DNA from: Candidatus Contendobacter odensis Run_B_J11
GTDB lineage: Bacteria; Pseudomonadota; Gammaproteobacteria; Competibacterales; Competibacteraceae
DNA: 64,000 bases
Reading direction: 5' to 3'
Assembly (NCBI RefSeq): GCF_000531125.1
Contig: NZ_CBTK010000113.1
Coordinates: 1 to 64,000, forward strand
Under the pieces are notes generated by a model. It worked only from the letters and a program-made list of their open reading frames with translations. It was not told the DNA's origin and did no database searches. Numbering within the stretch: the stretch's first letter is position 1; every line of letters begins with the position of its first letter. The position numbers and the translations under genes are program-made. Below are positions 1 through 64,000 of the stretch, piece by piece.

Positions 1-35
1 CGTGACTGGAGTTCAGACGTGTGCTCTTCCGATCT
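1..35. other. Illumina adapter remnant at contig end
   Basis: Bases 2-35 match from memory the Illumina TruSeq index-side adapter read toward the insert, ending in the characteristic CTTCCGATCT; base 1 would be the last index base. This is sequencing-library DNA, not genome. It gives false peptide ends on both strands: MTGVQTCALPI on the plus strand and EIGRAHV at the C-terminal end of the minus-strand adaptor protein. Genomic sequence starts at about base 36. Confidence 0.97.
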
Positions 36-1128
36 CAACTGGCCGGCGCTGGCGCAAGCCATTGAGTTCGGTGCGGGCTTCCTCGATGTCCTTGGCCGCC
101 ACGCTGCCGGCCAGTTGTTGCAACCGGTTCAGCCGCCGCGTGGCCAGATCAAGCTGGCTGTCCAGCTCGGCCAACAATGCTCTTTGGCCGGCAGTTTCGA
201 TACTCGCGGCCACCGGAATCACATAGCCGAGTACCTGATCGGCGTTCACCGCCTGCCCCAGATACGGTAAGCCATCGCTGGTCGGCGTGATGCGCCCGGT
301 CTGCGTGGCTTGCACCCGACCGCTTTGGTTGGGATCAGCGACGAGATGCCCATTCAATTCCACGGTGCGCGGCAGTTCCTGCCGCGTGGTCAAGGTGGTG
401 CGCAAACCGAGCACCCGTTGCACCGGCTTGGGGACGAACAGGCTGCCGTCGGGGAATCGTTGCGCCCGCTCGCCGCTGGTGGGCAGGATCGCCGCTGGCG
501 GGTCGGCGCTGTGGTCTTCGCCGCCATGCGCCAACGCCGGTGGGCTGGGCAAGCTCAACCCCAGCAATAGGGGTAACAGCGCGACGGCAGTCGCCGGGCC
601 GCCCCGCCCCAGCAGCAATCCGAGCAGCAGTCCGACCGCGCCTGCGCCGAGCCATTCCAACCATCGTCGCCACCCGCCGGAGATCGATGCTGGAGCAATG
701 GCAGGCGGGGATGGGATCACCAGATTGCCGATGAGAATATCGCTAACGCCTTCCGCGTCCACGGTCACGATCAGCTCGTGAGCGCCCGGCGTGGTCCAGG
801 CGGCGATATCGTGCACTCGATACGCGCCGTCGGCACTCGCAACAGCAGGCCGCGATTGTCCATCGCTTTCTACCGTGATTCGGGCGTTGAGAACCGGTTC
901 ATTGGTAGCGTAGCGGTCGAGATAGAGATCCAAGGTTCGATCATGCAGGATCGCGACGATTTGAAAGTCCGGGCTGCTGGCTTCCAAACGGGGGCGAGCG
1001 GAGGGCGCGGCAGCAGCGATCTTGGCGTCGCCGTGATCCTCCCCACCATGCGCGAAGACCAGCCCTGGCAATACCCACAACAGTCCGAGCAATCCAAACA
1101 GTCCGAGCAGACGCTGATAGCGCTTCAT
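36..1128 (-). CDS. CzcB/CusB-like efflux periplasmic adaptor, 3' end missing
   Basis: This is the N-terminal part of an RND efflux periplasmic adaptor (membrane fusion protein), which would link an inner-membrane RND pump to the TolC-like channel encoded just upstream. Residues 1-26 look like a signal peptide or membrane anchor. A metal-ligand-like HGGEDH motif lies at 27-32 and again at 201-206, with a hydrophobic stretch at about 158-199 between them. The region after about residue 235 reads like the barrel-sandwich start and alpha-helical hairpin of the HlyD family. The ATG overlaps the stop of the preceding gene as ATGA, so translation is probably coupled. The frame runs off the contig, and its apparent last seven residues are adapter. 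Cobalt/zinc/cadmium or copper/silver is inferred from the family and His-rich motifs; the substrate is not proven. Confidence 0.85.
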
Positions 1129-2306
1129 GGCAAGACTCCTTGCGCTTGGTTCAGGCGAGCGCGGGCGCGAGCGACGCGCAACTGCTGGCGGGTAAAGTCG
1201 AGTTCGGCAGCGGCGGCGCTGCTGCGGGTTCTGAGCAGGGTCGGCAAATCGAGAAAGCCCAGATCAAAGCTTTTCTGGAGGAGTTCCAAATGTTCACGGG
1301 CGATGGCTTGCCGTTCGCGGGCGGCGGCCAAGCGTTCGGTTTCATGGGTCAACTGGGTCTGCGCGGTGGCGACGGCCAGCGGGAGCCGGTCATCGGCCAG
1401 CGCCTGGGTGGCGGCGGCTTCATTCAGTTCGGCCTGGGCCGCAGCTACCTCGGGCCGTCGGAACCGGTCTCCGCCCAACGGGATGGCGATGCCGATGCGC
1501 AGGGATGTCTCGCCGTCCTGGCCGTATTCGGCGCGGTCGTATTTAGCGCCCAGGAGCAGCGCCGGTCGTTCGTTCAGGGCTTTGCCCGCCAGCCGCACCT
1601 TGCCTTCGGCGGCGGCAGCAGCGGCGTGCGCCGCTTGGCGTTCGGGATGTTCGTCGGGCGCGCTGGCGACAGCTTCTTCCAGCGGCGAGGGGAGTTCGTC
1701 GGTGCCGGTGAGTTGGCGATACGCCAATCGGGCCTCCTGCAATTCAATCGCTTTTTCCAGGGTTGCCTGACGAGCAGTAACCGCTTCATCGCGAGCCAGC
1801 AGCGCATCGGCGCTGCCGAGTGCGCCCGCCTTGACCCGTCGGCTCACATCCTGCTTGAGTCGTGCGGCGTCGCTTTCCTGCTGCTGCGCCAACCGGTGTT
1901 CCGCTTCAGCGAGCTTGACCGCCCAGGCGGCTTCGCGCAGCTTGCCGGCCAGTTCCAACCGTAATGCCTGACTGGCTGCCGTCACACTTTCGCTTTCCCG
2001 ATGAGCCAGCGCGGTGCGCGCCGTCCGCTCGCCCGGCCACCACAGCGGCAACGCCAGTTCCGCCTCCAGTTCCTGAAACCCCCGGTTCTCGGTCAATCGA
2101 TCCGAGGTGACCTGGGCGCCGAGGACTGGCGGCGCCGCCAGCCAACCGGAGGCGATGGCGCCTTTGGCCGCCGCTTCGTCCTGCCGCGCCGCGACCGCTT
2201 GGGATGAGGGATAACGGAGCCAGGTTTGCTCCAGAATGTCCTTGAAACTGGCTGCGTTCGCCGCAACGGCAACGCAACCGGCTAACAGGCTAATCAATAA
2301 GCGCAT
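1125..2306 (-). CDS. TolC-family outer membrane efflux channel (CzcC/CusC-like)
   Basis: The 393-residue product begins with a signal peptide (MRLLISLLAGCVAVAANA) and continues with the long amphipathic, Ala/Glu/Arg-rich helices of outer membrane efflux proteins. It carries the two-fold repeat typical of the family, with an LAYRQLTG stretch near the middle and an equivalent LDLPTLLRTRSSA region near the end. It would form the outer membrane and periplasmic channel of a tripartite heavy-metal pump together with the adaptor that follows. The short 131-residue His-rich gene lies upstream on the same strand, which suggests one metal-resistance operon. The length is normal for CzcC-like proteins. 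Confidence 0.86.
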   Translation of the reverse strand: MRLLISLLAGCVAVAANAASFKDILEQTWLRYPSSQAVAARQDEAAAKGAIASGWLAAPPVLGAQVTSDRLTENRGFQELEAELALPLWWPGERTARTALAHRESESVTAASQALRLELAGKLREAAWAVKLAEAEHRLAQQQESDAARLKQDVSRRVKAGALGSADALLARDEAVTARQATLEKAIELQEARLAYRQLTGTDELPSPLEEAVASAPDEHPERQAAHAAAAAAEGKVRLAGKALNERPALLLGAKYDRAEYGQDGETSLRIGIAIPLGGDRFRRPEVAAAQAELNEAAATQALADDRLPLAVATAQTQLTHETERLAAARERQAIAREHLELLQKSFDLGFLDLPTLLRTRSSAAAAELDFTRQQLRVARARARLNQAQGVLP

Positions 2307-2408
2307 GACACCCTCACGCTGACGTGAACGTTACGGATTACCTACCGCTGGCGGATGCTATCGGCATCGCCACGGCGAATAACCACGGGACGGCAATCGG
2401 GTGGGGAT

Positions 2409-2804
2409 TCAGGCGCGGGGAGGGCGCTGGGGCGGATCAGGGGTGAGAGGAGGCAGAAGAAATACGACTTGGCCGGGCGGTTCGGCCTGCGGATCATAAG
2501 CCAGCATGGGCGGTACGCCGGATAGCGCGTAGACCATACCCCAATCGCCGTTACTCTCGTCGAGCAGCGTGCCGTTAGAGTCGGCAGGGGTGGTATCGGG
2601 CGAGTGAGGGGCGACCACCACGACCGAATGTACCTTCACCCCATCCGGGTGCAGGTGCATCAAATGATCATGAGCGGGGACGGTGACCGATGAAGAGGCA
2701 TGACTGTGCGGCAACCAGGAAGGCATCAACGCCGCCAGTGCCTGGAACGGCACAGCGAACATCAACGCGACCAGTAGCCAGTTACGACGTTGCGCGGCAG
2801 TCAA
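2409..2804 (-). CDS. small His-rich exported protein, possibly CzcI-like
   Basis: The 131-residue protein has an N-terminal hydrophobic segment (about residues 9-28, ending AALMPSW) that looks like a signal peptide. A histidine-rich stretch follows (HSH, HDHLMHLH at about 33-52), then a Pro-rich C-terminus. It is first in the run of genes that continues with the TolC-like channel and the adaptor, 102 bases apart. Small His-rich exported proteins (CzcI-type) often open czc-like operons, so a periplasmic metal-binding or regulatory role is plausible. I do not recognise a defined domain, and the function is inferred from composition and neighbours only. Confidence 0.6.
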   Translation of the reverse strand: MTAAQRRNWLLVALMFAVPFQALAALMPSWLPHSHASSSVTVPAHDHLMHLHPDGVKVHSVVVVAPHSPDTTPADSNGTLLDESNGDWGMVYALSGVPPMLAYDPQAEPPGQVVFLLPPLTPDPPQRPPRA

Positions 2805-3034
2805 GTCAACGGCTTCCTTGGAAATTTATAACAGATTTTGCGGCGGTATTTTTTCAACCTACCGAAAAGCTATGGTACTTGTCAACCAAGCTGTTTTTCA
2901 GAACCCGACCACGCCTGGATCTCCCCCGTTGCTTGCGGGGGGAGAATTAGAAACTCCCGTCATGACTCCCGCCGGCAGCTAGAGTGCCGCTGTTTCGCCA
3001 AACCGTTAGTGCGGGTTTGAGAGCGCTGCCACCA
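2805..3034. other. intergenic region, leader of metal operon
   Basis: No gene is seen. On the minus strand there is a TTGACA near 2877-2882 followed by a weak TACC/GGTA dyad, which could be a metal-regulated promoter for the efflux operon, but no convincing -10 was found. A short GC-rich hairpin (ctcccccg paired with a G-run) spans 2921-2944. Confidence 0.35.
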
Positions 3035-3081
3035 AAAACATCGCCCCGGCGCTTTCCCATCACAGGGAAAGCGTCGGGGCG
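3035..3081 (-). terminator. Rho-independent terminator after adk
   Basis: A long stem (3042-3058 with 3065-3081, loop atcaca) has only one mismatched position in 17 pairs. On the minus strand it is followed by a T-rich tract (tgtttttgg). It begins 19 bases beyond the adk stop codon. Confidence 0.85.
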
Positions 3082-3099
3082 AGGGAAGTCATGCCCGGA

Positions 3100-3663
3100 T
3101 CAGGCAATTTCGTCGAGTACGGCTTGCACCCGCTGCCCGATTTCCTCGACGGTACCCGTGCCCTTGATGTTGCGTAGCAGGCCCTTGCGGGTGTAGTACT
3201 CAATCAGCGGCGCGGTTTTCTCCTCGAACACCCGTAGTCGGTTACGAATTGTCGCTTCGTTATCATCAGCGCGACCGCGTCCCAGCAGCCGTTTGACGAT
3301 CTCCTCGTAATCCACCTCGAAAAACAGCACCAGATCGAGCGGCTGGCTGATCCGATCCAGAATTTCGTCCAGAGCTTCAGCCTGCGCCAGATCGCGCGGG
3401 AATCCGTCCATCATGAAACCCTTGGGATTCGTCTTGGCAAGGGTTTGCAGCCCATGTTCGATCATACCCAGCACGATGTCGAACGGCACCAGATTGCCGG
3501 CGTCCATGTGCGGTTTGGCCCGCAGGCCCAGCTCGGTGCCAGCAGCCACTTCGGCGCGCAATAGATCACCGGTGGCGACCGTAGTGACCCCATAACGGGC
3601 AATGATGGCATCGGTTTGGGTTCCCTTGCCGGAGCCAGGGGCGCCTAGCAGAACGATTCTCAT
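3100..3663 (-). CDS. adk: adenylate kinase, short form
   Basis: Adenylate kinase interconverts ATP + AMP and 2 ADP in the cytosol. The chosen start gives MRIVLLGAPGSGKGT, with the P-loop at residues 7-15. The longer open frame upstream lacks family similarity. At 187 residues this is the short class: after the LLGRGRADD segment there is no room for the inserted LID domain with its zinc ligands found in the 214-residue enterobacterial enzyme. It is divergent from the inorganic pyrophosphatase gene, with a 224-base shared upstream region, and ends at a strong terminator. Placing AMP/ADP handling next to two pyrophosphatases makes metabolic sense, because many biosynthetic ligases release AMP and PPi together. 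Confidence 0.96.
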   Translation of the reverse strand: MRIVLLGAPGSGKGTQTDAIIARYGVTTVATGDLLRAEVAAGTELGLRAKPHMDAGNLVPFDIVLGMIEHGLQTLAKTNPKGFMMDGFPRDLAQAEALDEILDRISQPLDLVLFFEVDYEEIVKRLLGRGRADDNEATIRNRLRVFEEKTAPLIEYYTRKGLLRNIKGTGTVEEIGQRVQAVLDEIA

Positions 3664-3887
3664 AGTGACTTCACTCTCGTAATTTTGGCAGGAACAACAA
3701 TAGGGAGTTCGGCTGGAAATCCGGTGAGGGTCGAATCTGTCTTGTTCATCCACTGGATCCGCGCCGGGAAGCGATCCCGGTGGGAGGATACCCACTCGCG
3801 ACTCGCGACTGTGGCTGTCAAGCATTCGGCCTTGTTGTAGTATAGGCATTCTTTCATCCATCAACCGCCGCACGAAAGGTCAACACC

Positions 3888-4424
3888 ATGATTCTGGACA
3901 GAGTGGACGCCGGTCACAATCTCCCCGATGAATTCAATGCCATCATCGAAATCCCGGCGCATTCGGATCCGGTCAAGTACGAAGTGGATAAGGAGACCGG
4001 TGCGTTGTTCGTGGATCGCTTTATGACCGCCGCGATGCACTATCCTTGCAACTATGGCTATATCCCGCACACTCTGGGTGAGGACGGCGATCCATTGGAT
4101 GTGATGGTGGTGGCTCCGCTGCCGGTCATCAGCGGCTGCGTGGTGCGCTGTCGGCCTCTGGGCGTACTGAGGATGACTGACGAGCAGGGCGGCGACGCCA
4201 AGGTGCTGGCGGTGCCAATCAAGAAGGAGTGCCCCCTGTACGATCAGATCGAGTCGGTCGAGCAGATGCCGCAGTCACAACTGAACCAGATCGCCCATTT
4301 TTTCCAGCATTACAAGGATCTCGATTCCGGCACCTGGGTTCAGCTTGACGGCTGGGGTGGCCTGGAGGAAGCCAAGACCGAGATCTTGCTGAGCGTGGAG
4401 CGCCATAACAACAGCCGTTCGTGA
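3888..4424 (+). CDS. ppa: soluble inorganic pyrophosphatase (family I)
   Basis: The enzyme hydrolyses cytosolic pyrophosphate to two phosphates. The 178-residue length matches bacterial family I enzymes. The diagnostic DxDPxD metal site is visible as DGDPLDVMVV, preceded by YPCNYGYIPHT. The ATG is preceded by a purine-rich AAAGG about ten bases upstream. It lies between adk (divergent) and the membrane pyrophosphatase gene hppA (same strand, 264 bases downstream), so the genome has both a heat-releasing and an energy-conserving way to remove PPi side by side. Confidence 0.96.
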   Translation: MILDRVDAGHNLPDEFNAIIEIPAHSDPVKYEVDKETGALFVDRFMTAAMHYPCNYGYIPHTLGEDGDPLDVMVVAPLPVISGCVVRCRPLGVLRMTDEQGGDAKVLAVPIKKECPLYDQIESVEQMPQSQLNQIAHFFQHYKDLDSGTWVQLDGWGGLEEAKTEILLSVERHNNSRS

Positions 4425-4650
4425 ACCAAACGGTTATTTTCAGACCTTGCCGATGTCTCCAGACATTCGATTTGACGACCGAGATTGTCTTGGCGCTAGC
4501 ATCGCCTATCCTTTAGGAACGTGCGGCACGCCAGATCCAAATCTTTCCCGCAGGATCTCCGGCATGGCGCGTTGCTGCCCATCAGTGTGCGCCACGTCCG
4601 CCGAGCAAACCCGTCTTTATCAACGACAACGAGCAGAACGAGGAGGAACT

Positions 4651-4695
4651 ATGCAGTCCATTGATCTACTCTCGGGAGGGTTCACGCCATGGTAG
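4651..4695 (+). CDS. 14-residue leader ORF overlapping the hppA start
   Basis: A short ORF ([17 protein letters not shown]) is preceded by a very strong Shine-Dalgarno (gaggaggaact, then ATG). Its last codons overlap the hppA start: CCATGGTAG contains the hppA ATG and the leader stop. The GGGAGGG that would serve as the hppA ribosome site lies inside the leader. This fits a translationally coupled leader peptide. There is no sign that it is a conserved protein, so it may act only through translation. Seen directly in the sequence; the regulatory role is inferred. Confidence 0.45.
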
Positions 4696-6749
4696 CGATC
4701 AGCTTGATCATCGCGTTACTTTGCGCCGTGGGCGCCCTGGTTTACGGGGTCCAGTCAATCCAGTGGGTGTTATCCAAAGACGCTGGCAATGCCCGGATGC
4801 AGGAAATCGCTGCCGCCATTCAGGAGGGTGCCCGCGCCTACCTGAACCGGCAGTACACCACTATTGCAGTGGTAGGTGTCATCATCGGCGTGGTGATCTT
4901 TTTCACCTTGGGCGCGCTGTCCGCCATCGGCTTCGTAGTCGGTGCAATCTGTTCAGGTGCCGCCGGCTATATCGGCATGTACGTCTCAGTGCGCGCTAAC
5001 GTCCGTACCGCTCAAGCTGCCCATAACGGTTTGAATGCGGCGCTGGAAGTCGCTTTTCGCGGCGGCGCCATTACCGGGATGCTGGTAGTCGGCCTCGGTT
5101 TGCTCGGCGTAGCTGGCTACTACATACTGCTGTACCTGTTTGCCGGCGCCGCTCCCGATCTCGGCCCACTGGTTGGACTGGCCTTTGGCAGCTCGCTGAT
5201 CTCGATCTTTGCCCGTCTCGGCGGCGGTATCTTCACCAAGGGCGCGGATGTCGGCGCTGATTTGGTCGGTAAGGTCGAAGCGGGTATTCCTGAGGACGAC
5301 CCGCGCAACCCGGCGGTGATCGCCGATAACGTCGGTGACAACGTCGGCGACTGCGCCGGAATGGCGGCGGATCTGTTCGAGACCTACGCGGTTACCATCA
5401 TTGCCACCATGCTGGTGGGCAGTCTGAGCGTGCAAGTGTTTGGCGCAGACCTCGTCCAGAACGCTATTGTCCTGCCGCTGCTGATGGGCGGCGTGTCGAT
5501 CATCGCCTCGATCATCGGCTGTAGTTTCGTCAAGGCCCGGGAAGGCGAAAAAATCATGAACGCGCTGTATCGCGGTCTGGCGGTGGCTGGGGGAATTTCC
5601 GCCGTGGCCTTTCTACCGGTTATCTTCGTGCTGATGGGTAGCCAGCATTTTTGGGGTCTTTGGGGTTCGGCGCTGGTGGGACTGGGTTTGACCGCAGCGA
5701 TGGTGGTCGTCACCGAGTACTACACCGCCACCGAGTTCAGCCCGGTGCAAAAACTCGCGGAAGCCTGCACCACCGGTCACGCCACCAACATCATTGCCGG
5801 GCTGGCCGTCTCGATGAAGGCGACGGCATTGCCGGTACTGGCGGTCTGCCTGAGCATCGGTCTGTCCTTTCACTGGGCTGGGCTGTACGGCATCGCTATC
5901 GCGGCTACCTCCATGCTGTCGATGGCCGGCATTATCGTCGCCCTGGACGCCTACGGCCCGATTACCGACAATGCCGGCGGCATTGCGGAAATGGCGGAGA
6001 TGGACGAGAAAATTCGCCGTATCACCGACCCGCTGGATGCAGTAGGCAACACCACCAAGGCGGTTACCAAGGGCTACGCCATCGGTTCAGCGGCGCTCGC
6101 GGCGTTGGTGCTGTTCGCCGATTTCGAACACAAGCTGAAAGTCGCCAATGTCAACGTCGATTTTTCCCTGACGGACCCGGTGGTGATCATCGGCCTGTTT
6201 ATCGGCGGCATGATCCCGTTTTTGTTCGGGGCGATGGCGATGGAAGCGGTTGGTCGCGCTGCGGGCAGCGTGGTGGTCGAGGTGCGCCGGCAGTTCCGGG
6301 AAATCCCCGGGATCATGGAAGGGACTACCAAGCCCGACTATTCACTGGCGGTGGACCTGCTGACCAAATCGGCGATCAAGGAAATGATTGTGCCGTCGCT
6401 GTTGCCGGTGCTGGCGCCTATCGTGGTGGCGTTCGGCATGGCGTGGCTGCTGCCGGGTGAAAACGCCGGGCCGAAGGCGTTGGGTGGCCTGCTGATGGGC
6501 ACCATTGTCACCGGTCTGTTCGTGGCTATTTCCATGACCGCTGGCGGCGGCGCCTGGGATAACGCCAAGAAGTATATTGAGGATGGTAATTTTGGCGGCA
6601 AGGGTTCCGAGGCGCACAAGGCCGCAGTCACCGGCGACACGGTCGGCGACCCCTACAAGGACACCGCTGGCCCAGCGGTCAACCCGCTGATTAAAATCAT
6701 CAACATCGTCGCCCTGCTGATCGTGCCGCTGTTGGTGGCGATGAAGTAG
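4689..6749 (+). CDS. hppA: K+-independent H+-translocating membrane pyrophosphatase
   Basis: This 686-residue integral membrane protein couples PPi hydrolysis to proton export across the cytoplasmic membrane. It has about 16 hydrophobic segments and the family hallmark region [11 protein letters not shown]...[20 protein letters not shown] that binds Mg-PPi, plus a second acidic cluster near the C-terminus ([21 protein letters not shown]). The motif GNTTKA (Lys rather than Ala at the diagnostic position) is, by established knowledge, the signature of K+-independent H+-pumping enzymes. The start overlaps a short leader ORF with a strong ribosome site. The soluble enzyme gene ppa lies upstream, and moaC follows 5 bases after the stop. 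Confidence 0.96.
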
Positions 6750-6754
6750 GGGCT

Positions 6755-7231
6755 GTGGCTGAACTAAGCCACTTCAACGCCGCCGGCGAGGTCCACATGG
6801 TGGATGTGGGTGACAAGGAAGTCACTCACCGGGTGGCAGTCGCCGAAGGTTGGATTCAGATGCAGCCGGCCACGCTCGAACGGATCGTGGCCGGTTTGCA
6901 TTTCAAGGGCGACGTTCTCGGCGTGGCGCGCATCGCCGGCATCATGGGCGCCAAGTGCACCGCCGACCTTATTCCTCTTTGTCATCCGCTGGCATTGACC
7001 CGGATCGCGGTCGATTTGCAACCGCTGCCGGAACAGAGCGCGGTCCGCTGTCGGGCTACGGTGGAAACTTTTGGCCGCACCGGGGTGGAAATGGAAGCGC
7101 TGACCGCCGTGCAGGTGGCGCTGCTGACCGTCTACGACATGTGCAAATCGGTGGATCGCGGCATGATTCTGACCAATATTGGCTTGCTGGAGAAATCGGG
7201 GGGTCAGTCTGGCGTCTGGCGGCGCGAGTGA
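6755..7231 (+). CDS. moaC: cyclic pyranopterin monophosphate synthase MoaC
   Basis: MoaC acts with MoaA in the first stage of molybdenum cofactor synthesis, converting 3',8-cyclo-7,8-dihydro-GTP to cyclic pyranopterin monophosphate and releasing pyrophosphate. The 158-residue length is normal. The family segments [26 protein letters not shown] and [28 protein letters not shown] are all present. The start is GTG, 5 bases after hppA, and the stop overlaps the rnd start (GTGA). No other moa gene is in the window. The PPi released by this reaction fits its place after a pyrophosphatase, but that link is inference. Confidence 0.96.
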
Positions 7232-8337
7232 GCGATCTCTACATCTTGGATCAACCGGCGCTGGTGGCTTTCTGTACCAGTCTGCAAGGCACACCGTGGC
7301 TGGCGCTGGATACTGAATTCATCCGCGAACAAACCTACTATCCGCAACCCGGCCTGATCCAGGTCGCCAGCGCCGACCGGGTGGCGAACATCGATCTGAT
7401 GGCGCTGCCGTCGCTGGACCCATTGCTGGAACGGCTCTACGACCCGACGATAACCAAGCTGCTGCACGCTGGGCAACAGGATCTGGAAATCTTCTTTCAT
7501 CTGCGCGGTGCGGTGCCGGCACCGGTGTTCGATACGCAACTGGCGGCGCTGGTGCTGGGGCAGGGAGATCAAATCGGCTATGCCTCTCTGGTCCGGCGAA
7601 TGCTCGGCGTGGAGTTGGACAAGGCCCATACCCGTGCTGACTGGCGCCGCCGGCCATTGGAGCCGGAATGGCTGCGTTATGCGGCCGATGATGTGCGCTA
7701 TCTGCCGGAACTGTACCGACAGCAGCGTACAGCGCTGGAGGAGCGCGGCTGGCTGGATGCGCTGGCTGAGGATTTCCAGAGGCTTTGCCATCCTGACCGT
7801 TATCGCTTGCAACCCTGGGAGAGCTGGCGGCGAATTCGGCAGCATTCCCGGTTGCATGGCGTACAGCGGGCGGTATTGCGGGAATTGGCGGCTTGGCGTG
7901 AGGAACAGGCCAGCACCCATGACCGGCCACGCCGCTGGATTTTGGACGACGCTGTTCTCATCGAACTGACCCGGCAGATGCCGAAAACGATGGAGGATCT
8001 GCAACGCATTCGTGGGTTGCCGTCGGCAACGGTACAACGAAAGGGCGAAATGCTGCTGGCGCGGATTGCTGCTGCCCGCGCCGAACCGCCGGAGCAATGG
8101 CCAACTTCGTCGCGCCGGCCAATTCTCACCTCGGATCAGGCGGCGCAAGTGGATGTTCTACTGACACTGATCGCAGCGCGGGCGAATCAATACAACATTC
8201 CACTTCGGTCGGTCGCAAATCGAGAAGATGTGGAACGGCTACTGATCGGTGAGGATTCGCCGCTGCGTCATGGCTGGCGAGCGGCGCTGGTTGGGCGGGA
8301 ATTACAGGCCGGGTTAGACGACGATTTCAGCCACTGA
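7228..8337 (+). CDS. rnd: ribonuclease D
   Basis: This 3'-5' exoribonuclease trims tRNA and small RNA 3' ends. The DEDD exonuclease motifs are visible: LDTEFIRE (ExoI, near residue 26), [10 protein letters not shown] (ExoII) and YAADDVRYL (ExoIII). An HRDC-type nucleic-acid-binding region follows, with the second half matching family layout. With the GTG start at 7228 the product is 369 residues, close to the 375 of the enterobacterial enzyme. The long open frame to its left belongs to a shadow of moaC. The start overlaps the moaC stop by four bases, so translation is probably coupled. Confidence 0.94.
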
Positions 8338-8412
8338 CCGCATTCGCCGCGCCTGACAGTGAACGGCAGCAAAATTCAGAATATCCGAAGCGCTGCCGCC
8401 CAGTGAAAGGGT

Positions 8413-8436
8413 CGCCACCGGAGGTTGCCGGTGGCG
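8413..8436. terminator. hairpin between convergent genes
   Basis: A perfect nine-base-pair stem (cgccaccgg with ccggtggcg, loop aggttg) lies between the convergent rnd and 254-residue hypothetical genes. The flanking T-tracts are weak, so it may be a bidirectional terminator of modest strength. Confidence 0.5.
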
Positions 8437-8446
8437 GAAGTGCGGT

Positions 8447-9211
8447 TTACAGATTGGCCGAACGCCACCACTGATTATGTTCCCGACGCAGCACTTCGTG
8501 CGAAGGCATCGGATAGAACGCCAGGTCGGGGCCATTACCCATGTAAAAACCCCTCTTGACCATCCGGTACGGGAATTCCAGTGAATGCACCCGATGCACC
8601 AGCTTGCTTTGCTTGGAATTGGGGTCCACTTCCAGCAGAGCCTCGCGCAGGTGGTGGATAAACGAGTAGGGGAGATCACCCAGCGCCCCGTTTTCGGGGT
8701 CCGTCGCCAGCGCACCCAAACCCAATTCGACGAAACAGAGACCGGGGAAGCGGATGAATTTGGCCGGCTGCTCGGTGACGCCGGTATAGTAGTCCACTGC
8801 ATCGAGCGCACTGACCACCAGGCTGTTCACCGGGGCCAGATCCTGATACATGTGCAGGCCCGGCCCTTCCCGTGGCGTAATCTTGCCCGGCTCAAGACCC
8901 AGGGTATGGCCGTAGGCGGTGGTCAGGTAAAGCTTGCCCAATGCGCTGACCGGAATGTGTTCCAGCACCCGGTAGACCGAAATGTAGACCGAGTTTTTTG
9001 GCGTCCCATCCGGGTGTGCGGTGCAACGGGTCAGTCCCTCATCGATATTGAAAAATTCGTGACGGAACGCGGGATCAACCTCGAAAAAGATCGCTTGTCC
9101 CTTGGACTTGTATTTGTGGCCGGTGGCGTAGTACTGACCGAATTGTTCCGGGGTGAGCATGGACGCGATCAGCGCTTCGGGGATGAGCGAGAAGTAAAGA
9201 TGCATGGTCAT
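8447..9211 (-). CDS. unrecognised 254-residue protein
   Basis: I do not recognise this protein. The start (MTMHLYFSLIPEALIASMLTPEQF) is chosen because a GGAGAG lies 13 bases upstream; the extra upstream frame reads like non-coding sequence. The product is acidic-to-neutral, has no signal peptide or membrane segment, and has even codon use like its neighbours. Notable features are an aromatic-rich N-terminus, DPAFRHEFFNIDEG, a SVYISVYRVLEHIPVSALGKLYL segment and a C-terminal region rich in Arg/Trp (HNQWWRSANL). It is monocistronic: rnd is convergent on one side and a 285-base gap lies on the other. A soluble cytosolic role is likely, but the function is unknown. Confidence 0.7.
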   Translation of the reverse strand: MTMHLYFSLIPEALIASMLTPEQFGQYYATGHKYKSKGQAIFFEVDPAFRHEFFNIDEGLTRCTAHPDGTPKNSVYISVYRVLEHIPVSALGKLYLTTAYGHTLGLEPGKITPREGPGLHMYQDLAPVNSLVVSALDAVDYYTGVTEQPAKFIRFPGLCFVELGLGALATDPENGALGDLPYSFIHHLREALLEVDPNSKQSKLVHRVHSLEFPYRMVKRGFYMGNGPDLAFYPMPSHEVLRREHNQWWRSANL

Positions 9212-9496
9212 GGTGGTATTGCCCTCTCCAGGGTTTGGGAATGGTTTGACAGAAAACCTTTGCTTTAGGACAGCGAATTGTCGCAGGGGCGTCAAGGTAG
9301 AGTGTTCGCGCACGGATGGGGAAGGTCTCCTTTCACCCTGAGCAACAGGCCCCGGTTCGTTGCGAACGGCGTCGCTAAACTTAATTATGGTAGTTCATTG
9401 CGTGGATACGGTGAAGCAATCCTTAAATGGACACGATCCAAACCTACCGCATCAATCCTTCGATTTCAGCCTGAGTCTCCATCCCGTCCTCTCGGT

Positions 9497-11599
9497 TCAG
9501 GGAATGGTCGCCCCGGATCGAGCCAGTTCAGCGTCCAGATCGGCCAGTGTCGTGATCGGCGGCAGACATTTTAACCCGCTACAGAGATAAGCCGTCACCG
9601 GCGCAGCACTCACTCGTCGCTCGGCCAGCAGTCCAGTTGGCACGCGGGCATCGGTGGGAATGGCCAATGTCAGTCGGTGCGGCGCGTAGGATCTGGCGCA
9701 ACGATCCCGCCATGCTTCCAGCGCTGCCGCCTCACTGCCTCGCAGCACGATGATCTGCACGGGATCCAGGTAGTCTTCCAGCGCCATCAACAGCGAGTTA
9801 CAGGCGGTGGGAATCTGCTGGAGCGCCGGCCAGGCCCAGCGCAGGGTTCGTTCCGCCGCTTCCAGATACGCCATCCGCCCGGTGAGATGCCCCAGTTTTA
9901 ACAGCACTTGCGCCGCGACGCCATTGCCGGACGGCAGGGCGTCGTCGTGTACCGGTTTGGGCCGCTGAATCAGCGCTTCATGATCGCTGGTGGTGAAATA
10001 AAAGCCGCCCGCCTCGCGATCCTCGAATTGATCGAGCAACACCTCGGCCAGCGTCAGGGCGAAATCCAGATCACCATCCCGCCAGCGACATTGCAGCAGT
10101 TCCAGAATGCCGTCTATCAGGAAAGCGTAGTCATCCAGATAGGCATTCAGCCGCGACTGCCCGTCCTTGTAAACCGCCAGCAAACGGCCATTTTTCCATA
10201 ACTGGGCGCGGATAAAATCGAGGGCGCGTTCCGCCGAAGCCACCAAGTCCGCTCGGTCCAGATGGCGGCCCGCTATCGCCATGCCTCGAATCATCAGCCC
10301 ATTCCAGGCAGTGAGAATCTTCTCGTCGCGACCCGGCCAGATCCGTTGCGAGCGAGCCTCGAACAGCCTCTGCCGAGCCGATCTCAGCCACTCGGCGACT
10401 TGCACCGGGGGGACACTCAACCGGCGAGCCAGTTCGGAAGCCTCGGCAGTGACCCGCAAATGCCAGGCGTGGTTTTCAAAATTGGGCGGCTGTTCCAGTC
10501 CGTAACAGACGGCGAAGGCGAGATATTCCTCAGTGCTGTTCAATAGTGCGCGGACCTGATCGGGGGTCCACAGGTAGAACGTGCCTTCCTTGCCTTCGGA
10601 GTCGGCGTCCAGCGTGGCGTAATAGCCACCGTCCGGCGCTTGCATCTCTCGCACCGTCCAGTCGCCGGTTTCCGCTGCGACCGTGTGGAACAGCGGTTCC
10701 TGAGTCAGTTGCCCGATCTGGCTGTAAAGCGCCAGCAGCGGGCCGTTGTCGTACAGCATTTTCTCGAAGTGGGGAATCTGCCATTCGGCATCCACCGAGT
10801 AGCGGCAAAAGCCGCCGCCCAGATGGTCGTAAATTCCGCCCAGCGCCATTTTGCGCAGAGTGAGCGACACTGCGGTTTCAGCCTGCGGGTCCGGTTCACC
10901 GCGCTGGATGCTACCAGCCCAATGCCGCAGCAGCCGTTCCAGATTGACGGGATGCGGGAATTTGGGGGCGCCGCCGAAACCGCCATGCACCGGATCGAAG
11001 CTGCGGATGAGTTGCTGGTATCCGACCTGGAGCGGCGCTGCGGTCAGCACCGTATCGGCGGCGGCGGATGGGGTGGCGACTTCGGCGCGCAGGGCCTCCA
11101 ACAACGCCCGATTCTGCTGGCGGAGTTCGGGCGCGTGCTGGTGGTAATGGTGATTGACCCGTTGCAGGATTTCGACGAAAGCCGGCATTCCGTAGCGGGG
11201 CGTTTTGGGAAAATAAGTGCCACCAACGAAGGGAATCTGATCGTCGTGGGTCAGAAACAGGGTGAGCGGCCAGCCACCGGATCGCTGATGCAGCATGTGG
11301 AAAGCAGTCTGGTAAATTTTGTCGAGGTCGGGCCGTTCCTCGCGATCCACCTTGATGTTGATGAACAGCTTGTTCATGACTTGGGCGGTAGCTTCGTCCT
11401 CAAACGACTCATGCGCCATGACGTGGCACCAGTGGCAGGCTGAGTAACCGATGGACAGCAGGATTGGTTTGCCTTCGCAGTGGGCTTTTTCCAGCGCTTC
11501 CGCACCCCAGGGATACCAGTCCACCGGGTTGTGCGCATGTTGGCGCAGATAGGGACTGGTCTGGTGAATCAAGCGGTTGGTGTGCGAGTGTTCGGACAT
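9497..11599 (-). CDS. YyaL/DUF255 family protein (thioredoxin fold plus glycosidase-like domain)
   Basis: This 700-residue protein is of the YyaL/spermatogenesis-associated-20 type. The N-terminal domain (about 1-165) is a thioredoxin-like DUF255 module starting [24 protein letters not shown], with a CHWC redox motif at about 55-58. The remainder is an (alpha/alpha)6-barrel-like region similar to N-acylglucosamine 2-epimerases, with family segments HFEKMLYDN and [11 protein letters not shown]. The start ([10 protein letters not shown]) is chosen because family similarity begins at NRLIHQ. The biochemical function of the family is poorly known. No signal peptide is present, so it is likely cytosolic. 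It stands alone between a gap and the trp genes. Confidence 0.92.
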
Positions 11600-11909
11600 G
11601 GCGGGTTTCCAGTGGGCGGCGCGGCAGAGGGAACGCAACGGTTTCCATGAGTCCGTGCGGGGTGGCGGATGGTTCCTTGTCTAAGTGCCATCGGTGTCAG
11701 CGGAAGTTGCTAATGTTTGCTAGTCCAAAGCTGGCGGCGATGCCGCTTTCGACTGTAAAAAATTCTGACGATTAAGTATAAACCCGTATGTCAACGCACA
11801 CCTTGCGTTCGTGGTATCGTTCCCAAACCTTTAGCACTACGGGTATCCCCAGAAATAGCAGGTATTATTGCGGGTATAAACCGCTGTAACTGGAAATAGA
11901 TTTTAATGA
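11600..11909. other. intergenic region with no gene seen
   Basis: This AT-richer stretch lies between the divergent yyaL-like gene and trpG. No credible ORF or RNA gene is seen. A TATAAA lies near 11873-11878, but no good -35 at the right spacing was found, so no promoter is called. Confidence 0.4.
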
Positions 11910-12024
11910 CAGGACTTTCGCCCGGCAGGCATCCTGTGTCATACCAGTGGAAACCGGTAGCCACGGTTTTTAACCGATTACTGGATTCCTGCTTTCGCCG
12001 GAATGACGGAAAGCGAAAGTCCTG
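11910..12024. repeat. 115-bp palindromic MITE-like repeat, copy 1
   Basis: The element is bounded by inverted ends (CAGGACTTTCGC at the left, GCGAAAGTCCTG at the right). Its interior includes ACTGGATTCCTG and GCCGGAATGACGGAAAG. A copy of the same 115-base length with diverged ends is at 18564-18678. It carries no ORF. It ends 26 bases before the trpG start, so it must sit in or next to the trp promoter or leader. Confidence 0.75.
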
Positions 12025-12050
12025 AATTAAAAAAATGAGGTAGCCGCGCC

Positions 12051-12632
12051 ATGCTGCTGATGATCGATAACTACGATTCCTTCACCTACAACCTGGTGCA
12101 ATATCTCGGTGAGCTGGGCGAAGACGTACAGGTGGTCCGCAATGACCAAATCACCCCTGCTGAAATTGCCGAAATGCGCCCGGAGCGCATTGTGTTATCT
12201 CCCGGTCCCTGCACCCCCACTGAAGCGGGCATATCGCTGGCCGCGATTGCACGCTTCGCCGGTGAAATTCCATTGTTCGGTGTCTGCCTCGGTCACCAGA
12301 GTATCGGCCAAGCCTTCGGCGGCCACATCGTTCGCGCCGGTCAGGTGATGCACGGCAAGACCTCTGCGGTTTACCATCACGGCCAAGGGGTGTTTACCGG
12401 GCTGCCCAACCCGTTTACCGTGGTGCGCTATCATTCGCTGGTGATTGAGAAAGCCACCGCGCCGGACTGTCTGGAGATCACCGCCTGGACCCAGACCCCG
12501 AACGGCGAGATCGACGCAATCATGGGGGTGCGTCATAAAACCCTACCGGTCGAAGGAGTGCAGTTTCATCCTGAATCGATCCTGACGGAACACGGCCATG
12601 CCCTGCTGCGCAATTTCCTCACCCGGCATTGA
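12051..12632 (+). CDS. trpG: anthranilate/aminodeoxychorismate synthase glutaminase component
   Basis: This 193-residue class I glutamine amidotransferase supplies ammonia for anthranilate (TrpG) or aminodeoxychorismate (PabA) synthesis. The catalytic triad is visible: Cys79 in FGVCLGHQ, and His173 and Glu175 in VQFHPES. It opens with [14 protein letters not shown]. It sits directly ahead of trpD and trpC, so the tryptophan role is favoured, though in many Proteobacteria one protein serves both pathways. trpE is not in the window. A GAGG lies about ten bases before the ATG, and a 115-bp repeat lies just upstream. Confidence 0.95.
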
Positions 12633-12652
12633 ACGCTCTGGAGAACCGCCTG

Positions 12653-13687
12653 ATGTCCATCACTCCGCAGGAAGCCCTGCAACGCGCTATCGAACACCGC
12701 GAGATTTTCTACGATGAAATGCTGTCGCTGATGCGGCAGATCATGGCGGGCGAGATTTCCCCAGTGATGACCGCCGCGATTCTTGCCGGCCTGCGGGTCA
12801 AGAAAGAAACCATCGGCGAGATTACCGCCGCCGCGACGGTGATGCGTGAATTGTCCACCAAGGTTCAGGTTCCGCCGCCACATGAGCATTTCGTAGATAT
12901 TGTCGGCACCGGCGGCGATGGCTCGCACACTTTTAATATCTCCACCGCCGCCATGTTTGTCGTCGCCGCTGCCGGCGCTCGCGTCGCCAAGCATGGCAAT
13001 CGCGGCGTTTCATCCAAATCCGGCAGCGCCGACGTGCTGGAAGCGCTGGGCGCACGGATCGATCTCCAAGCCGAACAGGTGGCTGAGTGCATTCAAGCCA
13101 CTGGCCTCGGCTTCATGTTCGCGCCCAACCATCATTCGGCGATGAAAAACGTCGCGCCGGTTCGCCGCGAGATGGGAATACGCACTATTTTTAACATCCT
13201 CGGCCCGTTGACCAATCCGGCAGGTGCGCCCAATCAGTTGATGGGGGTCTTTCATCCCGATCTGGTCGGTATCCAAGTGCGGGTGATGCAGCGGCTCGGC
13301 GCGCATCATGTGCTGGTAGTGTGGGGCAAGGACGGCATGGATGAAATCTCGCTGGGCGCGGCGACGCTGGTGGGCGAACTCAAAAACGGCGAGATTGTGG
13401 AGTACGAGATTCACCCGGAAGATTTCGGGTTGGCGATGATGTCCAATCGCGGCCTCAAGGTCGAAACCGCCGAACAATCAAAAGCGATGTTATTGACGGC
13501 ATTGAATAACGAACCCGGCACGCCCCGCGATATTGTGGCGCTCAACGCTGGCGCGGCGCTGTATGCGGCTAACCTCAGCGACTCGATTGGCGAGGGTATT
13601 CGGCTGGCGCAGGAAACGCTCGCCAGCGGCGCGGCGCGAGCCAAGCTGGACGACTTCGTGCGCTGCACTCAGAAACTGGCGTCATGA
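12653..13687 (+). CDS. trpD: anthranilate phosphoribosyltransferase
   Basis: The enzyme transfers phosphoribose from PRPP to anthranilate, the second step of tryptophan synthesis. Family motifs are present: [17 protein letters not shown] (the GTGGD PRPP loop) and [21 protein letters not shown]. The ATG at 12653 ([10 protein letters not shown]) is preferred over a TTG at 12629 because a GGAG lies about ten bases upstream and the first nine residues of the longer form are not family-like. The product is 344 residues, the usual size. Its stop overlaps the trpC start as ATGA, giving translational coupling. Confidence 0.96.
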
Positions 13688-14484
13688 GCGACGCGCCCGA
13701 TATTCTGAAAAAGATCCTTGCGCGCAAGGTTGAAGAAATCGCCGAGCGCAGCAACCGGTTGAGCTTGCAAGAGTTAATCCGACGGGTTGAGAAGCTGCCG
13801 CCGCCGCGTCCTTTGCTGGATCGACTGGAACAGACGATTGCTCTAGGTCGACCAGCGGTCATTGCTGAAATCAAGCGAGCCTCGCCGAGCAAGGGCTTGT
13901 TGCGCGATCCATTTCTGCCGGCGGAAATTGCGCGAAGCTACGCCGCCGCCGGTGCGGCGTGCCTGTCGGTACTCACCGACCGCGATTTTTTCCAAGGTCA
14001 TGAGGATTATTTGCAGGAAGCGCGGGCGGCTTGCGAACTGCCGGCGCTGCGCAAGGATTTCATCATCGATCCGTATCAAGTCTATGAAGCGCGACGGATC
14101 GGAGCCGATGGCATCCTGCTCATTGTCGCGGCGCTGGAGGACGCGGCGCTGCGGGACTTGGCGCGACTGGCGGCGGATTTGAAAATGGATGTGCTGGTGG
14201 AAATCCACGATGCTGATGAGCTGGAACGGGCGCTGGCGATTGACGCGCCGCTCATCGGCATCAACAACCGCAACTTGCGCACCTTTGCAACCCGGCTGGA
14301 CGTGACGCTGAATCTGTTGTCCCGGATTCCGCCGGATCGCGTCGTGGTCACTGAAAGCGGCATTCATACCCCAGCGGATGTGGCGCTGATGCGCGCACAT
14401 GGCGTTCATGCTTTTCTGGTGGGCGAGGCGTTCATGCGGGCGGATGACCCCGGCGCGAAACTGGCGGAATTATTTGGCGTTTGA
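13684..14484 (+). CDS. trpC: indole-3-glycerol phosphate synthase
   Basis: This TIM-barrel enzyme makes indole-3-glycerol phosphate from CdRP. The 266-residue length is typical of the monofunctional form. Diagnostic segments are visible: [15 protein letters not shown] (substrate-binding Lys), [37 protein letters not shown] and [12 protein letters not shown]. There is no fused PRAI (TrpF) domain. It overlaps the trpD stop by four bases and is followed 34 bases later by the OsmC-like gene, which may be a readthrough partner. Confidence 0.97.
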
Positions 14485-14518
14485 AGGCGTCCCTTCATCA
14501 TTTTCAGGAGCGACCCTG

Positions 14519-14935
14519 ATGAAAACCCGCGTCACCTGGCTGGAAGATATGACCTATGTGGCCCAATCTCCGAGTGGACATGCCGTGGTGCTGGATGGCC
14601 CGCCGGAATTGGGCGGGCATAATCTTGGGCCACGCCCGATGGAAATGCTGCTGATGGGAATGGGCGGCTGCACTGCGATTGATGTCGTCAACATCCTGCG
14701 CAAAGCACGGCAGGATCTACGCGGCTGTGAAGTGCAACTCGAAGCCGAACGGGCTGATAGCGATCCCAAGGTGTTTACCGCTATCCATGTCCATTTCATC
14801 CTGACGGGCAAAAACCTGAGCGCCAAGCACGTCGAACGCGCCATTCAACTGTCGGCGGAAAAGTACTGCTCGGCCTCGATCATGCTCGGCCAAACCGCCA
14901 AAATCACCCACACTTCTGAAGTCCACGACGCCTGA
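14519..14935 (+). CDS. OsmC family protein
   Basis: This 138-residue OsmC/Ohr-superfamily protein typically reduces organic hydroperoxides with two cysteines. Both are visible, in MGGCTAIDV and EKYCSASIML. The start is MKTRVTWLEDMTYV, with AGGAG nine bases upstream; the frame extends further left only as a shadow of trpC. The subgroup with N-terminal MKxRVxW and HNLGPRPMEMLLMG resembles YhfA-type OsmC proteins rather than Ohr. It follows trpC closely, but no functional link with tryptophan synthesis is known. Confidence 0.9.
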   Translation: MKTRVTWLEDMTYVAQSPSGHAVVLDGPPELGGHNLGPRPMEMLLMGMGGCTAIDVVNILRKARQDLRGCEVQLEAERADSDPKVFTAIHVHFILTGKNLSAKHVERAIQLSAEKYCSASIMLGQTAKITHTSEVHDA

Positions 14936-15007
14936 GCGCCTCCGCTGCAAAATCTTGGTACTCAGAGGTGGCTCCGAAAATTTGGACCGGCTGATAAGTG
15001 CAATTCA

Positions 15008-16675
15008 TCAGCGATTACGTCCAGTAAACTCGGGGCCATGCGGCGACATTCCTGCTACTGGCCCTCTTCCTCGCCCTGCGGCAAATTGCGTTGTTCCCAT
15101 CCCCATGTCCACGAGAGGTTTTGAAAGTGGCCGCGCAGCCCGTTGTTGAATCGGACGACCGTCCACATCAATCGCCCGGTAGGGTCGGGTGGGACAGGCA
15201 TTCTCGCAAGCGCCGCAGCCAATGCAGAGCGCCTCCCGTACTTCCGGGATACTCAGGCCATCGTGATATGGAACCCTGTGAACAGCCTGAGTAGGACAGG
15301 CTTCTTCGCAGACACCGCAAGCGATGTGGTCAGTATGGACCATGCAATTGATGCGGATGAAGTGGGCCACGCCGAGTTGAACCGTTTGCTTGACGGTTAG
15401 ATCCAGCGGACGGATCGCGCCGGTCGGGCAAATCTGGCCGCAACGATTGCATTCGTAGCTGCAATAGCCGGCGGCAAAATCCAGGCGAGGTTGTAGCAAC
15501 CCGGACAGGCCGTATTCCAGCAGCGCCGGCTGCAATACACCATAGGGACAGGCGCTCACGCACAAATGACAGGCGATGCATAGATCGTTGAAGCGGGCCA
15601 GATTTCCAGCACCGGGTGGTGCAACCGGCCAAGTCTTGCGATTGGCCTGCACGGTCGGAATCCGGTTATACGGTGTCGCTTCGCCGCTGCCGGATCGGGA
15701 CAGCCCCGCCAGTCCAACCAGCGCTGTCGCACCCACCCGCAGCAACGCTCGCCGCGAAACTCTCCTCTCCTTGTGAGAGGTTGGGATGAGTGAAGGTGAG
15801 GGGTGAGATAGCACCGGCGTTGAACGGGCATAGCCGATGCCCTGGGCCTCACACACTGCGATGCAGTCGAAACAGGCTACGCAACGGCTGAAATCCACTT
15901 CCTTGGTTTTCAAGTGAATGCAACCGGCTTTGCAATGGATCGAACATTGGGCGCAAAGGATGCAGGCATCTTTGGGAATGCGGATTTTGAATACCGCGAA
16001 GCGCGATACCAGACCCAGCAGCGTACCCACAGGACAGAGTGTGTTGCAGAACAGTCGGCCCTTGGCCGCACTCAACCAGACCAGCCCGATCAGGAACAAC
16101 ACTGGAAAAACCAGCGTCGTCAGTAGCGGCGCTTTCCAATGCAATGGAAACGGCCCGCGCAGTCCCACTGCTTCCAGCAGCGATCCCACGCCATTGTGGG
16201 CGAAAATATAGAGCGGTCGCAGCAGATCGCCGACGATCCGGCCAAAATTGCTAAAAGGATCCAGCAGAACGACCGCCAGAATGCTGCCGCTCAGGAACAG
16301 TCCTACCGTCAGCGCCAGCACTGCGTAGCGCAGCGCGTCGTGCGGCTTCTGGTATTTGAACTTGATCTTGCGCGGCTTGCGAAGCTTGTCGGCAATGCGG
16401 ATCACGATGTCCTGAAGCACACCGAGCGGACAGAGCGCTGAACAATATACGCGGCCAAATAACAAAGTTAGCGCCAGCACCGCCAGAAAACCGGTTCCCG
16501 CCCACGCCAAAGTCTGGCTGAATTTCAGCAGCGACGGCACAAATTGCGGGTACAGCACTACGTTAGCCCCCGGCGCTTCTCCGATTTGCGCGAAATCCAT
16601 AAACAGTAGCGTAGTCAACACCAGGAACGTCAGCGCCACGATGACCCGGATTCGTTTTAGCTTTATCTGCTTCAT
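15008..16675 (-). CDS. NapH/NapG-like fused polyferredoxin membrane protein
   Basis: The 555-residue iron-sulfur protein has two halves. Residues 1-285 resemble NapH/NosR-type membrane ferredoxins, with four or five membrane segments, CxxxCP motifs at 78-83 and 210-215, and two [4Fe-4S] clusters at about 238-252 and 265-275. Residues 305-555 resemble NapG-like ferredoxins, beginning with a Tat-like SRRALLRVG motif at 307-315 and followed by four Cys clusters (366-377, 405-417, 453-460, 484-494). It probably carries electrons from quinol to a periplasmic acceptor. No nap, nos or nir genes are nearby, so the partner is unknown. An IS607 element ends 22 bases upstream and may have separated it from its own promoter. 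Confidence 0.85.
   Translation of the reverse strand: MKQIKLKRIRVIVALTFLVLTTLLFMDFAQIGEAPGANVVLYPQFVPSLLKFSQTLAWAGTGFLAVLALTLLFGRVYCSALCPLGVLQDIVIRIADKLRKPRKIKFKYQKPHDALRYAVLALTVGLFLSGSILAVVLLDPFSNFGRIVGDLLRPLYIFAHNGVGSLLEAVGLRGPFPLHWKAPLLTTLVFPVLFLIGLVWLSAAKGRLFCNTLCPVGTLLGLVSRFAVFKIRIPKDACILCAQCSIHCKAGCIHLKTKEVDFSRCVACFDCIAVCEAQGIGYARSTPVLSHPSPSLIPTSHKERRVSRRALLRVGATALVGLAGLSRSGSGEATPYNRIPTVQANRKTWPVAPPGAGNLARFNDLCIACHLCVSACPYGVLQPALLEYGLSGLLQPRLDFAAGYCSYECNRCGQICPTGAIRPLDLTVKQTVQLGVAHFIRINCMVHTDHIACGVCEEACPTQAVHRVPYHDGLSIPEVREALCIGCGACENACPTRPYRAIDVDGRPIQQRAARPLSKPLVDMGMGTTQFAAGRGRGPVAGMSPHGPEFTGRNR
15761..15811. repeat. dispersed-repeat-like segment inside the iron-sulfur fusion gene
   Basis: On the minus strand this segment contains CACCCCTCACC and CCAACCTCTC followed by a short AGGAGAGG palindrome. 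It resembles the CCCTCACCCCAACCC-type repeats scattered between genes in many Gammaproteobacteria. Here it is in frame and encodes the linker SHPSPSLIPTSHKERR between the two ferredoxin halves. The repeat assignment is from memory of the pattern. Confidence 0.45.
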
Positions 16676-16696
16676 GGTGATCCGCTCTCCGTTGCA

Positions 16697-17902
16697 TCAA
16701 CCATAGACAAATAATCCATGCGTGATTTCTTGCTTCAACGAGGCCGGTTTCGCCGGGGTCTTGCGACCGACGCCAGCGCCTTCCTCTCCACAGGCGTGAC
16801 TTCCCGTCCAACTGACGGTAGCCAGCGCTTCACGCTGGATATTCAACGCCGCGTTCACGTCGCGGTCGTGTTCCGCGTCGCAGTGGGCGCAGGTCCATTC
16901 ACGAACGGACAGCGGCATGGATTCGTGATAACCGCCGCACGCCGAGCACGTTTTGCTACTCGGAAACCAGCGATCCACCACCACGACCGTGCCGCCCGAC
17001 AACGCGGTTTTGTACTCCAACTGGCGGCGAAACTCGTAAAAGCCGATATCACTGATCGCGCGAGACCGTGTGGCGTTCGCCATCATCCCTTTGACGTTCA
17101 GGTCTTCGATGCCGATCAGACCGAAGCGCTGCGTCAACTCGGTGGTCGTTTTGTGCAAGAAGTCCTGCCGGACATGGGCGATGCGGGCGTGGATCTTCGC
17201 CAGTTGGACCGCCGATTTGCGCCGGTTGGCGCTGCCTTTTTGCGTGCGGGAATGCTGCCGGGAACGCCGTTTCATCCGCTGGAGATGCTTTTTCAGCGGT
17301 TTAGGACTGTCGATCTTTTCTCCGGTAGACAAGGTGATGGCCGTGGAAATGCCGAGATCAATCCCGACCGTCGCTTGGCTTTCGCCGACGGGTTCGGGAC
17401 GGTCCATCTCGACGGGAATGGAAATGAACCAGCGGTCGGCTTCGCGGCTCAAGGTGGCCGACAACGGCTTACCGTCCAATCGCAATTCTTCACGCAGCCG
17501 CACCCCACCGATTTTCGGTAATCGAATCCGTTGACCGTCAAAAGCGAAGGTGCCAGGGCCGTTGTCCAGCCGGGCGGAATCGTGAATGCCGCGTTTTTTG
17601 AAGCGCGGGAATTGGGATTGTTTTTGAAAGAAGCGCTGATAGGCGCGGCCCACATTCTTGATGGCTTGCTGCGGGACGGATTTGGGCAGATCGAGAATCC
17701 AGGGAAACTCGACCGGCTTGATCGCGTTGAATTGGCGACGCAAGGCCGCTTCATTGGGTTTTTCGCCCGCCTCAAACTGCCGTTGCCATTCCGCCAGCAC
17801 CCAGTTGTAGGCCAACCGGGATGCGCCGACGCACTGCCGGAACCGCGCCTCTTGAAGTTTATTGGGCTTGAGTTCAATCCGGTGGGTCAGGACGGTTCGC
17901 AT
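16697..17902 (-). CDS. tnpB: TnpB RNA-guided nuclease of IS607 element
   Basis: This 401-residue protein starts at MRTVLTHRIELKPN, the usual TnpB beginning; the longer frame upstream overlaps tnpA. The RuvC triad is complete: Asp182 in VGIDLGIST, Glu266 in IGIEDLNVKG and Asp348 in HDRDVNAALNI. A zinc ribbon is formed by Cys319, 322, 338 and 341. By established knowledge such TnpB proteins are omega-RNA-guided DNA nucleases that help the element persist at its donor site. The guide RNA normally derives from the 3' end of tnpB plus the adjacent flank, here around 16660-16800. The C-terminal GEEGAGVGRKTPAKPASLKQE segment matches the region that usually overlaps the omega RNA. Confidence 0.93.
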   Translation of the reverse strand: MRTVLTHRIELKPNKLQEARFRQCVGASRLAYNWVLAEWQRQFEAGEKPNEAALRRQFNAIKPVEFPWILDLPKSVPQQAIKNVGRAYQRFFQKQSQFPRFKKRGIHDSARLDNGPGTFAFDGQRIRLPKIGGVRLREELRLDGKPLSATLSREADRWFISIPVEMDRPEPVGESQATVGIDLGISTAITLSTGEKIDSPKPLKKHLQRMKRRSRQHSRTQKGSANRRKSAVQLAKIHARIAHVRQDFLHKTTTELTQRFGLIGIEDLNVKGMMANATRSRAISDIGFYEFRRQLEYKTALSGGTVVVVDRWFPSSKTCSACGGYHESMPLSVREWTCAHCDAEHDRDVNAALNIQREALATVSWTGSHACGEEGAGVGRKTPAKPASLKQEITHGLFVYG

Positions 17903-18459
17903 TGCATCGCCTCCAGCGCCCGTTTCGCCCGGCTTTCTGCCGCTCGCCGCCCATATAACCGAGCGCACATCGAGGTCAACACCTCGGTCAGGTCGCGCAC
18001 GAGGTCATCCGTGACTTCAGCGGCATCAACAACAATCAGCCTCCGACCTTGCGCTGCGAGTGCGGATTCGACGTATTCAAACCCAAACCGCATCAGCCGG
18101 TCGCGGTGCTCGACCACCACGGTCGTCACGGTGGGCGTCCGCAACAGCCGCATTAAACCGCGCCGGTGGCCGTTCAGACCCGAACCCACTTCCTTGACCA
18201 TTTCGGTCACACGCCAGCGGTTTTCGGCAGCGTAGACCGCCAGCCGGGCTATCTGGCGTTCCAGGTCGGCCTTTTGGTCGGCGCTGGAGACGCGGGCGTA
18301 CAGCGCCACACCGCTCTCGGTCGCCGTCACCGGCGGATGCACGATGACCGTCCCGGTCAGTAGTTGTTCCGATGGAATCGGCAGCTTGCCGTCTCGCCAC
18401 AACCGCCAAGCGGTTTTGTACGACAATCCTTGCGATTTAGCCCATACACTGAGTTTCAT
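17887..18459 (-). CDS. tnpA: IS607-family serine recombinase TnpA
   Basis: The 190-residue protein starts with a MerR-like helix-turn-helix (MKLSVWAKSQGLSYKTAWRLWRDG) and continues with a small serine recombinase domain. The catalytic Ser is in LYARVSS, about residue 58. GVALYARVSSADQKADLERQ is the classic motif A, and GSGLNGHRRGLMRLL and VVEHRDRLMRFG follow as expected. This N-terminal DNA-binding plus C-terminal catalytic order is typical of IS607 TnpA. It overlaps tnpB by 16 bases, so the two are probably co-translated. Confidence 0.94.
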   Translation of the reverse strand: MKLSVWAKSQGLSYKTAWRLWRDGKLPIPSEQLLTGTVIVHPPVTATESGVALYARVSSADQKADLERQIARLAVYAAENRWRVTEMVKEVGSGLNGHRRGLMRLLRTPTVTTVVVEHRDRLMRFGFEYVESALAAQGRRLIVVDAAEVTDDLVRDLTEVLTSMCARLYGRRAAESRAKRALEAMQCEPS

Positions 18460-18563
18460 AGCGGCTATTCTGCCATGAGTATCAATGTATGTCTATATTT
18501 CCTTCAACTGTCGCTAACCCTGCTAGGGCTTTCGTTTGGAGTTGCGCAACCTCAATAATCTGA

Positions 18564-18678
18564 CAGGACTTCTGCCCGGCAGCTATTTTGCGTTATACCT
18601 GCGGAAGCCGGTATCCAAGTTCCTTAACTGATCACTGGATTCCCGCTGATGCCGGAATGACGGAAAGTGAAAGCCCTG
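18564..18678. repeat. 115-bp palindromic MITE-like repeat, copy 2
   Basis: The length equals that of copy 1 (11910-12024), with the same order of blocks: GACAGGACTT, CCCGGCAG, an interior CACTGGATTCCCG and GCCGGAATGACGGAAAG, ending in GTGAAAGCCCTG. The terminal inverted repeats are more decayed than in copy 1. It lies between the IS607 element and the second TnpB element, in the 325-base gap between their genes (18460-18784). Confidence 0.75.
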
Positions 18679-18722
18679 ATTTTGTGTAACTACCCCGGAA
18701 GATGCCAGAGCCTAACGTTTCA

Positions 18723-18784
18723 TTGACATCCTCCCCGCCTCCCGCCTACGCGGGGGCAGGCTCTAAAGGACGGGGATTCCTGAT
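18723..18784 (-). ncRNA. right-end/omega-RNA-like segment of second TnpB element
   Basis: Read on the minus strand directly after the tnpB stop, this contains GGAATCCCCGTCCTTTAG, a GC-rich stem, and GGCGGGGAGGATGTCAA at the end. This layout (CCCCGTCCTTTAG...GGCGGGGAGGATGTCA) is the common 3' end of IS200/IS605-family elements, where the omega RNA ends and the guide sequence begins. The guide would be the bases just below 18723. Seen from the pattern; RNA production is not demonstrated. Confidence 0.65.
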
Positions 18785-19813
18785 TCACTTCAGAGCCAGC
18801 GATTGATGCCCCAATCGGAGAATGTTCAGTGCCGCGTTGACATCGCGATCATGGACCGCGTGGCATTCGCCGCACACCCATTCTCTGACCCCAAGACCCT
18901 TTCGACCTTTGGGGCCGCCCATCGAACCGCAACCGGAACAGGTTTGGGTTGAGAGATGTTCCGACACCTCTCGATACACCACTTTCCGCGCAATCGCTTT
19001 ATAGTCAAGAAAGTGCCGAAACATAGACCAACCGGCGTCGTTTACCGATTTCGCCAAGTTCGCTTTCGTCAATTTGGAACTGCTGATATTTCCAATCACG
19101 ATCAACTCGCATTCCTGAGTCAACCGATGCGATTCCTTATGCAGAAAATCTTTGCGTCGATTCGCAATTTTGGCGTGAAGATTCCGGGCGTGGCGCGAAC
19201 GCCGCTTGCGTTGATGCTCCGCAATGCGTTTCTGCTGACGGCGATACCACTGGGGCGCTTCAATCTTGTGTCCATCAGAACACGTCGCCAGCGTTTTCAG
19301 CCCCAAGTCAATGCCAATATGCTTTGTTCCAGTAGTCGCTTCGGCTTCTGGGACTTCGCAGACGAAATTGACGTACCAGCGTTGGCGGGAATCCTGACTG
19401 AAACTGCCACATTTAACCGGGCCGGGGAGTTCGCGACGGTTCCAAAATCGGAACGTGTGACCGGCATAACGCACGGTATCGTCAATCACTTGAACGCCAA
19501 CCGCCTTGAACGGAATCCAGCCCGGCGACCGCTTCCCACGCCAGCGCAATTTGCGCTTCTTGAATTGCTTACGGCGGGTTTCGTACTGTTCGCAGACCGC
19601 CTGCACCGTTTGCGAATGCAGACCCAGTTCCTTGCTGCTGCCCGTGGTGAGTTTGCACAGGTCTTGATACGTCGGCCAGCGCTGATTCCAGCGCAGCGCG
19701 TGGTCTTGCGACTCGTTGCAGAAATTCCACACCTGATTGCACGCCCGTGCCAAAGCCGTGAGTTCGGCGGCGCAACCGGAATCTTTGATGCGGTACTGGA
19801 ACGTCTTGATCAT
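18785..19813 (-). CDS. tnpB: TnpB-like protein (IS200/IS605 type) with altered RuvC site
   Basis: This 342-residue OrfB/TnpB protein starts at MIKTFQYRIKDSG; starts at 19822 or 19831 are also open. The first RuvC Asp is present (Asp169 in IGIDLGLKT), as is the last (Asp324 in HDRDVNAALNI). The zinc ribbon Cys292, 295, 314 and 317 is intact. The usual Glu of the EDLNV motif is replaced: the protein reads VIGNISSSKL, with Asn242. Acidic residues that might substitute are Glu282 and Glu285 (YREVSEHLSTQTC), 40-43 residues later. No tnpA accompanies it, as in IS1341-type elements. It may be a nuclease with a rearranged site or a nuclease-dead relative. Confidence 0.88.
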   Translation of the reverse strand: MIKTFQYRIKDSGCAAELTALARACNQVWNFCNESQDHALRWNQRWPTYQDLCKLTTGSSKELGLHSQTVQAVCEQYETRRKQFKKRKLRWRGKRSPGWIPFKAVGVQVIDDTVRYAGHTFRFWNRRELPGPVKCGSFSQDSRQRWYVNFVCEVPEAEATTGTKHIGIDLGLKTLATCSDGHKIEAPQWYRRQQKRIAEHQRKRRSRHARNLHAKIANRRKDFLHKESHRLTQECELIVIGNISSSKLTKANLAKSVNDAGWSMFRHFLDYKAIARKVVYREVSEHLSTQTCSGCGSMGGPKGRKGLGVREWVCGECHAVHDRDVNAALNILRLGHQSLALK

Positions 19814-19843
19814 GAGCAACATTTTAACCAAAAAGTGGGTGCT

Positions 19844-20201
19844 CTACGAGCGCCGCGCGCTCCATCCCCGGCCTAAAGGCCGAGGCTTTTCGCGCAAATC
19901 CGGGTAAAACACGGCCAGCCAGACGGCGGGGCGCGAGGTGAACGTCACCCGGTGGCGGGTGTGCGCTGGCAGGTTGAGCGTATCGCCTTGGCGCAGACGA
20001 ACCCGTTCGCCGTCGGCAAATTCGATTTCTCCTTCGCCGACGAGCAGCAACACCCATTCATTCTCGTCCTGGTCATACCAGAAGTCGGCGGGGGAAACGT
20101 GGCCGTTCGATCCGCACCGCGCCCTGCCGGATCAGTTCAGTGAACACTTCATCGGTGAGGTCGTTGGGGAGTGGATGGAGCAGGTTAGTTGTGGGCGACA
20201 T
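19844..20201 (-). pseudogene. frameshifted cupin-domain gene
   Basis: The ATG at 20201 shares its A with the stop of the restriction-modification gene (TGATG). The first frame reads MSPTTNLLHPLPNDLTDEVF and then VRIER, and stops near 20084. A second frame picks up the cupin core: GHVSPADFWYDQDENEW, LLLVGEGEIEF and HTRHRVTFTSRPAVWLAVFYPDL. A single extra C in the TTTCCCCC run, or a deletion of about 14 bases just before it, would explain the shift. The 3' end runs into the hairpin next to the TnpB element, so the original C-terminus is probably lost. Small single-domain cupins of this type have no known reaction. Confidence 0.7.
19853..19896 (-). ncRNA. orphan hairpin resembling a TnpB right end
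   Basis: On the minus strand this reads GCCTCGGCCTTTAGGCCGGGGATGGAGC, shown here as stem 19866-19885 (CCTCGGCC/GGCCGGGG with loop TTTA) and flanking GCGCG pairs. The CCTTTAG plus GGGGATGGAG layout resembles IS200/IS605 omega-RNA ends. It lies upstream of the second tnpB, at the 3' end of the broken cupin gene, where no matching TnpB is attached. It could be the left-end hairpin of that element or a remnant of another. Confidence 0.4.
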
Positions 20202-23044
20202 CAGCGCCCTTCCGCACGAGCCAGGTTCAGTTCCAACAGCCGCCGTAGTACTTCCTCATCACTCAAATCGGTCGGCCAGCCGTAAGCCGCCACGACGGCT
20301 TCGTCCAAATCCCGATGGGCGTTCGCCAGCCAAGTGGGACGTTCGTTGTAGAGATTGGTCAAAGTGCGCTTCTTGAGCAGGGCGGCGGCTTCATCGTTCA
20401 CCGGCAACAGTCGGTCGGGATAACCGGGCACGATTTCCGGCACGCGCCGAATCCACTCCGGGGGATTAAGCCAGTTTTCCCGAAGCTCGTTTAATTGGTG
20501 GGTGGCTTGGGCAACCTTGGGAAAGCAGGCGTCCGGGTCTGGATCAGTCAAGACACCTTCCGGGAACGGGAAGGTCTCGAAGCAGGTAGTGGGCGTATAG
20601 CGAGGATCGTTGCCCGCACCATGCCAAGTGCAGCAGGCCAGTGACCAGAGTTGGTGAATCTGCGAATGCAGAATTCCAAATGTGGTGTCGTCATCGCGGG
20701 CAACAACAATGAGTTTCTTATCGGGCAAAACGCTGGTCGGCAACCAGACGAAAACACGATATTTGGCGACTTCTGGCGTGGCGATACAACGCGCCAGCGG
20801 CATCAGGGCGGCGCGCATTGCAACTCTCGGTTCGCCATGCCGCCACCAGAACCGGCGATAAGCCTCTCGATTATTTTGTTCCCGCTCCGGTTTAACCAAC
20901 CTTAAAACGTACTCAAACGGCGCTTCATACAGCATCGCCTCGTGCTCGGTCGCCGCAGTGCCAAAATCAACGATCCAGCCGTCGCGGAGCCGGCGAGTCA
21001 CATCCAGCCCATTCCAACTGGGCTTGAGCACATCGCTATTCGGGCGTCCGTGTGGATTGGGTAACCGTAGCCATTGCCGCGCCAAGTCGCCGGGAATGTC
21101 GAATGCGCCGATTTTCTGCGAGCCTTGGAACGATACGCCCGCATTTTCCCTGAGTGGTTTGGTTTGGGTTAAATCCGTACCACTTCCAACCGTCAGCACT
21201 CGCCCGGTCAGGTCGGCATAAATCTCCGCGACGGGTTGCCCGTCAAGAATCGCCGCCTCCGCTATCCGCCCGAACGCCACCAGCGACACCCGCACCGCTG
21301 CACCTTCGTTGATCCACGGCTCATCACTCCAAGCGTGAGTGATTGCACCGGTTCGCTGAATCCGTTCCAGCACCTTGCGATTGGTCCCGCCGCGAATGGA
21401 GTTGGTCGCCACCAGTCCCACTTGTTGCGCGTGCCCATTTTCCAATTGAGCGCGGGCTTTCTCGAACCAGTAGCACACCAGATCAGCGCCGCCGGGCACT
21501 CGTCCGGCATAGGTCTGGCGCAATTGCGCGGCGTAGTCATCGCCCAATTCCCGCAACAGCTTGGAACCGCCCAAAAACGGCGGGTTGCCGACGATAAATT
21601 CCGCCTCCGGCCAAGCGGCTTCGCTGCCGTCCGGGTTTAACACCGCGTCCCGGCACTCGATGGTGTCCAGAGGCCGCAAAATCGGCTGGCGGGACACATC
21701 GAAACCGTTGCGGCGCATCCATTGGATTTCCCCGATCCAAATCGTGGTTCGGGTCAGTTCGGCGGCGTAGAGATTGATCTCGATCCCCTTGACGCACTCC
21801 GGCCCAACCGAAGGAAACTGCCGATCCAGACCGAGCGCTTCAGCATCGACGTTGATGTGATGTTCAAAATCCTTGAGGGTTTGCAGCGCCAGATACAGAA
21901 AATTCCCCGACCCGCAGGCGGGATCCAGGATTCGCACCTGCCGCAGCCGTTCGAGAAAGCCGTTATGCAAATCCTGGGCGGATTTACGCAGCCTGGTCGC
22001 GGTCGCTGGACTTTTGGCAGCGCGGGCTTTATCCATCTGCTCGGTGATTTGAGCCTTGACCCCTTCCCATTCCGCTTGCAGGGGCCGGACGATCACCGGC
22101 TCCACCAGCAACATGATTTTGTAGCGGTCGGTGTAGTGCGCCCCCAATTGGCTGCGCTTGTCCGGATCCAGGCCGCGCTCAAATAACGTGCCGAAAATGG
22201 ACGGGTCGATTTCGCTCCAATCCAGCCGGGCGGCCTTCAACACCTCCAGAACAGCGGGACTATCCAGCGGTAGCGCCTCGTCGCTATCGAACAGCCCGCC
22301 GTTGAACCACTCGACATCCTCGAAACCAATTCGGCCTCCCGACCGCATCCCTCGGAACAAATCTCGCGCCATGTCCGCCGACTCGGCGGGGTGGGTGTGC
22401 GCGTAGCGCAGCATCCGGGTGAACATCTGGTTGGGCAGCAATCCGACATCTTCCGCGAACATGCAGAACACCAGCCGATTGATGAAATGGGCCACGGCCT
22501 GCGGATCGTGCCCTTTGGCGCGTAAACCTTGCGCCAGATTGGAAAATCGCTCGGCGGCTTCCTCGGTGAGCGCCTGGCGGGTCACGCCCGGTTTCAGCCG
22601 TTCCGGGTCGCTGAACACCCATTTAAGCATCTGCCGCTTGTTGGCGTCGTGCAGATCATCCAGCGCAATCTGATAAATCCGCTGTACGGTGTTGGTCCAG
22701 TGGGTGTAAATGCAGAATCGTTCCAGATCGCATACCACCAGCAACGGCGGGTTTTCCAGGGCTGTCGCATATTGTTGCAACTGCACATAAGCGGCTTTCA
22801 GGTCATGGCGCTTGCCCTTGTACTCCCAGCCGAAACAGCCGCGCTTCCACACATCCGCCCAGCCTTTGCCGCCGCTCAGTTTGGAGACGCCTTTCTCGAA
22901 ACAATAGCTCTCGCCGGTGGGATCGGCTTCGGCGGGGGTCGGTTCGCCGAGCAAGTGGCATAGATCAAGAAAATGCTCTTGGGCGGCTGACCGCTCCTTG
23001 AGATCGGCGGCTTGCCACTTGCTGATAAATTCCTTGGGAGTCAT
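20201..23044 (-). CDS. MmeI-like type IIL/IIG restriction-modification enzyme
   Basis: This 947-residue single-chain enzyme combines endonuclease, methyltransferase and DNA recognition. The PD-(D/E)xK-like site is Asp64...Glu74-Tyr-Lys76 (GWADVWKRGCFGWEYKGK), with the same 10 and 2 residue spacing as MmeI. A helical spacer follows, with FGTLFERGLDPDKRSQLGAHYT near 285-305. The methyltransferase has motif I DPACGSGNFLY near 374 and motif IV NPPF near 487. The remainder would be the target-recognition and C-terminal parts. The family modifies one strand and cuts about 20 bases away, so it needs no partner gene. The ATG lies 2 bases after the murJ stop, and its own stop overlaps the cupin start, implying one transcript. 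Confidence 0.88.
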   Translation of the reverse strand: MTPKEFISKWQAADLKERSAAQEHFLDLCHLLGEPTPAEADPTGESYCFEKGVSKLSGGKGWADVWKRGCFGWEYKGKRHDLKAAYVQLQQYATALENPPLLVVCDLERFCIYTHWTNTVQRIYQIALDDLHDANKRQMLKWVFSDPERLKPGVTRQALTEEAAERFSNLAQGLRAKGHDPQAVAHFINRLVFCMFAEDVGLLPNQMFTRMLRYAHTHPAESADMARDLFRGMRSGGRIGFEDVEWFNGGLFDSDEALPLDSPAVLEVLKAARLDWSEIDPSIFGTLFERGLDPDKRSQLGAHYTDRYKIMLLVEPVIVRPLQAEWEGVKAQITEQMDKARAAKSPATATRLRKSAQDLHNGFLERLRQVRILDPACGSGNFLYLALQTLKDFEHHINVDAEALGLDRQFPSVGPECVKGIEINLYAAELTRTTIWIGEIQWMRRNGFDVSRQPILRPLDTIECRDAVLNPDGSEAAWPEAEFIVGNPPFLGGSKLLRELGDDYAAQLRQTYAGRVPGGADLVCYWFEKARAQLENGHAQQVGLVATNSIRGGTNRKVLERIQRTGAITHAWSDEPWINEGAAVRVSLVAFGRIAEAAILDGQPVAEIYADLTGRVLTVGSGTDLTQTKPLRENAGVSFQGSQKIGAFDIPGDLARQWLRLPNPHGRPNSDVLKPSWNGLDVTRRLRDGWIVDFGTAATEHEAMLYEAPFEYVLRLVKPEREQNNREAYRRFWWRHGEPRVAMRAALMPLARCIATPEVAKYRVFVWLPTSVLPDKKLIVVARDDDTTFGILHSQIHQLWSLACCTWHGAGNDPRYTPTTCFETFPFPEGVLTDPDPDACFPKVAQATHQLNELRENWLNPPEWIRRVPEIVPGYPDRLLPVNDEAAALLKKRTLTNLYNERPTWLANAHRDLDEAVVAAYGWPTDLSDEEVLRRLLELNLARAEGR

Positions 23045-23046
23045 CA

Positions 23047-24591
23047 CTATTTCTCATGCTGCAACAGCAGATGCCGGGGCCGAATTCCTACCGCCAAAAT
23101 CGCCAGCAGATAACTTCCGCCGCCCGCCATCACCAGCCAGAACAGATGCCATAACCGTTCCCTGGCGCTGGCGTGAATCCAGATGTCCAAATCGCCGACT
23201 CCCCACCACAGCAACAGTCCCATCGCCAGATTGGCCGCGCCCAGTTGCCACAAAAAACGCGGCCAGCCACGGGCCGGCTGGTAAACCCCGTTATGGCGCA
23301 GATTGCGGAACAGCATTCCCGCGTTCAGAAATGACGCCAGCGACGTGGATAACGCCAGCCCGGCATGAGCCAGCGGCCAGATCAACATCAGGGTCATGGC
23401 GGTATTGGCGCCCATGGCGATCAGACCGTAGCGCACCGGGGTTCGGGTGTCCTGCCGGGCATAGAAACCGGGCGCCAGCACCTTGACCAGCATAAAGGCC
23501 AGCAAGCCCAGCGCCAACGCCATCAGACTGCGGGTTGTCATGCGCACGTCCTCCGGGCCGAACTTGCCATATTGAAACAACGCCGCCAGCATCGGCCCGG
23601 CCAGAATCACCAGCGCCACCGTCGCCGGTAGACCGATCAGCAAGGTCCAACGTAAACCCCAGTCCAGCGTTTGCGAAAAGCGCTCCGGGGAATCGGCGGC
23701 GTGGTGGCGCGACAGATTCGGCAGGATCACCGTGCCCAGCGCCACCCCGAACAGACCAAGCGGAAATTCGACCAGCCGGTCGGAGTAATACAGCCAGCTC
23801 ACGCTGCCGGTGACCAGAAACGAGGCCAGCAGGGTATCAATCAACAGATTGACCTGCGCCACCGAGGAGCCGAACAACGCTGGCAGCATCAGCTTCAACA
23901 CCTGCTGGACGCCGGGCGCACGCCAGGCCCAGCGCGGACGAGGCAACAATTTGAGCTGTTTGAGATACGGAATCTGAAACAGCAGTTGGGTAACGCCCGC
24001 CGCGAACACGCCCCAAGCCAGCGCCATTGCCGGTTGCTCGAAATGCGGCGCGACCCACACCGCCGCGATAATCATGCACACATTCAGCAACACCGGGGTT
24101 AGCGCCGGAATGGCGAACTTGCCGCAACTGTTCAGCACCCCTCCGGCGAGGGCCGTTAGGGAAATAAACAGCAGATAGGGAAAAGTCACCCGCAACATCG
24201 CCGTGGTCAATGCCTGTTTATCGGGTGCTTCGGCGAAACCGGGCGCGAAAATCCACACCAGCACTGGCGCAGCCAGCACCCCAATAGCGGTGATTCCAAA
24301 CAGGATCAGGCCGAGGGTGCCCGCAACCTGATCCACCAGTTCATGCAGTTCCTCGTGCGGACGCTGGGTTTGATACTGGGAAAATACCGGCACGAACGCC
24401 TGGGAAAAAGCGCCCTCGGCAAACAGCCGCCGCATGAAATTAGGGATGCGGAAGGCCACGAAGAAGGCGTCGGTGCCTGCACCCGCACCGAACAACTGGG
24501 CGTAGATCATATCGCGGACGAAACCCAGCACCCGCGAAATCAGGGTCATACCGCTGACAATGCCAGTGGATTTAAGGAGGGCCTTGCTCAT
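23047..24591 (-). CDS. murJ: lipid II flippase MurJ
   Basis: MurJ flips lipid II across the cytoplasmic membrane for peptidoglycan synthesis. The 514-residue protein has about 14 membrane segments and the family opening SGMTLISRVLGFVRDMIYAQLFGAGAGTDAFFVAFRIPNF. Other family marks are FAEGAFSQAFVPVF and the charged residues in the first helices. It is divergent from rpsT, as in many Gammaproteobacteria. There murJ is often followed by ribF and ileS; here the next gene is instead a restriction-modification enzyme that starts 2 bases after the stop. Confidence 0.96.
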   Translation of the reverse strand: MSKALLKSTGIVSGMTLISRVLGFVRDMIYAQLFGAGAGTDAFFVAFRIPNFMRRLFAEGAFSQAFVPVFSQYQTQRPHEELHELVDQVAGTLGLILFGITAIGVLAAPVLVWIFAPGFAEAPDKQALTTAMLRVTFPYLLFISLTALAGGVLNSCGKFAIPALTPVLLNVCMIIAAVWVAPHFEQPAMALAWGVFAAGVTQLLFQIPYLKQLKLLPRPRWAWRAPGVQQVLKLMLPALFGSSVAQVNLLIDTLLASFLVTGSVSWLYYSDRLVEFPLGLFGVALGTVILPNLSRHHAADSPERFSQTLDWGLRWTLLIGLPATVALVILAGPMLAALFQYGKFGPEDVRMTTRSLMALALGLLAFMLVKVLAPGFYARQDTRTPVRYGLIAMGANTAMTLMLIWPLAHAGLALSTSLASFLNAGMLFRNLRHNGVYQPARGWPRFLWQLGAANLAMGLLLWWGVGDLDIWIHASARERLWHLFWLVMAGGGSYLLAILAVGIRPRHLLLQHEK

Positions 24592-24678
24592 GGCGGGTGC
24601 AATCCTGCGGCGCAGTTCGGAAGGCGCGGATGATAGCCGGGATGGGCTTGGACTGTCAGCGGACCTGACTGCCAGGGA

Positions 24679-24706
24679 TTGACAGCACAGTGGAAAATAC
24701 TAATAT
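24679..24706 (+). promoter_or_regulatory. sigma-70 promoter for rpsT
   Basis: A perfect -35 TTGACA (24679-24684) is separated by 16 bases from TAATAT (24701-24706). It lies about 70 bases upstream of the rpsT start. Confidence 0.7.
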
Positions 24707-24776
24707 TACTGACCTTTTTTGAAACCCAAATGCAGCCACACTTATCCTATTGTGTTGTTTGCAAGGAGTATTGATA

Positions 24777-25043
24777 TTGGCCAACACCGTTCAAGCAAAG
24801 AAGCGCGCCCGTCAGGCGGAAACCCACCGTCAACACAACGCCAGCATGCGTTCCATGCTGCGCACCTATATTAAGCGGGTGATCAAGGCGATCCAGACCG
24901 GCGACAAATCGAAAGCCGAGTCTGAATACCAGACCGCAGTGCCCATCATTGATCGCATGGCGCGCAAGGGCGTGATTCACATGAATAAAGCGGCCCGTCA
25001 CAAGAGCCGCCTGACCCATCACATTCGCGATCTTCAAGCCTGA
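24777..25043 (+). CDS. rpsT: 30S ribosomal protein S20
   Basis: This 88-residue, strongly basic protein binds 16S rRNA in the 30S subunit. The sequence [32 protein letters not shown] is typical of S20. The start is TTG at 24777, with AAGGAG (24763-24768) eight bases upstream. The longer frame from an upstream ATG lacks this ribosome site. A non-ATG (UUG) start is also known for enterobacterial rpsT, where weak initiation supports autoregulation by S20. A sigma-70 promoter and a strong terminator bracket the gene, which is monocistronic. Confidence 0.97.
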
Positions 25044-25084
25044 GTTCAGACGCCGCCACGCCTGCTTTTCCATAGGAAAAAGGG

Positions 25085-25115
25085 AAAGGCTTGGAGAAAA
25101 CTCCAAGCCTTTTTT
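25085..25115. terminator. Rho-independent terminator after rpsT
   Basis: A perfect 12-base-pair stem AAAGGCTTGGAG / CTCCAAGCCTTT with an AAAA loop is followed by a T-tract on the plus strand and preceded by an A-tract. It can therefore serve rpsT and, in reverse, the convergent panC. Confidence 0.92.
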
Positions 25116-25181
25116 CTATGGTTCAAGGACTTTTTCTATCTGTCATTCCGGCGAAAGTCGAATTAAAAAACCGGGAATTTG

Positions 25182-26033
25182 CTACGCCAGTCCGACCGGC
25201 ACATTGTCAATCAGCCGCGCCCGACCAAGCCAGGCTGCGGCGAAAATTCGCAGTTCGGTATCTTCCAGCGTAGGGTGTTGCAAATCGCGGGCGCGACGGA
25301 ACTCGAAATAATCGGGCCGAAATCCAGCCGCCGCCAGTCGCGCCTTGGCTTCGTGTTCCAGCATCGCATAATCCCGCTCACCCGCCCGCCATCGTTCCAC
25401 CATCGCTTGCAAGGTCGCATACAGCGTCGGCGCCACCGCCCGCTCTTCAACCGACAGATAGCCATTGCGCGAACTCATGGCCAACCCGTCGCTCTCCCGC
25501 ACCGTCGGTATCCCGATAATTTCAATCGGCATATCCAAATCAGCCGCCATCCGCTGGATGATCACCAACTGCTGCCAATCCTTTTCGCCAAACAGCGCCA
25601 CGTCGGGCTGCACCAGATTCAACAGCTTGCTCACTACGGTGGCGACCCCGCCAAAATGAATCGGGCGGCTGGCTCCGCAGAGAACCTGGGACAGAACCGG
25701 CACCCTGACTTGGGTCATTTCCTCCAGCGGGCGCGGATAAATAACAGTGACGCTGGGCACAAACAGCAGATCCAGTCCCGCCGCTTCCAACTGGCGACAG
25801 TCCGCATCGAGGGTGCGCGGATAGCCCGCATAATCTTCGTTGGGGCCGAACTGCGTTGGGTTGACAAAGATACTGGCGACGGTGCGCGGTGCTTGCTCGC
25901 GGGCGCGTTCGACCAAGTGGATATGGCCGCGATGGAGATTACCCATGGTCGGCACCAGGGCTACCCGCTCACCGGCGCGGCGCCACGCCATGACTTGAGT
26001 GCGCAATTCGGCAATCCCGTGGACGGTTTGCAT
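25182..26033 (-). CDS. panC: pantoate-beta-alanine ligase
   Basis: PanC joins pantoate and beta-alanine using ATP, releasing AMP and PPi, in the last step of pantothenate synthesis. With the start at MQTVHGIAELRTQV the product is 283 residues, the same as the enterobacterial enzyme. Longer frames upstream lack similarity. The nucleotidyltransferase signatures are visible: VPTMGNLHRGHIHLV (HxGH) and the later MSSRNGYLS. It follows panB by 19 bases. panD, which makes beta-alanine, is not in the window. Confidence 0.96.
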   Translation of the reverse strand: MQTVHGIAELRTQVMAWRRAGERVALVPTMGNLHRGHIHLVERAREQAPRTVASIFVNPTQFGPNEDYAGYPRTLDADCRQLEAAGLDLLFVPSVTVIYPRPLEEMTQVRVPVLSQVLCGASRPIHFGGVATVVSKLLNLVQPDVALFGEKDWQQLVIIQRMAADLDMPIEIIGIPTVRESDGLAMSSRNGYLSVEERAVAPTLYATLQAMVERWRAGERDYAMLEHEAKARLAAAGFRPDYFEFRRARDLQHPTLEDTELRIFAAAWLGRARLIDNVPVGLA

Positions 26034-26052
26034 CAGGCATTCTCCTCGGAAA

Positions 26053-26871
26053 TCAGGCGATGCAGTGTTCGGGACCGGGAAATTCACCGCTCTTGACGGC
26101 GCGGACATAGGCTTCCACTGCGGCTTGCAGGCTGTCGTGACCACTCAGGAAATTCTTGGAGAACTTCGGGCGGTGACCGGGGGTGATCCCCAGCATGTCG
26201 TAACTGACCAATACCTGGGCATCGCAGCCCGCGCCCGCGCCAATCCCGATCAACGGAATGGTCAACGCTGCGGTCAAGCGCGCCGCCAGTTCCGCCGGAA
26301 TACATTCCACCAGCGCTACGTCGGCGCCCGCTTCCTGTAACGCCAGCGCCTCATCCATAATCTGGCGGGCTGCGGTTTCCTCGCGACCCTGCACCTTGTA
26401 GCCGCCCAGCTTGTGAACCGATTGCGGCAGCAACCCCAGATGGGCGCAAACCGGAATCCCATGACGGCTCAGTTGATACACGGTTTCGGCAAGCCAGCCG
26501 CCGCCTTCCAGCTTGACGATATGAGCGCCCCCGTCCTGCATCAATCGGGCAGCGCTGTAGATCGCTTGATCCACCGTGGTGTAGCTGGCAAACGGCATAT
26601 CGGCCATCAGCAGCGCGGTACCACAGCCCCGCGCCACCATGCGGGTGTGATAGATCATGTCCTCCAGAGTGACCGGCACGGTGGTGCGCTGGCCCTGGAT
26701 CACCATGCCCAGCGAATCGCCCACCAGAATCACCTCCACACCTGCTGCTTCCAGCAGCGCCGCGAAGCTGGCGTCGTAGGCGGTCAGGACTGCGAATTTT
26801 TCCCCGGCGCGCTTCATCTTCGCCAAGGTGGTCACCGTGATCGGCTTTCGGATCGGTTGTTCTTGATACAT
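26053..26871 (-). CDS. panB: 3-methyl-2-oxobutanoate hydroxymethyltransferase
   Basis: PanB makes ketopantoate from alpha-ketoisovalerate and methylene-tetrahydrofolate. The 272-residue product (start MYQEQPIRKPITVTTL) shows the expected segments: VLTAYDASFA, VILVGDSLGMVIQG (metal-binding Asp), ADMPFASY, LEGG, CAHLGLLPQSV and GIGAGAGCDAQVLVSYDMLG. The nine extra upstream residues of the longer frame are not family-like. The folate dependence fits the neighbouring folK gene, a conserved neighbourhood in Gammaproteobacteria. Confidence 0.96.
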   Translation of the reverse strand: MYQEQPIRKPITVTTLAKMKRAGEKFAVLTAYDASFAALLEAAGVEVILVGDSLGMVIQGQRTTVPVTLEDMIYHTRMVARGCGTALLMADMPFASYTTVDQAIYSAARLMQDGGAHIVKLEGGGWLAETVYQLSRHGIPVCAHLGLLPQSVHKLGGYKVQGREETAARQIMDEALALQEAGADVALVECIPAELAARLTAALTIPLIGIGAGAGCDAQVLVSYDMLGITPGHRPKFSKNFLSGHDSLQAAVEAYVRAVKSGEFPGPEHCIA

Positions 26872-26954
26872 GGTGTACTCTGCCTGGGGCCGGGTCACTC
26901 AGCCAGAGTGAGGCGGCGGGGTCAAGGAAGGAGATCGGGGATGAACCGACAGGA

Positions 26955-27467
26955 TTATCGTAGTGCGTGTGTTTGACTGTCCAGACGGGCCATGTTCAGT
27001 GGTGGGCATTGCGCCAGCCACTGGGTCAATGGACCACGACCGGGAATCATCAGCATCGGAGCAATGTCGTGCAACGGATAGAGTACGAACGCCCGCTGGT
27101 GCAACCAGGGATGCGGCAGCGTCAGCTCTGGATCAGCGCGGGTGATCTGATCGTACAGAAGCAGATCCAGATCCAGAGTGCGCGGCCCCCAAGGCACGGT
27201 TCGGACCCGACCCTGCGCGGTTTCAATCGCCTGCAACGCGGTGAGCAGATCCTCTGGCGCGAGCGCCGTCTCCAAGGCTGCGACCGCGTTGAGGTAATCC
27301 GGCTGGTTGGGCGGCCCACCTACCGCTGCAGTGCGATACAGCGGAGATTGCGCGACGCACCGGCTGGCGGGAATGGCGTTCAGCGCCGCGAACGCCCGCC
27401 GTACTTGATCCACTGGGTGATCCAGATTGCTGCCGATACCGATGTAAGCCCGTGCGGGGGGTTGCAT
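26955..27467 (-). CDS. folK: HPPK (2-amino-4-hydroxy-6-hydroxymethyldihydropteridine pyrophosphokinase)
   Basis: FolK transfers pyrophosphate from ATP to hydroxymethyl-dihydropterin in folate synthesis. The chosen start (MQPPARAYIGIGSNLDHP) is preceded by AGGAACGAG, and the much longer open frame upstream is out-of-frame pcnB sequence. The catalytic motif RTLDLDLLLYD is present, as are GIGSNL and PHPWLHQRAFVL. The 170-residue length is usual. It starts 16 bases after the pcnB stop, so the two are probably one transcript, as in other Gammaproteobacteria. Confidence 0.96.
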   Translation of the reverse strand: MQPPARAYIGIGSNLDHPVDQVRRAFAALNAIPASRCVAQSPLYRTAAVGGPPNQPDYLNAVAALETALAPEDLLTALQAIETAQGRVRTVPWGPRTLDLDLLLYDQITRADPELTLPHPWLHQRAFVLYPLHDIAPMLMIPGRGPLTQWLAQCPPLNMARLDSQTHALR

Positions 27468-27483
27468 CCACTCGTTCCTGAAT

Positions 27484-28839
27484 TCAGGTTTTGGGCGACG
27501 GCGGAGCCGCCGGATCGGTCTTGCGCGAGCGTGGTTTGCGACGGCGGCGGGCTTTGCCCTTCTTGGCTTTGACTTCCGGTTGCGTGGCTTGAATGCGTCC
27601 AGCATCGTCCAGCGCCAGAAACCGGGTCCACCAGTCGGCCAGTTCCGCCGCCTGCTCATCGGTATCAGCGCGCAGCAGCAGAAAATCATAGCCGGCGCGA
27701 AACCGAGGATGGGTCAACAAGCGCTGCGGGTGTTTGCCGGTGATCACCATCAAGCGCTGCTGCAAAGCCCAAATTTCCCGCATTGGCAGGCTGTAGCGAC
27801 GCGGCAGGGCAGCGTGACGGATTTGAGTCTGGACTACGATTTCGGCAGCCGTTTGCAAAAGGTCATGTTCATTCAAATCGTCTGCCGCTTGCAGTTGACG
27901 CATCTGCTCCCGCAGCGGTTCCCACAGCAGCGCAGCAAACAGGAACGCCGGGTTGATCGGCTGGCCTTTCGCCAGACGGGCGTCGGTGCTGGACAAGGCG
28001 CGGATCAGCAGCGTTTTTGGATAATGCTGCTGTTGATGACCCAAGCAGCGCTCAGTGGCGGGAAACAGCCAGCCGAACAACCGGTAATGGCGCAACAGCT
28101 CGAAAGTCTGGAGGGCGCTGCCACCCAAAAACAGCTTGAGGATTTCGTCGCACAGTCGGGCGGGTGGAATTTTATCCAGCAAGTGCCCCAGCCGATGCAG
28201 GGGTGCTTCCGTTTCTGGATCGAAGCGAAAACCCAGCTTTGCGGCGAAGCGTACCGCCCGCAATAGCCGCACCGGGTCTTCGTGATAGTGCTGCGCCGGG
28301 TCGCCGATCAGTCGGATCAATCCGGCCTTGAGGTCGGCCATCCCGCCGACGTAATCCAGCACCGCAAAATTGTTGATGTCGTAATAGAGCGCGTTGATAG
28401 TGAAATCGCGCCGCCAGGCGTCTTCCTCGATGCTGCCGTAAACATTGTCGCTGAGGATGCGGCCATCGTCGGCCCGTTCCACGCTGGGGCTGTCGCTATC
28501 TTCACTGTCTTCGCCGCTGTAGGCACGAAAGGTAGCAACCTCGATAATCTCCTGGCCGAACTGGACATGCGCCAGCCGGAACCGGCGACCGATCAGGCGA
28601 CAGTTGCGGAATAATTTGTAAACCTGTTCGGGGCGGGCGTCGGTCGCGATGTCGAAGTCTTTCGGTTCACGACCCAGCAATAGATCGCGCACTCCGCCGC
28701 CGACCAGACAGGCCCGATAGCCAGCTTCGCGCAGCCGGTACAGAACCTTGACTGCGTTGGGGCTGATATTGACCCGTGAGATGTTGTGATCGGGGCGAGG
28801 GATAATAACGGGTGGGGTATTTAAGCTTCGGGATTCCAA
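27484..28839 (-). CDS. pcnB: poly(A) polymerase I
   Basis: PcnB adds poly(A) tails to RNA 3' ends, marking them for decay. The 451-residue protein carries the class II nucleotidyltransferase signature GGGVRDLLLGREPKDFDIATDA near residue 47, then RRDFTINALYYD and the RNA-binding domain. The C-terminus is Lys/Arg-rich (KAKKGKARRRRKPRSRKTD), as expected for the RNA-binding tail that distinguishes PcnB from CCA-adding enzymes. It heads the pcnB-folK-panB-panC cluster and is divergent from tRNA-Glu. Confidence 0.95.
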   Translation of the reverse strand: MESRSLNTPPVIIPRPDHNISRVNISPNAVKVLYRLREAGYRACLVGGGVRDLLLGREPKDFDIATDARPEQVYKLFRNCRLIGRRFRLAHVQFGQEIIEVATFRAYSGEDSEDSDSPSVERADDGRILSDNVYGSIEEDAWRRDFTINALYYDINNFAVLDYVGGMADLKAGLIRLIGDPAQHYHEDPVRLLRAVRFAAKLGFRFDPETEAPLHRLGHLLDKIPPARLCDEILKLFLGGSALQTFELLRHYRLFGWLFPATERCLGHQQQHYPKTLLIRALSSTDARLAKGQPINPAFLFAALLWEPLREQMRQLQAADDLNEHDLLQTAAEIVVQTQIRHAALPRRYSLPMREIWALQQRLMVITGKHPQRLLTHPRFRAGYDFLLLRADTDEQAAELADWWTRFLALDDAGRIQATQPEVKAKKGKARRRRKPRSRKTDPAAPPSPKT

Positions 28840-28856
28840 GGAGCGTTCGCCAACTC

Positions 28857-28884
28857 TTGTACGTAGCGGAAGCGTGCGTATAAT
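28857..28884 (+). promoter_or_regulatory. sigma-70 promoter for tRNA-Glu
   Basis: TTGTAC (28857-28862) is spaced 16 bases from a perfect TATAAT (28879-28884), about 32 bases before the mature tRNA 5' end. Confidence 0.75.
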
Positions 28885-28915
28885 ACATCTTTCCTTTCAA
28901 GACGCCAGCCATTCC

Positions 28916-28991
28916 GCTCCCTTCGTCTAGTGGCCCAGGACACCGCCCTCTCACGGCGGGAACAGGGGTTCGAAACCCCTAGGGAGCGCCA
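28916..28991 (+). tRNA. tRNA-Glu (anticodon CUC)
   Basis: The 76-base cloverleaf has acceptor stem GCTCCCT/AGGGAGC, anticodon stem CCGCC/GGCGG with loop CTCTCAC (anticodon CUC), T-loop GGTTCGAAACC and an encoded CCA. It reads GAG codons. The usual glutamate tRNA carries UUC, so this is the second isoacceptor. Confidence 0.95.
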
Positions 28992-29140
28992 ATCGAATCA
29001 TTAGTTAGCATCGTTCAGGCTAATCCCTCCCAGAATCACCAAACAACTACCCAATAGACAGGGTTGGATAGGGGTTGGCAGCTATTGAAAACGTTGTTGA
29101 CTTTCATGGTCTTTCATTGAAAAATTGTTGCCGTTCTCAG
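28992..29140. other. intergenic region after tRNA-Glu
   Basis: This is the first part of a 550-base stretch (28992-29541) with no intact gene. No clear terminator follows the tRNA. The only recognisable content is the tnpB remnant listed next. From 29303 to 29541 I see nothing I can name. Confidence 0.4.
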
Positions 29141-29302
29141 GAACCTACCGCCAGTTGGGCGGGAAGTAACGCTTGTGGAGAGGGCGTGCGCCTCATCGGC
29201 GTAAAGCTCCCCACCCGTGGGGAGTTGAGTGGCGAAAACCAAGCCGTACCCCTGGGCAGCCTCGATGAAGCAAGAAGTGAGTCATGGAATAAAAGACCAT
29301 GA
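29141..29302 (+). pseudogene. C-terminal remnant of a TnpB gene
   Basis: The frame reads EPTASWAGSNACGEGVRL and, further on, GSLDEARSESWNKRP. This resembles the extreme C-terminus of IS200/IS605-type TnpB proteins; compare ATVSWTGSHACGEEGAG at the end of the IS607 TnpB in this window. No catalytic domain precedes it. A short hairpin (CTCCCCAC/GTGGGGAG) at 29209-29226 could be part of a former omega RNA. It is a decayed element end, on the strand opposite to the other two elements. Confidence 0.55.
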
Positions 29303-29541
29303 TTTACGCAACGGTAGATGGGCGCTCGCCTTATTGCTTCCACGCACGAAAGGGTGGATTACTGTTATTAGCCGATGTTTCCGACTCGTCTACGTTGCGT
29401 AATGCTGTTTCAGCGCAACATGGGTCACGACAGCACGTTGACTTTGTAAGTCCTGATAAAAACTCCCGTTGTCATTTCTGCAGGGACGACGATTGCAGGT
29501 CGGGGAGGAGGTCAATGGATTTCCGCCTGCTAAACCGCCGC

Positions 29542-30339
29542 CTAGCGATCCAAGACGCGGGTTAGAGCGCGAACCTCATGGACGTCCTCGCCTTTTTGAA
29601 TCCGCAACACCAGATTCCAATTACCAGCCAGCGGCAATTTCAGTTCCTTTTCATACACCCCGGGCGTACTTTCAACCAGAGCGAACGCGATATCCTGCTG
29701 GCTGCTCGAAGGCCGGAGAAATTGCCCAGCGACGGTTGCGCCGGATACCGGTTCGCCCTCACGAGTCTGAACCGCCACCCGGAATACCACAGCTTCGTTG
29801 ACGACCGGTTCGTGTAACCAGCCTTTCTGCACCTGCCAGCCGCGTTCCCGCTGGCGTTCTACCTGCTGTAGATACTCGTTATACAATGCCTCCTTCTTCT
29901 GAAAATTGTGCGAGATCACGCCCGGAAATACCGATGTCACTTCGCGCTTAGCGCTCGTCTCCGGCAACAGCCAGCGCCCAAGCCATGGGGTCAGACCGCG
30001 TTCGGCGACCGAAACAAACACCGCGCCTAATACTGCTATGACGACGAAAAAGCCGCTGATGATCGCCGGCCCCCAGTGCAGGCTTTTACCGCCCGCCCGG
30101 GCATTCAGCAGCATTCCGCAAGCCAGCGAAGCCAGCAGGTAGATCGCCAGATGAATCGCGAAGACATCGCCACCCGGCCAACGGACAATGCTGTAGGGCA
30201 CATAGAGACCCACGGTCGCCAGCGCTACTCCAGCGGCTGCCTGCTTGGCGCTCATGCGCGCGAAGCGGACCAGCCCAAGGTTGATAAACAGGATCAATCC
30301 AACACCCAACGCGAGGCCAAGCAACAGATCGTTCATCAA
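29542..30339 (-). CDS. FixH-like protein with N-terminal membrane extension
   Basis: The 265-residue protein has about four hydrophobic segments in the first 120 residues. A soluble C-terminal part follows (about 130-265), resembling FixH: VFPGVISHNFQKKEALYNEYL, WLHEPVVNEAVVF, then TPGVYEKELKLPLAGNWNLVLRI. FixH-type proteins help assemble cbb3 oxidase with the copper P-type ATPase FixI. It overlaps the ccoG stop by four bases (ATGA) and follows ccoNOQP, which supports that role. The extra N-terminal membrane part makes it longer than classical FixH (about 165 residues). fixI and fixS are not in the window. Confidence 0.8.
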   Translation of the reverse strand: MMNDLLLGLALGVGLILFINLGLVRFARMSAKQAAAGVALATVGLYVPYSIVRWPGGDVFAIHLAIYLLASLACGMLLNARAGGKSLHWGPAIISGFFVVIAVLGAVFVSVAERGLTPWLGRWLLPETSAKREVTSVFPGVISHNFQKKEALYNEYLQQVERQRERGWQVQKGWLHEPVVNEAVVFRVAVQTREGEPVSGATVAGQFLRPSSSQQDIAFALVESTPGVYEKELKLPLAGNWNLVLRIQKGEDVHEVRALTRVLDR

Positions 30340-31796
30340 TCGCTGTCCGGCACATAAAAGGGCACTTCCTGACGAATAGGCTTAGCTGTTATGCCTTCCA
30401 GGGCTTCAATGATGAAGGTCACTGTGCGCCGCCGATTACGATCCTTTTCATCCTTTTCATGCTCCCCGCTACTCTCTGGGTCTTTGGCATCAACGGGCGG
30501 AATTTGAACTCGTGCCAACAGCTTCAATCGCTCCTGCGGTTCCAGCACAACTCGCTCCATGCCATCCATATCCAAGGTCGCACCCGGCAGGTCTTCGATA
30601 CGAATGCCAACCGTCATCGGCGCTGTCAGTTTGTTATTCAGCTTAATCTCATAACTATTGCGAATGCCGCCATCCGAGAGTTGGGTATAGAGCGGCTGGC
30701 GGATTTGCTCCACCGTGCCGTTATAGGGGGCACGGGTTACGACACTCCAGATCAGAGCAGCGGTCGCTGCGGTCAGAATCACCCCGTAGCCAATGGTCTT
30801 CGGCTTTAGCAACTGCGTTTTCTTCCCGTTCAGCGCCTTTTCGGAGGTATAGCGGATTAGGCCACGCGGCCATTGCAGGTTGTCCATAATCGTGTCGCAG
30901 GCATCAATGCACAGGGCGCAGGAGATGCATTGGTATTGCAGACCGTTACGAATATCAATGCCTACTGGGCAAACCTGTACGCAGTAGCCGCAATCAATGC
31001 AATCGCCCACGCCTTGCGTTTGCCGCTCGTCACGGGTTTTCAAACCCTTGCCCAGCTTGGTTCGACTTTGGGTGCCTTCACCGCGCCGCTCGTCATAGGA
31101 AATGATCAGGGTGTCATGGTCGAACATGGCGCTCTGAAAGCGAGCGTAGGGGCACATATAGGTGCAGACCTGCTCTCGCGCCAGTCCGGCCATGACGAAG
31201 GTGGTCGCGGTCAAGAATAAAGTGGTGAAATAGGCGGCGTGAGGCGCCCGCCCCAACAGCATGTCTACCACCAAGGTCGGCGCATCAGCCCAGTACAGGG
31301 TGAAGCTCAACCCGGTCCAGAACGCCGCTAGTAGCCACAGCCCGTAAGTCATCCCTTTCTTAATTAGTTTCTCACGGTTCCATGGCGCTTTATCCAATCG
31401 CATCCGTGCGGGCCGTTCACCCTGCACCCAGTGTTCGATCATCATGTACAAATCCGTCCACAAAGTCTGGAAGCAGAAATAACCGCACCAGACTCGACCC
31501 GCCAGACCAGTCACGAAAAACAGCAGGATCGCTGCAATCATCAACATGCCGGCCAGCCAAAACAGATCTTGCACCTGAATGGTCAGGTTAAAAATATAGA
31601 AGTGTCGCCCCGGCAGATCGTACAGCACCGCCTGATCTGGTGCGTTGGGTCGCTCCCAGCGTAGCCAGGGCAATAAAAAGTAAACGGCATAGGCTAGAGC
31701 CAGGAGGCCGGTCTTGAGATTGCGGAAGCGCCCCTTGACCGAACGTGGATAGATTTGAATGCGCTTCTGATAAAGCGGATTGCTGTCTTCGGACAT
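30336..31796 (-). CDS. ccoG: cbb3 oxidase accessory protein CcoG
   Basis: CcoG/FixG/RdxA is a membrane iron-sulfur protein reported to act in copper reduction for cbb3 oxidase maturation. The 486-residue product (start MSEDSNPLYQKRIQIYPR) has several membrane helices, WCGYFCFQTLWTD and CTYMCPYARFQSAM motifs, and two ferredoxin-type clusters CIDCGYCVQVCP and CISCALCIDACD. A C-terminal immunoglobulin-like domain faces the periplasm. An alternative start at 31814 lacks a better ribosome site. It is downstream of ccoP after a hairpin and overlaps the FixH-like gene. Confidence 0.94.
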   Translation of the reverse strand: MSEDSNPLYQKRIQIYPRSVKGRFRNLKTGLLALAYAVYFLLPWLRWERPNAPDQAVLYDLPGRHFYIFNLTIQVQDLFWLAGMLMIAAILLFFVTGLAGRVWCGYFCFQTLWTDLYMMIEHWVQGERPARMRLDKAPWNREKLIKKGMTYGLWLLAAFWTGLSFTLYWADAPTLVVDMLLGRAPHAAYFTTLFLTATTFVMAGLAREQVCTYMCPYARFQSAMFDHDTLIISYDERRGEGTQSRTKLGKGLKTRDERQTQGVGDCIDCGYCVQVCPVGIDIRNGLQYQCISCALCIDACDTIMDNLQWPRGLIRYTSEKALNGKKTQLLKPKTIGYGVILTAATAALIWSVVTRAPYNGTVEQIRQPLYTQLSDGGIRNSYEIKLNNKLTAPMTVGIRIEDLPGATLDMDGMERVVLEPQERLKLLARVQIPPVDAKDPESSGEHEKDEKDRNRRRTVTFIIEALEGITAKPIRQEVPFYVPDSD

Positions 31797-31944
31797 AGCC
31801 CACCCGGTTGGCATGAAACGGCACGAACGATCTTGTTACCCGTCTGTAAAATCCCGTGGTACTGCAATTGGTCAAACGGACCCTTTGCCGGGGTTTGAAG
31901 CAAGATCGAGGCACCAAGGAATAAACACTATGGATATAAATGCT

Positions 31945-31967
31945 TCACCCCCCTGCACGGGGGGTGA
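31945..31967. terminator. GC-rich hairpin between ccoP and ccoG
   Basis: A perfect nine-pair stem TCACCCCCC / GGGGGGTGA with loop TGCAC lies in the 209-base gap between ccoP and ccoG. No long T-tract follows on the minus strand, so it may act as an mRNA end or attenuator rather than a full terminator. Confidence 0.45.
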
Positions 31968-32005
31968 GAGACCGGCAACCAGTCGTCTATAACCCGAACA
32001 ATGCC

Positions 32006-32962
32006 CTACTTGGCGCCACCCAACTGATGGACATAAACCGCCAGTAGCTTGATGTCGGTTGGCGACAAGCGATCCTTCCAGGCCGGCATAATGCGGGTGT
32101 TGTTCACACCGTTGGTAATAAAAGCCGTGAGTACCGCCTTCTTATCCTGAAGGGTTTTTTGCGCGGGTACATTGGCAATCGCCCAGATTTTATCGGTCAG
32201 ATTGGCTGCGCCTTGTGACTGAACACCCTTGGCATCGGCACCGTGGCAGTAATAGCAACCACCGACCTGGCCCTGAAAAATAGCCTTGCCGCGCTCGGAG
32301 GCTTCACTGGACTTGGCCTCGTCCGACAGGGTCAGTACATACTCGGCTACGTCATCCAGTTGCTCCGGCTTGAGCACCGCGCCAAAGGCCGGCATGAAGC
32401 CTTTGCGACCGTTCACCAGCGTTTCCTGAATCTTATCCATGCCGCCGCCCCACAACCAGTCATCGTCGGTCAGGTTGGGATACAGACCGGCTACGCCGCC
32501 ACCGCCGCTGCCATGACAGGCGGCGCAGTTATCGCCAAACAAGCCCTTCCCGACCGAGCGCACGAAAGCCATCATCTTGGGATCCTTGATAATCTGGTCG
32601 TAGCTGGCTGTCTGCACCTTGGCCAGCATCGCCTTGCGCTGTGGGTCGTTGGCGGCATCTCCCAGATCTTCCAGCAGCAGGGCGCGAGTGTTCCAGCGGG
32701 ATTCCCTCTCCTGCGCTTTGCCAGTGGCTTTGTCGGTAATGGTGTAGCTCACCGTACCGAAGCCCTTGATCCAGCTATTGCCCACTGGCCAGGAAGGGTA
32801 GAAGAACCAGTACAGAACCGAGAATATTGCAGTTCCATAAAAACACCACAGCCACCAGCGCGGCAGCGGATTATTGTATTCCTGAAGATCACTGTCCCAA
32901 GCATGGCCGGTGGTCTGAACCGCACCGGATTGTTGTTGTGTATTCAGCGTATTGTCACTCAT
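32006..32962 (-). CDS. ccoP: cbb3-type cytochrome c oxidase subunit III (dihaem)
   Basis: CcoP passes electrons from soluble cytochrome c to CcoO. The 318-residue protein has one N-terminal membrane segment (about 36-55, after NNPLPRWWLW), and two c-type haem sites: CAACH at 146-150 and CYYCH at 236-240. Matching axial Met regions are KGFMPAFG and TRIMPAW. Its start overlaps the ccoQ stop by eight bases. The gene order ccoN-O-Q-P is the standard cbb3 operon. Confidence 0.96.
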   Translation of the reverse strand: MSDNTLNTQQQSGAVQTTGHAWDSDLQEYNNPLPRWWLWCFYGTAIFSVLYWFFYPSWPVGNSWIKGFGTVSYTITDKATGKAQERESRWNTRALLLEDLGDAANDPQRKAMLAKVQTASYDQIIKDPKMMAFVRSVGKGLFGDNCAACHGSGGGGVAGLYPNLTDDDWLWGGGMDKIQETLVNGRKGFMPAFGAVLKPEQLDDVAEYVLTLSDEAKSSEASERGKAIFQGQVGGCYYCHGADAKGVQSQGAANLTDKIWAIANVPAQKTLQDKKAVLTAFITNGVNNTRIMPAWKDRLSPTDIKLLAVYVHQLGGAK

Positions 32963-33188
32963 TATCCATCACCTTGCGGGTTTGGGAATGGTCGCTCGCC
33001 GACCCGGTATCGGGTTGCCGTAGGTGATCATCCAGCAATGGAATGTATTTGTAGGATTCCAAGCGTTCGCTGCGGCGCTTGCCGGAGAACACATAAATCA
33101 GGATGCCGCAGAAGGCGCCAAAGAACAGCGCCAGCGCCAGCGGCTTGGAATTATCCATGCGGGTGAACCACATCAACCAGTCGAACAT
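32955..33188 (-). CDS. ccoQ: cbb3 oxidase small subunit CcoQ
   Basis: This 77-residue single-span protein has the membrane helix at about 20-37 (LALALFFGAFCGILIYVF) followed by the basic GKRRSERLESYKYIPLLDD tail that is common in CcoQ. The start at 33188 (MFDWLMWFTRMDN) is chosen for a GGAG about ten bases upstream; MDNSKP at 33158 is an alternative. It lies between ccoO and ccoP and overlaps ccoP. CcoQ stabilises the complex and is poorly conserved, so the call rests on position and topology. Confidence 0.8.
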   Translation of the reverse strand: MFDWLMWFTRMDNSKPLALALFFGAFCGILIYVFSGKRRSERLESYKYIPLLDDHLRQPDTGSASDHSQTRKVMDNE

Positions 33189-33207
33189 CGGGCAGAAGCT
33201 CCATCCA

Positions 33208-33225
33208 GTCCCCCAGGCGGGGGAC
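33208..33225. terminator. GC-rich hairpin between ccoO and ccoQ
   Basis: A perfect seven-pair stem GTCCCCC / GGGGGAC with loop AGGC lies just after the ccoO stop, inside the operon. It may set mRNA stability or a ratio of CcoN/O to CcoQ/P. No T-tract is seen. Confidence 0.4.
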
Positions 33226-33238
33226 ACGGTTCGGATTG

Positions 33239-33973
33239 TTAGCGGAACGTGGTGAAGTAACCTTCGTCGTACTTGGTGAAATCGACCAAGGTACCGAGCA
33301 TCTGCAAGTACGCAACCAGCGCTTCCATTTCGGTGACCCGGCTGGGAATGCCATCAAAATTCTGGTCACGAGCCTGCTTCAGCAGATTATCAGTAGCTTG
33401 AGTGATGTCGAGCTGATCGGCGACAACCTTGCCGAATTTCTTGACGTTGGCATCGTATTCCTGCTGGGTTACGGAATACGGTACGCCGGTGGCCCGTAGA
33501 GCGCGCATCCGGTCGGCCACATCCGAGGTGTCCAGATCGGTTGCCAGTAACCACGGATAGTTGGGCATGATCGATTGCGGCACCACCGATCGTGGAGATG
33601 TCAGGTGCTGTACATGCCACTGGTTGGAATACTTGCCACCCACCCGCGCCAGATCGGGGCCGGTGCGCTTGGAACCCCACTGGAACGGATGGTCGTATTG
33701 CGACTCCGCTGCCAATGAATAGTGGCCGTAGCGCAGCCACTCGTCGCGGAATGGACGGATCTGTTGGGAATGGCAGAGATAGCAACCCTCGCGGATGTAG
33801 ATGTCACGGCCACGGAGTTCCAGCGGAGTGTAGGGGCGGACGCCGTCCACTTTCTCGACCGTCTCGTTGATGTAAAACAGCGGGACGATTTCCACCAGAC
33901 CGCCGATGCTGATGACCACCAGGATCAGCAGCAGCATCAGCGCGGAGTTGGTTTCGATTTGTTCGTGTCGCAT
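33239..33973 (-). CDS. ccoO: cbb3-type cytochrome c oxidase subunit II (monohaem)
   Basis: CcoO is the membrane-anchored monohaem cytochrome c that feeds the CcoN active site. The 244-residue protein has one membrane helix (about 12-33) and the haem site CYLCH at 64-68 within [18 protein letters not shown]. The family region [20 protein letters not shown] is present, and the axial Met lies in SIMPNYPWL. It lies 16 bases after ccoN on the same strand. Confidence 0.96.
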
Positions 33974-33989
33974 GGCTAGGGTTCTCCGC

Positions 33990-35444
33990 TCACGCTTTCG
34001 CCAGCTTGGCGGTCAACTTGGCTTCTACAGCCGCCTGCTCATATCGAGCTGCCCGCACCGTCATCACCATGTTGTACACCATGACCAGAACGCCGCTCAC
34101 GAAAAAAGCGCCGCCCAGCGCCCGCCAGATATACGGAGTGTGCATGAACTCGACGGTCTCGATGAAGGTGTAGGCCAGGTTGCCGTAGTCGTCGAAGCTG
34201 CGCAGCATCAGTCCTTGGCCGATGCCAGCGACCCACAACGCCGTGATGTACAGCACGATACCGATAGTGGCGAGCCAGAAGTGGACATAGATCAAGGCCT
34301 GGCTGTACATCTTGGTGTCGTACAGCCGTGGTATCAGGTGATAGAAGGAACCGAAGCTGACCAGCGCCACCCAGCCCAGCGCGCCGGAATGGACATGACC
34401 AATCGTCCAGTCGGTGTAGTGCGAAAGGGCGTTGACGCTCTTCAGCGACATCAACGGACCCTCAAAAGTAGACATGCCGTAGAACGACAGCGAGGTGATC
34501 AGAAACAGCATGATCGGGTCGGAACGCAGTTTGTCCCAGGCACCGGACAGGGTCATGATGCCGTTGATCATCCCACCCCAGGAAGGCATCAGCAGCAGGA
34601 TCGAGAAGGTCGCGGCCAAGGTAGACACCCAATCAGGCAGCGAGGTCCAGTGCAGGTGATGACCACCGGCCCACATATAAAGGAAGATCAGCGCCCAGAA
34701 GTGAATGATGGACAGTCGATAGGAATAGACCGGTCGGCCCGCCTGCTTGGGCACGAAGTAGTACATCATGCCGAGAAAGGCGGCAGTCAGGAAGAAGCCT
34801 ACCGCATTATGGCCATACCACCACTGGGTCATTGCGTCCTGCACCCCAGCGAACAAACTATAGGATTTGGTCAGGCTGACCGGCACCGCCAGATTGTTGA
34901 AGATGTGCAACAGCGCGACGGCCACGATAAACGCCAGGAAAAACCAGTTGGCGACATAGATATGGGGCTGACTGCGGCGGCGCAGAGTTTCCACATACAC
35001 CGCGAAATAGGAGACCCAGACCAAAGTAATCGCAATGTCCAGCGGCCATTCAAACTCGGCGTATTCTCGACCTTGGGATAAGCCCAGCATGTAGGTGATG
35101 GCACCCAGCGCCACGCCGCCGCTCCAACCCCAGAAGGTGAACTCCGCCACCCAAGGGAACGCCAGCCGGGCTTGGCTCGTGCGCTGCACAATATAGTACG
35201 AGGTGGCGAACAGTGCGCTGCCGCCGAAGCCGAAGATCACCAATGTAGTGTGAACTGGGCGCAGCCGTCCGAAAGTCAGAGCGGCAATATCGAAATTCAG
35301 GAACGGCCAAGCCAGTTCGCAGGCAATGTAGACGCCAACGGACATACCGACAACCGCCCACACCATCGCCATGATCGTAAATTTGCGGACGATGTCGTAA
35401 TTGTACTGCTCGGCGGGCAACGCTGAGCTTTGGGCCATATCCAA
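33990..35444 (-). CDS. ccoN: cbb3-type cytochrome c oxidase subunit I
   Basis: This is the catalytic haem b/b3-CuB subunit of the high-affinity oxidase used at low oxygen. The 484-residue protein has 12 or more membrane helices. Metal ligands are visible: [13 protein letters not shown] (low-spin haem), [12 protein letters not shown] (CuB His), GGHHLHWT (paired CuB His), and [10 protein letters not shown] near the C-terminal haem ligands. It is first in the ccoNOQP operon. No canonical FNR box (TTGAT-N4-ATCAA) was found upstream, although cbb3 operons are often FNR-controlled. Confidence 0.97.
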
Positions 35445-35540
35445 GTCTCCTTAGTACAAGCCATGGGGTTAGGAGTTTTTGAGTGTTTTCCAATGGTTAC
35501 ACATAGAACTGGAAAACACGCCGGGGCTGGATGATGGCGT

Positions 35541-35570
35541 ATTCTACTAATATTCTCCGGGTTTTCTCAA
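35541..35570 (-). promoter_or_regulatory. candidate promoter for ccoN
   Basis: On the minus strand TTGAGA (35565-35570) and TAGAAT (35541-35546) are 18 bases apart, about 95 bases before the ccoN start. Identified by eye only. Confidence 0.35.
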
Positions 35571-35630
35571 TCAGGATTAGCTAATAGATCGAAAAAAATA
35601 GTGATTTACTTGGGAATGCCTTCGCAGGTA

Positions 35631-36563
35631 TCAGGACATGCGGTGCCACAGGTACGCAAGCGGGCCGCTGGTGTAATGATCGAGCATGAGCGCGGCGAAC
35701 AGCCCGAACAGATACACGATGGAAAAGCTGAAGGCAGGCATCGCCAGTCGGTCATCGCCAGTCGCATACAACCGGGTGGCGTAGCTCAGGAAACGCAGAC
35801 CCAGGCCGACCGCGCCGATCAGATAAATCCAGCCGCTCATGCCGGTCAAAAATGGCAGCAACGTAATCAGGAACAACAGGATGGTGTACAGCAGGATATG
35901 CAGGCGGGTGAAAGCGACGCCGTGGGTGACCGGCAACATCGGGATGTTGGCATTAGCGTAATCGTGGCGGCGGTGGATAGCCAGCGCCCAGAAATGCGGC
36001 GGGGTCCACACATAGATAATAAGAAACAGCAGCAGCGCTCCGGGATCGATGTGACCGGTGACTGCGATCCAGCCCAGTAATGGTGGCGCCGCGCCGGCTG
36101 CCCCACCGATCACAATATTTTGCGGCGTTGCCCGTTTGAGGAACAGGGTGTAAACCACCGCATAACCGATCAGCGCGGTGAAAGTCAGTATGGCGGTCAG
36201 TGGGTTAGTAAAAGTCAGTAGCAAAACAAAGCCCAGTCCCCCGATCACCAGCGCAAAGCCCAGCACTTGCCCGGTTTCCAGGTGACCACTGGGCAACGGC
36301 CGGCGGCAGGTACGTGCCATCAGGGCGTCCACCCGCTGATCCACCAGATGATTAATGGCAGCGGCGGAACCGGCCATCAGCGCGATGCCCAGTGAGCCGA
36401 ACAGCAAAATTTCCCACGGCACCATTCCCGGCGTCGCCAGCAACATACCCACAATAGCCGTGAAGGTAATCAGGGCAACCACCTTGGGTTTGGTCAGTTC
36501 CAGATAGTCGCGCCAACGACGGCGGAAACGGTCATGCAAGGTCTGCATCGTGGCAGTCATCAT
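35631..36563 (-). CDS. ctaB: protohaem IX farnesyltransferase (haem O synthase)
   Basis: The enzyme adds a farnesyl chain to haem b to form haem O, the precursor of haem A for the aa3 oxidase. The 310-residue protein has about nine membrane helices and the UbiA-family motifs [15 protein letters not shown] (substrate binding) and a second Asp-rich loop. The Met start gives [29 protein letters not shown]. Its start overlaps the ctaA stop by four bases, so it belongs to the cox block. Its 3' end lies about 190 bases from the ccoN start, where the cbb3 operon begins. Confidence 0.95.
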
Positions 36564-37588
36564 ACGGTGGCTTCGGGTCGGAGCAGGTGGTTAAGCGTTA
36601 CCAGCGATAGTAGCAGCAACGCTGCACCGCCGGTATGGGCGACTGCTACCGGCAGTGGCAAGTGCAGCATAACATTGGCGATACCCAAGCCGAGTTGGAC
36701 GATCAGTAGAACAGCAATAGCGCCACCGGCCAGTTGCAGGGTGCGATTGCGGGTTGTCGCAACCAGCCGCCAGCTCAGCCAGCCCAGATACAGCGCTACG
36801 ATGAGCGCGCCGATGCGGTGCATGATATGGATGGTCACCCGGGCGTCGTTGGCCAACACTCCGCCTTCATAAGACCTTCCCAACCCTCGCCACGGCGTGA
36901 ATGCTTCCCGGAAGTCCAGCGGCGGCCACCATTGACTCTGGCATGTGGGGAAGTCCGGGCAGGCCAGTGCGGCATAATTGGCGCTGGTCCAGCCACCCAA
37001 AGCGATCTGGCCGACCAGTAGCGCCAGTCCAAGCAGCGCATAAGAGCGCAATGCCCGGCTCTCGACGGTGACCAGCAATTTTCTATTGTTATGCTGACCG
37101 AGCAGCAGCCAGACCAGCAAGCTCAAGGTGGTCAACCCGCCCAGCAGATGCGCCATTACCACCACTGGCTTCAATTGCCAAGTCACCGTCCACATCCCCA
37201 GCATGGATTGAAAAATAATCAGCCCCAGTAGCACCAGCGGCAGAGTAACCGGCTGATCAGTTTGGCGTCGGCCGCGCCAGGCCAGGACCGCCAGCGCGAG
37301 AATCAACAGACCGAGCGTCCCGGCGCAATAGCGGTGAATCATTTCCTTCCACGCCTTGGCGGGTTCAACGGGCCGGTGTGGATAGGCGGAATTGGCCTCG
37401 GCGATCTGAGCGGCTTGGTCGGGCACATCCAGCAGTTGCCCATAACAGCCGGGCCAATCCGGGCAACCCAGACCCGCATCCGACAACCGTACATAAGCAC
37501 CCAGAATCACCACCACAAAGGTCAGCGCCAACGCGGCCCAAGCCACCCGGTAAAAAGTTGTCGTCTGCATTCGGTTCATCTCATCCAA
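36560..37588 (-). CDS. ctaA: haem A synthase
   Basis: CtaA (COX15 family) oxidises the C8 methyl of haem O to the formyl group of haem A. The 342-residue protein has eight membrane helices with conserved His residues ([35 protein letters not shown] and [11 protein letters not shown]). The N-terminal region [24 protein letters not shown] has the paired Cys seen in the family. It overlaps ctaB by 4 bases and the SCO-like gene by 8, showing tight co-transcription. Confidence 0.95.
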
Positions 37589-38171
37589 TTTTGGACAGGC
37601 GTAGTAATCGTTGCAGGTCTTTCAGCATCCCGCGTGGCTCGACTGTAACCGGGTAGCGCATCAACAGATTACCCAGCGGATCAAGCAGATAAATCCATGC
37701 TCCTATCGCTCCTGGTGAATGAAATGCACCACTGAGTTCGGCTTGGGTTGCGACATCAGCCATACTAGCGGTGAGCGCCGGGTGTTCAGTCGCCAGCCAT
37801 TGGCGCAAGCCAGCGTCCGGTGAACCATTGAGGAGAAAAAGCGTTTTTACCCGGCCCATGTCTTTGCCCAAGGCGAGCCGCACCTGCCGCATGTCGTACA
37901 GGGCAGTGCGGCAAGGTGCAGCGCATTCCGTAGTCGAAACGGCGTAAATCATCGTCCAGTAACCCGCGAATACCGAACGATCCAAGAGTTGATCGTCGAG
38001 TGTGGTCAACCGAAAATTGGCTAGTGGTCGCGCCGGATTCAGTAATTCGCCGTGCTGAACCGAACTGCCGGGTTGCCAGCGACCGATCAATAACCAAGCT
38101 GCTGCCAGCGGAACCGCGAAACAGGCGATGATGAACAACAGCAACAGGCGTTGTCGCCAAATCACCGGCAT
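37581..38171 (-). CDS. SCO-like thioredoxin-fold oxidase assembly protein
   Basis: The 196-residue protein has one N-terminal membrane segment (about 8-30) and a periplasmic thioredoxin-like domain. It has a CAAPC motif at 83-87, matching the CxxxC copper-binding or redox site of SCO/SenC proteins, and a YLLDPLGNLLMRYP region equivalent to the SCO C-terminal portion. The rest is more divergent than canonical SenC. Genes of this type lie between SURF1 and ctaA in many Gammaproteobacteria. A role in copper delivery to the CuA site is inferred. Confidence 0.72.
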   Translation of the reverse strand: MPVIWRQRLLLLFIIACFAVPLAAAWLLIGRWQPGSSVQHGELLNPARPLANFRLTTLDDQLLDRSVFAGYWTMIYAVSTTECAAPCRTALYDMRQVRLALGKDMGRVKTLFLLNGSPDAGLRQWLATEHPALTASMADVATQAELSGAFHSPGAIGAWIYLLDPLGNLLMRYPVTVEPRGMLKDLQRLLRLSKIG

Positions 38172-38213
38172 GGCCTCGGTCTTGCCAAAATCGAATGAAC
38201 GTTCATCAAATCC

Positions 38214-38948
38214 TCATTCTGGGCGCGGTAACCGGTGCATGTTGGTAGTGAGATAAAGGATCACGAGCGCCACCGCCAGGGAAAACCATTGAACGGCATA
38301 GCCTTGATGACGTTCCGGACCAAACCCACCGAATCGGGGTTGCCAGTCGCGCCAATAGCCCCCAGCCGCTTCCGGCTCCAACAGCACCACTGCCGGTTGC
38401 AGTGGATAACCAATGATGGTGGACAGCACGTCGTAATCCACATACGGCACCACTCGCGGCCAGCGCCGATCACTGCCGGCGGCATCACCCAGGCGCAAGC
38501 CGGGTTGCGCCGGTTGCGCCAACCGGCCGGTTATCGTCACCGGTTCCGGAGGTGCAGCAAGGACGGGTAACACTTGACGCGATTCACCTAGCGCTACCCA
38601 ACCTCGATTAATCAGAATGGCGCTGCCATCGGATGAGCGCAACGGGGTTAAAACGTGATAGCCCGGTTGGCCATTGCGCAATTGATTGTCCAGCAATACT
38701 TGATGGGCATCATCGTAACGCCCGGAAGCGACGACTCGCCGATAGCGGCCGGCAGAATCAGAGAGGGTGACTTCAGCCAGGGTGACCGGCGGTTGATTGG
38801 ACTGATCAGCGAAAGCGGCTTGCCATTCAGCCTTCTGTCGCCCCCGATCCAACTGCCAGAATCCCAGCGAGAGCAGGATAGGCAGAAACAACAGCAGAGC
38901 GATGGTGGACGACCAACCCGGACGGAAAATCCAGCCACCGATCTGCAT
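38214..38948 (-). CDS. SURF1-family oxidase assembly protein
   Basis: SURF1 proteins aid insertion of haem A into oxidase subunit I. The 244-residue protein has a membrane helix near each end, with a soluble periplasmic core between them. Family segments include LGFWQLDRGRQKAEW, DDAHQVLLDNQLRNGQPGYHVLTPL and ILINRGWV, and the C-terminal HQGYAVQWFSLAVALVILYL. It lies in the cox block between the DUF2909 gene (divergent) and the SCO-like gene. Confidence 0.93.
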   Translation of the reverse strand: MQIGGWIFRPGWSSTIALLLFLPILLSLGFWQLDRGRQKAEWQAAFADQSNQPPVTLAEVTLSDSAGRYRRVVASGRYDDAHQVLLDNQLRNGQPGYHVLTPLRSSDGSAILINRGWVALGESRQVLPVLAAPPEPVTITGRLAQPAQPGLRLGDAAGSDRRWPRVVPYVDYDVLSTIIGYPLQPAVVLLEPEAAGGYWRDWQPRFGGFGPERHQGYAVQWFSLAVALVILYLTTNMHRLPRPE

Positions 38949-39009
38949 TCAGTATTGAACCGTGCGGGTTATACTAACGACGACTGTTTGTTCCCACCGG
39001 AGTCTGCTC

Positions 39010-39213
39010 ATGTTAATCAAAGCCATTGTCGCTATTATCCTGCTGCTCATTCTCGCCAGTCTAGGTTCCGGGTTGGTATTCATGATCCGTGACCAAGGGC
39101 ATGGCTCCCGCGCCGTCAAAGCGCTTACCGTGCGCATCGCGCTATCGGTAGGTTTATTCCTCTTATTGCTGCTGGCTTACGCTGCCGGATTGATCAACCC
39201 GCACGGCCTCTGA
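39010..39213 (+). CDS. DUF2909 twin-transmembrane protein
   Basis: The 67-residue protein consists of two membrane helices joined by a short charged loop (FMIRDQGHGSRAVKALTVRIALS). It begins MLIKAIVAIILLLIL. DUF2909 proteins of this shape commonly sit between coxC and SURF1. The gene is on the plus strand, opposite to all other oxidase genes here. A role in aa3 oxidase biogenesis is inferred from the conserved position; no activity is known. The start was chosen at the Met that opens the helix; a longer frame upstream begins in the SURF1 promoter area. Confidence 0.82.
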   Translation: MLIKAIVAIILLLILASLGSGLVFMIRDQGHGSRAVKALTVRIALSVGLFLLLLLAYAAGLINPHGL

Positions 39214-39226
39214 CCGTGTACTGCTC

Positions 39227-40132
39227 TCACATCCAGTAGACGAAGATGAACAGCCCTAGCCACACTACGTCCACGAAATGCCAGTACCACGCCGCCGCCT
39301 CAAAGGCAAAATGGCGCTCCGGCGTGAAATGACCGGCCAAGCCGCGTAGCAGAATGATTGCCAGAATGATCGCGCCGATAGTGACGTGCAGACCGTGGAA
39401 ACCGGTCAACATAAAAAAGGTAGAACCGTAGATGCCGCTGCTCAAGGTCAAATTCAGATCTTGGTATGCTTCATGATATTCGAGAGCCTGGAGGCTCAGG
39501 AACAGCGCGCCAAGCGCAACCGTAGCAGCAAGACCCTTCAAAAATTGAGTACGCTGACCCTCGACCAGTCCCCAGTGTGCCCAAGTGATGGTCACACCGC
39601 TGCTGAGCAGAATCAGGGTATTGATAGCGGGCAATCCCCATGCATGCATGGGAGCAAAAAAGCCGCCGATTTCGGCAGGGCCGTTAGTGGGCCAAGCGGC
39701 TTCGTATTGGGGCCAAAGCAGATTTTGGGTCAATACCCCATGTGCAGTCTCCCCTCCCAGCCAAGGCACTGAATATTGGCGGGTGTAGAACAGCGCGCCA
39801 AAGAACGCCGCGAAAAACATCACCTCGGAAAAGATAAACCAGCCCATACCCCAGCGGAACGAACGATCCATCTGGTCGCTGTAGAGACCCTTCTGGCTCT
39901 CGTGGATGACGGTGCCAAACCAGCCAAACATCATCAGAAAAATCATAGCGATACCGACCAGCAACAGGGTGCTTTTACCCCCGTTCAGCACGGTCGCTCC
40001 ACCCAGCATCAGGGTGAATAAGCCGATGGTAGCGATGATCGGCCAGTAGCTTTGGTGCGGCACATAGTAATGATCAGCGCTGTGATCGTTAAGACCCTGC
40101 GGGTGTGCGTGTGCGTGAGCCATCTCTATCAA
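39227..40132 (-). CDS. coxC: aa3-type cytochrome c oxidase subunit III
   Basis: Subunit III stabilises the oxidase and supports proton uptake. The 301-residue protein has seven helices and family segments YYVPHQSYWPIIATIGLF, FRWGMGWFIFSEVMFFAAFFGALFY, STFFMLTGFHGLHV and FAAAWYWHFVDVVWLGLFI-like text near the end. Its 3' end is 13 bases from the 3' end of the convergent DUF2909 gene. The run coxB-coxA-ctaG-coxC on one strand is the usual gammaproteobacterial order. Confidence 0.96.
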   Translation of the reverse strand: MIEMAHAHAHPQGLNDHSADHYYVPHQSYWPIIATIGLFTLMLGGATVLNGGKSTLLLVGIAMIFLMMFGWFGTVIHESQKGLYSDQMDRSFRWGMGWFIFSEVMFFAAFFGALFYTRQYSVPWLGGETAHGVLTQNLLWPQYEAAWPTNGPAEIGGFFAPMHAWGLPAINTLILLSSGVTITWAHWGLVEGQRTQFLKGLAATVALGALFLSLQALEYHEAYQDLNLTLSSGIYGSTFFMLTGFHGLHVTIGAIILAIILLRGLAGHFTPERHFAFEAAAWYWHFVDVVWLGLFIFVYWM

Positions 40133-40176
40133 TCCTCCCTCGACAGTCGTTATCGTGATGATCAGCGGTTGCGATC

Positions 40177-40734
40177 TCAGCCGCCTGCGTCATCCACTCT
40201 AAAAAAGGTATAGGACAGTGTGACTGTGTGTACATCCGGCGGCAGATTGGGGTCAATGCGGAACACGACCGGCATCTCCCGCCCCTCCTCCGGCTGAAAG
40301 ATTTGGCGGGTGAAGCAGAAACATTCGATCTTCTGAAAATGCTGGGCCGCCAAGCCCGGCGCCACACTTGGAATGGCTTGCCCAACCAGCGCATGGCCGG
40401 TCAGGTTACGAGCCAGATAATGGGTTTGGTAATACTGTCCAGGATGAACCTGCATCCGGTTGACTTGGGGGGTGAATTCCCACGGTGCGCCGACATTCAG
40501 ACTGGCGATGAATTCCACCGTGATTGTGCGCGCCTCGTCCACTGCGCTCGACTCCACCGCTGCAACGCGACCACCGGTTTTCCCATTCAGGCCGGTGATC
40601 GCGCACAGCACGTCGTATATCGGCACCATCGCGAAACCAAAACCGAACATCGCTACTGTGATGAGCAGCAAGCGTTTGACCAGCCGACGGTTGGCAACGC
40701 TTATACTTATCGGAGTCGTTTCCTGGATTTCCAC
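40177..40734 (-). CDS. ctaG: CtaG/Cox11 copper chaperone
   Basis: Cox11 proteins deliver copper to the CuB site of subunit I. The 185-residue protein has one N-terminal membrane helix (about 22-40, FGFGFAMVPIYDVLCAITGLNGKT) and a periplasmic beta-rich domain. The copper-binding KIECFCFTRQ motif is present, followed by PVVFRIDP. It lies between coxA and coxC, as expected. Confidence 0.95.
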   Translation of the reverse strand: MEIQETTPISISVANRRLVKRLLLITVAMFGFGFAMVPIYDVLCAITGLNGKTGGRVAAVESSAVDEARTITVEFIASLNVGAPWEFTPQVNRMQVHPGQYYQTHYLARNLTGHALVGQAIPSVAPGLAAQHFQKIECFCFTRQIFQPEEGREMPVVFRIDPNLPPDVHTVTLSYTFFRVDDAGG

Positions 40735-40755
40735 GGGTGTTCTCCAGCCCCTTCG

Positions 40756-42348
40756 TTACTTCACTTCAGGTGCAGTGGTGAAGGTGTGATAAGGCGGTGG
40801 CGATGGTAGCGTCCATTCCAGACCATGTGCGCCTTCCCATACTTGATCAGTGGCTTTTGCGCCGCCGCGAATGGTCTGGACCACGTTGTACAGGAACAGC
40901 AGTTGCGAGAAGCCAAACAGGAACGCGCCCACGGTAGAGATCATGTTGAACTCAGTGAACTGCAAGGCATAATCAGGAATGCGGCGCGGCATCCCGGCCA
41001 AACCGAGAAAGTGCTGCGGGAAGAACAGCACGTTGACCCCAACCACCGACAGCCAGAAGTGAATTTTGCCCAGCCGCTCGTTGTACATGTGGCCGGTCCA
41101 CTTCGGCAGCCAGTAGTAAACTGCCGCCATGATCGAGAACACTGCGCCCGGCACCAGCACATAGTGGAAATGCGCCACTACGAAGTAAGTGTCCTGATAC
41201 TGAAAGTCAGCCGGCGCAATGGCCAGCATCAATCCGGAGAAACCGCCGATGGTGAATAGAATCACGAAGGCAATGGCGAACAGCATCGGCGTCTCGAAGG
41301 TCATCGCGCCGCGCCACATGGTTGAGACCCAGTTGAACACCTTCACCCCGGTCGGCACCGCGATCAGCATGGTGGCGTACATGTAGAACAGCTCGCCGGC
41401 CAGCGGCATCCCCACGGTGAACATGTGGTGGCCCCAAACAATAAAGGACAGGAACGCAATGGATGAGGTGGCATAAACCATTGAGGCATAACCGAATAGC
41501 GGCTTGCGAGCGAAGGTCGGGATGATCTGGGAAACAACCCCGAACGCCGGCAGGATCATGATGTACACCTCAGGATGGCCGAAGAACCAGAAGATATGCT
41601 GGAACATCACCGGATCGCCGCCGCCGCCGGCATTGAAAAAGCTGGTGCCGAAATACTTGTCGGTGAGCAACATAGTGACCGATCCGGCCAGCACTGGCAT
41701 CACCGCGATCAGCAAAAATGCCGTGATCAGCCACGTCCATACGAACAGCGGCATTTTCATCAGCGTCATGCCGGGCGCACGCAGGTTGAGAATGGTGGCA
41801 ATGACGTTGATTGCACCCATGATTGAGGAAATTCCCATCATGTGGATAGCCAGGATTACGAAGGGGAATGCATTACCGGTTTGTAACGCCAACGGCGGGT
41901 ACAGGGTCCAACCGCCAGCCGGTCCGCCGCCCGCCTGGAACAGGGTGGACAACAGCAAGGTGAAAGCAAACGGCATGATCCAGAAGGACCAGTTGTTCAT
42001 CCGTGGCAGCGCCATGTCCGGTGCGCCGATCATCATCGGCAGCAGCCAGTTGGCCAGCCCGACAAAGGCGGGCATAACCGCGCCGAAGATCATCACCAGC
42101 GCATGCAAGGTGGTCATCTGGTTGAAGAAGTGCGGGTTGACGATCTGCAAACCCGGTTGGAACAACTCAGCGCGGATGACCAGCGCCATCGCCCCGCCAA
42201 CAAAGAACATCGTCAGCGAAAACAGCAGGTACAAGGTACCAATGTCTTTATGATTGGTGGTGACCAGCCAGCGAATCAGACCAGGGGACGGTCCGGCATG
42301 GTGGTCGTGATCGTGATCATCAAGTGCAGGTGCGGCTGCGGTACTCAT
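40756..42348 (-). CDS. coxA: aa3-type cytochrome c oxidase subunit I
   Basis: This 530-residue catalytic subunit holds haem a, haem a3 and CuB. It has twelve helices. Metal and proton-path residues visible include TTLHALVMIFG (haem a His), WFFGHPEVYIMILP with the crosslinked His/Tyr region (CuB), HHMFTVGMPLAG, and AHFHYVLVPGAVF near the C-terminal haem ligands. The N-terminus has an HDHDHHAGPSPG run that is only a leader. Its start overlaps the coxB stop by four bases. Confidence 0.97.
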   Translation of the reverse strand: MSTAAAPALDDHDHDHHAGPSPGLIRWLVTTNHKDIGTLYLLFSLTMFFVGGAMALVIRAELFQPGLQIVNPHFFNQMTTLHALVMIFGAVMPAFVGLANWLLPMMIGAPDMALPRMNNWSFWIMPFAFTLLLSTLFQAGGGPAGGWTLYPPLALQTGNAFPFVILAIHMMGISSIMGAINVIATILNLRAPGMTLMKMPLFVWTWLITAFLLIAVMPVLAGSVTMLLTDKYFGTSFFNAGGGGDPVMFQHIFWFFGHPEVYIMILPAFGVVSQIIPTFARKPLFGYASMVYATSSIAFLSFIVWGHHMFTVGMPLAGELFYMYATMLIAVPTGVKVFNWVSTMWRGAMTFETPMLFAIAFVILFTIGGFSGLMLAIAPADFQYQDTYFVVAHFHYVLVPGAVFSIMAAVYYWLPKWTGHMYNERLGKIHFWLSVVGVNVLFFPQHFLGLAGMPRRIPDYALQFTEFNMISTVGAFLFGFSQLLFLYNVVQTIRGGAKATDQVWEGAHGLEWTLPSPPPYHTFTTAPEVK

Positions 42349-43172
42349 AGGGTTTTACCTCCGCTGGCGGTCAGAGTATTCAATTTACTTGCCTTCATCG
42401 TTGCGACCCATTGCTGGAATTCAGCCTCGGGCACAGCTTCGACCACAATCGGCATAAAGCCGTGATCCTTACCGCAGAGTTCAGCACACTGGCCACGATA
42501 GATACCGGGCTTGTCAATCAGTGTCCAGGACTCGTTGATGAAGCCGGGAATGGCATCTTTCTTCAAAGCCAGTGCCGGCACCCACCAGGAATGGATCACG
42601 TCGGAAGCGGTGGTCAGCACCCGGATCTTCTTGCCGACCGGCACTACCAACCGCTGATCCACTTCCAGCAGATAGTGCTCACCCTTGGCGGCATCGTTGT
42701 GGATTTGTGCCTGCGGCGTGGACAAGGTGCTAAAGAAGCCGAGATTTTCATTCAAATACTGGTAATGCCAGCGCCATTGGTAACCGGTCACCTTGATGGT
42801 CAGTTCAGCATCGCGAGCGTCGGCCATGCGAATCAGGGTCTTGGTCGCTGGAACCGCCATTATGATCAGAATCAACATCGGCACCACGGTCCAGAGTATT
42901 TCGATCAGGGTGCTTTCATGGAACTGGGCCGGCACCACACCGCGTGATTTGCGGTGATGGTAAATAGACCAGAACATCACCCCGAACACCACTACGCCGA
43001 TGACCACGCAGATCCAGAAAATCAGCATGTGCAGGCCGTAGACTTCGTGGCTGATGGCGGTGGCGCCCGGCGTCATGTTCAAGGCGAAATCAGCGTGGGC
43101 AACGGCGCTCCACGCCAGTAGCGCTCCGCCGGTGGCGATAGCGCCTGCCTGCGCGATGCGACTGGTGGTCAT
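42345..43172 (-). CDS. coxB: aa3-type cytochrome c oxidase subunit II
   Basis: Subunit II receives electrons from cytochrome c at the dinuclear CuA site. The 275-residue protein has a likely signal peptide, two membrane helices and a periplasmic cupredoxin domain. CuA ligands are visible: His194 (HSWWVPAL), Cys229, Glu231, Cys233, His237 and Met240 (CAELCGKDHGFM). It has no C-terminal cytochrome c domain. An AGGAGGAACAC ribosome site precedes the ATG. It is the first gene of the cox block on the minus strand. Confidence 0.97.
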   Translation of the reverse strand: MTTSRIAQAGAIATGGALLAWSAVAHADFALNMTPGATAISHEVYGLHMLIFWICVVIGVVVFGVMFWSIYHHRKSRGVVPAQFHESTLIEILWTVVPMLILIIMAVPATKTLIRMADARDAELTIKVTGYQWRWHYQYLNENLGFFSTLSTPQAQIHNDAAKGEHYLLEVDQRLVVPVGKKIRVLTTASDVIHSWWVPALALKKDAIPGFINESWTLIDKPGIYRGQCAELCGKDHGFMPIVVEAVPEAEFQQWVATMKASKLNTLTASGGKTL

Positions 43173-43482
43173 AGTGTTCCTCCTGATTGTTATCTAGGAA
43201 TACCAACGCTATGTTGGCTATCACATTAGATTTAACGCAAAAAGCACAAAGTACACGAAAGACAAAAAACCAGAAAACTTTTCAACTAATTGGTTTTACT
43301 TATATCTTTTGTGTTTTTCGTGATTAGGCGATCTTCGGGATGTGCGCTATGCAGCAGGGCGCAACCTCTAAAATCTACTCATAATTTTAGAAAAAAATAG
43401 ACTGCCCATGAAGTTTTGTCAATATCCGAGGATTACACCGGGAATTTGCAGCACAACAGATCGATACGGCCCATAGTACGAG
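43173..43482. other. intergenic region between coxB and bioC, with inverted repeat
   Basis: This 310-base gap is AT-richer than its surroundings. Apart from the inverted repeat listed next, no gene or firm promoter is seen. The coxB promoter should lie in the first 100 bases; nothing better than weak matches was found. Confidence 0.4.
43231..43327. repeat. degenerate inverted repeat (MITE-like)
   Basis: The left arm contains CACGAAAGACAAAAAACC near 43254-43272 and the right arm GGTTTTACTTATATCTTTTGTG and TTTTTCGTG, giving an imperfect inverted repeat. The text resembles the 'CTTTGTGTACTTTGTG' dispersed repeats seen in many Gammaproteobacteria. No ORF. Confidence 0.4.
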
Positions 43483-44385
43483 TCAACGGTTCTCCCGGCC
43501 ATGGCGGTGCAGTTGCTCTAGCGGAAATACCGCCGCACCGTCTCCGCGTAGACGGGACCGATTCTGGATCGATCCCCAAGCATGGCCGTAGACCACCTCG
43601 CAACTGACGGGCAGCAGACCATCCGGGCGACGGAACAGTTCGTAGGCGGCCTGCATGGCCCGCAACCGGCCTTTGCCGGTCAGACCACGGGCGCGGCCAA
43701 AAGTGAAGTTGCCGGCACCCAGCGCTTTGAGATCGCGCATCAGTCCGCCTACATTCGAATAGGTCAGGGTCAACCGCTCGACATCCATCACCGGCTCGGC
43801 CAATCGCGCCCGCATCAATGCATCGCCGATGTCATGCATATCAAGGAAGGCGTTGATGTGATTGTAACCGTCGGCTGCTGCCCAACTGCGCCGTAACTCG
43901 ATCAGGGTATCCGGTCCCAGCGTACTGAACAGCAACCCCCCCCCCGGCTTGAGTACCCGCTGAAATTCGGCAAACACCCGGTCAAGATCCAGGCACCAGG
44001 GCAGGGCGAAATGGGAAAAGACCAGATCGCAACTGGCCGACGGCAACGGCAGTGCTTCCGGCTCGGCCACTGCACCATGCAAAGTGCGCAGCCAGGGTGC
44101 CTGCTTGCAAGCCTTTTTCACCAGTGCTGGCGCTAAATCCAGCCCGATCACCCGTGCTTTCCGGTATTTTTTCATCAGCGCCGCAGTGATAGCACCGGTT
44201 CCGCAGCCGACATCCACAATCGTCTCTGGCTGACGTTTAATCAGGTTCAATCGCTCCAGCAGGCGGTTGCCGACCTCGCGATGCAGGAATGCGGCTTTGT
44301 CATAGCCGAGTGCCGCCCGTTCCAAAGCCCGCCGCAATAGTTTCCGATCCAAATCGAAGGGTGCTGCTTCATGATCATCACGCAT
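43483..44385 (-). CDS. bioC: malonyl-ACP O-methyltransferase BioC
   Basis: BioC methylates malonyl-ACP with SAM to prime pimelate synthesis for biotin. The 300-residue product starts MRDDHEAAPFDLDRKLLRRA; the frame extends further only into bioH. SAM motif I is at 58-64 (DVGCGTG), and VFSHFALPWCLDLD and LKPGGGLLFSTLGPDTL follow as in the family. The three Gly codons at 148-150 plus one base form a run of ten G, an unusual homopolymer. It overlaps the bioH stop by eight bases. bioA, bioB, bioD and bioF are not in the window. Confidence 0.93.
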   Translation of the reverse strand: MRDDHEAAPFDLDRKLLRRALERAALGYDKAAFLHREVGNRLLERLNLIKRQPETIVDVGCGTGAITAALMKKYRKARVIGLDLAPALVKKACKQAPWLRTLHGAVAEPEALPLPSASCDLVFSHFALPWCLDLDRVFAEFQRVLKPGGGLLFSTLGPDTLIELRRSWAAADGYNHINAFLDMHDIGDALMRARLAEPVMDVERLTLTYSNVGGLMRDLKALGAGNFTFGRARGLTGKGRLRAMQAAYELFRRPDGLLPVSCEVVYGHAWGSIQNRSRLRGDGAAVFPLEQLHRHGRENR

Positions 44386-45178
44386 CAAGAAATGCCCTGA
44401 GTTCGGCCAGAAATTCCGGCAAGTGGGAAAAGAACGGCGCATGACCGGCGCGGGGAAAAATGTGCAGGCGCGCATTCGGTAGCCATTGCTGGATCGCGGC
44501 GCCGGCAGCAGCAGGAACCAGTTGATCACGCTGCCCCATCAGCAGCAGGGTCGAGCAGACGATACGCGACAGTTCAGCACGCAGATCGGCCTGTTCCAGG
44601 ATCGCCAGCCCGTCTTCCAACGCCGAGACATCCGGTTCGCCGTGCTGGAATAGCATCGTCTTGAGTTGATGTAACTGGGCGGTGGCGTGTTCGCTGCCAT
44701 GGACTTCCAGCGCGATAAAACGCTTGAGCGTAGCCCGGTAGTTCTGGCGCAGTTCCTCGGCGAAGCGACGCAGCACCAGAGGAGCGATGCCGTGCGGCCA
44801 GTCCGGGCGCTGCATGAAGCAGGGCGTGCTATTGACCAGTACCAGTCGGTTGACGCGCTCCGGCGCGGTGATCGCGACCTGCTGAGCCACCAGCCCTCCC
44901 AGCGACCAGCCCACCCAAGTCGCCTGGGGCGGCGTGACCGCGCTCACGGCGGCGCATAAATCGGCCAGGGTATGACCGGTTTCCGACAGACGGCTGTAGC
45001 CGTGACCCGGCAGATCCAGCACCGTAACCCGGTAGTCCTCCAGCAGCGATTTCGCTACATCTTCCCAAACGCCAGCGTGCATGCCCCAGCCATGCAGCAG
45101 TACTATCTCCGGCCCGGAACCGACGGTGTGGCGATAAAGGGATGTTGGAGCAAGGCGGTCGCTGGAATCGTGGCACAT
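44378..45178 (-). CDS. bioH: pimeloyl-ACP methyl ester carboxylesterase BioH
   Basis: BioH removes the methyl ester from pimeloyl-ACP after chain extension, ending the BioC-dependent route. This 266-residue alpha/beta hydrolase has the nucleophile in WVGWSLGG (Ser92), an acid in LMGQRDQLVP and the catalytic His in AGHAPFFSH. The oxyanion region LLHGWGMHAGVW is typical of BioH. Its place directly ahead of bioC supports this over a generic hydrolase. Confidence 0.92.
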   Translation of the reverse strand: MCHDSSDRLAPTSLYRHTVGSGPEIVLLHGWGMHAGVWEDVAKSLLEDYRVTVLDLPGHGYSRLSETGHTLADLCAAVSAVTPPQATWVGWSLGGLVAQQVAITAPERVNRLVLVNSTPCFMQRPDWPHGIAPLVLRRFAEELRQNYRATLKRFIALEVHGSEHATAQLHQLKTMLFQHGEPDVSALEDGLAILEQADLRAELSRIVCSTLLLMGQRDQLVPAAAGAAIQQWLPNARLHIFPRAGHAPFFSHLPEFLAELRAFLDA

Positions 45179-45218
45179 GGCGGATTTAAGCAGGATTCAG
45201 GAACAACGGTTTCGGTTT

Positions 45219-46124
45219 CTAAGTCGGGTTGGCCGCTGGTTTTACCGCCGGCTCCGGGGCCACATCCACCGATACATCCAGCGAGTGGGTACCGCCCCCG
45301 GTCATCACCCCTTTCAATGGCGCGACATCACCGTAATCTCGCCCCCACGCCAAAGTGACGTGCTTTTCTCCCGGCATACAACCATTGGTCGGATCGAATT
45401 CCGCCCAGGCGGCGCCCGGTACATACACCGCCAGCCAGGCATGAGACGCATCGGCCCCCACCAGCCGGGGTTGGCCGGGTGGCGGCAAAGTTTCCAGATA
45501 ACCGCTGACATAGCGCGCCGCCAATCCCAACGCCCGCAGACAAGCAATCGCCAGATGAGCAAAATCCTGACAGACGCCGCGCCGCTCGATCAGAACCTTG
45601 TTGAGCGGAGTAGCGACCGTGGTGAAATGCGGGTCGTAGGTAAATTCACGATTGATCCGCCGGTTCAAATCCGCAACCGCTTCCAGCAGAGGGCGGCCCG
45701 GCGGAAAACTCGGCTCGGCGTATTGCCGGAACTTGGCCTGAGCCACCACAAACGGTGAATCGAGTACGAATTGCCGAGCCTCGATAATGTCGGGGTCTTG
45801 CGCGTTCTGCAACACCCCGATCACCTGCTCCCACGATGGCGATGGACTGGAGGCGTTGAACGGGCGCGACTTCAATATCTCCACCTCGGTGGCAACCGTC
45901 ACCACCAAGCGCTGATGAATATCCTGGATGGCGAAGTACAGCGCCCGGTTGCCGAAAAAATCCCACCGTTCGACGGAGAGCGCCGGGCGCGGTCGAATCT
46001 CGATCCGGCTGGGCTGGCAAAATTGCCAGGGAGTTTCCCGTGGCAACAACCGCGCTTCGTTGTGACACAACGCTACACCACTGCTGTAGCGGTACAGGGT
46101 GCGATGGGTGATGGTGTACTTCAT
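45219..46124 (-). CDS. transglutaminase-like protein paired with ATP-grasp gene
   Basis: The 301-residue protein has an N-terminal beta-rich domain (YTITHRTLYRYSSGVALCHNEARLLP, a common transglutaminase N-terminal pattern). A transglutaminase/protease-like core follows, with Cys185 (GVCQDFAHLAI), His228 (ASHAWLAVYV) and Asp244 (FDPTNG). No signal peptide is seen, so it is probably cytosolic. Its start overlaps the ATP-grasp/alpha-E gene stop by four bases (ATGA). From known gene-neighbourhood studies, this trio of domains is predicted to make or cleave peptide amide bonds; the substrate is unknown. Confidence 0.88.
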   Translation of the reverse strand: MKYTITHRTLYRYSSGVALCHNEARLLPRETPWQFCQPSRIEIRPRPALSVERWDFFGNRALYFAIQDIHQRLVVTVATEVEILKSRPFNASSPSPSWEQVIGVLQNAQDPDIIEARQFVLDSPFVVAQAKFRQYAEPSFPPGRPLLEAVADLNRRINREFTYDPHFTTVATPLNKVLIERRGVCQDFAHLAIACLRALGLAARYVSGYLETLPPPGQPRLVGADASHAWLAVYVPGAAWAEFDPTNGCMPGEKHVTLAWGRDYGDVAPLKGVMTGGGTHSLDVSVDVAPEPAVKPAANPT

Positions 46125-48673
46125 GGCCGCATCGTGATCAGTTGCCGGGGGACTTCGGCATGACTGAAATGGCTATGGATCAGCGCATCGGATAGCGCCA
46201 GCAGCGGGCGGTTGAGCGCTTCCAGCAGCCGGGCCAGTTCGACACTGGAATGAGTGCTGTCCTGGGACAGGGTTGCCAGTGCCTCGATGTCGGCCAGTTG
46301 CAAAATAGTGGTGGCCTCCAGGATCAGCCGTTCCTCGGCGCTGCGATAGGGCGAACTGTTATTGGGTCGCTGCAAGCGCCTGATGTTGCGTTGCAGCCGC
46401 TGCAACTGATAGCCGATGGCGCGGGGATTGCCCTCATCAAAGAGCAGCAAATCGATGATTGCACGCGGATGCAGTGCGGAGCGGTAGCGACGCCGATAGG
46501 CGGTCAGATTATCGGTGATGGTGAGTACCACTTCCCACAGGGGCAACCCAGGATTACGGGCGGTGATGAAAGCAAGATTAAACAGGGTCATGGTGTGCAA
46601 CACCCGCTCCAGATAACGCCCGATATCGAAGAACAGCCAGCCTTGATGGTGCGGCATGGTCTCGTTATTCAGACCGCAAAACGCCGTCACCAGCATCAAA
46701 TCTTCTTCGAGCAATTCCCGCGCCTGCCGGGCACCCAACCCTGGCACCGGTTGCTGAATTTGCTGTTGAATCCGGTTCAGCAAGCGCCAGCCATCATCGC
46801 CCAGATGGTTGCGCACTGCCCGCCCGGTGCGCAACATATCACCAAAAATCGTATGCAGGCTGCCGGAATGATCCGATTCCACCACCAGGTTCAACAGCTT
46901 TTGCCGCAGGGTGAAAAAACGGGCGCGCGGTGATTCCGCCACCGGGGGCACTGGAATTTCCAGAGCTTCCAGCAGGTCGTCCAGACAGCGTTCATCGGTG
47001 TTGTCCTGCTCCCATTCCAGCAGTCGCCCGAACGCTTCCCGCAACAGCCGTGCGGTACTGTCCAGCCGCTCGCTGTAGCGACCCAGCCAGAACAGATTAT
47101 CCGCCACCCGGCTAGGCAAGTCGCCCCCATCGCGGGTGACAAAGATGGGGCCGTAGCTTTGCCGTAGCAAGCTGACGTGTTTCTGTGGCGTCGGCGCGAG
47201 TACCCACCAGTCCTTGCTGATCCCGCCCTGTTGCAGTGCGGTTTGCAGGGTATCCAGTCCCGAAGAGACTCGCGCCAGGCCACCCGGCATCACCCGATAA
47301 CCCTCTCCGTCAGCGACCGTAAAACCGCGCAGCATCACCGGTCGCGGTGTCAGCCGCCCATCTTCGAGTACTGGCGCGGTAGAAAGCGGTAACGATTCCT
47401 GGCCGACGAACAGGTGAGGGGTGGCCTGAATCCGATTCACCAGTTGGGCGCGAGCCGCCGCGTCCAGTCGGGCGACTTCCCAATGGGGTTGACCGGGCAG
47501 GATCGAACGAACTACCAATTGATCGAGGTTGTTCAACACATAACCACGCGCATCTGAAGCACCGCACCACCAGGTGGGTAGTGATGGCAGCATTAACGTC
47601 TCGCCTAGTAACTGCTGGCACAGCAGGGGCAGGAAAGCCGCCAGTCCGGGGTTTTCGGCGAGACCGCTGCCAATGGCATTAGCGATAGCGACATGGCCGC
47701 CCCGTGCTGCCTGCAACAGGCCGGGGATGCCCAGCAGCGAGTCGCCGCGCAGTTCCAGCGGATCGCAAAAGGCGTCAAACACCAGCCGCAGGATTACATC
47801 CACTGGTCGCAATCCCCCCAGCGTCTTCAGCCAGACCCGGCCATCGCGCACGACTAAGTCCTCGCCTTCCACCAGGCTGAGTGACAAATAATTTGCTAGA
47901 TAGGCGTGCTCGAAATAAACCGGGCTGTTGGGGCCAGGCGTCAGCAATACCACATGCGGATCTTCAGGGTTATGACGGGCTAACCCCGCTAGAGTGGCGC
48001 GTTCGGTCTCCAGGAAGCTCGCCAATCGGCGCAGCGGCGCATCGCGATAAAGCATCGGCAATGCCCGAGCCAGGATGATGCGGTTCTCCAGCGTGTATCC
48101 GGCGCCAGAGGGCGACTGGCTGCGGTCGCAGTACACCCGAAATACCCCGTCTGGGCCGCGTGCGAGATCCACGCCGTGAAAAATCAGCCAGCGACTGCCG
48201 GTCGGAAGCGATTGGTGACAGGCATGGAGAAAGCCAGGGTAAGCGTAGATCAATTCTGGCGGCAACCAGCCTTGGCGAATCGTGGTGCGGGGTCCGTACA
48301 AATCCACCATCAGCGCATTCAACAACCGGGATCGTTGTTCCATCCCGGCAGCGAGACCGCTCCATTCCTCACCGGTCATCAACAGTGGGATAGGATCGAC
48401 CAGCCAGTGTCGCTGAGCGTTACGCGAGTCGTCATAGGCGTTGTAAGTGACGCCGTCTTCCTGCAACAACCGCTGGACTTCGCTGTGACGACGATCCAGT
48501 TCCTCACCGCCGGTTTCGTCCAGGAATTGCATTAAATCCTGCCAGTGGGGGCGTAGCATTCCGGGCGACGAACACATCTCGTCGTAGCCATCGGTGGCGA
48601 CGGGGTAGTCGCTCAATAGCGAGGCGCTAGGTAGGTTCAGAATGTTTTGACGGGCAACAGAAGTTTCGATCAT
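46121..48673 (-). CDS. fused circularly permuted ATP-grasp and alpha-E protein
   Basis: The 850-residue protein starts MIETSVARQNILNL, with AGGA about nine bases upstream. Residues about 40-500 are a circularly permuted ATP-grasp domain (MLRPHWQDLMQFLDETGGEELDRR, VYCDRSQSPSGAGYTLENR, LTPGPNSPVYFEHAYLANYL, HVAIANAIGSGLAENPGLAAFLP, and SPVL/PRPVMLRGF near the end). Residues about 519-850 are an alpha-E domain (LPSRVADNLFWLGRYSERLDSTARLLR). In other bacteria these are often separate genes. Family knowledge predicts an amidoligase forming a peptide-like product. It overlaps the transglutaminase gene by four bases and follows a cyclic-nucleotide-binding protein gene on the same strand. Confidence 0.9.
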   Translation of the reverse strand: MIETSVARQNILNLPSASLLSDYPVATDGYDEMCSSPGMLRPHWQDLMQFLDETGGEELDRRHSEVQRLLQEDGVTYNAYDDSRNAQRHWLVDPIPLLMTGEEWSGLAAGMEQRSRLLNALMVDLYGPRTTIRQGWLPPELIYAYPGFLHACHQSLPTGSRWLIFHGVDLARGPDGVFRVYCDRSQSPSGAGYTLENRIILARALPMLYRDAPLRRLASFLETERATLAGLARHNPEDPHVVLLTPGPNSPVYFEHAYLANYLSLSLVEGEDLVVRDGRVWLKTLGGLRPVDVILRLVFDAFCDPLELRGDSLLGIPGLLQAARGGHVAIANAIGSGLAENPGLAAFLPLLCQQLLGETLMLPSLPTWWCGASDARGYVLNNLDQLVVRSILPGQPHWEVARLDAAARAQLVNRIQATPHLFVGQESLPLSTAPVLEDGRLTPRPVMLRGFTVADGEGYRVMPGGLARVSSGLDTLQTALQQGGISKDWWVLAPTPQKHVSLLRQSYGPIFVTRDGGDLPSRVADNLFWLGRYSERLDSTARLLREAFGRLLEWEQDNTDERCLDDLLEALEIPVPPVAESPRARFFTLRQKLLNLVVESDHSGSLHTIFGDMLRTGRAVRNHLGDDGWRLLNRIQQQIQQPVPGLGARQARELLEEDLMLVTAFCGLNNETMPHHQGWLFFDIGRYLERVLHTMTLFNLAFITARNPGLPLWEVVLTITDNLTAYRRRYRSALHPRAIIDLLLFDEGNPRAIGYQLQRLQRNIRRLQRPNNSSPYRSAEERLILEATTILQLADIEALATLSQDSTHSSVELARLLEALNRPLLALSDALIHSHFSHAEVPRQLITMRP

Positions 48674-48831
48674 GCATGTTTTCCTGGAGGCAGCCACTGC
48701 AACGCGAGTTGCCAAGCCGCACGGCCCGATCCGAAGCGTCTCTTGCCCGGTGAGGGACGGCGGGCTGCATCAAACCAGCAGTTCCACATGAGAAGTACGC
48801 GAATCCGGGTTCTGGGGGAACCGGGTGGACG

Positions 48832-49194
48832 CTAGTCTTGGAGGCGGGCATTGGCGCGACGCAGCCGGTCGGCCATTACTCGCATGACCTGGAGGGCGAA
48901 CAGCGGAGTTCGCTGGATGAGAGTCAGGAAGTGTTGGCGGCTGACCCGTGTGAGCAGGCAGTCAGTGCGAGCGATGGCAGTGGCGCTGCGCGGTTTGTCA
49001 TCGATCAGTGCAAACTCACCCAACATGCCGCCTGATCCCACCGTTTCGAGGGTTTGTCCACTCATCACAATATCCACTTGACCTTCAGCGACAATGTACA
49101 GGCTGTCGCCGAGGTCGCCTTCGTGGAAAATGATTTGGCCGACAGAGAAGGATTGGTATTCTTCAGGCTTGCTGAACAAATCCGGATTGTTCAT
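48832..49194 (-). CDS. stand-alone cyclic-nucleotide-binding domain protein
   Basis: The 120-residue protein is a single CNB domain with the pattern FSVGQIIFHEGDLGDSLYIVAEGQVDI and GEFALIDDKPRSATAIA, the phosphate-binding cassette with Arg. No helix-turn-helix follows, so unlike Crp it cannot bind DNA alone; it ends in a helix RRANARLQD. It is probably a sensor partner of another protein. It lies 158 bases upstream of the ATP-grasp gene on the same strand, but a functional link is unproven. Confidence 0.88.
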   Translation of the reverse strand: MNNPDLFSKPEEYQSFSVGQIIFHEGDLGDSLYIVAEGQVDIVMSGQTLETVGSGGMLGEFALIDDKPRSATAIARTDCLLTRVSRQHFLTLIQRTPLFALQVMRVMADRLRRANARLQD

Positions 49195-49411
49195 GGAGCG
49201 GTTCCTCGTCGTGCCGGAGCAGTGTTCGCGTCCAGGTACACTCCCCGGTAGCTGTGGTGCTTTTTCGGCAGTTTAGCCCACTTTGCGAGGCCGTGATAGC
49301 GGCACTGCCCAAGCTCCCCCACCCGGTACTACCGGGGTATGCCACTCTCTTTTGCGTCGCCTTTTGCAATCCGGGTCAATCCTGAAGCCTTCTATTATTC
49401 CGTCTATTCCG

Positions 49412-50431
49412 TCAAATTGACCCTTCTTCCATAGCACTGGCCAAGGGATTGGGCGCTGGCTTAGCGTTCGCAGAGTTGGTGCCGCCAACAATGTTCAGCG
49501 GGGGGCCGGCGATGTAGGCTAGGGCGAATGCGCCCGGCCCGACATTGATTCCGCCGGCAGTACTCATGACCGAGAGCAGCACTTCGATTTTATGATCTCT
49601 GGCGTAGCGCTCGAAATCAATGAAGGCCCGCTTGTGGCGGATAATCTCAAGATCGCCGGCATAACTGGTATTGATGATCGGGGTTGCGAGACCTTGTTGG
49701 ATAGCGTGGCGAACGATGTCGAACAGTTTGATCAGAGTGCGGTCGAAGCCTCGCTCCTTGTCAATCACCTGACTTTCACCCCGGTGAAAGTGGATGATGG
49801 GTTTGATGTCGAACAAGGCGCCGAAATGATACTTCAGCAGGCCGATGGTTTTCTCGCCCTTTTTACTGGCACGGTAGCGGATATAAAACAAGTCTTCTGG
49901 AACCAGATAGCCGTGAACGTGTTGGCTCAGTTGCTCGATATGAGGGCGCAGCGTGCCGAACAGAATGTCTTCTTCTTCGAGCAGGCGCATAGCTTCGTGA
50001 ACCAGCACTCCTTCTCCGGTAAACAGGGTTTTGCTATCCAGCACCGATAGTTGAAACGATCCCGTCATGCCGGCTTGCTGTCGTTGTTCCCGATACTGGG
50101 TGCGGATGATCCGGGACGCCGCTTCGGCGTTTTCGTAGATTGGGCTGCGCGTCTGGGCGATGGTGATGACGAGAACCCGGTCGTATTTCAGCACCAGCTC
50201 TTCCATGAATAACGTCTTGATCTGCTCCACTGAAAACGGAGCGGTTTCGATATCCAGCGTCTTTTCGGCGAGGTACTTGCGATAGAAGGCTTGGGTGGCT
50301 TCCGGGTCGCGAGTATCCCGGAACAGGTCATAGCCGAAATGCAGGCTAATCGGCATGATGTGGAGGTTGTGATTCTGAATATAGGATTGCGGCAGGTCGC
50401 AAGCTGAGTCAATGACAACGCCGGTTCGCAC
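49412..50431 (-). CDS. DegV-family fatty-acid-binding protein
   Basis: The 339-residue DegV protein carries family motifs VVIDSACDLPQSYI at the N-terminus, PFSVEQIKTLFMEEL, the central VLDSKTLFTGEG and the later KPIIHFHRGESQVIDKERGFDR. Known DegV/FakB proteins bind fatty acids, some acting with a kinase FakA to make acyl phosphate. No fakA-like gene is in the window. The start follows a GGAGTAAAACTATT stretch on the minus strand. The C-terminal GGINVGPGAFALAYIAG end is normal. The gene is monocistronic, with gaps of 190 and 217 bases on either side. Confidence 0.87.
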   Translation of the reverse strand: MRTGVVIDSACDLPQSYIQNHNLHIMPISLHFGYDLFRDTRDPEATQAFYRKYLAEKTLDIETAPFSVEQIKTLFMEELVLKYDRVLVITIAQTRSPIYENAEAASRIIRTQYREQRQQAGMTGSFQLSVLDSKTLFTGEGVLVHEAMRLLEEEDILFGTLRPHIEQLSQHVHGYLVPEDLFYIRYRASKKGEKTIGLLKYHFGALFDIKPIIHFHRGESQVIDKERGFDRTLIKLFDIVRHAIQQGLATPIINTSYAGDLEIIRHKRAFIDFERYARDHKIEVLLSVMSTAGGINVGPGAFALAYIAGPPLNIVGGTNSANAKPAPNPLASAMEEGSI

Positions 50432-50621
50432 AATAGTTTTACTCCTTAACGGTTTTCCTTGTTAAAGCGTAGCAAGCCCGGCGCGAAATGTTGGATTGCT
50501 TAACCGTAGAGTCATGGCTAATGCAGTCACGCGCTTTGAGCCTGGCGTATCAGTGCATCTCCCGCGTTAGCATGGATTCAGGTTTTTGCTAAAACGGAGG
50601 TGGCTGATCTGACATTGGTAA

Positions 50622-52046
<1,425 letters not shown>

Positions 52047-52111
52047 TCAATGGCTGGCTGGAGCAATCAAAAAAGGGCTGACGAAGCCGGATTTATGGCT
52101 TTGGAGGCTGA

Positions 52112-55100
52112 TCATGCTGCTTCGCGTAACGCGACCAGCAGCGACTTGAGATCAGCCGCCTTCGGCTTCACCAGCCAGAACCGGCTGGCGTAATAGCGAA
52201 AATCGTCCAGAATCTCCTGGCCCCAGACGCTGCCGGTTTCGGCCACGTAGTCCTCCAGCAAATCCAGCAGATAGTTGCGTTGCAGCTCCATGTTTTCAGT
52301 GGCGATGCGGTGAATATCGATGAGTTCGTGGTTGTAGCGATCCACGAAGGCATTGTTTTCATCCAGCACGAAGGCAAAGCCGCCGGTCATGCCCGCGCCG
52401 AAGTTGACCCCGGTTTCACCGAGTACCACCACCACGCCGCCGGTCATGTATTCGCAGCCGTGATCGCCGACGCCTTCCACAATGGTTAAGGCCCCGGAGT
52501 TGCGTACTGCAAACCGTTCGCCTGCGGTGCCCGCTGCATACAAGGTGCCGCCGGTCGCGCCGTACAGGCAGGTATTGCCAATGATCGCGGTGCGATGGCC
52601 GTCAAACCGGCTGTTTTTCGGCGGGTAAACCACCAGCTTGCCGCCGGCCATGCCCTTGCCGACGTAATCGTTAGCGTCGCCTTCCAGATAAAGATGCAGC
52701 CCGCCTGCGTTCCACACCCCAAAGCTCTGACCTGCGGTGCCGGTCAGCCGCAGTTTGATCGGCGCGGTTTCCATCCCCAGATCGCCGTGGCGGCGGGCGA
52801 TTTCGCCGGACAGTCGCGCCCCGATGGAACGATGGATATTTTTGACCGCGTACTGAAATTCGCCGCCGGTTTTAGCGGTGATCGCGGGGAGGGCGTCGCG
52901 CACCATCTGTTCAGCCAGATCGCCCTTGTCGAACGGCTCGTTACGCGGCTCGATGCAGAACTGTGGCCGTTCCAGCAGCAGGCCGGCGTCGGAAAGAATC
53001 GGCGTCAGGTCCAGACCGCCGTGTTTGCCGGTCGCGCCGGGCAGGATTTCCAGCAGGTCGGTGCGCCCGATCAAGTCCTCGAACTTGCGAACACCTAAAC
53101 TCGCCATGATCTCCCGCGTTTCCTGGGCAACGAAACGGAAATAGTTCATCACTTTCTCGGCGGTGCCCTTGAAGTGATTCAGCCGCAGCACGTTGTTTTG
53201 GGTGGCGACGCCGGTGGCGCAGTTGTTGAGGTGACAGATCCGCAGATATTTACAACCCAACGCCACCATCGGCGCGGTGCCAAAGCCGAAGCTCTCCGCG
53301 CCCAGCATCGCCGCCTTGACCACATCCAGGCCGGTTTTCAACCCGCCGTCGGTCTGCAATCGCACCTTGTCGCGCAAGTTATTGATCCGCAGGGTCTGAT
53401 GAGTTTCACTGAGACCTAATTCCCACGGACTGCCGGCGTATTTGACCGAGGTGAGCGGCGACGCGCCGGTGCCGCCGTCATAGCCAGAAATCGTGATCAG
53501 GTCGGCATACGCTTTAGCGACGCCCGCCGCAATCGTGCCCACGCCCGCTTCGGCCACCAGTTTGACCGACACCAGCGCCTGTGGATTGATCTGTTTCAAG
53601 TCGAAAATCAGTTGCGCCAGGTCTTCAATCGAATAAATGTCGTGATGCGGCGGCGGCGAGATCAGCGCTACACCCGGCTTGGAATAGCGCAACCGGGCGA
53701 TCATGGCATTGACCTTGTCGCCGGGCAACTGCCCCCCTTCGCCGGGCTTAGCGCCTTGGGCGACTTTGATCTGCAACACTTCGGCGTTGACCAGATAAGC
53801 CGGGGTCACGCCAAAGCGACCGGAGGCCACTTGCTTAATCTTGGAACTCTTTTCGGTGCCGTAACGCACCGGGTCTTCGCCGCCCTCGCCGGAGTTAGAG
53901 CGTCCGCCCAATCGGTTCATGGCAGTCGCCAGCGCTTCATGCGCTTCCGGCGACAGTGCGCCCAACGACATTCCAGCCGAATCGAAACGCGGCAGAATGG
54001 CGGCCATCGGCTCTACTTCATCCAGCGGAATCGGCCCGCTCGCTGGTTTGAATCGGAACAGATCGCGCAAGGTCGCCACCGGGCGTTCGTTCACCTGCTT
54101 GGCGTAAATCTGATAGTCGCGGTATTCACCGCTGTTGACCGCCTGTTGCAGCGTCGCCACCACGTCGGGGTTATAGGCGTGGTATTCGCCGCCATGGATA
54201 TATTTGAGCAGGCCACCGGTTTCAATCGGCCGCCGCCGTCGCCAGGCGCGCTCGGCTAATTGCACCTGTTCCGCTTCCAGATCGCTGAAGCGCGCGCCCT
54301 GAATTCGGCTTACAGTGTCCTTGAAGCAGAGCTTCACTACCTCGTCATGCAGACCGACAATCTCGAACAGTTGCGCGCCGCGATAACTGTTGATGGTGGA
54401 GATGCCCATCTTGGAGATGATTTTGTACAGCCCCTTATCAATGCCCTTGCGATAGTTCTCGACCAGCTTTGGGTAATCCTGGCGGGTGATTTCGCCGCTA
54501 CGAATCAAGTCGTGCAGGCAGTCATAAGCCAGATAGGGATGAATCAGGGTTGCGCCGTAGCCCAGCAACACCGCGAAATGATGCGGATCGCGGGCGGTGG
54601 CGGTCTCGATGATCAGATTGGTTTCACAGCGCAAACCGTCGCGCACCAGCCGATGATGCACCGCACCCACCGCCAGCAGGGCGTGAATCGGCAGGGTATC
54701 GGGAGTAATAGCGCGGTCGGATAGCACCAGTACGGTCACACCGCCCCGCACTGCGGCCACCGCTTCATCGCACACCCACTCGATTGCGGTTTGCAAACCG
54801 TCGCTGACCGGGTAATGCAGTTCGATCCGGCGGTGCGGATAACGGCCGTCGGGATTGCTCAGCAACGCCCGCAAGCGACCCTCGGTCAACACCGGCGAGT
54901 TGACGGTCAGACGCGGCGCGTAGTCGGAACTTTCCTCGAACAGGCTGCATTCCGCGCCCAGACAGGTTTCCAGCGACATCACCACCGCCTCGCGCAGGGG
55001 ATCAATCGGCGGGTTGGTGACCTGGGCGAACTGCTGACGGAAATAGTCATACAGCGAGCGCGGCTGACCGGACAACACCGCAAACGGGGTATCGTCGCCC

Positions 55101-56575
55101 ATCGAGCCAATCGCTTCCTGTCCAGCCTCGGCCAGCACCCGCAACACCTGATCGCGCTCCTCAAACGTCACCCCGAACAGCTTTTGATAAGCGTTCAGGG
55201 CATCGGCGGACAGCGGTTCAGCGCTCGGCTCGTCCTTGTACAGCGAGCGCAAGCGCTGGACATGGCCGCGCAGCCAGCGCCGGTAGGGATGGCGGCTCTT
55301 GAGGTCATTGTCAATATCTGTCGGGGTGAGCAGGCGCCCGGTTTCGACATCCACCGCCAGCATTTCGCCTGGCCTCATCCGACCCTTGGCAACCACTTGA
55401 TCAGGCGCGTAGTCGTAAACGCCGATTTCCGATGCAATGGTGAAATGGCGGTCGGCAGTGATAACGTAGCGTGCCGGGCGTAAGCCGTTACGATCCAGTA
55501 CACAGCCAGCGTAGCGGCCATCGGTCAGCACGATGCCGGCCGGCCCATCCCACGGCTCCATGTGCATCGAGTTGTATTCATAAAAAGCCCGTAAATCCGG
55601 GTCCATGTGTTCAATATTCTGCCAAGCGGGCGGAATCAGCAGACGCATGGCGCGAAACAGATCCATGCCGCCCATGGTCAGCACTTCCAGCATGTTATCC
55701 AGCGAGCTGGAATCAGAGCCGGTCATATTCACCAGCGGGCGGAGTTGCGCCATATCCGGCAGCAGCCGGGTCGAAAACTTGTGGCTGCGCGCTTCGGTCC
55801 AGTTGCGGTTGCCGCGAATGGTGTTGATCTCGCCGTTGTGCGCCAGATAGCGAAATGGCTGCGCCAGCCACCACTGCGGCAGGGTATTGGTGGAAAAACG
55901 CTGATGGAACAGGCAGATGGAGGATTCCAGTCGCTGGTCATTCAGATCGCGGTAGAACACCGGCAGGTGAGCCGGCATCACCAGCCCTTTGTAGGAAATG
56001 ACCCGGCTCGACAGCGACAGCACGTAATAGATCGGATCGCGCTCGCGGATGCGCAGGTTAGCGCGCCGGCGCGCCACGAACAGATGGCGTTCCAGCGCTT
56101 CCGGCAACAGGTTGGCCGGGGAGTTGACGAAGATTTGTTCAATGTGCGGCAGCGTTTTGCGCGATTCGCCGCCACACGCATCGGGATCAATCGGGACCAC
56201 CCGCCAGCCCGCAACCGTCAGCCCTTCTTTTTCCAGTTCAGTGCGCAGATCAGCGCGGGCGGCATCGGCCAGCACCGTATTGCGGTTGAGAAACACCATA
56301 CCGACCCCGTAATGCGCACCGAGCTTGATCTTGGCATCGGTGGCGACCCGGCGCAGGAAGGCATCGGGCTTGCGCATCAGCAGGCCACAACCATCGCCGG
56401 ATTTGCCGTCGGCAGCGACTGCACCCCGGTGCGTCAGGCGCGCCAGAGCGTTGATGGAAGTTTGAACCAGCCAGTGGCTGGGGCGATTGTCCATCTGGGC
56501 GATCAAGCCAAAACCACAGCTATCCTTTTCAAATTCAGGGCGGTACAAGCCCTGCGAGGGAGGGGTTGGGTGCAT
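52112..56575 (-). CDS. gltB: glutamate synthase large subunit
   Basis: GltB converts glutamine and 2-oxoglutarate to two glutamate. At 1,487 residues it is normal for the alpha subunit. The N-terminal region [23 protein letters not shown] holds the mature N-terminal Cys (in DSCGFG) that acts as the glutaminase nucleophile, so the preceding residues are a propeptide. Later signatures include [16 protein letters not shown], the FMN-site [11 protein letters not shown] and [10 protein letters not shown], and a beta-helix C-terminus rich in Gly ([14 protein letters not shown]). The start is supported by GGAG just upstream; the eight extra upstream residues are disregarded. Confidence 0.96.
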
Positions 56576-56886
56576 CGGTCGCTCCGCTAAGGCAGGCAAA
56601 CAACAAAGTTGGGCAGATCAGAGGGCTTTCAACGGATTTTCAAAATTGAGTATAACGCTGCAAGCGGGGAACGGGCAAACCTAAGATGATGATTACCGAT
56701 TGAATTACAATGTTTTTCTGGACGTAAAATTGAACCACTCTGGTGCAGTCGATCCTGTTTTCGCAGGTAAATGATGCATGGACTACTACAGGACTCCACG
56801 ACGAATCACTGAGATCGGCCTAAAATTACTGAAAATCGTGCAACAACCGCCCCCTTGGCGGCTCGTCTTTTTCTGACTGGAGATTA
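56576..56886. other. divergent promoter region of gltB and the CheZ-like gene
   Basis: No gene is seen in these 311 bases. The plus-strand gene has a GGAG directly before its start. Weak promoter-like matches (TTGAAT ... TAAAAT near 56702-56732) have a non-optimal spacer, so none is called. Confidence 0.35.
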
Positions 56887-57495
56887 ATGTTAATGAATGC
56901 GGACAGTTTGTCAGGTTCGAGTGCGCGGCATCCCGATCTGGACTGGAGCCAGATTCGGGAGACCATTCTCATGCTGGCGCTGGGCGTGGCTCAGATTGAG
57001 ATTTCGATGCGCGACAGCGATGGGTCGGTGGAGGTGCTGAGCAATTCATTCACCTCCATGATTGGGCAAGTCAAAATGATCGAAAAAATCGCTGCTGCTC
57101 TGCCGGAAACAACGGACGTTGCGGACGCGAAAATGGCTATTGTCGGGAGTTGCGGCACCATTGGCGAGATGATGCGCGCCGCCATTATCGCTTTTCAGTT
57201 CTATGACAAACTGACTCAGCGCCTGAGCCACGTCAGCTCCAGCTTGGGGACGCTGGCGGATTTGGTCTCCGATTCGCGGCGGCTGTACAACCCTTACGAA
57301 TGGCTGGGGATGCAGGAGAAAATCAAGTCCCGCTACACGATGGAAGAGGAACGCTTGATGTTCGAGGCGGTCATGCAGGGCAAGACCGTCAAGCAGGCAC
57401 TGGCGATTTATATTCAGGCCATCGAGGATAAAAAGCAGAAGGCGACTAATAGCGGTGTTGCTGCTGCTGATGATGATGACATCGAGATGTTTTGA
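56887..57495 (+). CDS. CheZ-reminiscent 202-residue protein
   Basis: I recognise the pattern but not a named family. The product is mostly alpha-helical, with no signal peptide. A central helix carries [11 protein letters not shown] (Asp107, Gln111), resembling the CheZ helix with its active-site Asp and Gln (QDLTGQ). The C-terminus ends in an acidic DDDDIEMF, reminiscent of the acidic-plus-Phe CheY-binding tail of CheZ. YNPYEW and [14 protein letters not shown] follow the helix. GGAG lies just upstream; ATG at 56887 or 56893 both fit. No chemotaxis genes are in the window, so a phosphatase role on a response regulator is a guess. tRNA-Ser is convergent. Confidence 0.7.
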
Positions 57496-57540
57496 ACCCA
57501 TTCAGCGGTTCAGAATCAGTTTATTGCAGCAGTATTGGAG

Positions 57541-57628
57541 TGGCGGAGAGGGTGGGATTCGAACCCACGGACCCTTACGGATCAACGGTTTTCAAGACCG
57601 TCGCAATCGACCACTCTGCCACCTCTCC
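57541..57628 (-). tRNA. tRNA-Ser (anticodon UGA)
   Basis: An 88-base class II tRNA on the minus strand. Acceptor stem GGAGAGG/CCTCTCC, anticodon stem-loop GGTCTTGAAAACC (anticodon UGA), a long variable arm, T-loop GGTTCGAATCC and an encoded CCA are present. Confidence 0.95.
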
Positions 57629-57639
57629 AGCGGGCTGGC

Positions 57640-57668
57640 ATTGTAGCTGGCCTTCACTGCCCATGCCA
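57640..57668 (-). promoter_or_regulatory. candidate promoter for tRNA-Ser
   Basis: On the minus strand TACAAT (57640-57645) is about 12 bases before the mature tRNA end. The -35 (TGGCAT, 17 bases up) is weak. Confidence 0.35.
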
Positions 57669-57707
57669 GTGCCGTTGACATGGAAATTCCTCCGCGCCCG
57701 CCAGCGA

Positions 57708-58793
57708 TCAATCCCGCACGGTGAGTGGGACGGTAAAGCTCACTTGGTAGTGAGCCGGGGTCTCGATGATTGCCAGCGGATCGGGAGTTGCGTAGGCCAG
57801 TTGCAACCGTTGCCGGATGTTGTCCTGCGCAATACGCTGGCCCGATCCATGAGATTCATCACGGGTGGCCGGTTGGGGATTGGCGACGGTGATCCGTAAT
57901 GCGTCGGTGCGTTTTTCGATCTGGATGGTCAATATTCCGCCTGCCGGCAAGCATTGAATGCCATGCTGGATGGCGTTCTCGACCAGGGGTTGCAGCAGCA
58001 GGGCCGGGATCGGCAGATCAAGCGGCAGATCGGGATCCAGCCGCCAGGCTACCCGCAGCCGGTCGCCCAGACGCAAGCGCTCGATAGCAAGGTAGCGCCG
58101 GGTCAGTTCCAGTTCCTGGTGCAGGGTGATGGATTCGCGATGGGCCAGCGCCGAACGCAGCAGATCAGCCAGATCGAGTACTGCCTGCTCAGCCCGATCC
58201 GGCTGTCCAGGGATCAGGCTGGCGATGGTATTGAGGGTGTTGAACAGAAAATGCGGATGAATCCGTGCTTGCAAGGACTGTAAACGGGCGCGGGCTTCGG
58301 CTTGAATATTCTGTTGCCATTGGTGCTGAACGTAGAAGTAGCGCAGCGCCAACAACGTAATGATGCCACTGATGGCCTGCGGGGCAAGGATAGCGGGCAA
58401 CCAATCGAGTGAGTGGGCGCCGAAGCCGGTATCAGTCGCCAGTCGTAGCGCTAACAGGGAACACAGCAGCGTAATCAGTTGGGCGATGCTGAAGGTAGCC
58501 ACGGTCACGGCGGGAGGGTGTAAGCAGGCCAGCCAGCGCCGGCAACGGCACAACGTCGCTGCGACCATCAGCGCTACCCACTGCGTGAACAGCGACACCA
58601 AGGCCAGATCGGTCCAGAAATTTTCCAGGGTACGGCTGTTGGCGAGCGCCAGAACCAAGGCCAGTAACTCGATGATCAGCACGAGCAGAAAAACCGTGCG
58701 GTTATTGCAGAAGTCAGGCAAGAACCCGGTGATCATGCGGGGATCCCTGCTGGATTGTTGCGGATGGAGACGAGCAACGAGAGTGGGTTTCAT
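57708..58793 (-). CDS. LytS/AlgZ-type sensor histidine kinase, orphan
   Basis: The 361-residue protein has four membrane segments (about 35-55, 62-82, 97-120 and 132-152). A His_kinase domain follows, with phosphate-accepting His181 in [19 protein letters not shown] and ATPase motifs [14 protein letters not shown] and [15 protein letters not shown]. This matches the AlgZ/FimS/LytS class, whose partners are LytTR-type regulators such as AlgR. No such regulator is adjacent: tRNA-Ser lies downstream and the CBS-GGDEF gene upstream, 18 bases away. An internal Met at 58736 ([12 protein letters not shown], with AGGGAT upstream) is a plausible alternative start. Confidence 0.9.
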
Positions 58794-58811
58794 TAGGGTG
58801 CGATGCCCGAT

Positions 58812-59858
58812 TTACGGCAGGGTTCCAACGGCGGGTTGTCGAAACACCCGGTAGCGGCGTTCCACAAATAAACTGTTGCCACTGACGAGTTTCGCTTGAT
58901 GTTTGGCCTCGGTCGCCAAGGTAGCGACATCATGATGCGAACGGCAATCATCGAGTTCAGGCTGGACCACCCCGACGGACAGGCTGAGCAGGGGAAAAAA
59001 TTGTTCCTGGCCGCGCCGATCCAGCGCTTTGATTCCTCCCTGAAGCTGATCGATCGCGGTATAAAAGCGCGGAGCCATTCGGCCAAACTCCTTCAGAATT
59101 CGCTCACAACGCGGGCGCCAGTCGGTGCTCTCAAAGACCACGATAAAATCGTCACCGCCGATGTGACCGACGAAATCCCGTTCCGGGTCGGCATGGACGG
59201 ACAGAATCTGTCCCACGCCCCGGATCACCTGATCGCCCTTCTGATAGCCGTATACATCGTTGAACGGCTTGAAGTGATCCAGATCGCAGTAGGCGACTGC
59301 GAACGACCGACGGGACTTGATCAGTTCCTCGATCCGATCCTGAATCGGTACGTTGCCCGGCAACAGGGTCAACGGATTGGCATAACGGGCATCTTGGATG
59401 CGCAGATCAGTAATCTTTTCCAGGAGGTGCATGGTCCAGCCCAGCCCGCTGTAGCAACCGTCGCGGGCGATGATAAAGGCGTGAGGATCGCTAAACCGAT
59501 CCAGGCGTCCGGTTATCCGTCGGCTGGCGTGTTCGAGCGGTAATTCTTCTTCAATAATCAGCGGGTTCGGATCCATGAACAAGGTAGCCGGCTTTTTACC
59601 GTGCAGCTCCCGGCCAAAATTCGATAAAAAAATATCCATGAAATCCAGGCGGCGGATCAGACCAATGGGTTTTCCATCTCGAACGACCGGCAGATAGTAC
59701 AGTTCTTTGTTCCGGCGCAGGATCGTGCCGACCGTGCCTACGGTTAGATCCGGAGCGATGCTGGGATTAGGCGTGACCAGACAGCTCACGGTTTTCGGCA
59801 ATGGAGAAACAGGTGGAAGCAGCAAACCATCTTCAGGACAATCATGGGGTGAAGTCAT
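58812..59858 (-). CDS. CBS-GGDEF protein, probable diguanylate cyclase
   Basis: From MTSPHDCPEDG the product is 348 residues. The N-terminal half (about 30-145) reads like two CBS-type repeats (TVGTVGTILRRNKELYYLPVVRDGKPIGLIRRLDFMDI and DPNPLIIEEELPLEHASRRI). The C-terminal GGDEF domain has CDLDHFKPFNDVYGY and HIGGDDF at about 232-238. GGDDF is a less common but known active-site form. The inhibitory RxxD I-site is absent (PERD at the expected place). It would make c-di-GMP under control of a ligand bound by the CBS part. It is followed by the orphan kinase. A start at 59873 is also open. Confidence 0.87.
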   Translation of the reverse strand: MTSPHDCPEDGLLLPPVSPLPKTVSCLVTPNPSIAPDLTVGTVGTILRRNKELYYLPVVRDGKPIGLIRRLDFMDIFLSNFGRELHGKKPATLFMDPNPLIIEEELPLEHASRRITGRLDRFSDPHAFIIARDGCYSGLGWTMHLLEKITDLRIQDARYANPLTLLPGNVPIQDRIEELIKSRRSFAVAYCDLDHFKPFNDVYGYQKGDQVIRGVGQILSVHADPERDFVGHIGGDDFIVVFESTDWRPRCERILKEFGRMAPRFYTAIDQLQGGIKALDRRGQEQFFPLLSLSVGVVQPELDDCRSHHDVATLATEAKHQAKLVSGNSLFVERRYRVFRQPAVGTLP

Positions 59859-60124
59859 ACGAGGATAACCCATCCGAATAGAGTCGGAGAAAGCGTCTTC
59901 AGGTCAAGCGCGCCAAGCGAGGCGACTGAGGTAAAATTTGGATACCTTTGGGCCAATACGGAGCATATACGGCGATGATAACCGTAGTATGACCGCTCCA
60001 TTGGCCCGGCTATTGCGCGCAATTCACTGGCAAATCAGAGAAGTTAGGGATAGGTGGCGTTCATGGTGAAAAGGCCAAATACTTCATTTCCAGCATCAAG
60101 TCCTCTCTCGAAGGAACCCACTGC

Positions 60125-60688
60125 ATGAAATTCTGTAGCCAATGCGGCGCCCCAGTCGGCCTGAGTGTTCCTTCAGGTGACAATCGGCCTCGGCACGTTT
60201 GCGAAACCTGCGGCACGATTCACTATCAGAATCCGAAAATCGTCGCCGGCTGCATCCCCGAATGGCAGGGCCGGATTCTACTGTGCCGGCGGGCCATTGA
60301 ACCGCGCTACGGTCTGTGGACCCTGCCCGCCGGATTCATGGAAAATGGGGAATCGGCGGTGGCGGCGGCGCTGCGCGAAGCATGGGAAGAAGCCCACGCC
60401 GTCGTTGAAAATCCGACGCTGTACGGCCTTTATTCGCTGACTCATGTCAGCCAGGTCTATCTGATGTTTCGCGGCCAGCTTAAGGATGGCGCCGCCAGTC
60501 CCGGCGAGGAAAGCCTGGAGGTGCGACTTTTCGCCGAGGACGAAATTCCCTGGGACGAATTGGCCTTCACCGTGGTTCGGGAAACCTTGAGTCAGTACTT
60601 CGCCGAACGCCGGAGCGGCGGATTCAGCCTGCATATCGGTGATATTATCCGTGAGTCGGATCACCAATTCCGGGTTAGAAACTACTGA
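60125..60688 (+). CDS. NUDIX hydrolase with zinc ribbon
   Basis: The 187-residue protein starts with a zinc ribbon (CSQCG at 4-8, CETCG at 26-30). A NUDIX domain follows, with box GFMENGESAVAAALREAWEEA at 70-90, in which the usual Gly after the second Glu pair is His. Preceding text NPKIVAGCIPEWQGRILLCRRAIEPRYGLWTLPAGF is typical of NudC-like/ADP-ribose-type pyrophosphatases. At 187 residues it lacks the extra N-terminal domain of true NudC. The substrate is unknown; NAD-related or ADP-sugar dinucleotides are likely. Confidence 0.88.
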   Translation: MKFCSQCGAPVGLSVPSGDNRPRHVCETCGTIHYQNPKIVAGCIPEWQGRILLCRRAIEPRYGLWTLPAGFMENGESAVAAALREAWEEAHAVVENPTLYGLYSLTHVSQVYLMFRGQLKDGAASPGEESLEVRLFAEDEIPWDELAFTVVRETLSQYFAERRSGGFSLHIGDIIRESDHQFRVRNY

Positions 60689-60780
60689 TGTAAAACCGGC
60701 GGCGACAGTCGGTTTGGGCATGGTCTATAGTTGCGGAGAACCAGGTTCCATCCATCATTCAAAACCGTGGAGGCATATTC

Positions 60781-60981
60781 ATGAGACCTTATCTCGTCGT
60801 GGTAGAAGACCCCAGCTCCGATAAATTGCTTAACGTGGCCCTGATTCAGGCTGAGAACGAACAGCAGGCCGAAAGCAAGGCTCAGCAATTATTTCCCAAG
60901 CTGCCCAATGAGGATTTGTGCGTGTATGACATCCACGAGCTGAACCATGATTGCCCCGACGGTTGGACTTACCTGGACTAA
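60781..60981 (+). CDS. unrecognised 66-residue acidic protein
   Basis: The small protein MRPYLVVVEDPSSDKLLNVALIQ... is acidic, with no membrane segment; it ends NHDCPDGWTYLD. A GTGGAGG lies shortly upstream of the ATG. It follows the NUDIX gene by 92 bases and precedes the 254-residue coiled-coil gene by 32 bases. Codon use is like the neighbours, so it is probably real. No function can be assigned. Confidence 0.6.
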   Translation: MRPYLVVVEDPSSDKLLNVALIQAENEQQAESKAQQLFPKLPNEDLCVYDIHELNHDCPDGWTYLD

Positions 60982-61013
60982 ACTGACCAGCCGCACCCCC
61001 GGAGATTCACGGC

Positions 61014-61778
61014 GTGGAGACCCCAATCCCTGAAGGCGAAGACGGTACGCTCATCGGCGCATCGTATGTGCTGAAGGAAGAAGAGCAACTGGCGCAAATC
61101 TGGAGCGCCCAGGATCGGATCAGGCATGAGCGTAGATCGCGGGAGACCAGGGAGATCATCGGAGGTCTGCGCCAGCACCTCGAACAGTTGCGCGCCCAGA
61201 CCGACACCCTCTGGGAGCGGTTCGTTACCCTGACGCTGGAGCGGATTCTGTCCGATCAGCTTCGTGAGTTTCTCGACGAGGTTGAGACCGAAGTTCACGA
61301 TCTGAGCCAGGGACTGGTGGAAGCCGATTGTGAGATTGATCGGCTGCGGGCGGATATTCAGGAACGGCGGCGCGGGCTGGAAGAGCGGTTAGCCCTGCTG
61401 GAACCGTTGGCGCATCGAACCTCTACCCAGAATCATCTGGGCATGATGTTGTCACGGGTGGAAGGGCTGGAGGCCTATTTACTGGGCAAGAAGGATGTAA
61501 CGCCGGAAGCCTACGAGATGCATTACAAGCGTCATACGACCGCGCCGGGCGACCTTCTGTATCTGCGGATCCGCCTGCTGACGACCCGGGTCGCCATTAC
61601 CGCCGCCAATTACAGCCGACAACTCAGCGAACTGGCCTTTGAACTGACCGCGCTGCTGCCTGAAATCGAGCGCCTCAAAACCGACATGGCTACGCTGATG
61701 ACTCGGGTTGAGTGCGTAAGCGATTTATCCCGCTATTGGCTGGCGTATCTCGACATCGCCACCACAAAAACTGCCTGA
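61014..61778 (+). CDS. unrecognised 254-residue coiled-coil protein
   Basis: The GTG start is supported by GGAG nine bases upstream. The protein is strongly alpha-helical and Leu/Glu/Arg-rich, with long heptad-like stretches (about 35-135: LRQHLEQLRAQTDTLWERF through RRGLEERLALLEPLA, and again at 185-250). It has no signal peptide or membrane segment. It likely forms a rod-like or scaffold structure. It is convergent with serA. No known domain was recognised. It may share an operon with the 66-residue gene. Confidence 0.65.
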   Translation: METPIPEGEDGTLIGASYVLKEEEQLAQIWSAQDRIRHERRSRETREIIGGLRQHLEQLRAQTDTLWERFVTLTLERILSDQLREFLDEVETEVHDLSQGLVEADCEIDRLRADIQERRRGLEERLALLEPLAHRTSTQNHLGMMLSRVEGLEAYLLGKKDVTPEAYEMHYKRHTTAPGDLLYLRIRLLTTRVAITAANYSRQLSELAFELTALLPEIERLKTDMATLMTRVECVSDLSRYWLAYLDIATTKTA

Positions 61779-61809
61779 GCGTCGCATCCAACATCTGAAA
61801 ACCCAGCGG

Positions 61810-61836
61810 TTCCCCTCCCGTCAACCGGGAAGGGAA
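61810..61836. terminator. hairpin between convergent genes
   Basis: An 11-base stem with one mismatch (TTCCCCTCCCG with CGGGAAGGGAA, loop TCAAC) lies between the coiled-coil gene and serA. A short T-rich tract follows on the plus strand (GTTTATTG). Confidence 0.55.
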
Positions 61837-61852
61837 GTTTATTGATAGCTGC

Positions 61853-63016
61853 CTACAACGCTCGCACGCTCAATACACCCTGCACATCAGCGATCTGCGC
61901 CACTACCTCAGAGGTTACCGGCGCGGCGGTATCCACCACAGTGCAGGCAATCTCGCCCCGCGACTTGTTCAACAAATCCAGAATGTTGATACCGGCGGTG
62001 GAAATCGCCTTGGAAATCCGCTCGATCATGTGCGGGACGTTGGCGTTCACGATGACCAGACGCGGCCCGCCGTTGCGCGGCATCGCCACTTCCGGGAAGT
62101 TGACGGAGTTGTGAACCGTGCCGTTTTCCAGATACTCGCGCACTTGGTCGGCCACCATGATCGCACAATTGTCCTCAGCCTCGGCGGTGGACGCACCCAG
62201 ATGCGGCAGCATGATGACTCGTGGATGATCCTTGAGCCGGTTGGTGGGGAAATCGCAAACGTAGGTCCTGAGCTTGCCGGCCTGCAACGCCTCGAATAAT
62301 GCCTCTTCGTCTGCTACGCCCTCACGCGAGAAATTCAGCAGGGTTAAACCGGCTTTGCTGTGCTTGAGCAATTGCGCGTTGATCAACTGGCGGGTGGCGT
62401 CATTCAGCGGGACATGCAAAGTGATGAAATCGGCCTGCGCGGCCATCTCGTTGACGCTCAACACCTGCTCGACCTGTGAGGAAAGCTGCCAGGCGTTGCT
62501 GACGGTGATGTGCGGGTCATAGCCGATCACCCGCATCCCCAGCGCACGGGCGGCATTGGCGACCTTGACCCCAATCGCACCCAGCCCGATCACGCCCAAG
62601 GTACGGTTGGGCAGTTCAATGCCGACAAACTGTTTCTTGCCGGACTCGACCTGCTTGGACAATTCAGCGTCAGTGCCCTGGAGCTTGCGGGTGTAATCCC
62701 AGGCCGGACAGATGTTGCGCGCAGCCATTAACATGCCAGCGATCACCAGTTCCTTAACTGCATTGGCGTTGGCGCCGGGCGCGTTGAACACGCAAATGCC
62801 CTTGGCGGTCATCGCTGTCACCGGGATATTGTTGACGCCCGCGCCGGCGCGGCCCACCGCCTTGAGGCTGGCCGGAACCGGCCAGTCGTGCATGGCGTAG
62901 GAACGCAGCAGTACCGCATCGGGATTCTGGATTTCGGAAGCGATCTCATAGCAGTCGCGAGGCAGGCGTTCCAGACCGGAAACGCTGATGTTGTTGAGAG
63001 TAAGGATTTTGTACAT
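61853..63016 (-). CDS. serA: phosphoglycerate dehydrogenase
   Basis: SerA oxidises 3-phosphoglycerate to 3-phosphohydroxypyruvate, the first step of serine synthesis. The 387-residue protein has an NAD-binding GLGAIG motif (GVIGLGAIGVKVA, about residue 145), catalytic Arg in NFSREGV and His in PHLGASTAEAEDN, and a C-terminal ACT domain (PRLVIVNANVPHMIERISKAISTAGINI). The Glu usually found in FPTEP of the E. coli enzyme reads Asn here (DFPTNR). The intermediate is passed to SerC, whose gene lies just upstream, separated by a terminator hairpin. Confidence 0.94.
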   Translation of the reverse strand: MYKILTLNNISVSGLERLPRDCYEIASEIQNPDAVLLRSYAMHDWPVPASLKAVGRAGAGVNNIPVTAMTAKGICVFNAPGANANAVKELVIAGMLMAARNICPAWDYTRKLQGTDAELSKQVESGKKQFVGIELPNRTLGVIGLGAIGVKVANAARALGMRVIGYDPHITVSNAWQLSSQVEQVLSVNEMAAQADFITLHVPLNDATRQLINAQLLKHSKAGLTLLNFSREGVADEEALFEALQAGKLRTYVCDFPTNRLKDHPRVIMLPHLGASTAEAEDNCAIMVADQVREYLENGTVHNSVNFPEVAMPRNGGPRLVIVNANVPHMIERISKAISTAGINILDLLNKSRGEIACTVVDTAAPVTSEVVAQIADVQGVLSVRAL

Positions 63017-63037
63017 GACGGGTTAACCACGGGCCTG

Positions 63038-63072
63038 AAAAAAGAAACACCCCGGACGCAAACGTCCAGGGC
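63038..63072 (-). terminator. terminator between serC and serA
   Basis: On the minus strand CCTGGACG pairs with CGTCCGGG around a short loop (63050-63071), followed by a T-tract (TTTCTTTTTT at 63036-63045). It lies between the serC stop and the serA start, so part of the serC transcript probably ends here. Confidence 0.7.
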
Positions 63073-63093
63073 GGGATTTGCGGGGAAAAGTCT

Positions 63094-64000
63094 TTAGCCG
63101 TGCCGCTTCTGGAAATCGGCCATGAAGTCCACCAGCGCCTTGACCCCGGCCAGTGGCACTGCATTGTAGATGCTGGCGCGCATCCCGCCGACCGAGCGGT
63201 GGCCGGCCAGAGTCAGCAGACCCGCAGTTTTGGCCTCGGCCAGGAACGGCTTATCTAGCGCTTCATCGGGCAGGGTGAACGGTACGTTCATCCACGAGCG
63301 GTAGGCAGGATCGACCGGATTCTTGTAGAAACCGGATTCATCAATGGTTCGGTACAGCAGTTCGGCCTTGGCGCGGTTGCATTCTCCAATCACCGCCAAT
63401 CCACCCTGCGTTTTCAGCCACTGAAACACCAGCCCCGCGATGTACCAGGCATAGGTCGGCGGGGTGTTGTACATCGACCCTTCCTTAGCCATGACCGCAT
63501 AGTCGAGCATAGTCGGCGTGCCGGCGATGGTCTGGCCGATCAAATCCTCGCGGACAATAACAATGGTCAGACCGGCGGGGCCAATGTTCTTCTGTGCGCC
63601 GGCGTAGATGACGCCGAATTTGCTGACATCCAGCGGACGCGACAACAAGGTAGACGACAGGTCCGCCGCCAGCGGTACCGCCACATCAGGAACCGTGTGC
63701 ATCTCGACGCCGTTGATGGTCTCGTTCGGCGTGTAGTGCAGATAGGCGGCTTCGGGGTCGCATTTCCAGGTCTCGCGGGCCGGGACGGTGGTAAAGTTAC
63801 CCGCCTCGGAACTGGCGACCACATTGACCTGAGCGTATTTCCTGGCCTCGGAGATGGCTTTTTTCGACCACATGCCGGTGTTGAGATAATCCGCCTTGGT
63901 CTTGCCGCGCAGCAGATTCATCGGAATCGCAGCGAACTGGCTGGACGCGCCGCCTTGTAGAAACAGCATCTTGTAATTAGCGGGGATGTTCATCAGCTCG
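63094..64000 (-). CDS. serC: phosphoserine aminotransferase, 5' end outside window
   Basis: SerC transfers an amino group from glutamate to 3-phosphohydroxypyruvate using PLP. The visible part is about 302 residues; the full protein is about 360, so about 60 N-terminal residues lie beyond the right edge. The PLP-lysine motif is YAGAQKNIGPAGL. Other family text includes LFLQGGASSQFAAIPMNLL, NYTPNETINGVE-like YLHYTPNETINGVEMH, and HRSVGGMRASIYNAVP at the end. The Met at 63993 is internal; translation reads in from the edge without a stop. Confidence 0.95.
   Translation of the reverse strand, partial: ELMNIPANYKMLFLQGGASSQFAAIPMNLLRGKTKADYLNTGMWSKKAISEARKYAQVNVVASSEAGNFTTVPARETWKCDPEAAYLHYTPNETINGVEMHTVPDVAVPLAADLSSTLLSRPLDVSKFGVIYAGAQKNIGPAGLTIVIVREDLIGQTIAGTPTMLDYAVMAKEGSMYNTPPTYAWYIAGLVFQWLKTQGGLAVIGECNRAKAELLYRTIDESGFYKNPVDPAYRSWMNVPFTLPDEALDKPFLAEAKTAGLLTLAGHRSVGGMRASIYNAVPLAGVKALVDFMADFQKRHG

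Follow-up and report, generated by a model that had tools for sequence, protein, structure and literature searches.

The 64,000-nucleotide stretch of DNA that we analyzed (the window) encodes a protein in which a circularly permuted ATP-grasp-like domain is joined to an alpha-E domain, and whose Mg-ATP site appears to have been lost. This loss is well supported by the residues compared across the whole class of such fusions, in every lineage examined. Because the ATP site has gone while the fold, the alpha-E domain and a neighboring transglutaminase have been kept, the fusion is probably a non-catalytic helper. We infer an accessory role and favor, with fair but not high confidence, the reading that the protein is a pseudo-ATP-grasp subunit that would serve in trans an intact amide-ligase module of the same genome.

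The gene lies on the minus strand at positions 46121..48673 and encodes 850 amino acids from an ATG. The open reading frame can also be read from a TTG (46121–48715, 864 codons); homologs favor the ATG, and residue numbers are counted here from the TTG. Pfam profiles confirmed the initial annotation, which had recognized both domains in one 850-residue protein: PF14403 (CP_ATPgrasp_2) matched residues 110–484 (47264..48388, minus strand; E = 3.1e-135), and PF04168 matched residues 533–850 (46166..47119, minus strand; E = 2.2e-63). The alpha-E core is intact and includes the ER motif (E703-R704), each residue of which is retained in 73 of 75 fused proteins. An AlphaFold2 model of the fused protein had a mean pLDDT of 88, and its ATP-grasp-like domain matched the stand-alone protein of PDB entry 3n6x with a Z score of 40.4 and GspS, YgiC and glutathione synthetases with Z scores of about 20–24 (20.4 to GspS 2io8). 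Profile and fold thus place the protein in the circularly permuted ATP-grasp family, and the PF04168 profile and ER motif place it in the Alpha-E family. The alpha-E part, compared as it stands in the model of the whole fused protein, gave no convincing fold match, the best (Z 9.1 at an rmsd of 7) being typical of helical bundles. Members of the fused class, which is widespread in bacteria of many phyla, are publicly annotated as 'circularly permuted type 2 ATP-grasp protein', a name that implies probable ligases.

For 121 fused proteins, drawn from many phyla, and 61 stand-alone (unfused) ATP-grasp paralogs, we counted active-site residues. At the former Mg-binding motif (residues 181–212; 48080..48175, minus strand), VYCDRSQSPSGAG replaces VLEDNLRVPSGVS. 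The Mg-ligand Glu, present in 61/61 unfused proteins, occurs in only 1/121 fused proteins and is Cys196 in the window protein; the Mg-ligand Asn at position 198, likewise present in 61/61 unfused proteins, is found in 0/121 fused proteins, 109 of which have Arg, as does the window protein (Arg198). Asp183 of the D..E-x-N motif is kept in the window protein, and this position is Asp in 99/121 fused proteins. At the former Gly-rich ATP loop (residues 402–414; 47474..47512, minus strand), RSILPGQPHWE replaces KPxNESGGYGM in the alignment. Gly409 and Gly410, invariant in the 61 unfused proteins, are absent from most fused proteins, and the Lys403 position, still Lys in 71/121 fused proteins, is Arg in the window protein. 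In the C-terminal active-site strands (residues 457–504; 47204..47347, minus strand), PRPVMLRGF and LQTALQQGGISKDWW replace PRHVDLRPF and VVNSSQGGGSKDTW; Asp461 (0/121 fused) and Asn493 (1/121 fused) are both present in 61/61 unfused proteins. Lys356 is present in all 61 stand-alone ATP-grasps, and DDK is gone in essentially all fused proteins. One fusion each from an actinobacterium, Enterobacter and Sinorhizobium shows the same losses.

Thus, the window protein lacks both the Glu and Asn Mg ligands of D..E-x-N and the ATP lysine with its Gly-rich loop (VVKP..SGGYG) that mark an active ligase, and its ATP-grasp-like domain is predicted to be incapable of standard Mg-ATP binding. Since many fused proteins keep Lys at position 403 and Asp at position 183, weak nucleotide binding is possible. 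Altered sites can leave some enzymes active, and the pseudo-ATP-grasp status of the fusion is putative, being read from its residues. The active-site positions counted above match D-x(11–12)-E-x-N and the K-P..G loop in E. coli GspS (D318, E330, N332 and K533), YgiC and YjfC. When the profile of the ATP-grasp family was aligned directly with E. coli GspS, the match was not significant, the best aligned piece being the Mg motif, so that the residue mapping to GspS rests on this motif, its spacing and the shared fold.

Among the blocks compared in the fused proteins, the former Mg block, now DRxQAPSGxG, is the most conserved (entropy of 0.60 bits versus 1.63 bits for the whole domain), and the Gly-loop is the least (2.56 bits in fused versus 0.72 bits in unfused proteins), being the most variable ATP-grasp-domain block tested. 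Conservation of the rebuilt block exceeds what the decay of a passive scaffold would leave, as would be expected if this site, in which Arg has replaced the Mg-binding Asn, bound another ligand and catalyzed an ATP-independent or nucleotide-altered reaction. We consider such changed chemistry unlikely, however, as no conserved new catalytic dyad is evident in the fused proteins and the nucleotide-closing loop is the very part that varies most.

The gene for a transglutaminase-like protein of 301 amino acids (45219..46124, minus strand) follows the fusion, its ATG overlapping the TGA of the fusion by 4 nt (ATGA), which bears out the translational coupling described in the initial annotation. 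Matches to PF08379 (Bact_transglu_N, E = 2e-23) and PF01841 (Transglut_core, E = 5e-20), together with a C185-H228-D244 triad that is conserved in 112 of 114 rows, assign it to the bacterial transglutaminase-like family. In 113 of the 120 loci compared, which come from many phyla, the fusion has a related transglutaminase no more than 150 nt away; the pairing is therefore not due to chance, and the two genes are linked rather than randomly distributed with respect to each other. Four of the five loci in which no transglutaminase was detected beside the fusion are cut by contig ends.

All five components of the system are present in the window's genome. A separate ATP-grasp and alpha-E pair lies on contig C188 and a DUF2126 protein is encoded on contig C248, so that these three components are not in one locus with the fusion and its transglutaminase; the stand-alone ATP-grasp keeps the Gly-loop and the lysine, and both its gene and that for DUF2126 are cut by contig ends. 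The five components occur together in sister genera (loci L046 and L049) and many other lineages, usually in the order ATP-grasp, alpha-E, DUF2126-transglutaminase, fusion, transglutaminase, and a five-gene locus is also found on an Enterobacter plasmid. Of the sampled phylum genomes, 85 carry the fusion, and 74 of these have a DUF2126 transglutaminase (odds ratio 53). This count of 85 leaves out three apparent fusions among the weaker matches (G042, G097 and G157), which we read as adjacent separate genes because each has in-frame stops and one alpha-E match. G164 seemed to carry two fusions but not the intact copy; its locus, however, shows an ATP-grasp/alpha-E pair beside one fusion. A 96%-complete genome of the same family as the window's (G008) shows one alpha-E only, that of the fusion, which tells against the accessory-subunit reading.

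These distributions bear on whether the fusion could act only on the transglutaminase, as its holdase or chaperone, with no connection to the intact ATP-grasp module. The linkage to the transglutaminase, with its start-stop overlap, is the tightest of all, and the intact module of the window's genome sits on other contigs, as this explanation would have it. A second alpha-E copy nevertheless accompanies the fusion in 85/85 sampled phylum genomes (71 others have alpha-E without a fusion), and an unfused ATP-grasp shares the locus in 47/120 cases, though many loci are truncated. We therefore regard a holdase role as quite improbable. Least probable is the proposal of the initial annotation that the fusion itself works as an ATP-dependent ligase and, with the transglutaminase, produces short peptides or attaches them: a full-length Pfam match, a preserved fold, the lysine at position 403 of 71/121 relatives and the release of phosphate from ATP by an unfused relative from an Anbu operon (PMC6376114) speak for it, but essentially no fused protein retains the Mg ligands, Gly-loop, Asp461, Asn493 or DDK, Lys403 has become Arg in the window protein, and the genome has a stand-alone copy equipped with Gly-loop and lysine.

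In the accessory-subunit reading, which we prefer, the stand-alone ATP-grasp, the alpha-E protein and the DUF2126-transglutaminase would constitute the intact module and form amide bonds, the ATP-grasp activating a carboxylate and coupling it to an amine. The fusion would dock on this ligase complex via its alpha-E domain and emptied cavity, and may bind the peptide or its carboxylate, with the conserved Arg198 facing an anion and not a metal. The co-translated transglutaminase would be the catalytic partner, acting on the amide bond by cutting, transfer or proofreading. The docking, the ligand and the division of labor are all putative. More tentatively, and with less than even confidence, we suggest that the fusions form an ancient pseudoenzyme clade, spanning Proteobacteria, Planctomycetes, Acidobacteria, Poribacteria and Actinobacteria, in which the lost ATP site might have become a conserved ligand site; the fusion might then act as a receptor, handing what the intact ligase makes to a dedicated transglutaminase, within a system of five proteins that makes and breaks amide bonds.

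Given that the ATP-site residues are missing from the fusion, the screen suggested in the initial annotation, ADP release by the pair with amino acids, would probably be negative, and a negative result would not disprove a role of the fusion in the system. If the fused proteins are pseudoenzymes, screening the fusion for activity will fail, and effort should go to the stand-alone ATP-grasp/alpha-E pair, with the fusion as partner; the co-occurrence of fusion, alpha-E and DUF2126 suggests which proteins to purify together. The second alpha-E copy and the link to DUF2126 instead of Anbu also separate this predicted peptide system, long unsolved, into an intact, shared core plus two modules that are partly alternatives to each other.

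The fused class forms one side of a fully supported tree branch (SH-aLRT 100) and apparently has a single origin, in the duplication and joining of an ATP-grasp/alpha-E gene pair. Its domain order is the gene order of the stand-alone pair, ATP-grasp then alpha-E, which argues that the two proteins contact each other in unfused systems.

Other neighbors seem to lie outside the conserved system. A lone cyclic-nucleotide-binding (cNMP) domain protein of 120 amino acids (48832..49194, minus strand; PF00027, E = 4.9e-23) had been suggested as a regulator. Only some members of the window's own family keep its gene next to the fusion, and relatives elsewhere lack it; we therefore rejected it as a general partner, and any regulatory role would be lineage-specific at most. 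Downstream BioH and BioC, also considered as partners, were found in one congener only. Since an unfused gene set in Burkholderia is under NtrC control (PMC5491218), we looked for sigma-54 promoters of the fusion/transglutaminase pair and found no site enrichment within the window.

The predicted Anbu operon comprises Anbu, ATP-grasp, alpha-E and transglutaminase (Iyer et al. 2009, as described in PMC6376114 and PMC5666114). When an unfused Anbu operon was co-expressed with Anbu as bait, no specific interactions were obtained (PMC6376114), a result that weighs against the docking proposed above. Three families, ATP-grasp, alpha-E and transglutaminase, are common to this operon and the window's system, so that the kinship with predicted peptide-making gene sets noted initially holds. 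It was also correctly noted that no Anbu is here: a genome-wide search was empty, with a profile that detects Anbu in 100/299 phylum genomes, and the sole proteasome-family match (PF00227), checked as a hidden Anbu, is HslV beside HslU. Anbu occurs in 45/85 fusion genomes (odds ratio 0.35 among alpha-E genomes). Its absence is no anomaly, because the fusion tracks the DUF2126 transglutaminase instead. Identity between the fusion's neighboring transglutaminase and those beside Anbu is no more than about 28–39%.

Compared with the stand-alone circularly permuted ATP-grasps (PF14403, COG2308; PDB 3n6x), the window protein has the same fold and is about 35% identical across the ATP-grasp part; the stand-alone system, however, has two separate genes and a complete ATP site, whereas the window protein is fused and has lost that site. 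The E. coli peptide-spermidine ligases glutathionylspermidine synthetase, YgiC and YjfC have the same ATP-grasp fold (Z about 20–24) but retain the D..E-x-N Mg motif and K-P Gly-loop; the window protein has neither, and it carries an alpha-E domain. Finally, the transglutaminase shares its architecture (PF08379 plus PF01841) and Cys-His-Asp triad with transglutaminase-like proteins such as PDB 3isr, from which it differs in being genetically bound to the fusion.

The product of the fusion gene (minus strand, 46121-48715) has an N-terminal ATP-grasp-like domain and a C-terminal alpha-E domain, as the initial annotation had proposed: profile searches matched both PF14403 (E 3.1e-135) and PF04168 (E 2.2e-63) in this one protein, and its length is indeed 850 residues when counted from the ATG at 48673. 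Residue numbers used here start from an upstream TTG; subtracting 14 gives the numbering of the 850-residue protein. The start codon of the transglutaminase-like gene (45219-46124) lies within the stop codon of the fusion gene (ATGA), in keeping with the suggested translational coupling. Close relatives, at 79-82% identity, include Candidatus Contendobacter. About 40 nt past the transglutaminase gene begins bioH, followed by bioC (window 43483-45178), a neighbourhood shared with one congener (L054) and absent in other relatives.

The fusion had been taken for a ligase, a claim that its ATP site does not sustain. We aligned it with stand-alone ATP-grasp proteins (n = 61), encoded apart from alpha-E, and with 121 fused proteins spanning Proteobacteria, Planctomycetes, Acidobacteria, Poribacteria, Verrucomicrobia, Gemmatimonadota, Myxococcota and others. 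The fusion has lost motifs that are invariant, or nearly so, among the 61 stand-alone sequences: VLEDNLRVPSGVS is replaced by VYCDRSQSPSGAG, the LVVKPxxESGGYGM loop by LVVRSILPGQPHWE, PRHVDLRPF by PRPVMLRGF, VVNSSQGGGSKDTW by LQTALQQGGISKDWW, and DDK by ENP. Mg ligands, Gly-loop, Asp461 and Asn493 are all gone. Among the fused proteins, the Mg-ligand Glu is found in 1/121, the Asn in 0/121 (Arg in 109/121), Asp461 in 0/121 and Asn493 in 1/121, and one further fusion each from an actinobacterium (Tsukamurella), Enterobacter and Sinorhizobium has lost the same residues. Judged from these alignments, the ATP site is lost across the whole fused class. The sole fused protein with the Glu (L124:5418-8036), whose Asn is gone, may represent an intermediate or a revertant. 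E. coli GspS has the corresponding pattern, D318..E330-x-N332 and K533-P with a Gly-containing loop, which is common to YgiC and YjfC; in glutathione synthetases, Mg and phosphates are held by such acidic and lysine residues (PMC2845819). Since profile alignment of the ATP-grasp family to GspS gave no significant match, residues were mapped onto GspS by motif, spacing and fold.

An AlphaFold2 model of the fusion (mean pLDDT 88) matched 3n6x with Z 40.4 (rmsd 3.1, 445 residues), and GspS, YgiC and glutathione synthetases with Z 20-24; the stand-alone paralogue scored 46.4 and 20-26 in the same comparisons. The ATP-grasp fold is, on this modelling, kept. In the fused proteins, no block compared varies more than the former Gly-loop (entropy 2.56 bits, against 0.72 in stand-alone proteins and a domain mean of 1.63), and none varies less than the former Mg block, which now reads DRxQAPSGxG (0.60). 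Such a pattern points to a pseudoenzyme whose site has been repurposed rather than to mere decay. The alpha-E core with its ER motif is retained in 73/75 fused proteins, and the transglutaminase triad (C185, H228, D244) in 112/114. In a 114-protein tree, a branch with SH-aLRT 100 separates the fused proteins from the rest; most simply, the class arose once.

The fusion and the transglutaminase are not paired at random: in 113/120 loci, the start of a related transglutaminase gene lies no more than 150 nt from the fusion, and four of the five loci in which none was detected are cut by contig ends. In L042 (3408-5898), about 2.5 kb separates the two genes, the only gap this large among the loci and likely an insertion. 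The usual complete locus comprises a stand-alone ATP-grasp, alpha-E, a DUF2126-transglutaminase, the fusion and its transglutaminase. Exactly these five genes are borne by an Enterobacter roggenkampii IncFII plasmid (L190, NZ_CP116251.1) that has an IS26 close to them, which means that horizontal transfer of the system is possible. Several loci (L086, L089, L099, L103 and others) have two different transglutaminase genes in tandem, the second often immediately before Anbu, the proteasome-like peptidase of the related predicted peptide system, which suggests that transglutaminase subfamilies do separate jobs.

The domain match of the lone cyclic-nucleotide-binding protein (48832-49194) was confirmed. 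Among the window's closest relatives (59-89% identity), most carry its gene next to the fusion; in sister genera with an adjacent DUF2126 transglutaminase, and in loci elsewhere, it is absent from that place. It may be a local regulator, as proposed, but does not belong to the conserved system.

Elsewhere in the genome (4.6 Mb, 99.5% complete, 319 contigs), a stand-alone ATP-grasp gene truncated at the end of contig C188 is directly followed by a second alpha-E gene, and the end of C248 truncates a DUF2126-type protein. The two contigs are probably neighbours, because relatives carry the genes for this ATP-grasp and the large DUF2126 transglutaminase adjacent and divergent. A further transglutaminase gene on C86 (L005/L185, ~3.4-4.3 kb) stands alone: its neighbour encodes pyruvate dehydrogenase E1, and neither ATP-grasp nor alpha-E genes lie close by. 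A second, 752-aa DUF2126 protein (L183:10232-12490; C113, ~108.2-110.5 kb), ~60 kb from the fusion, lacks a recognised transglutaminase part, diverges from canonical DUF2126 (361 bits) and lies between comF-like and phosphoglucomutase-like genes. The reported lack of Anbu extends genome-wide: a dedicated profile that matches 100/299 phylum genomes found none here, and the only proteasome-family match adjoins HslU and is HslV.

Among the 299 phylum genomes, alpha-E occurs in 156, with the fusion in 85 and without it in 71. All 85 fusion genomes have at least two alpha-E copies; in the window's family, the fusion's alpha-E is the only one seen in a few draft genomes, one of them (G008) 96% complete. 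In raw counts, uncorrected for shared ancestry, the fusion accompanies DUF2126 (present in 74/85 fusion genomes versus 8/71 alpha-E genomes without fusion; odds ratio 53) and not Anbu (45/85 versus 54/71; odds ratio 0.35); alpha-E occurs in 99/100 Anbu genomes. So ATP-grasp and alpha-E make up a common core, with two partly alternative modules, Anbu on the one hand and DUF2126 plus the fusion on the other.

Both the domain families and the predicted system are known from Iyer et al. 2009, as cited in PMC6376114 and PMC5666114. The literature searched, which did not extend to Iyer et al. 2009 itself, contained no report of ATP-site loss across the fused class, of the fusion always accompanying a second alpha-E in sampled phylum genomes, or of its tracking DUF2126 over Anbu. 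By analogy with its fold relatives, the intact stand-alone ATP-grasp presumably activates a carboxylate and forms an amide bond; an unfused ATP-grasp from an Anbu operon releases phosphate from ATP (PMC6376114). The fusion is most likely a non-catalytic partner of the intact ATP-grasp complex, since it derives from an ATP-grasp/alpha-E pair, keeps alpha-E, has an emptied cavity and is made together with the transglutaminase. Its alpha-E domain could let it dock onto that complex, its cavity, with a conserved Arg where the Mg-binding Asn was, could hold a putative ligand, and the intact transglutaminase could cut or transfer amide bonds in a presumed substrate. NtrC activates the corresponding unfused genes of Burkholderia cenocepacia, along with two transglutaminases, when nitrogen is limiting (PMC5491218).
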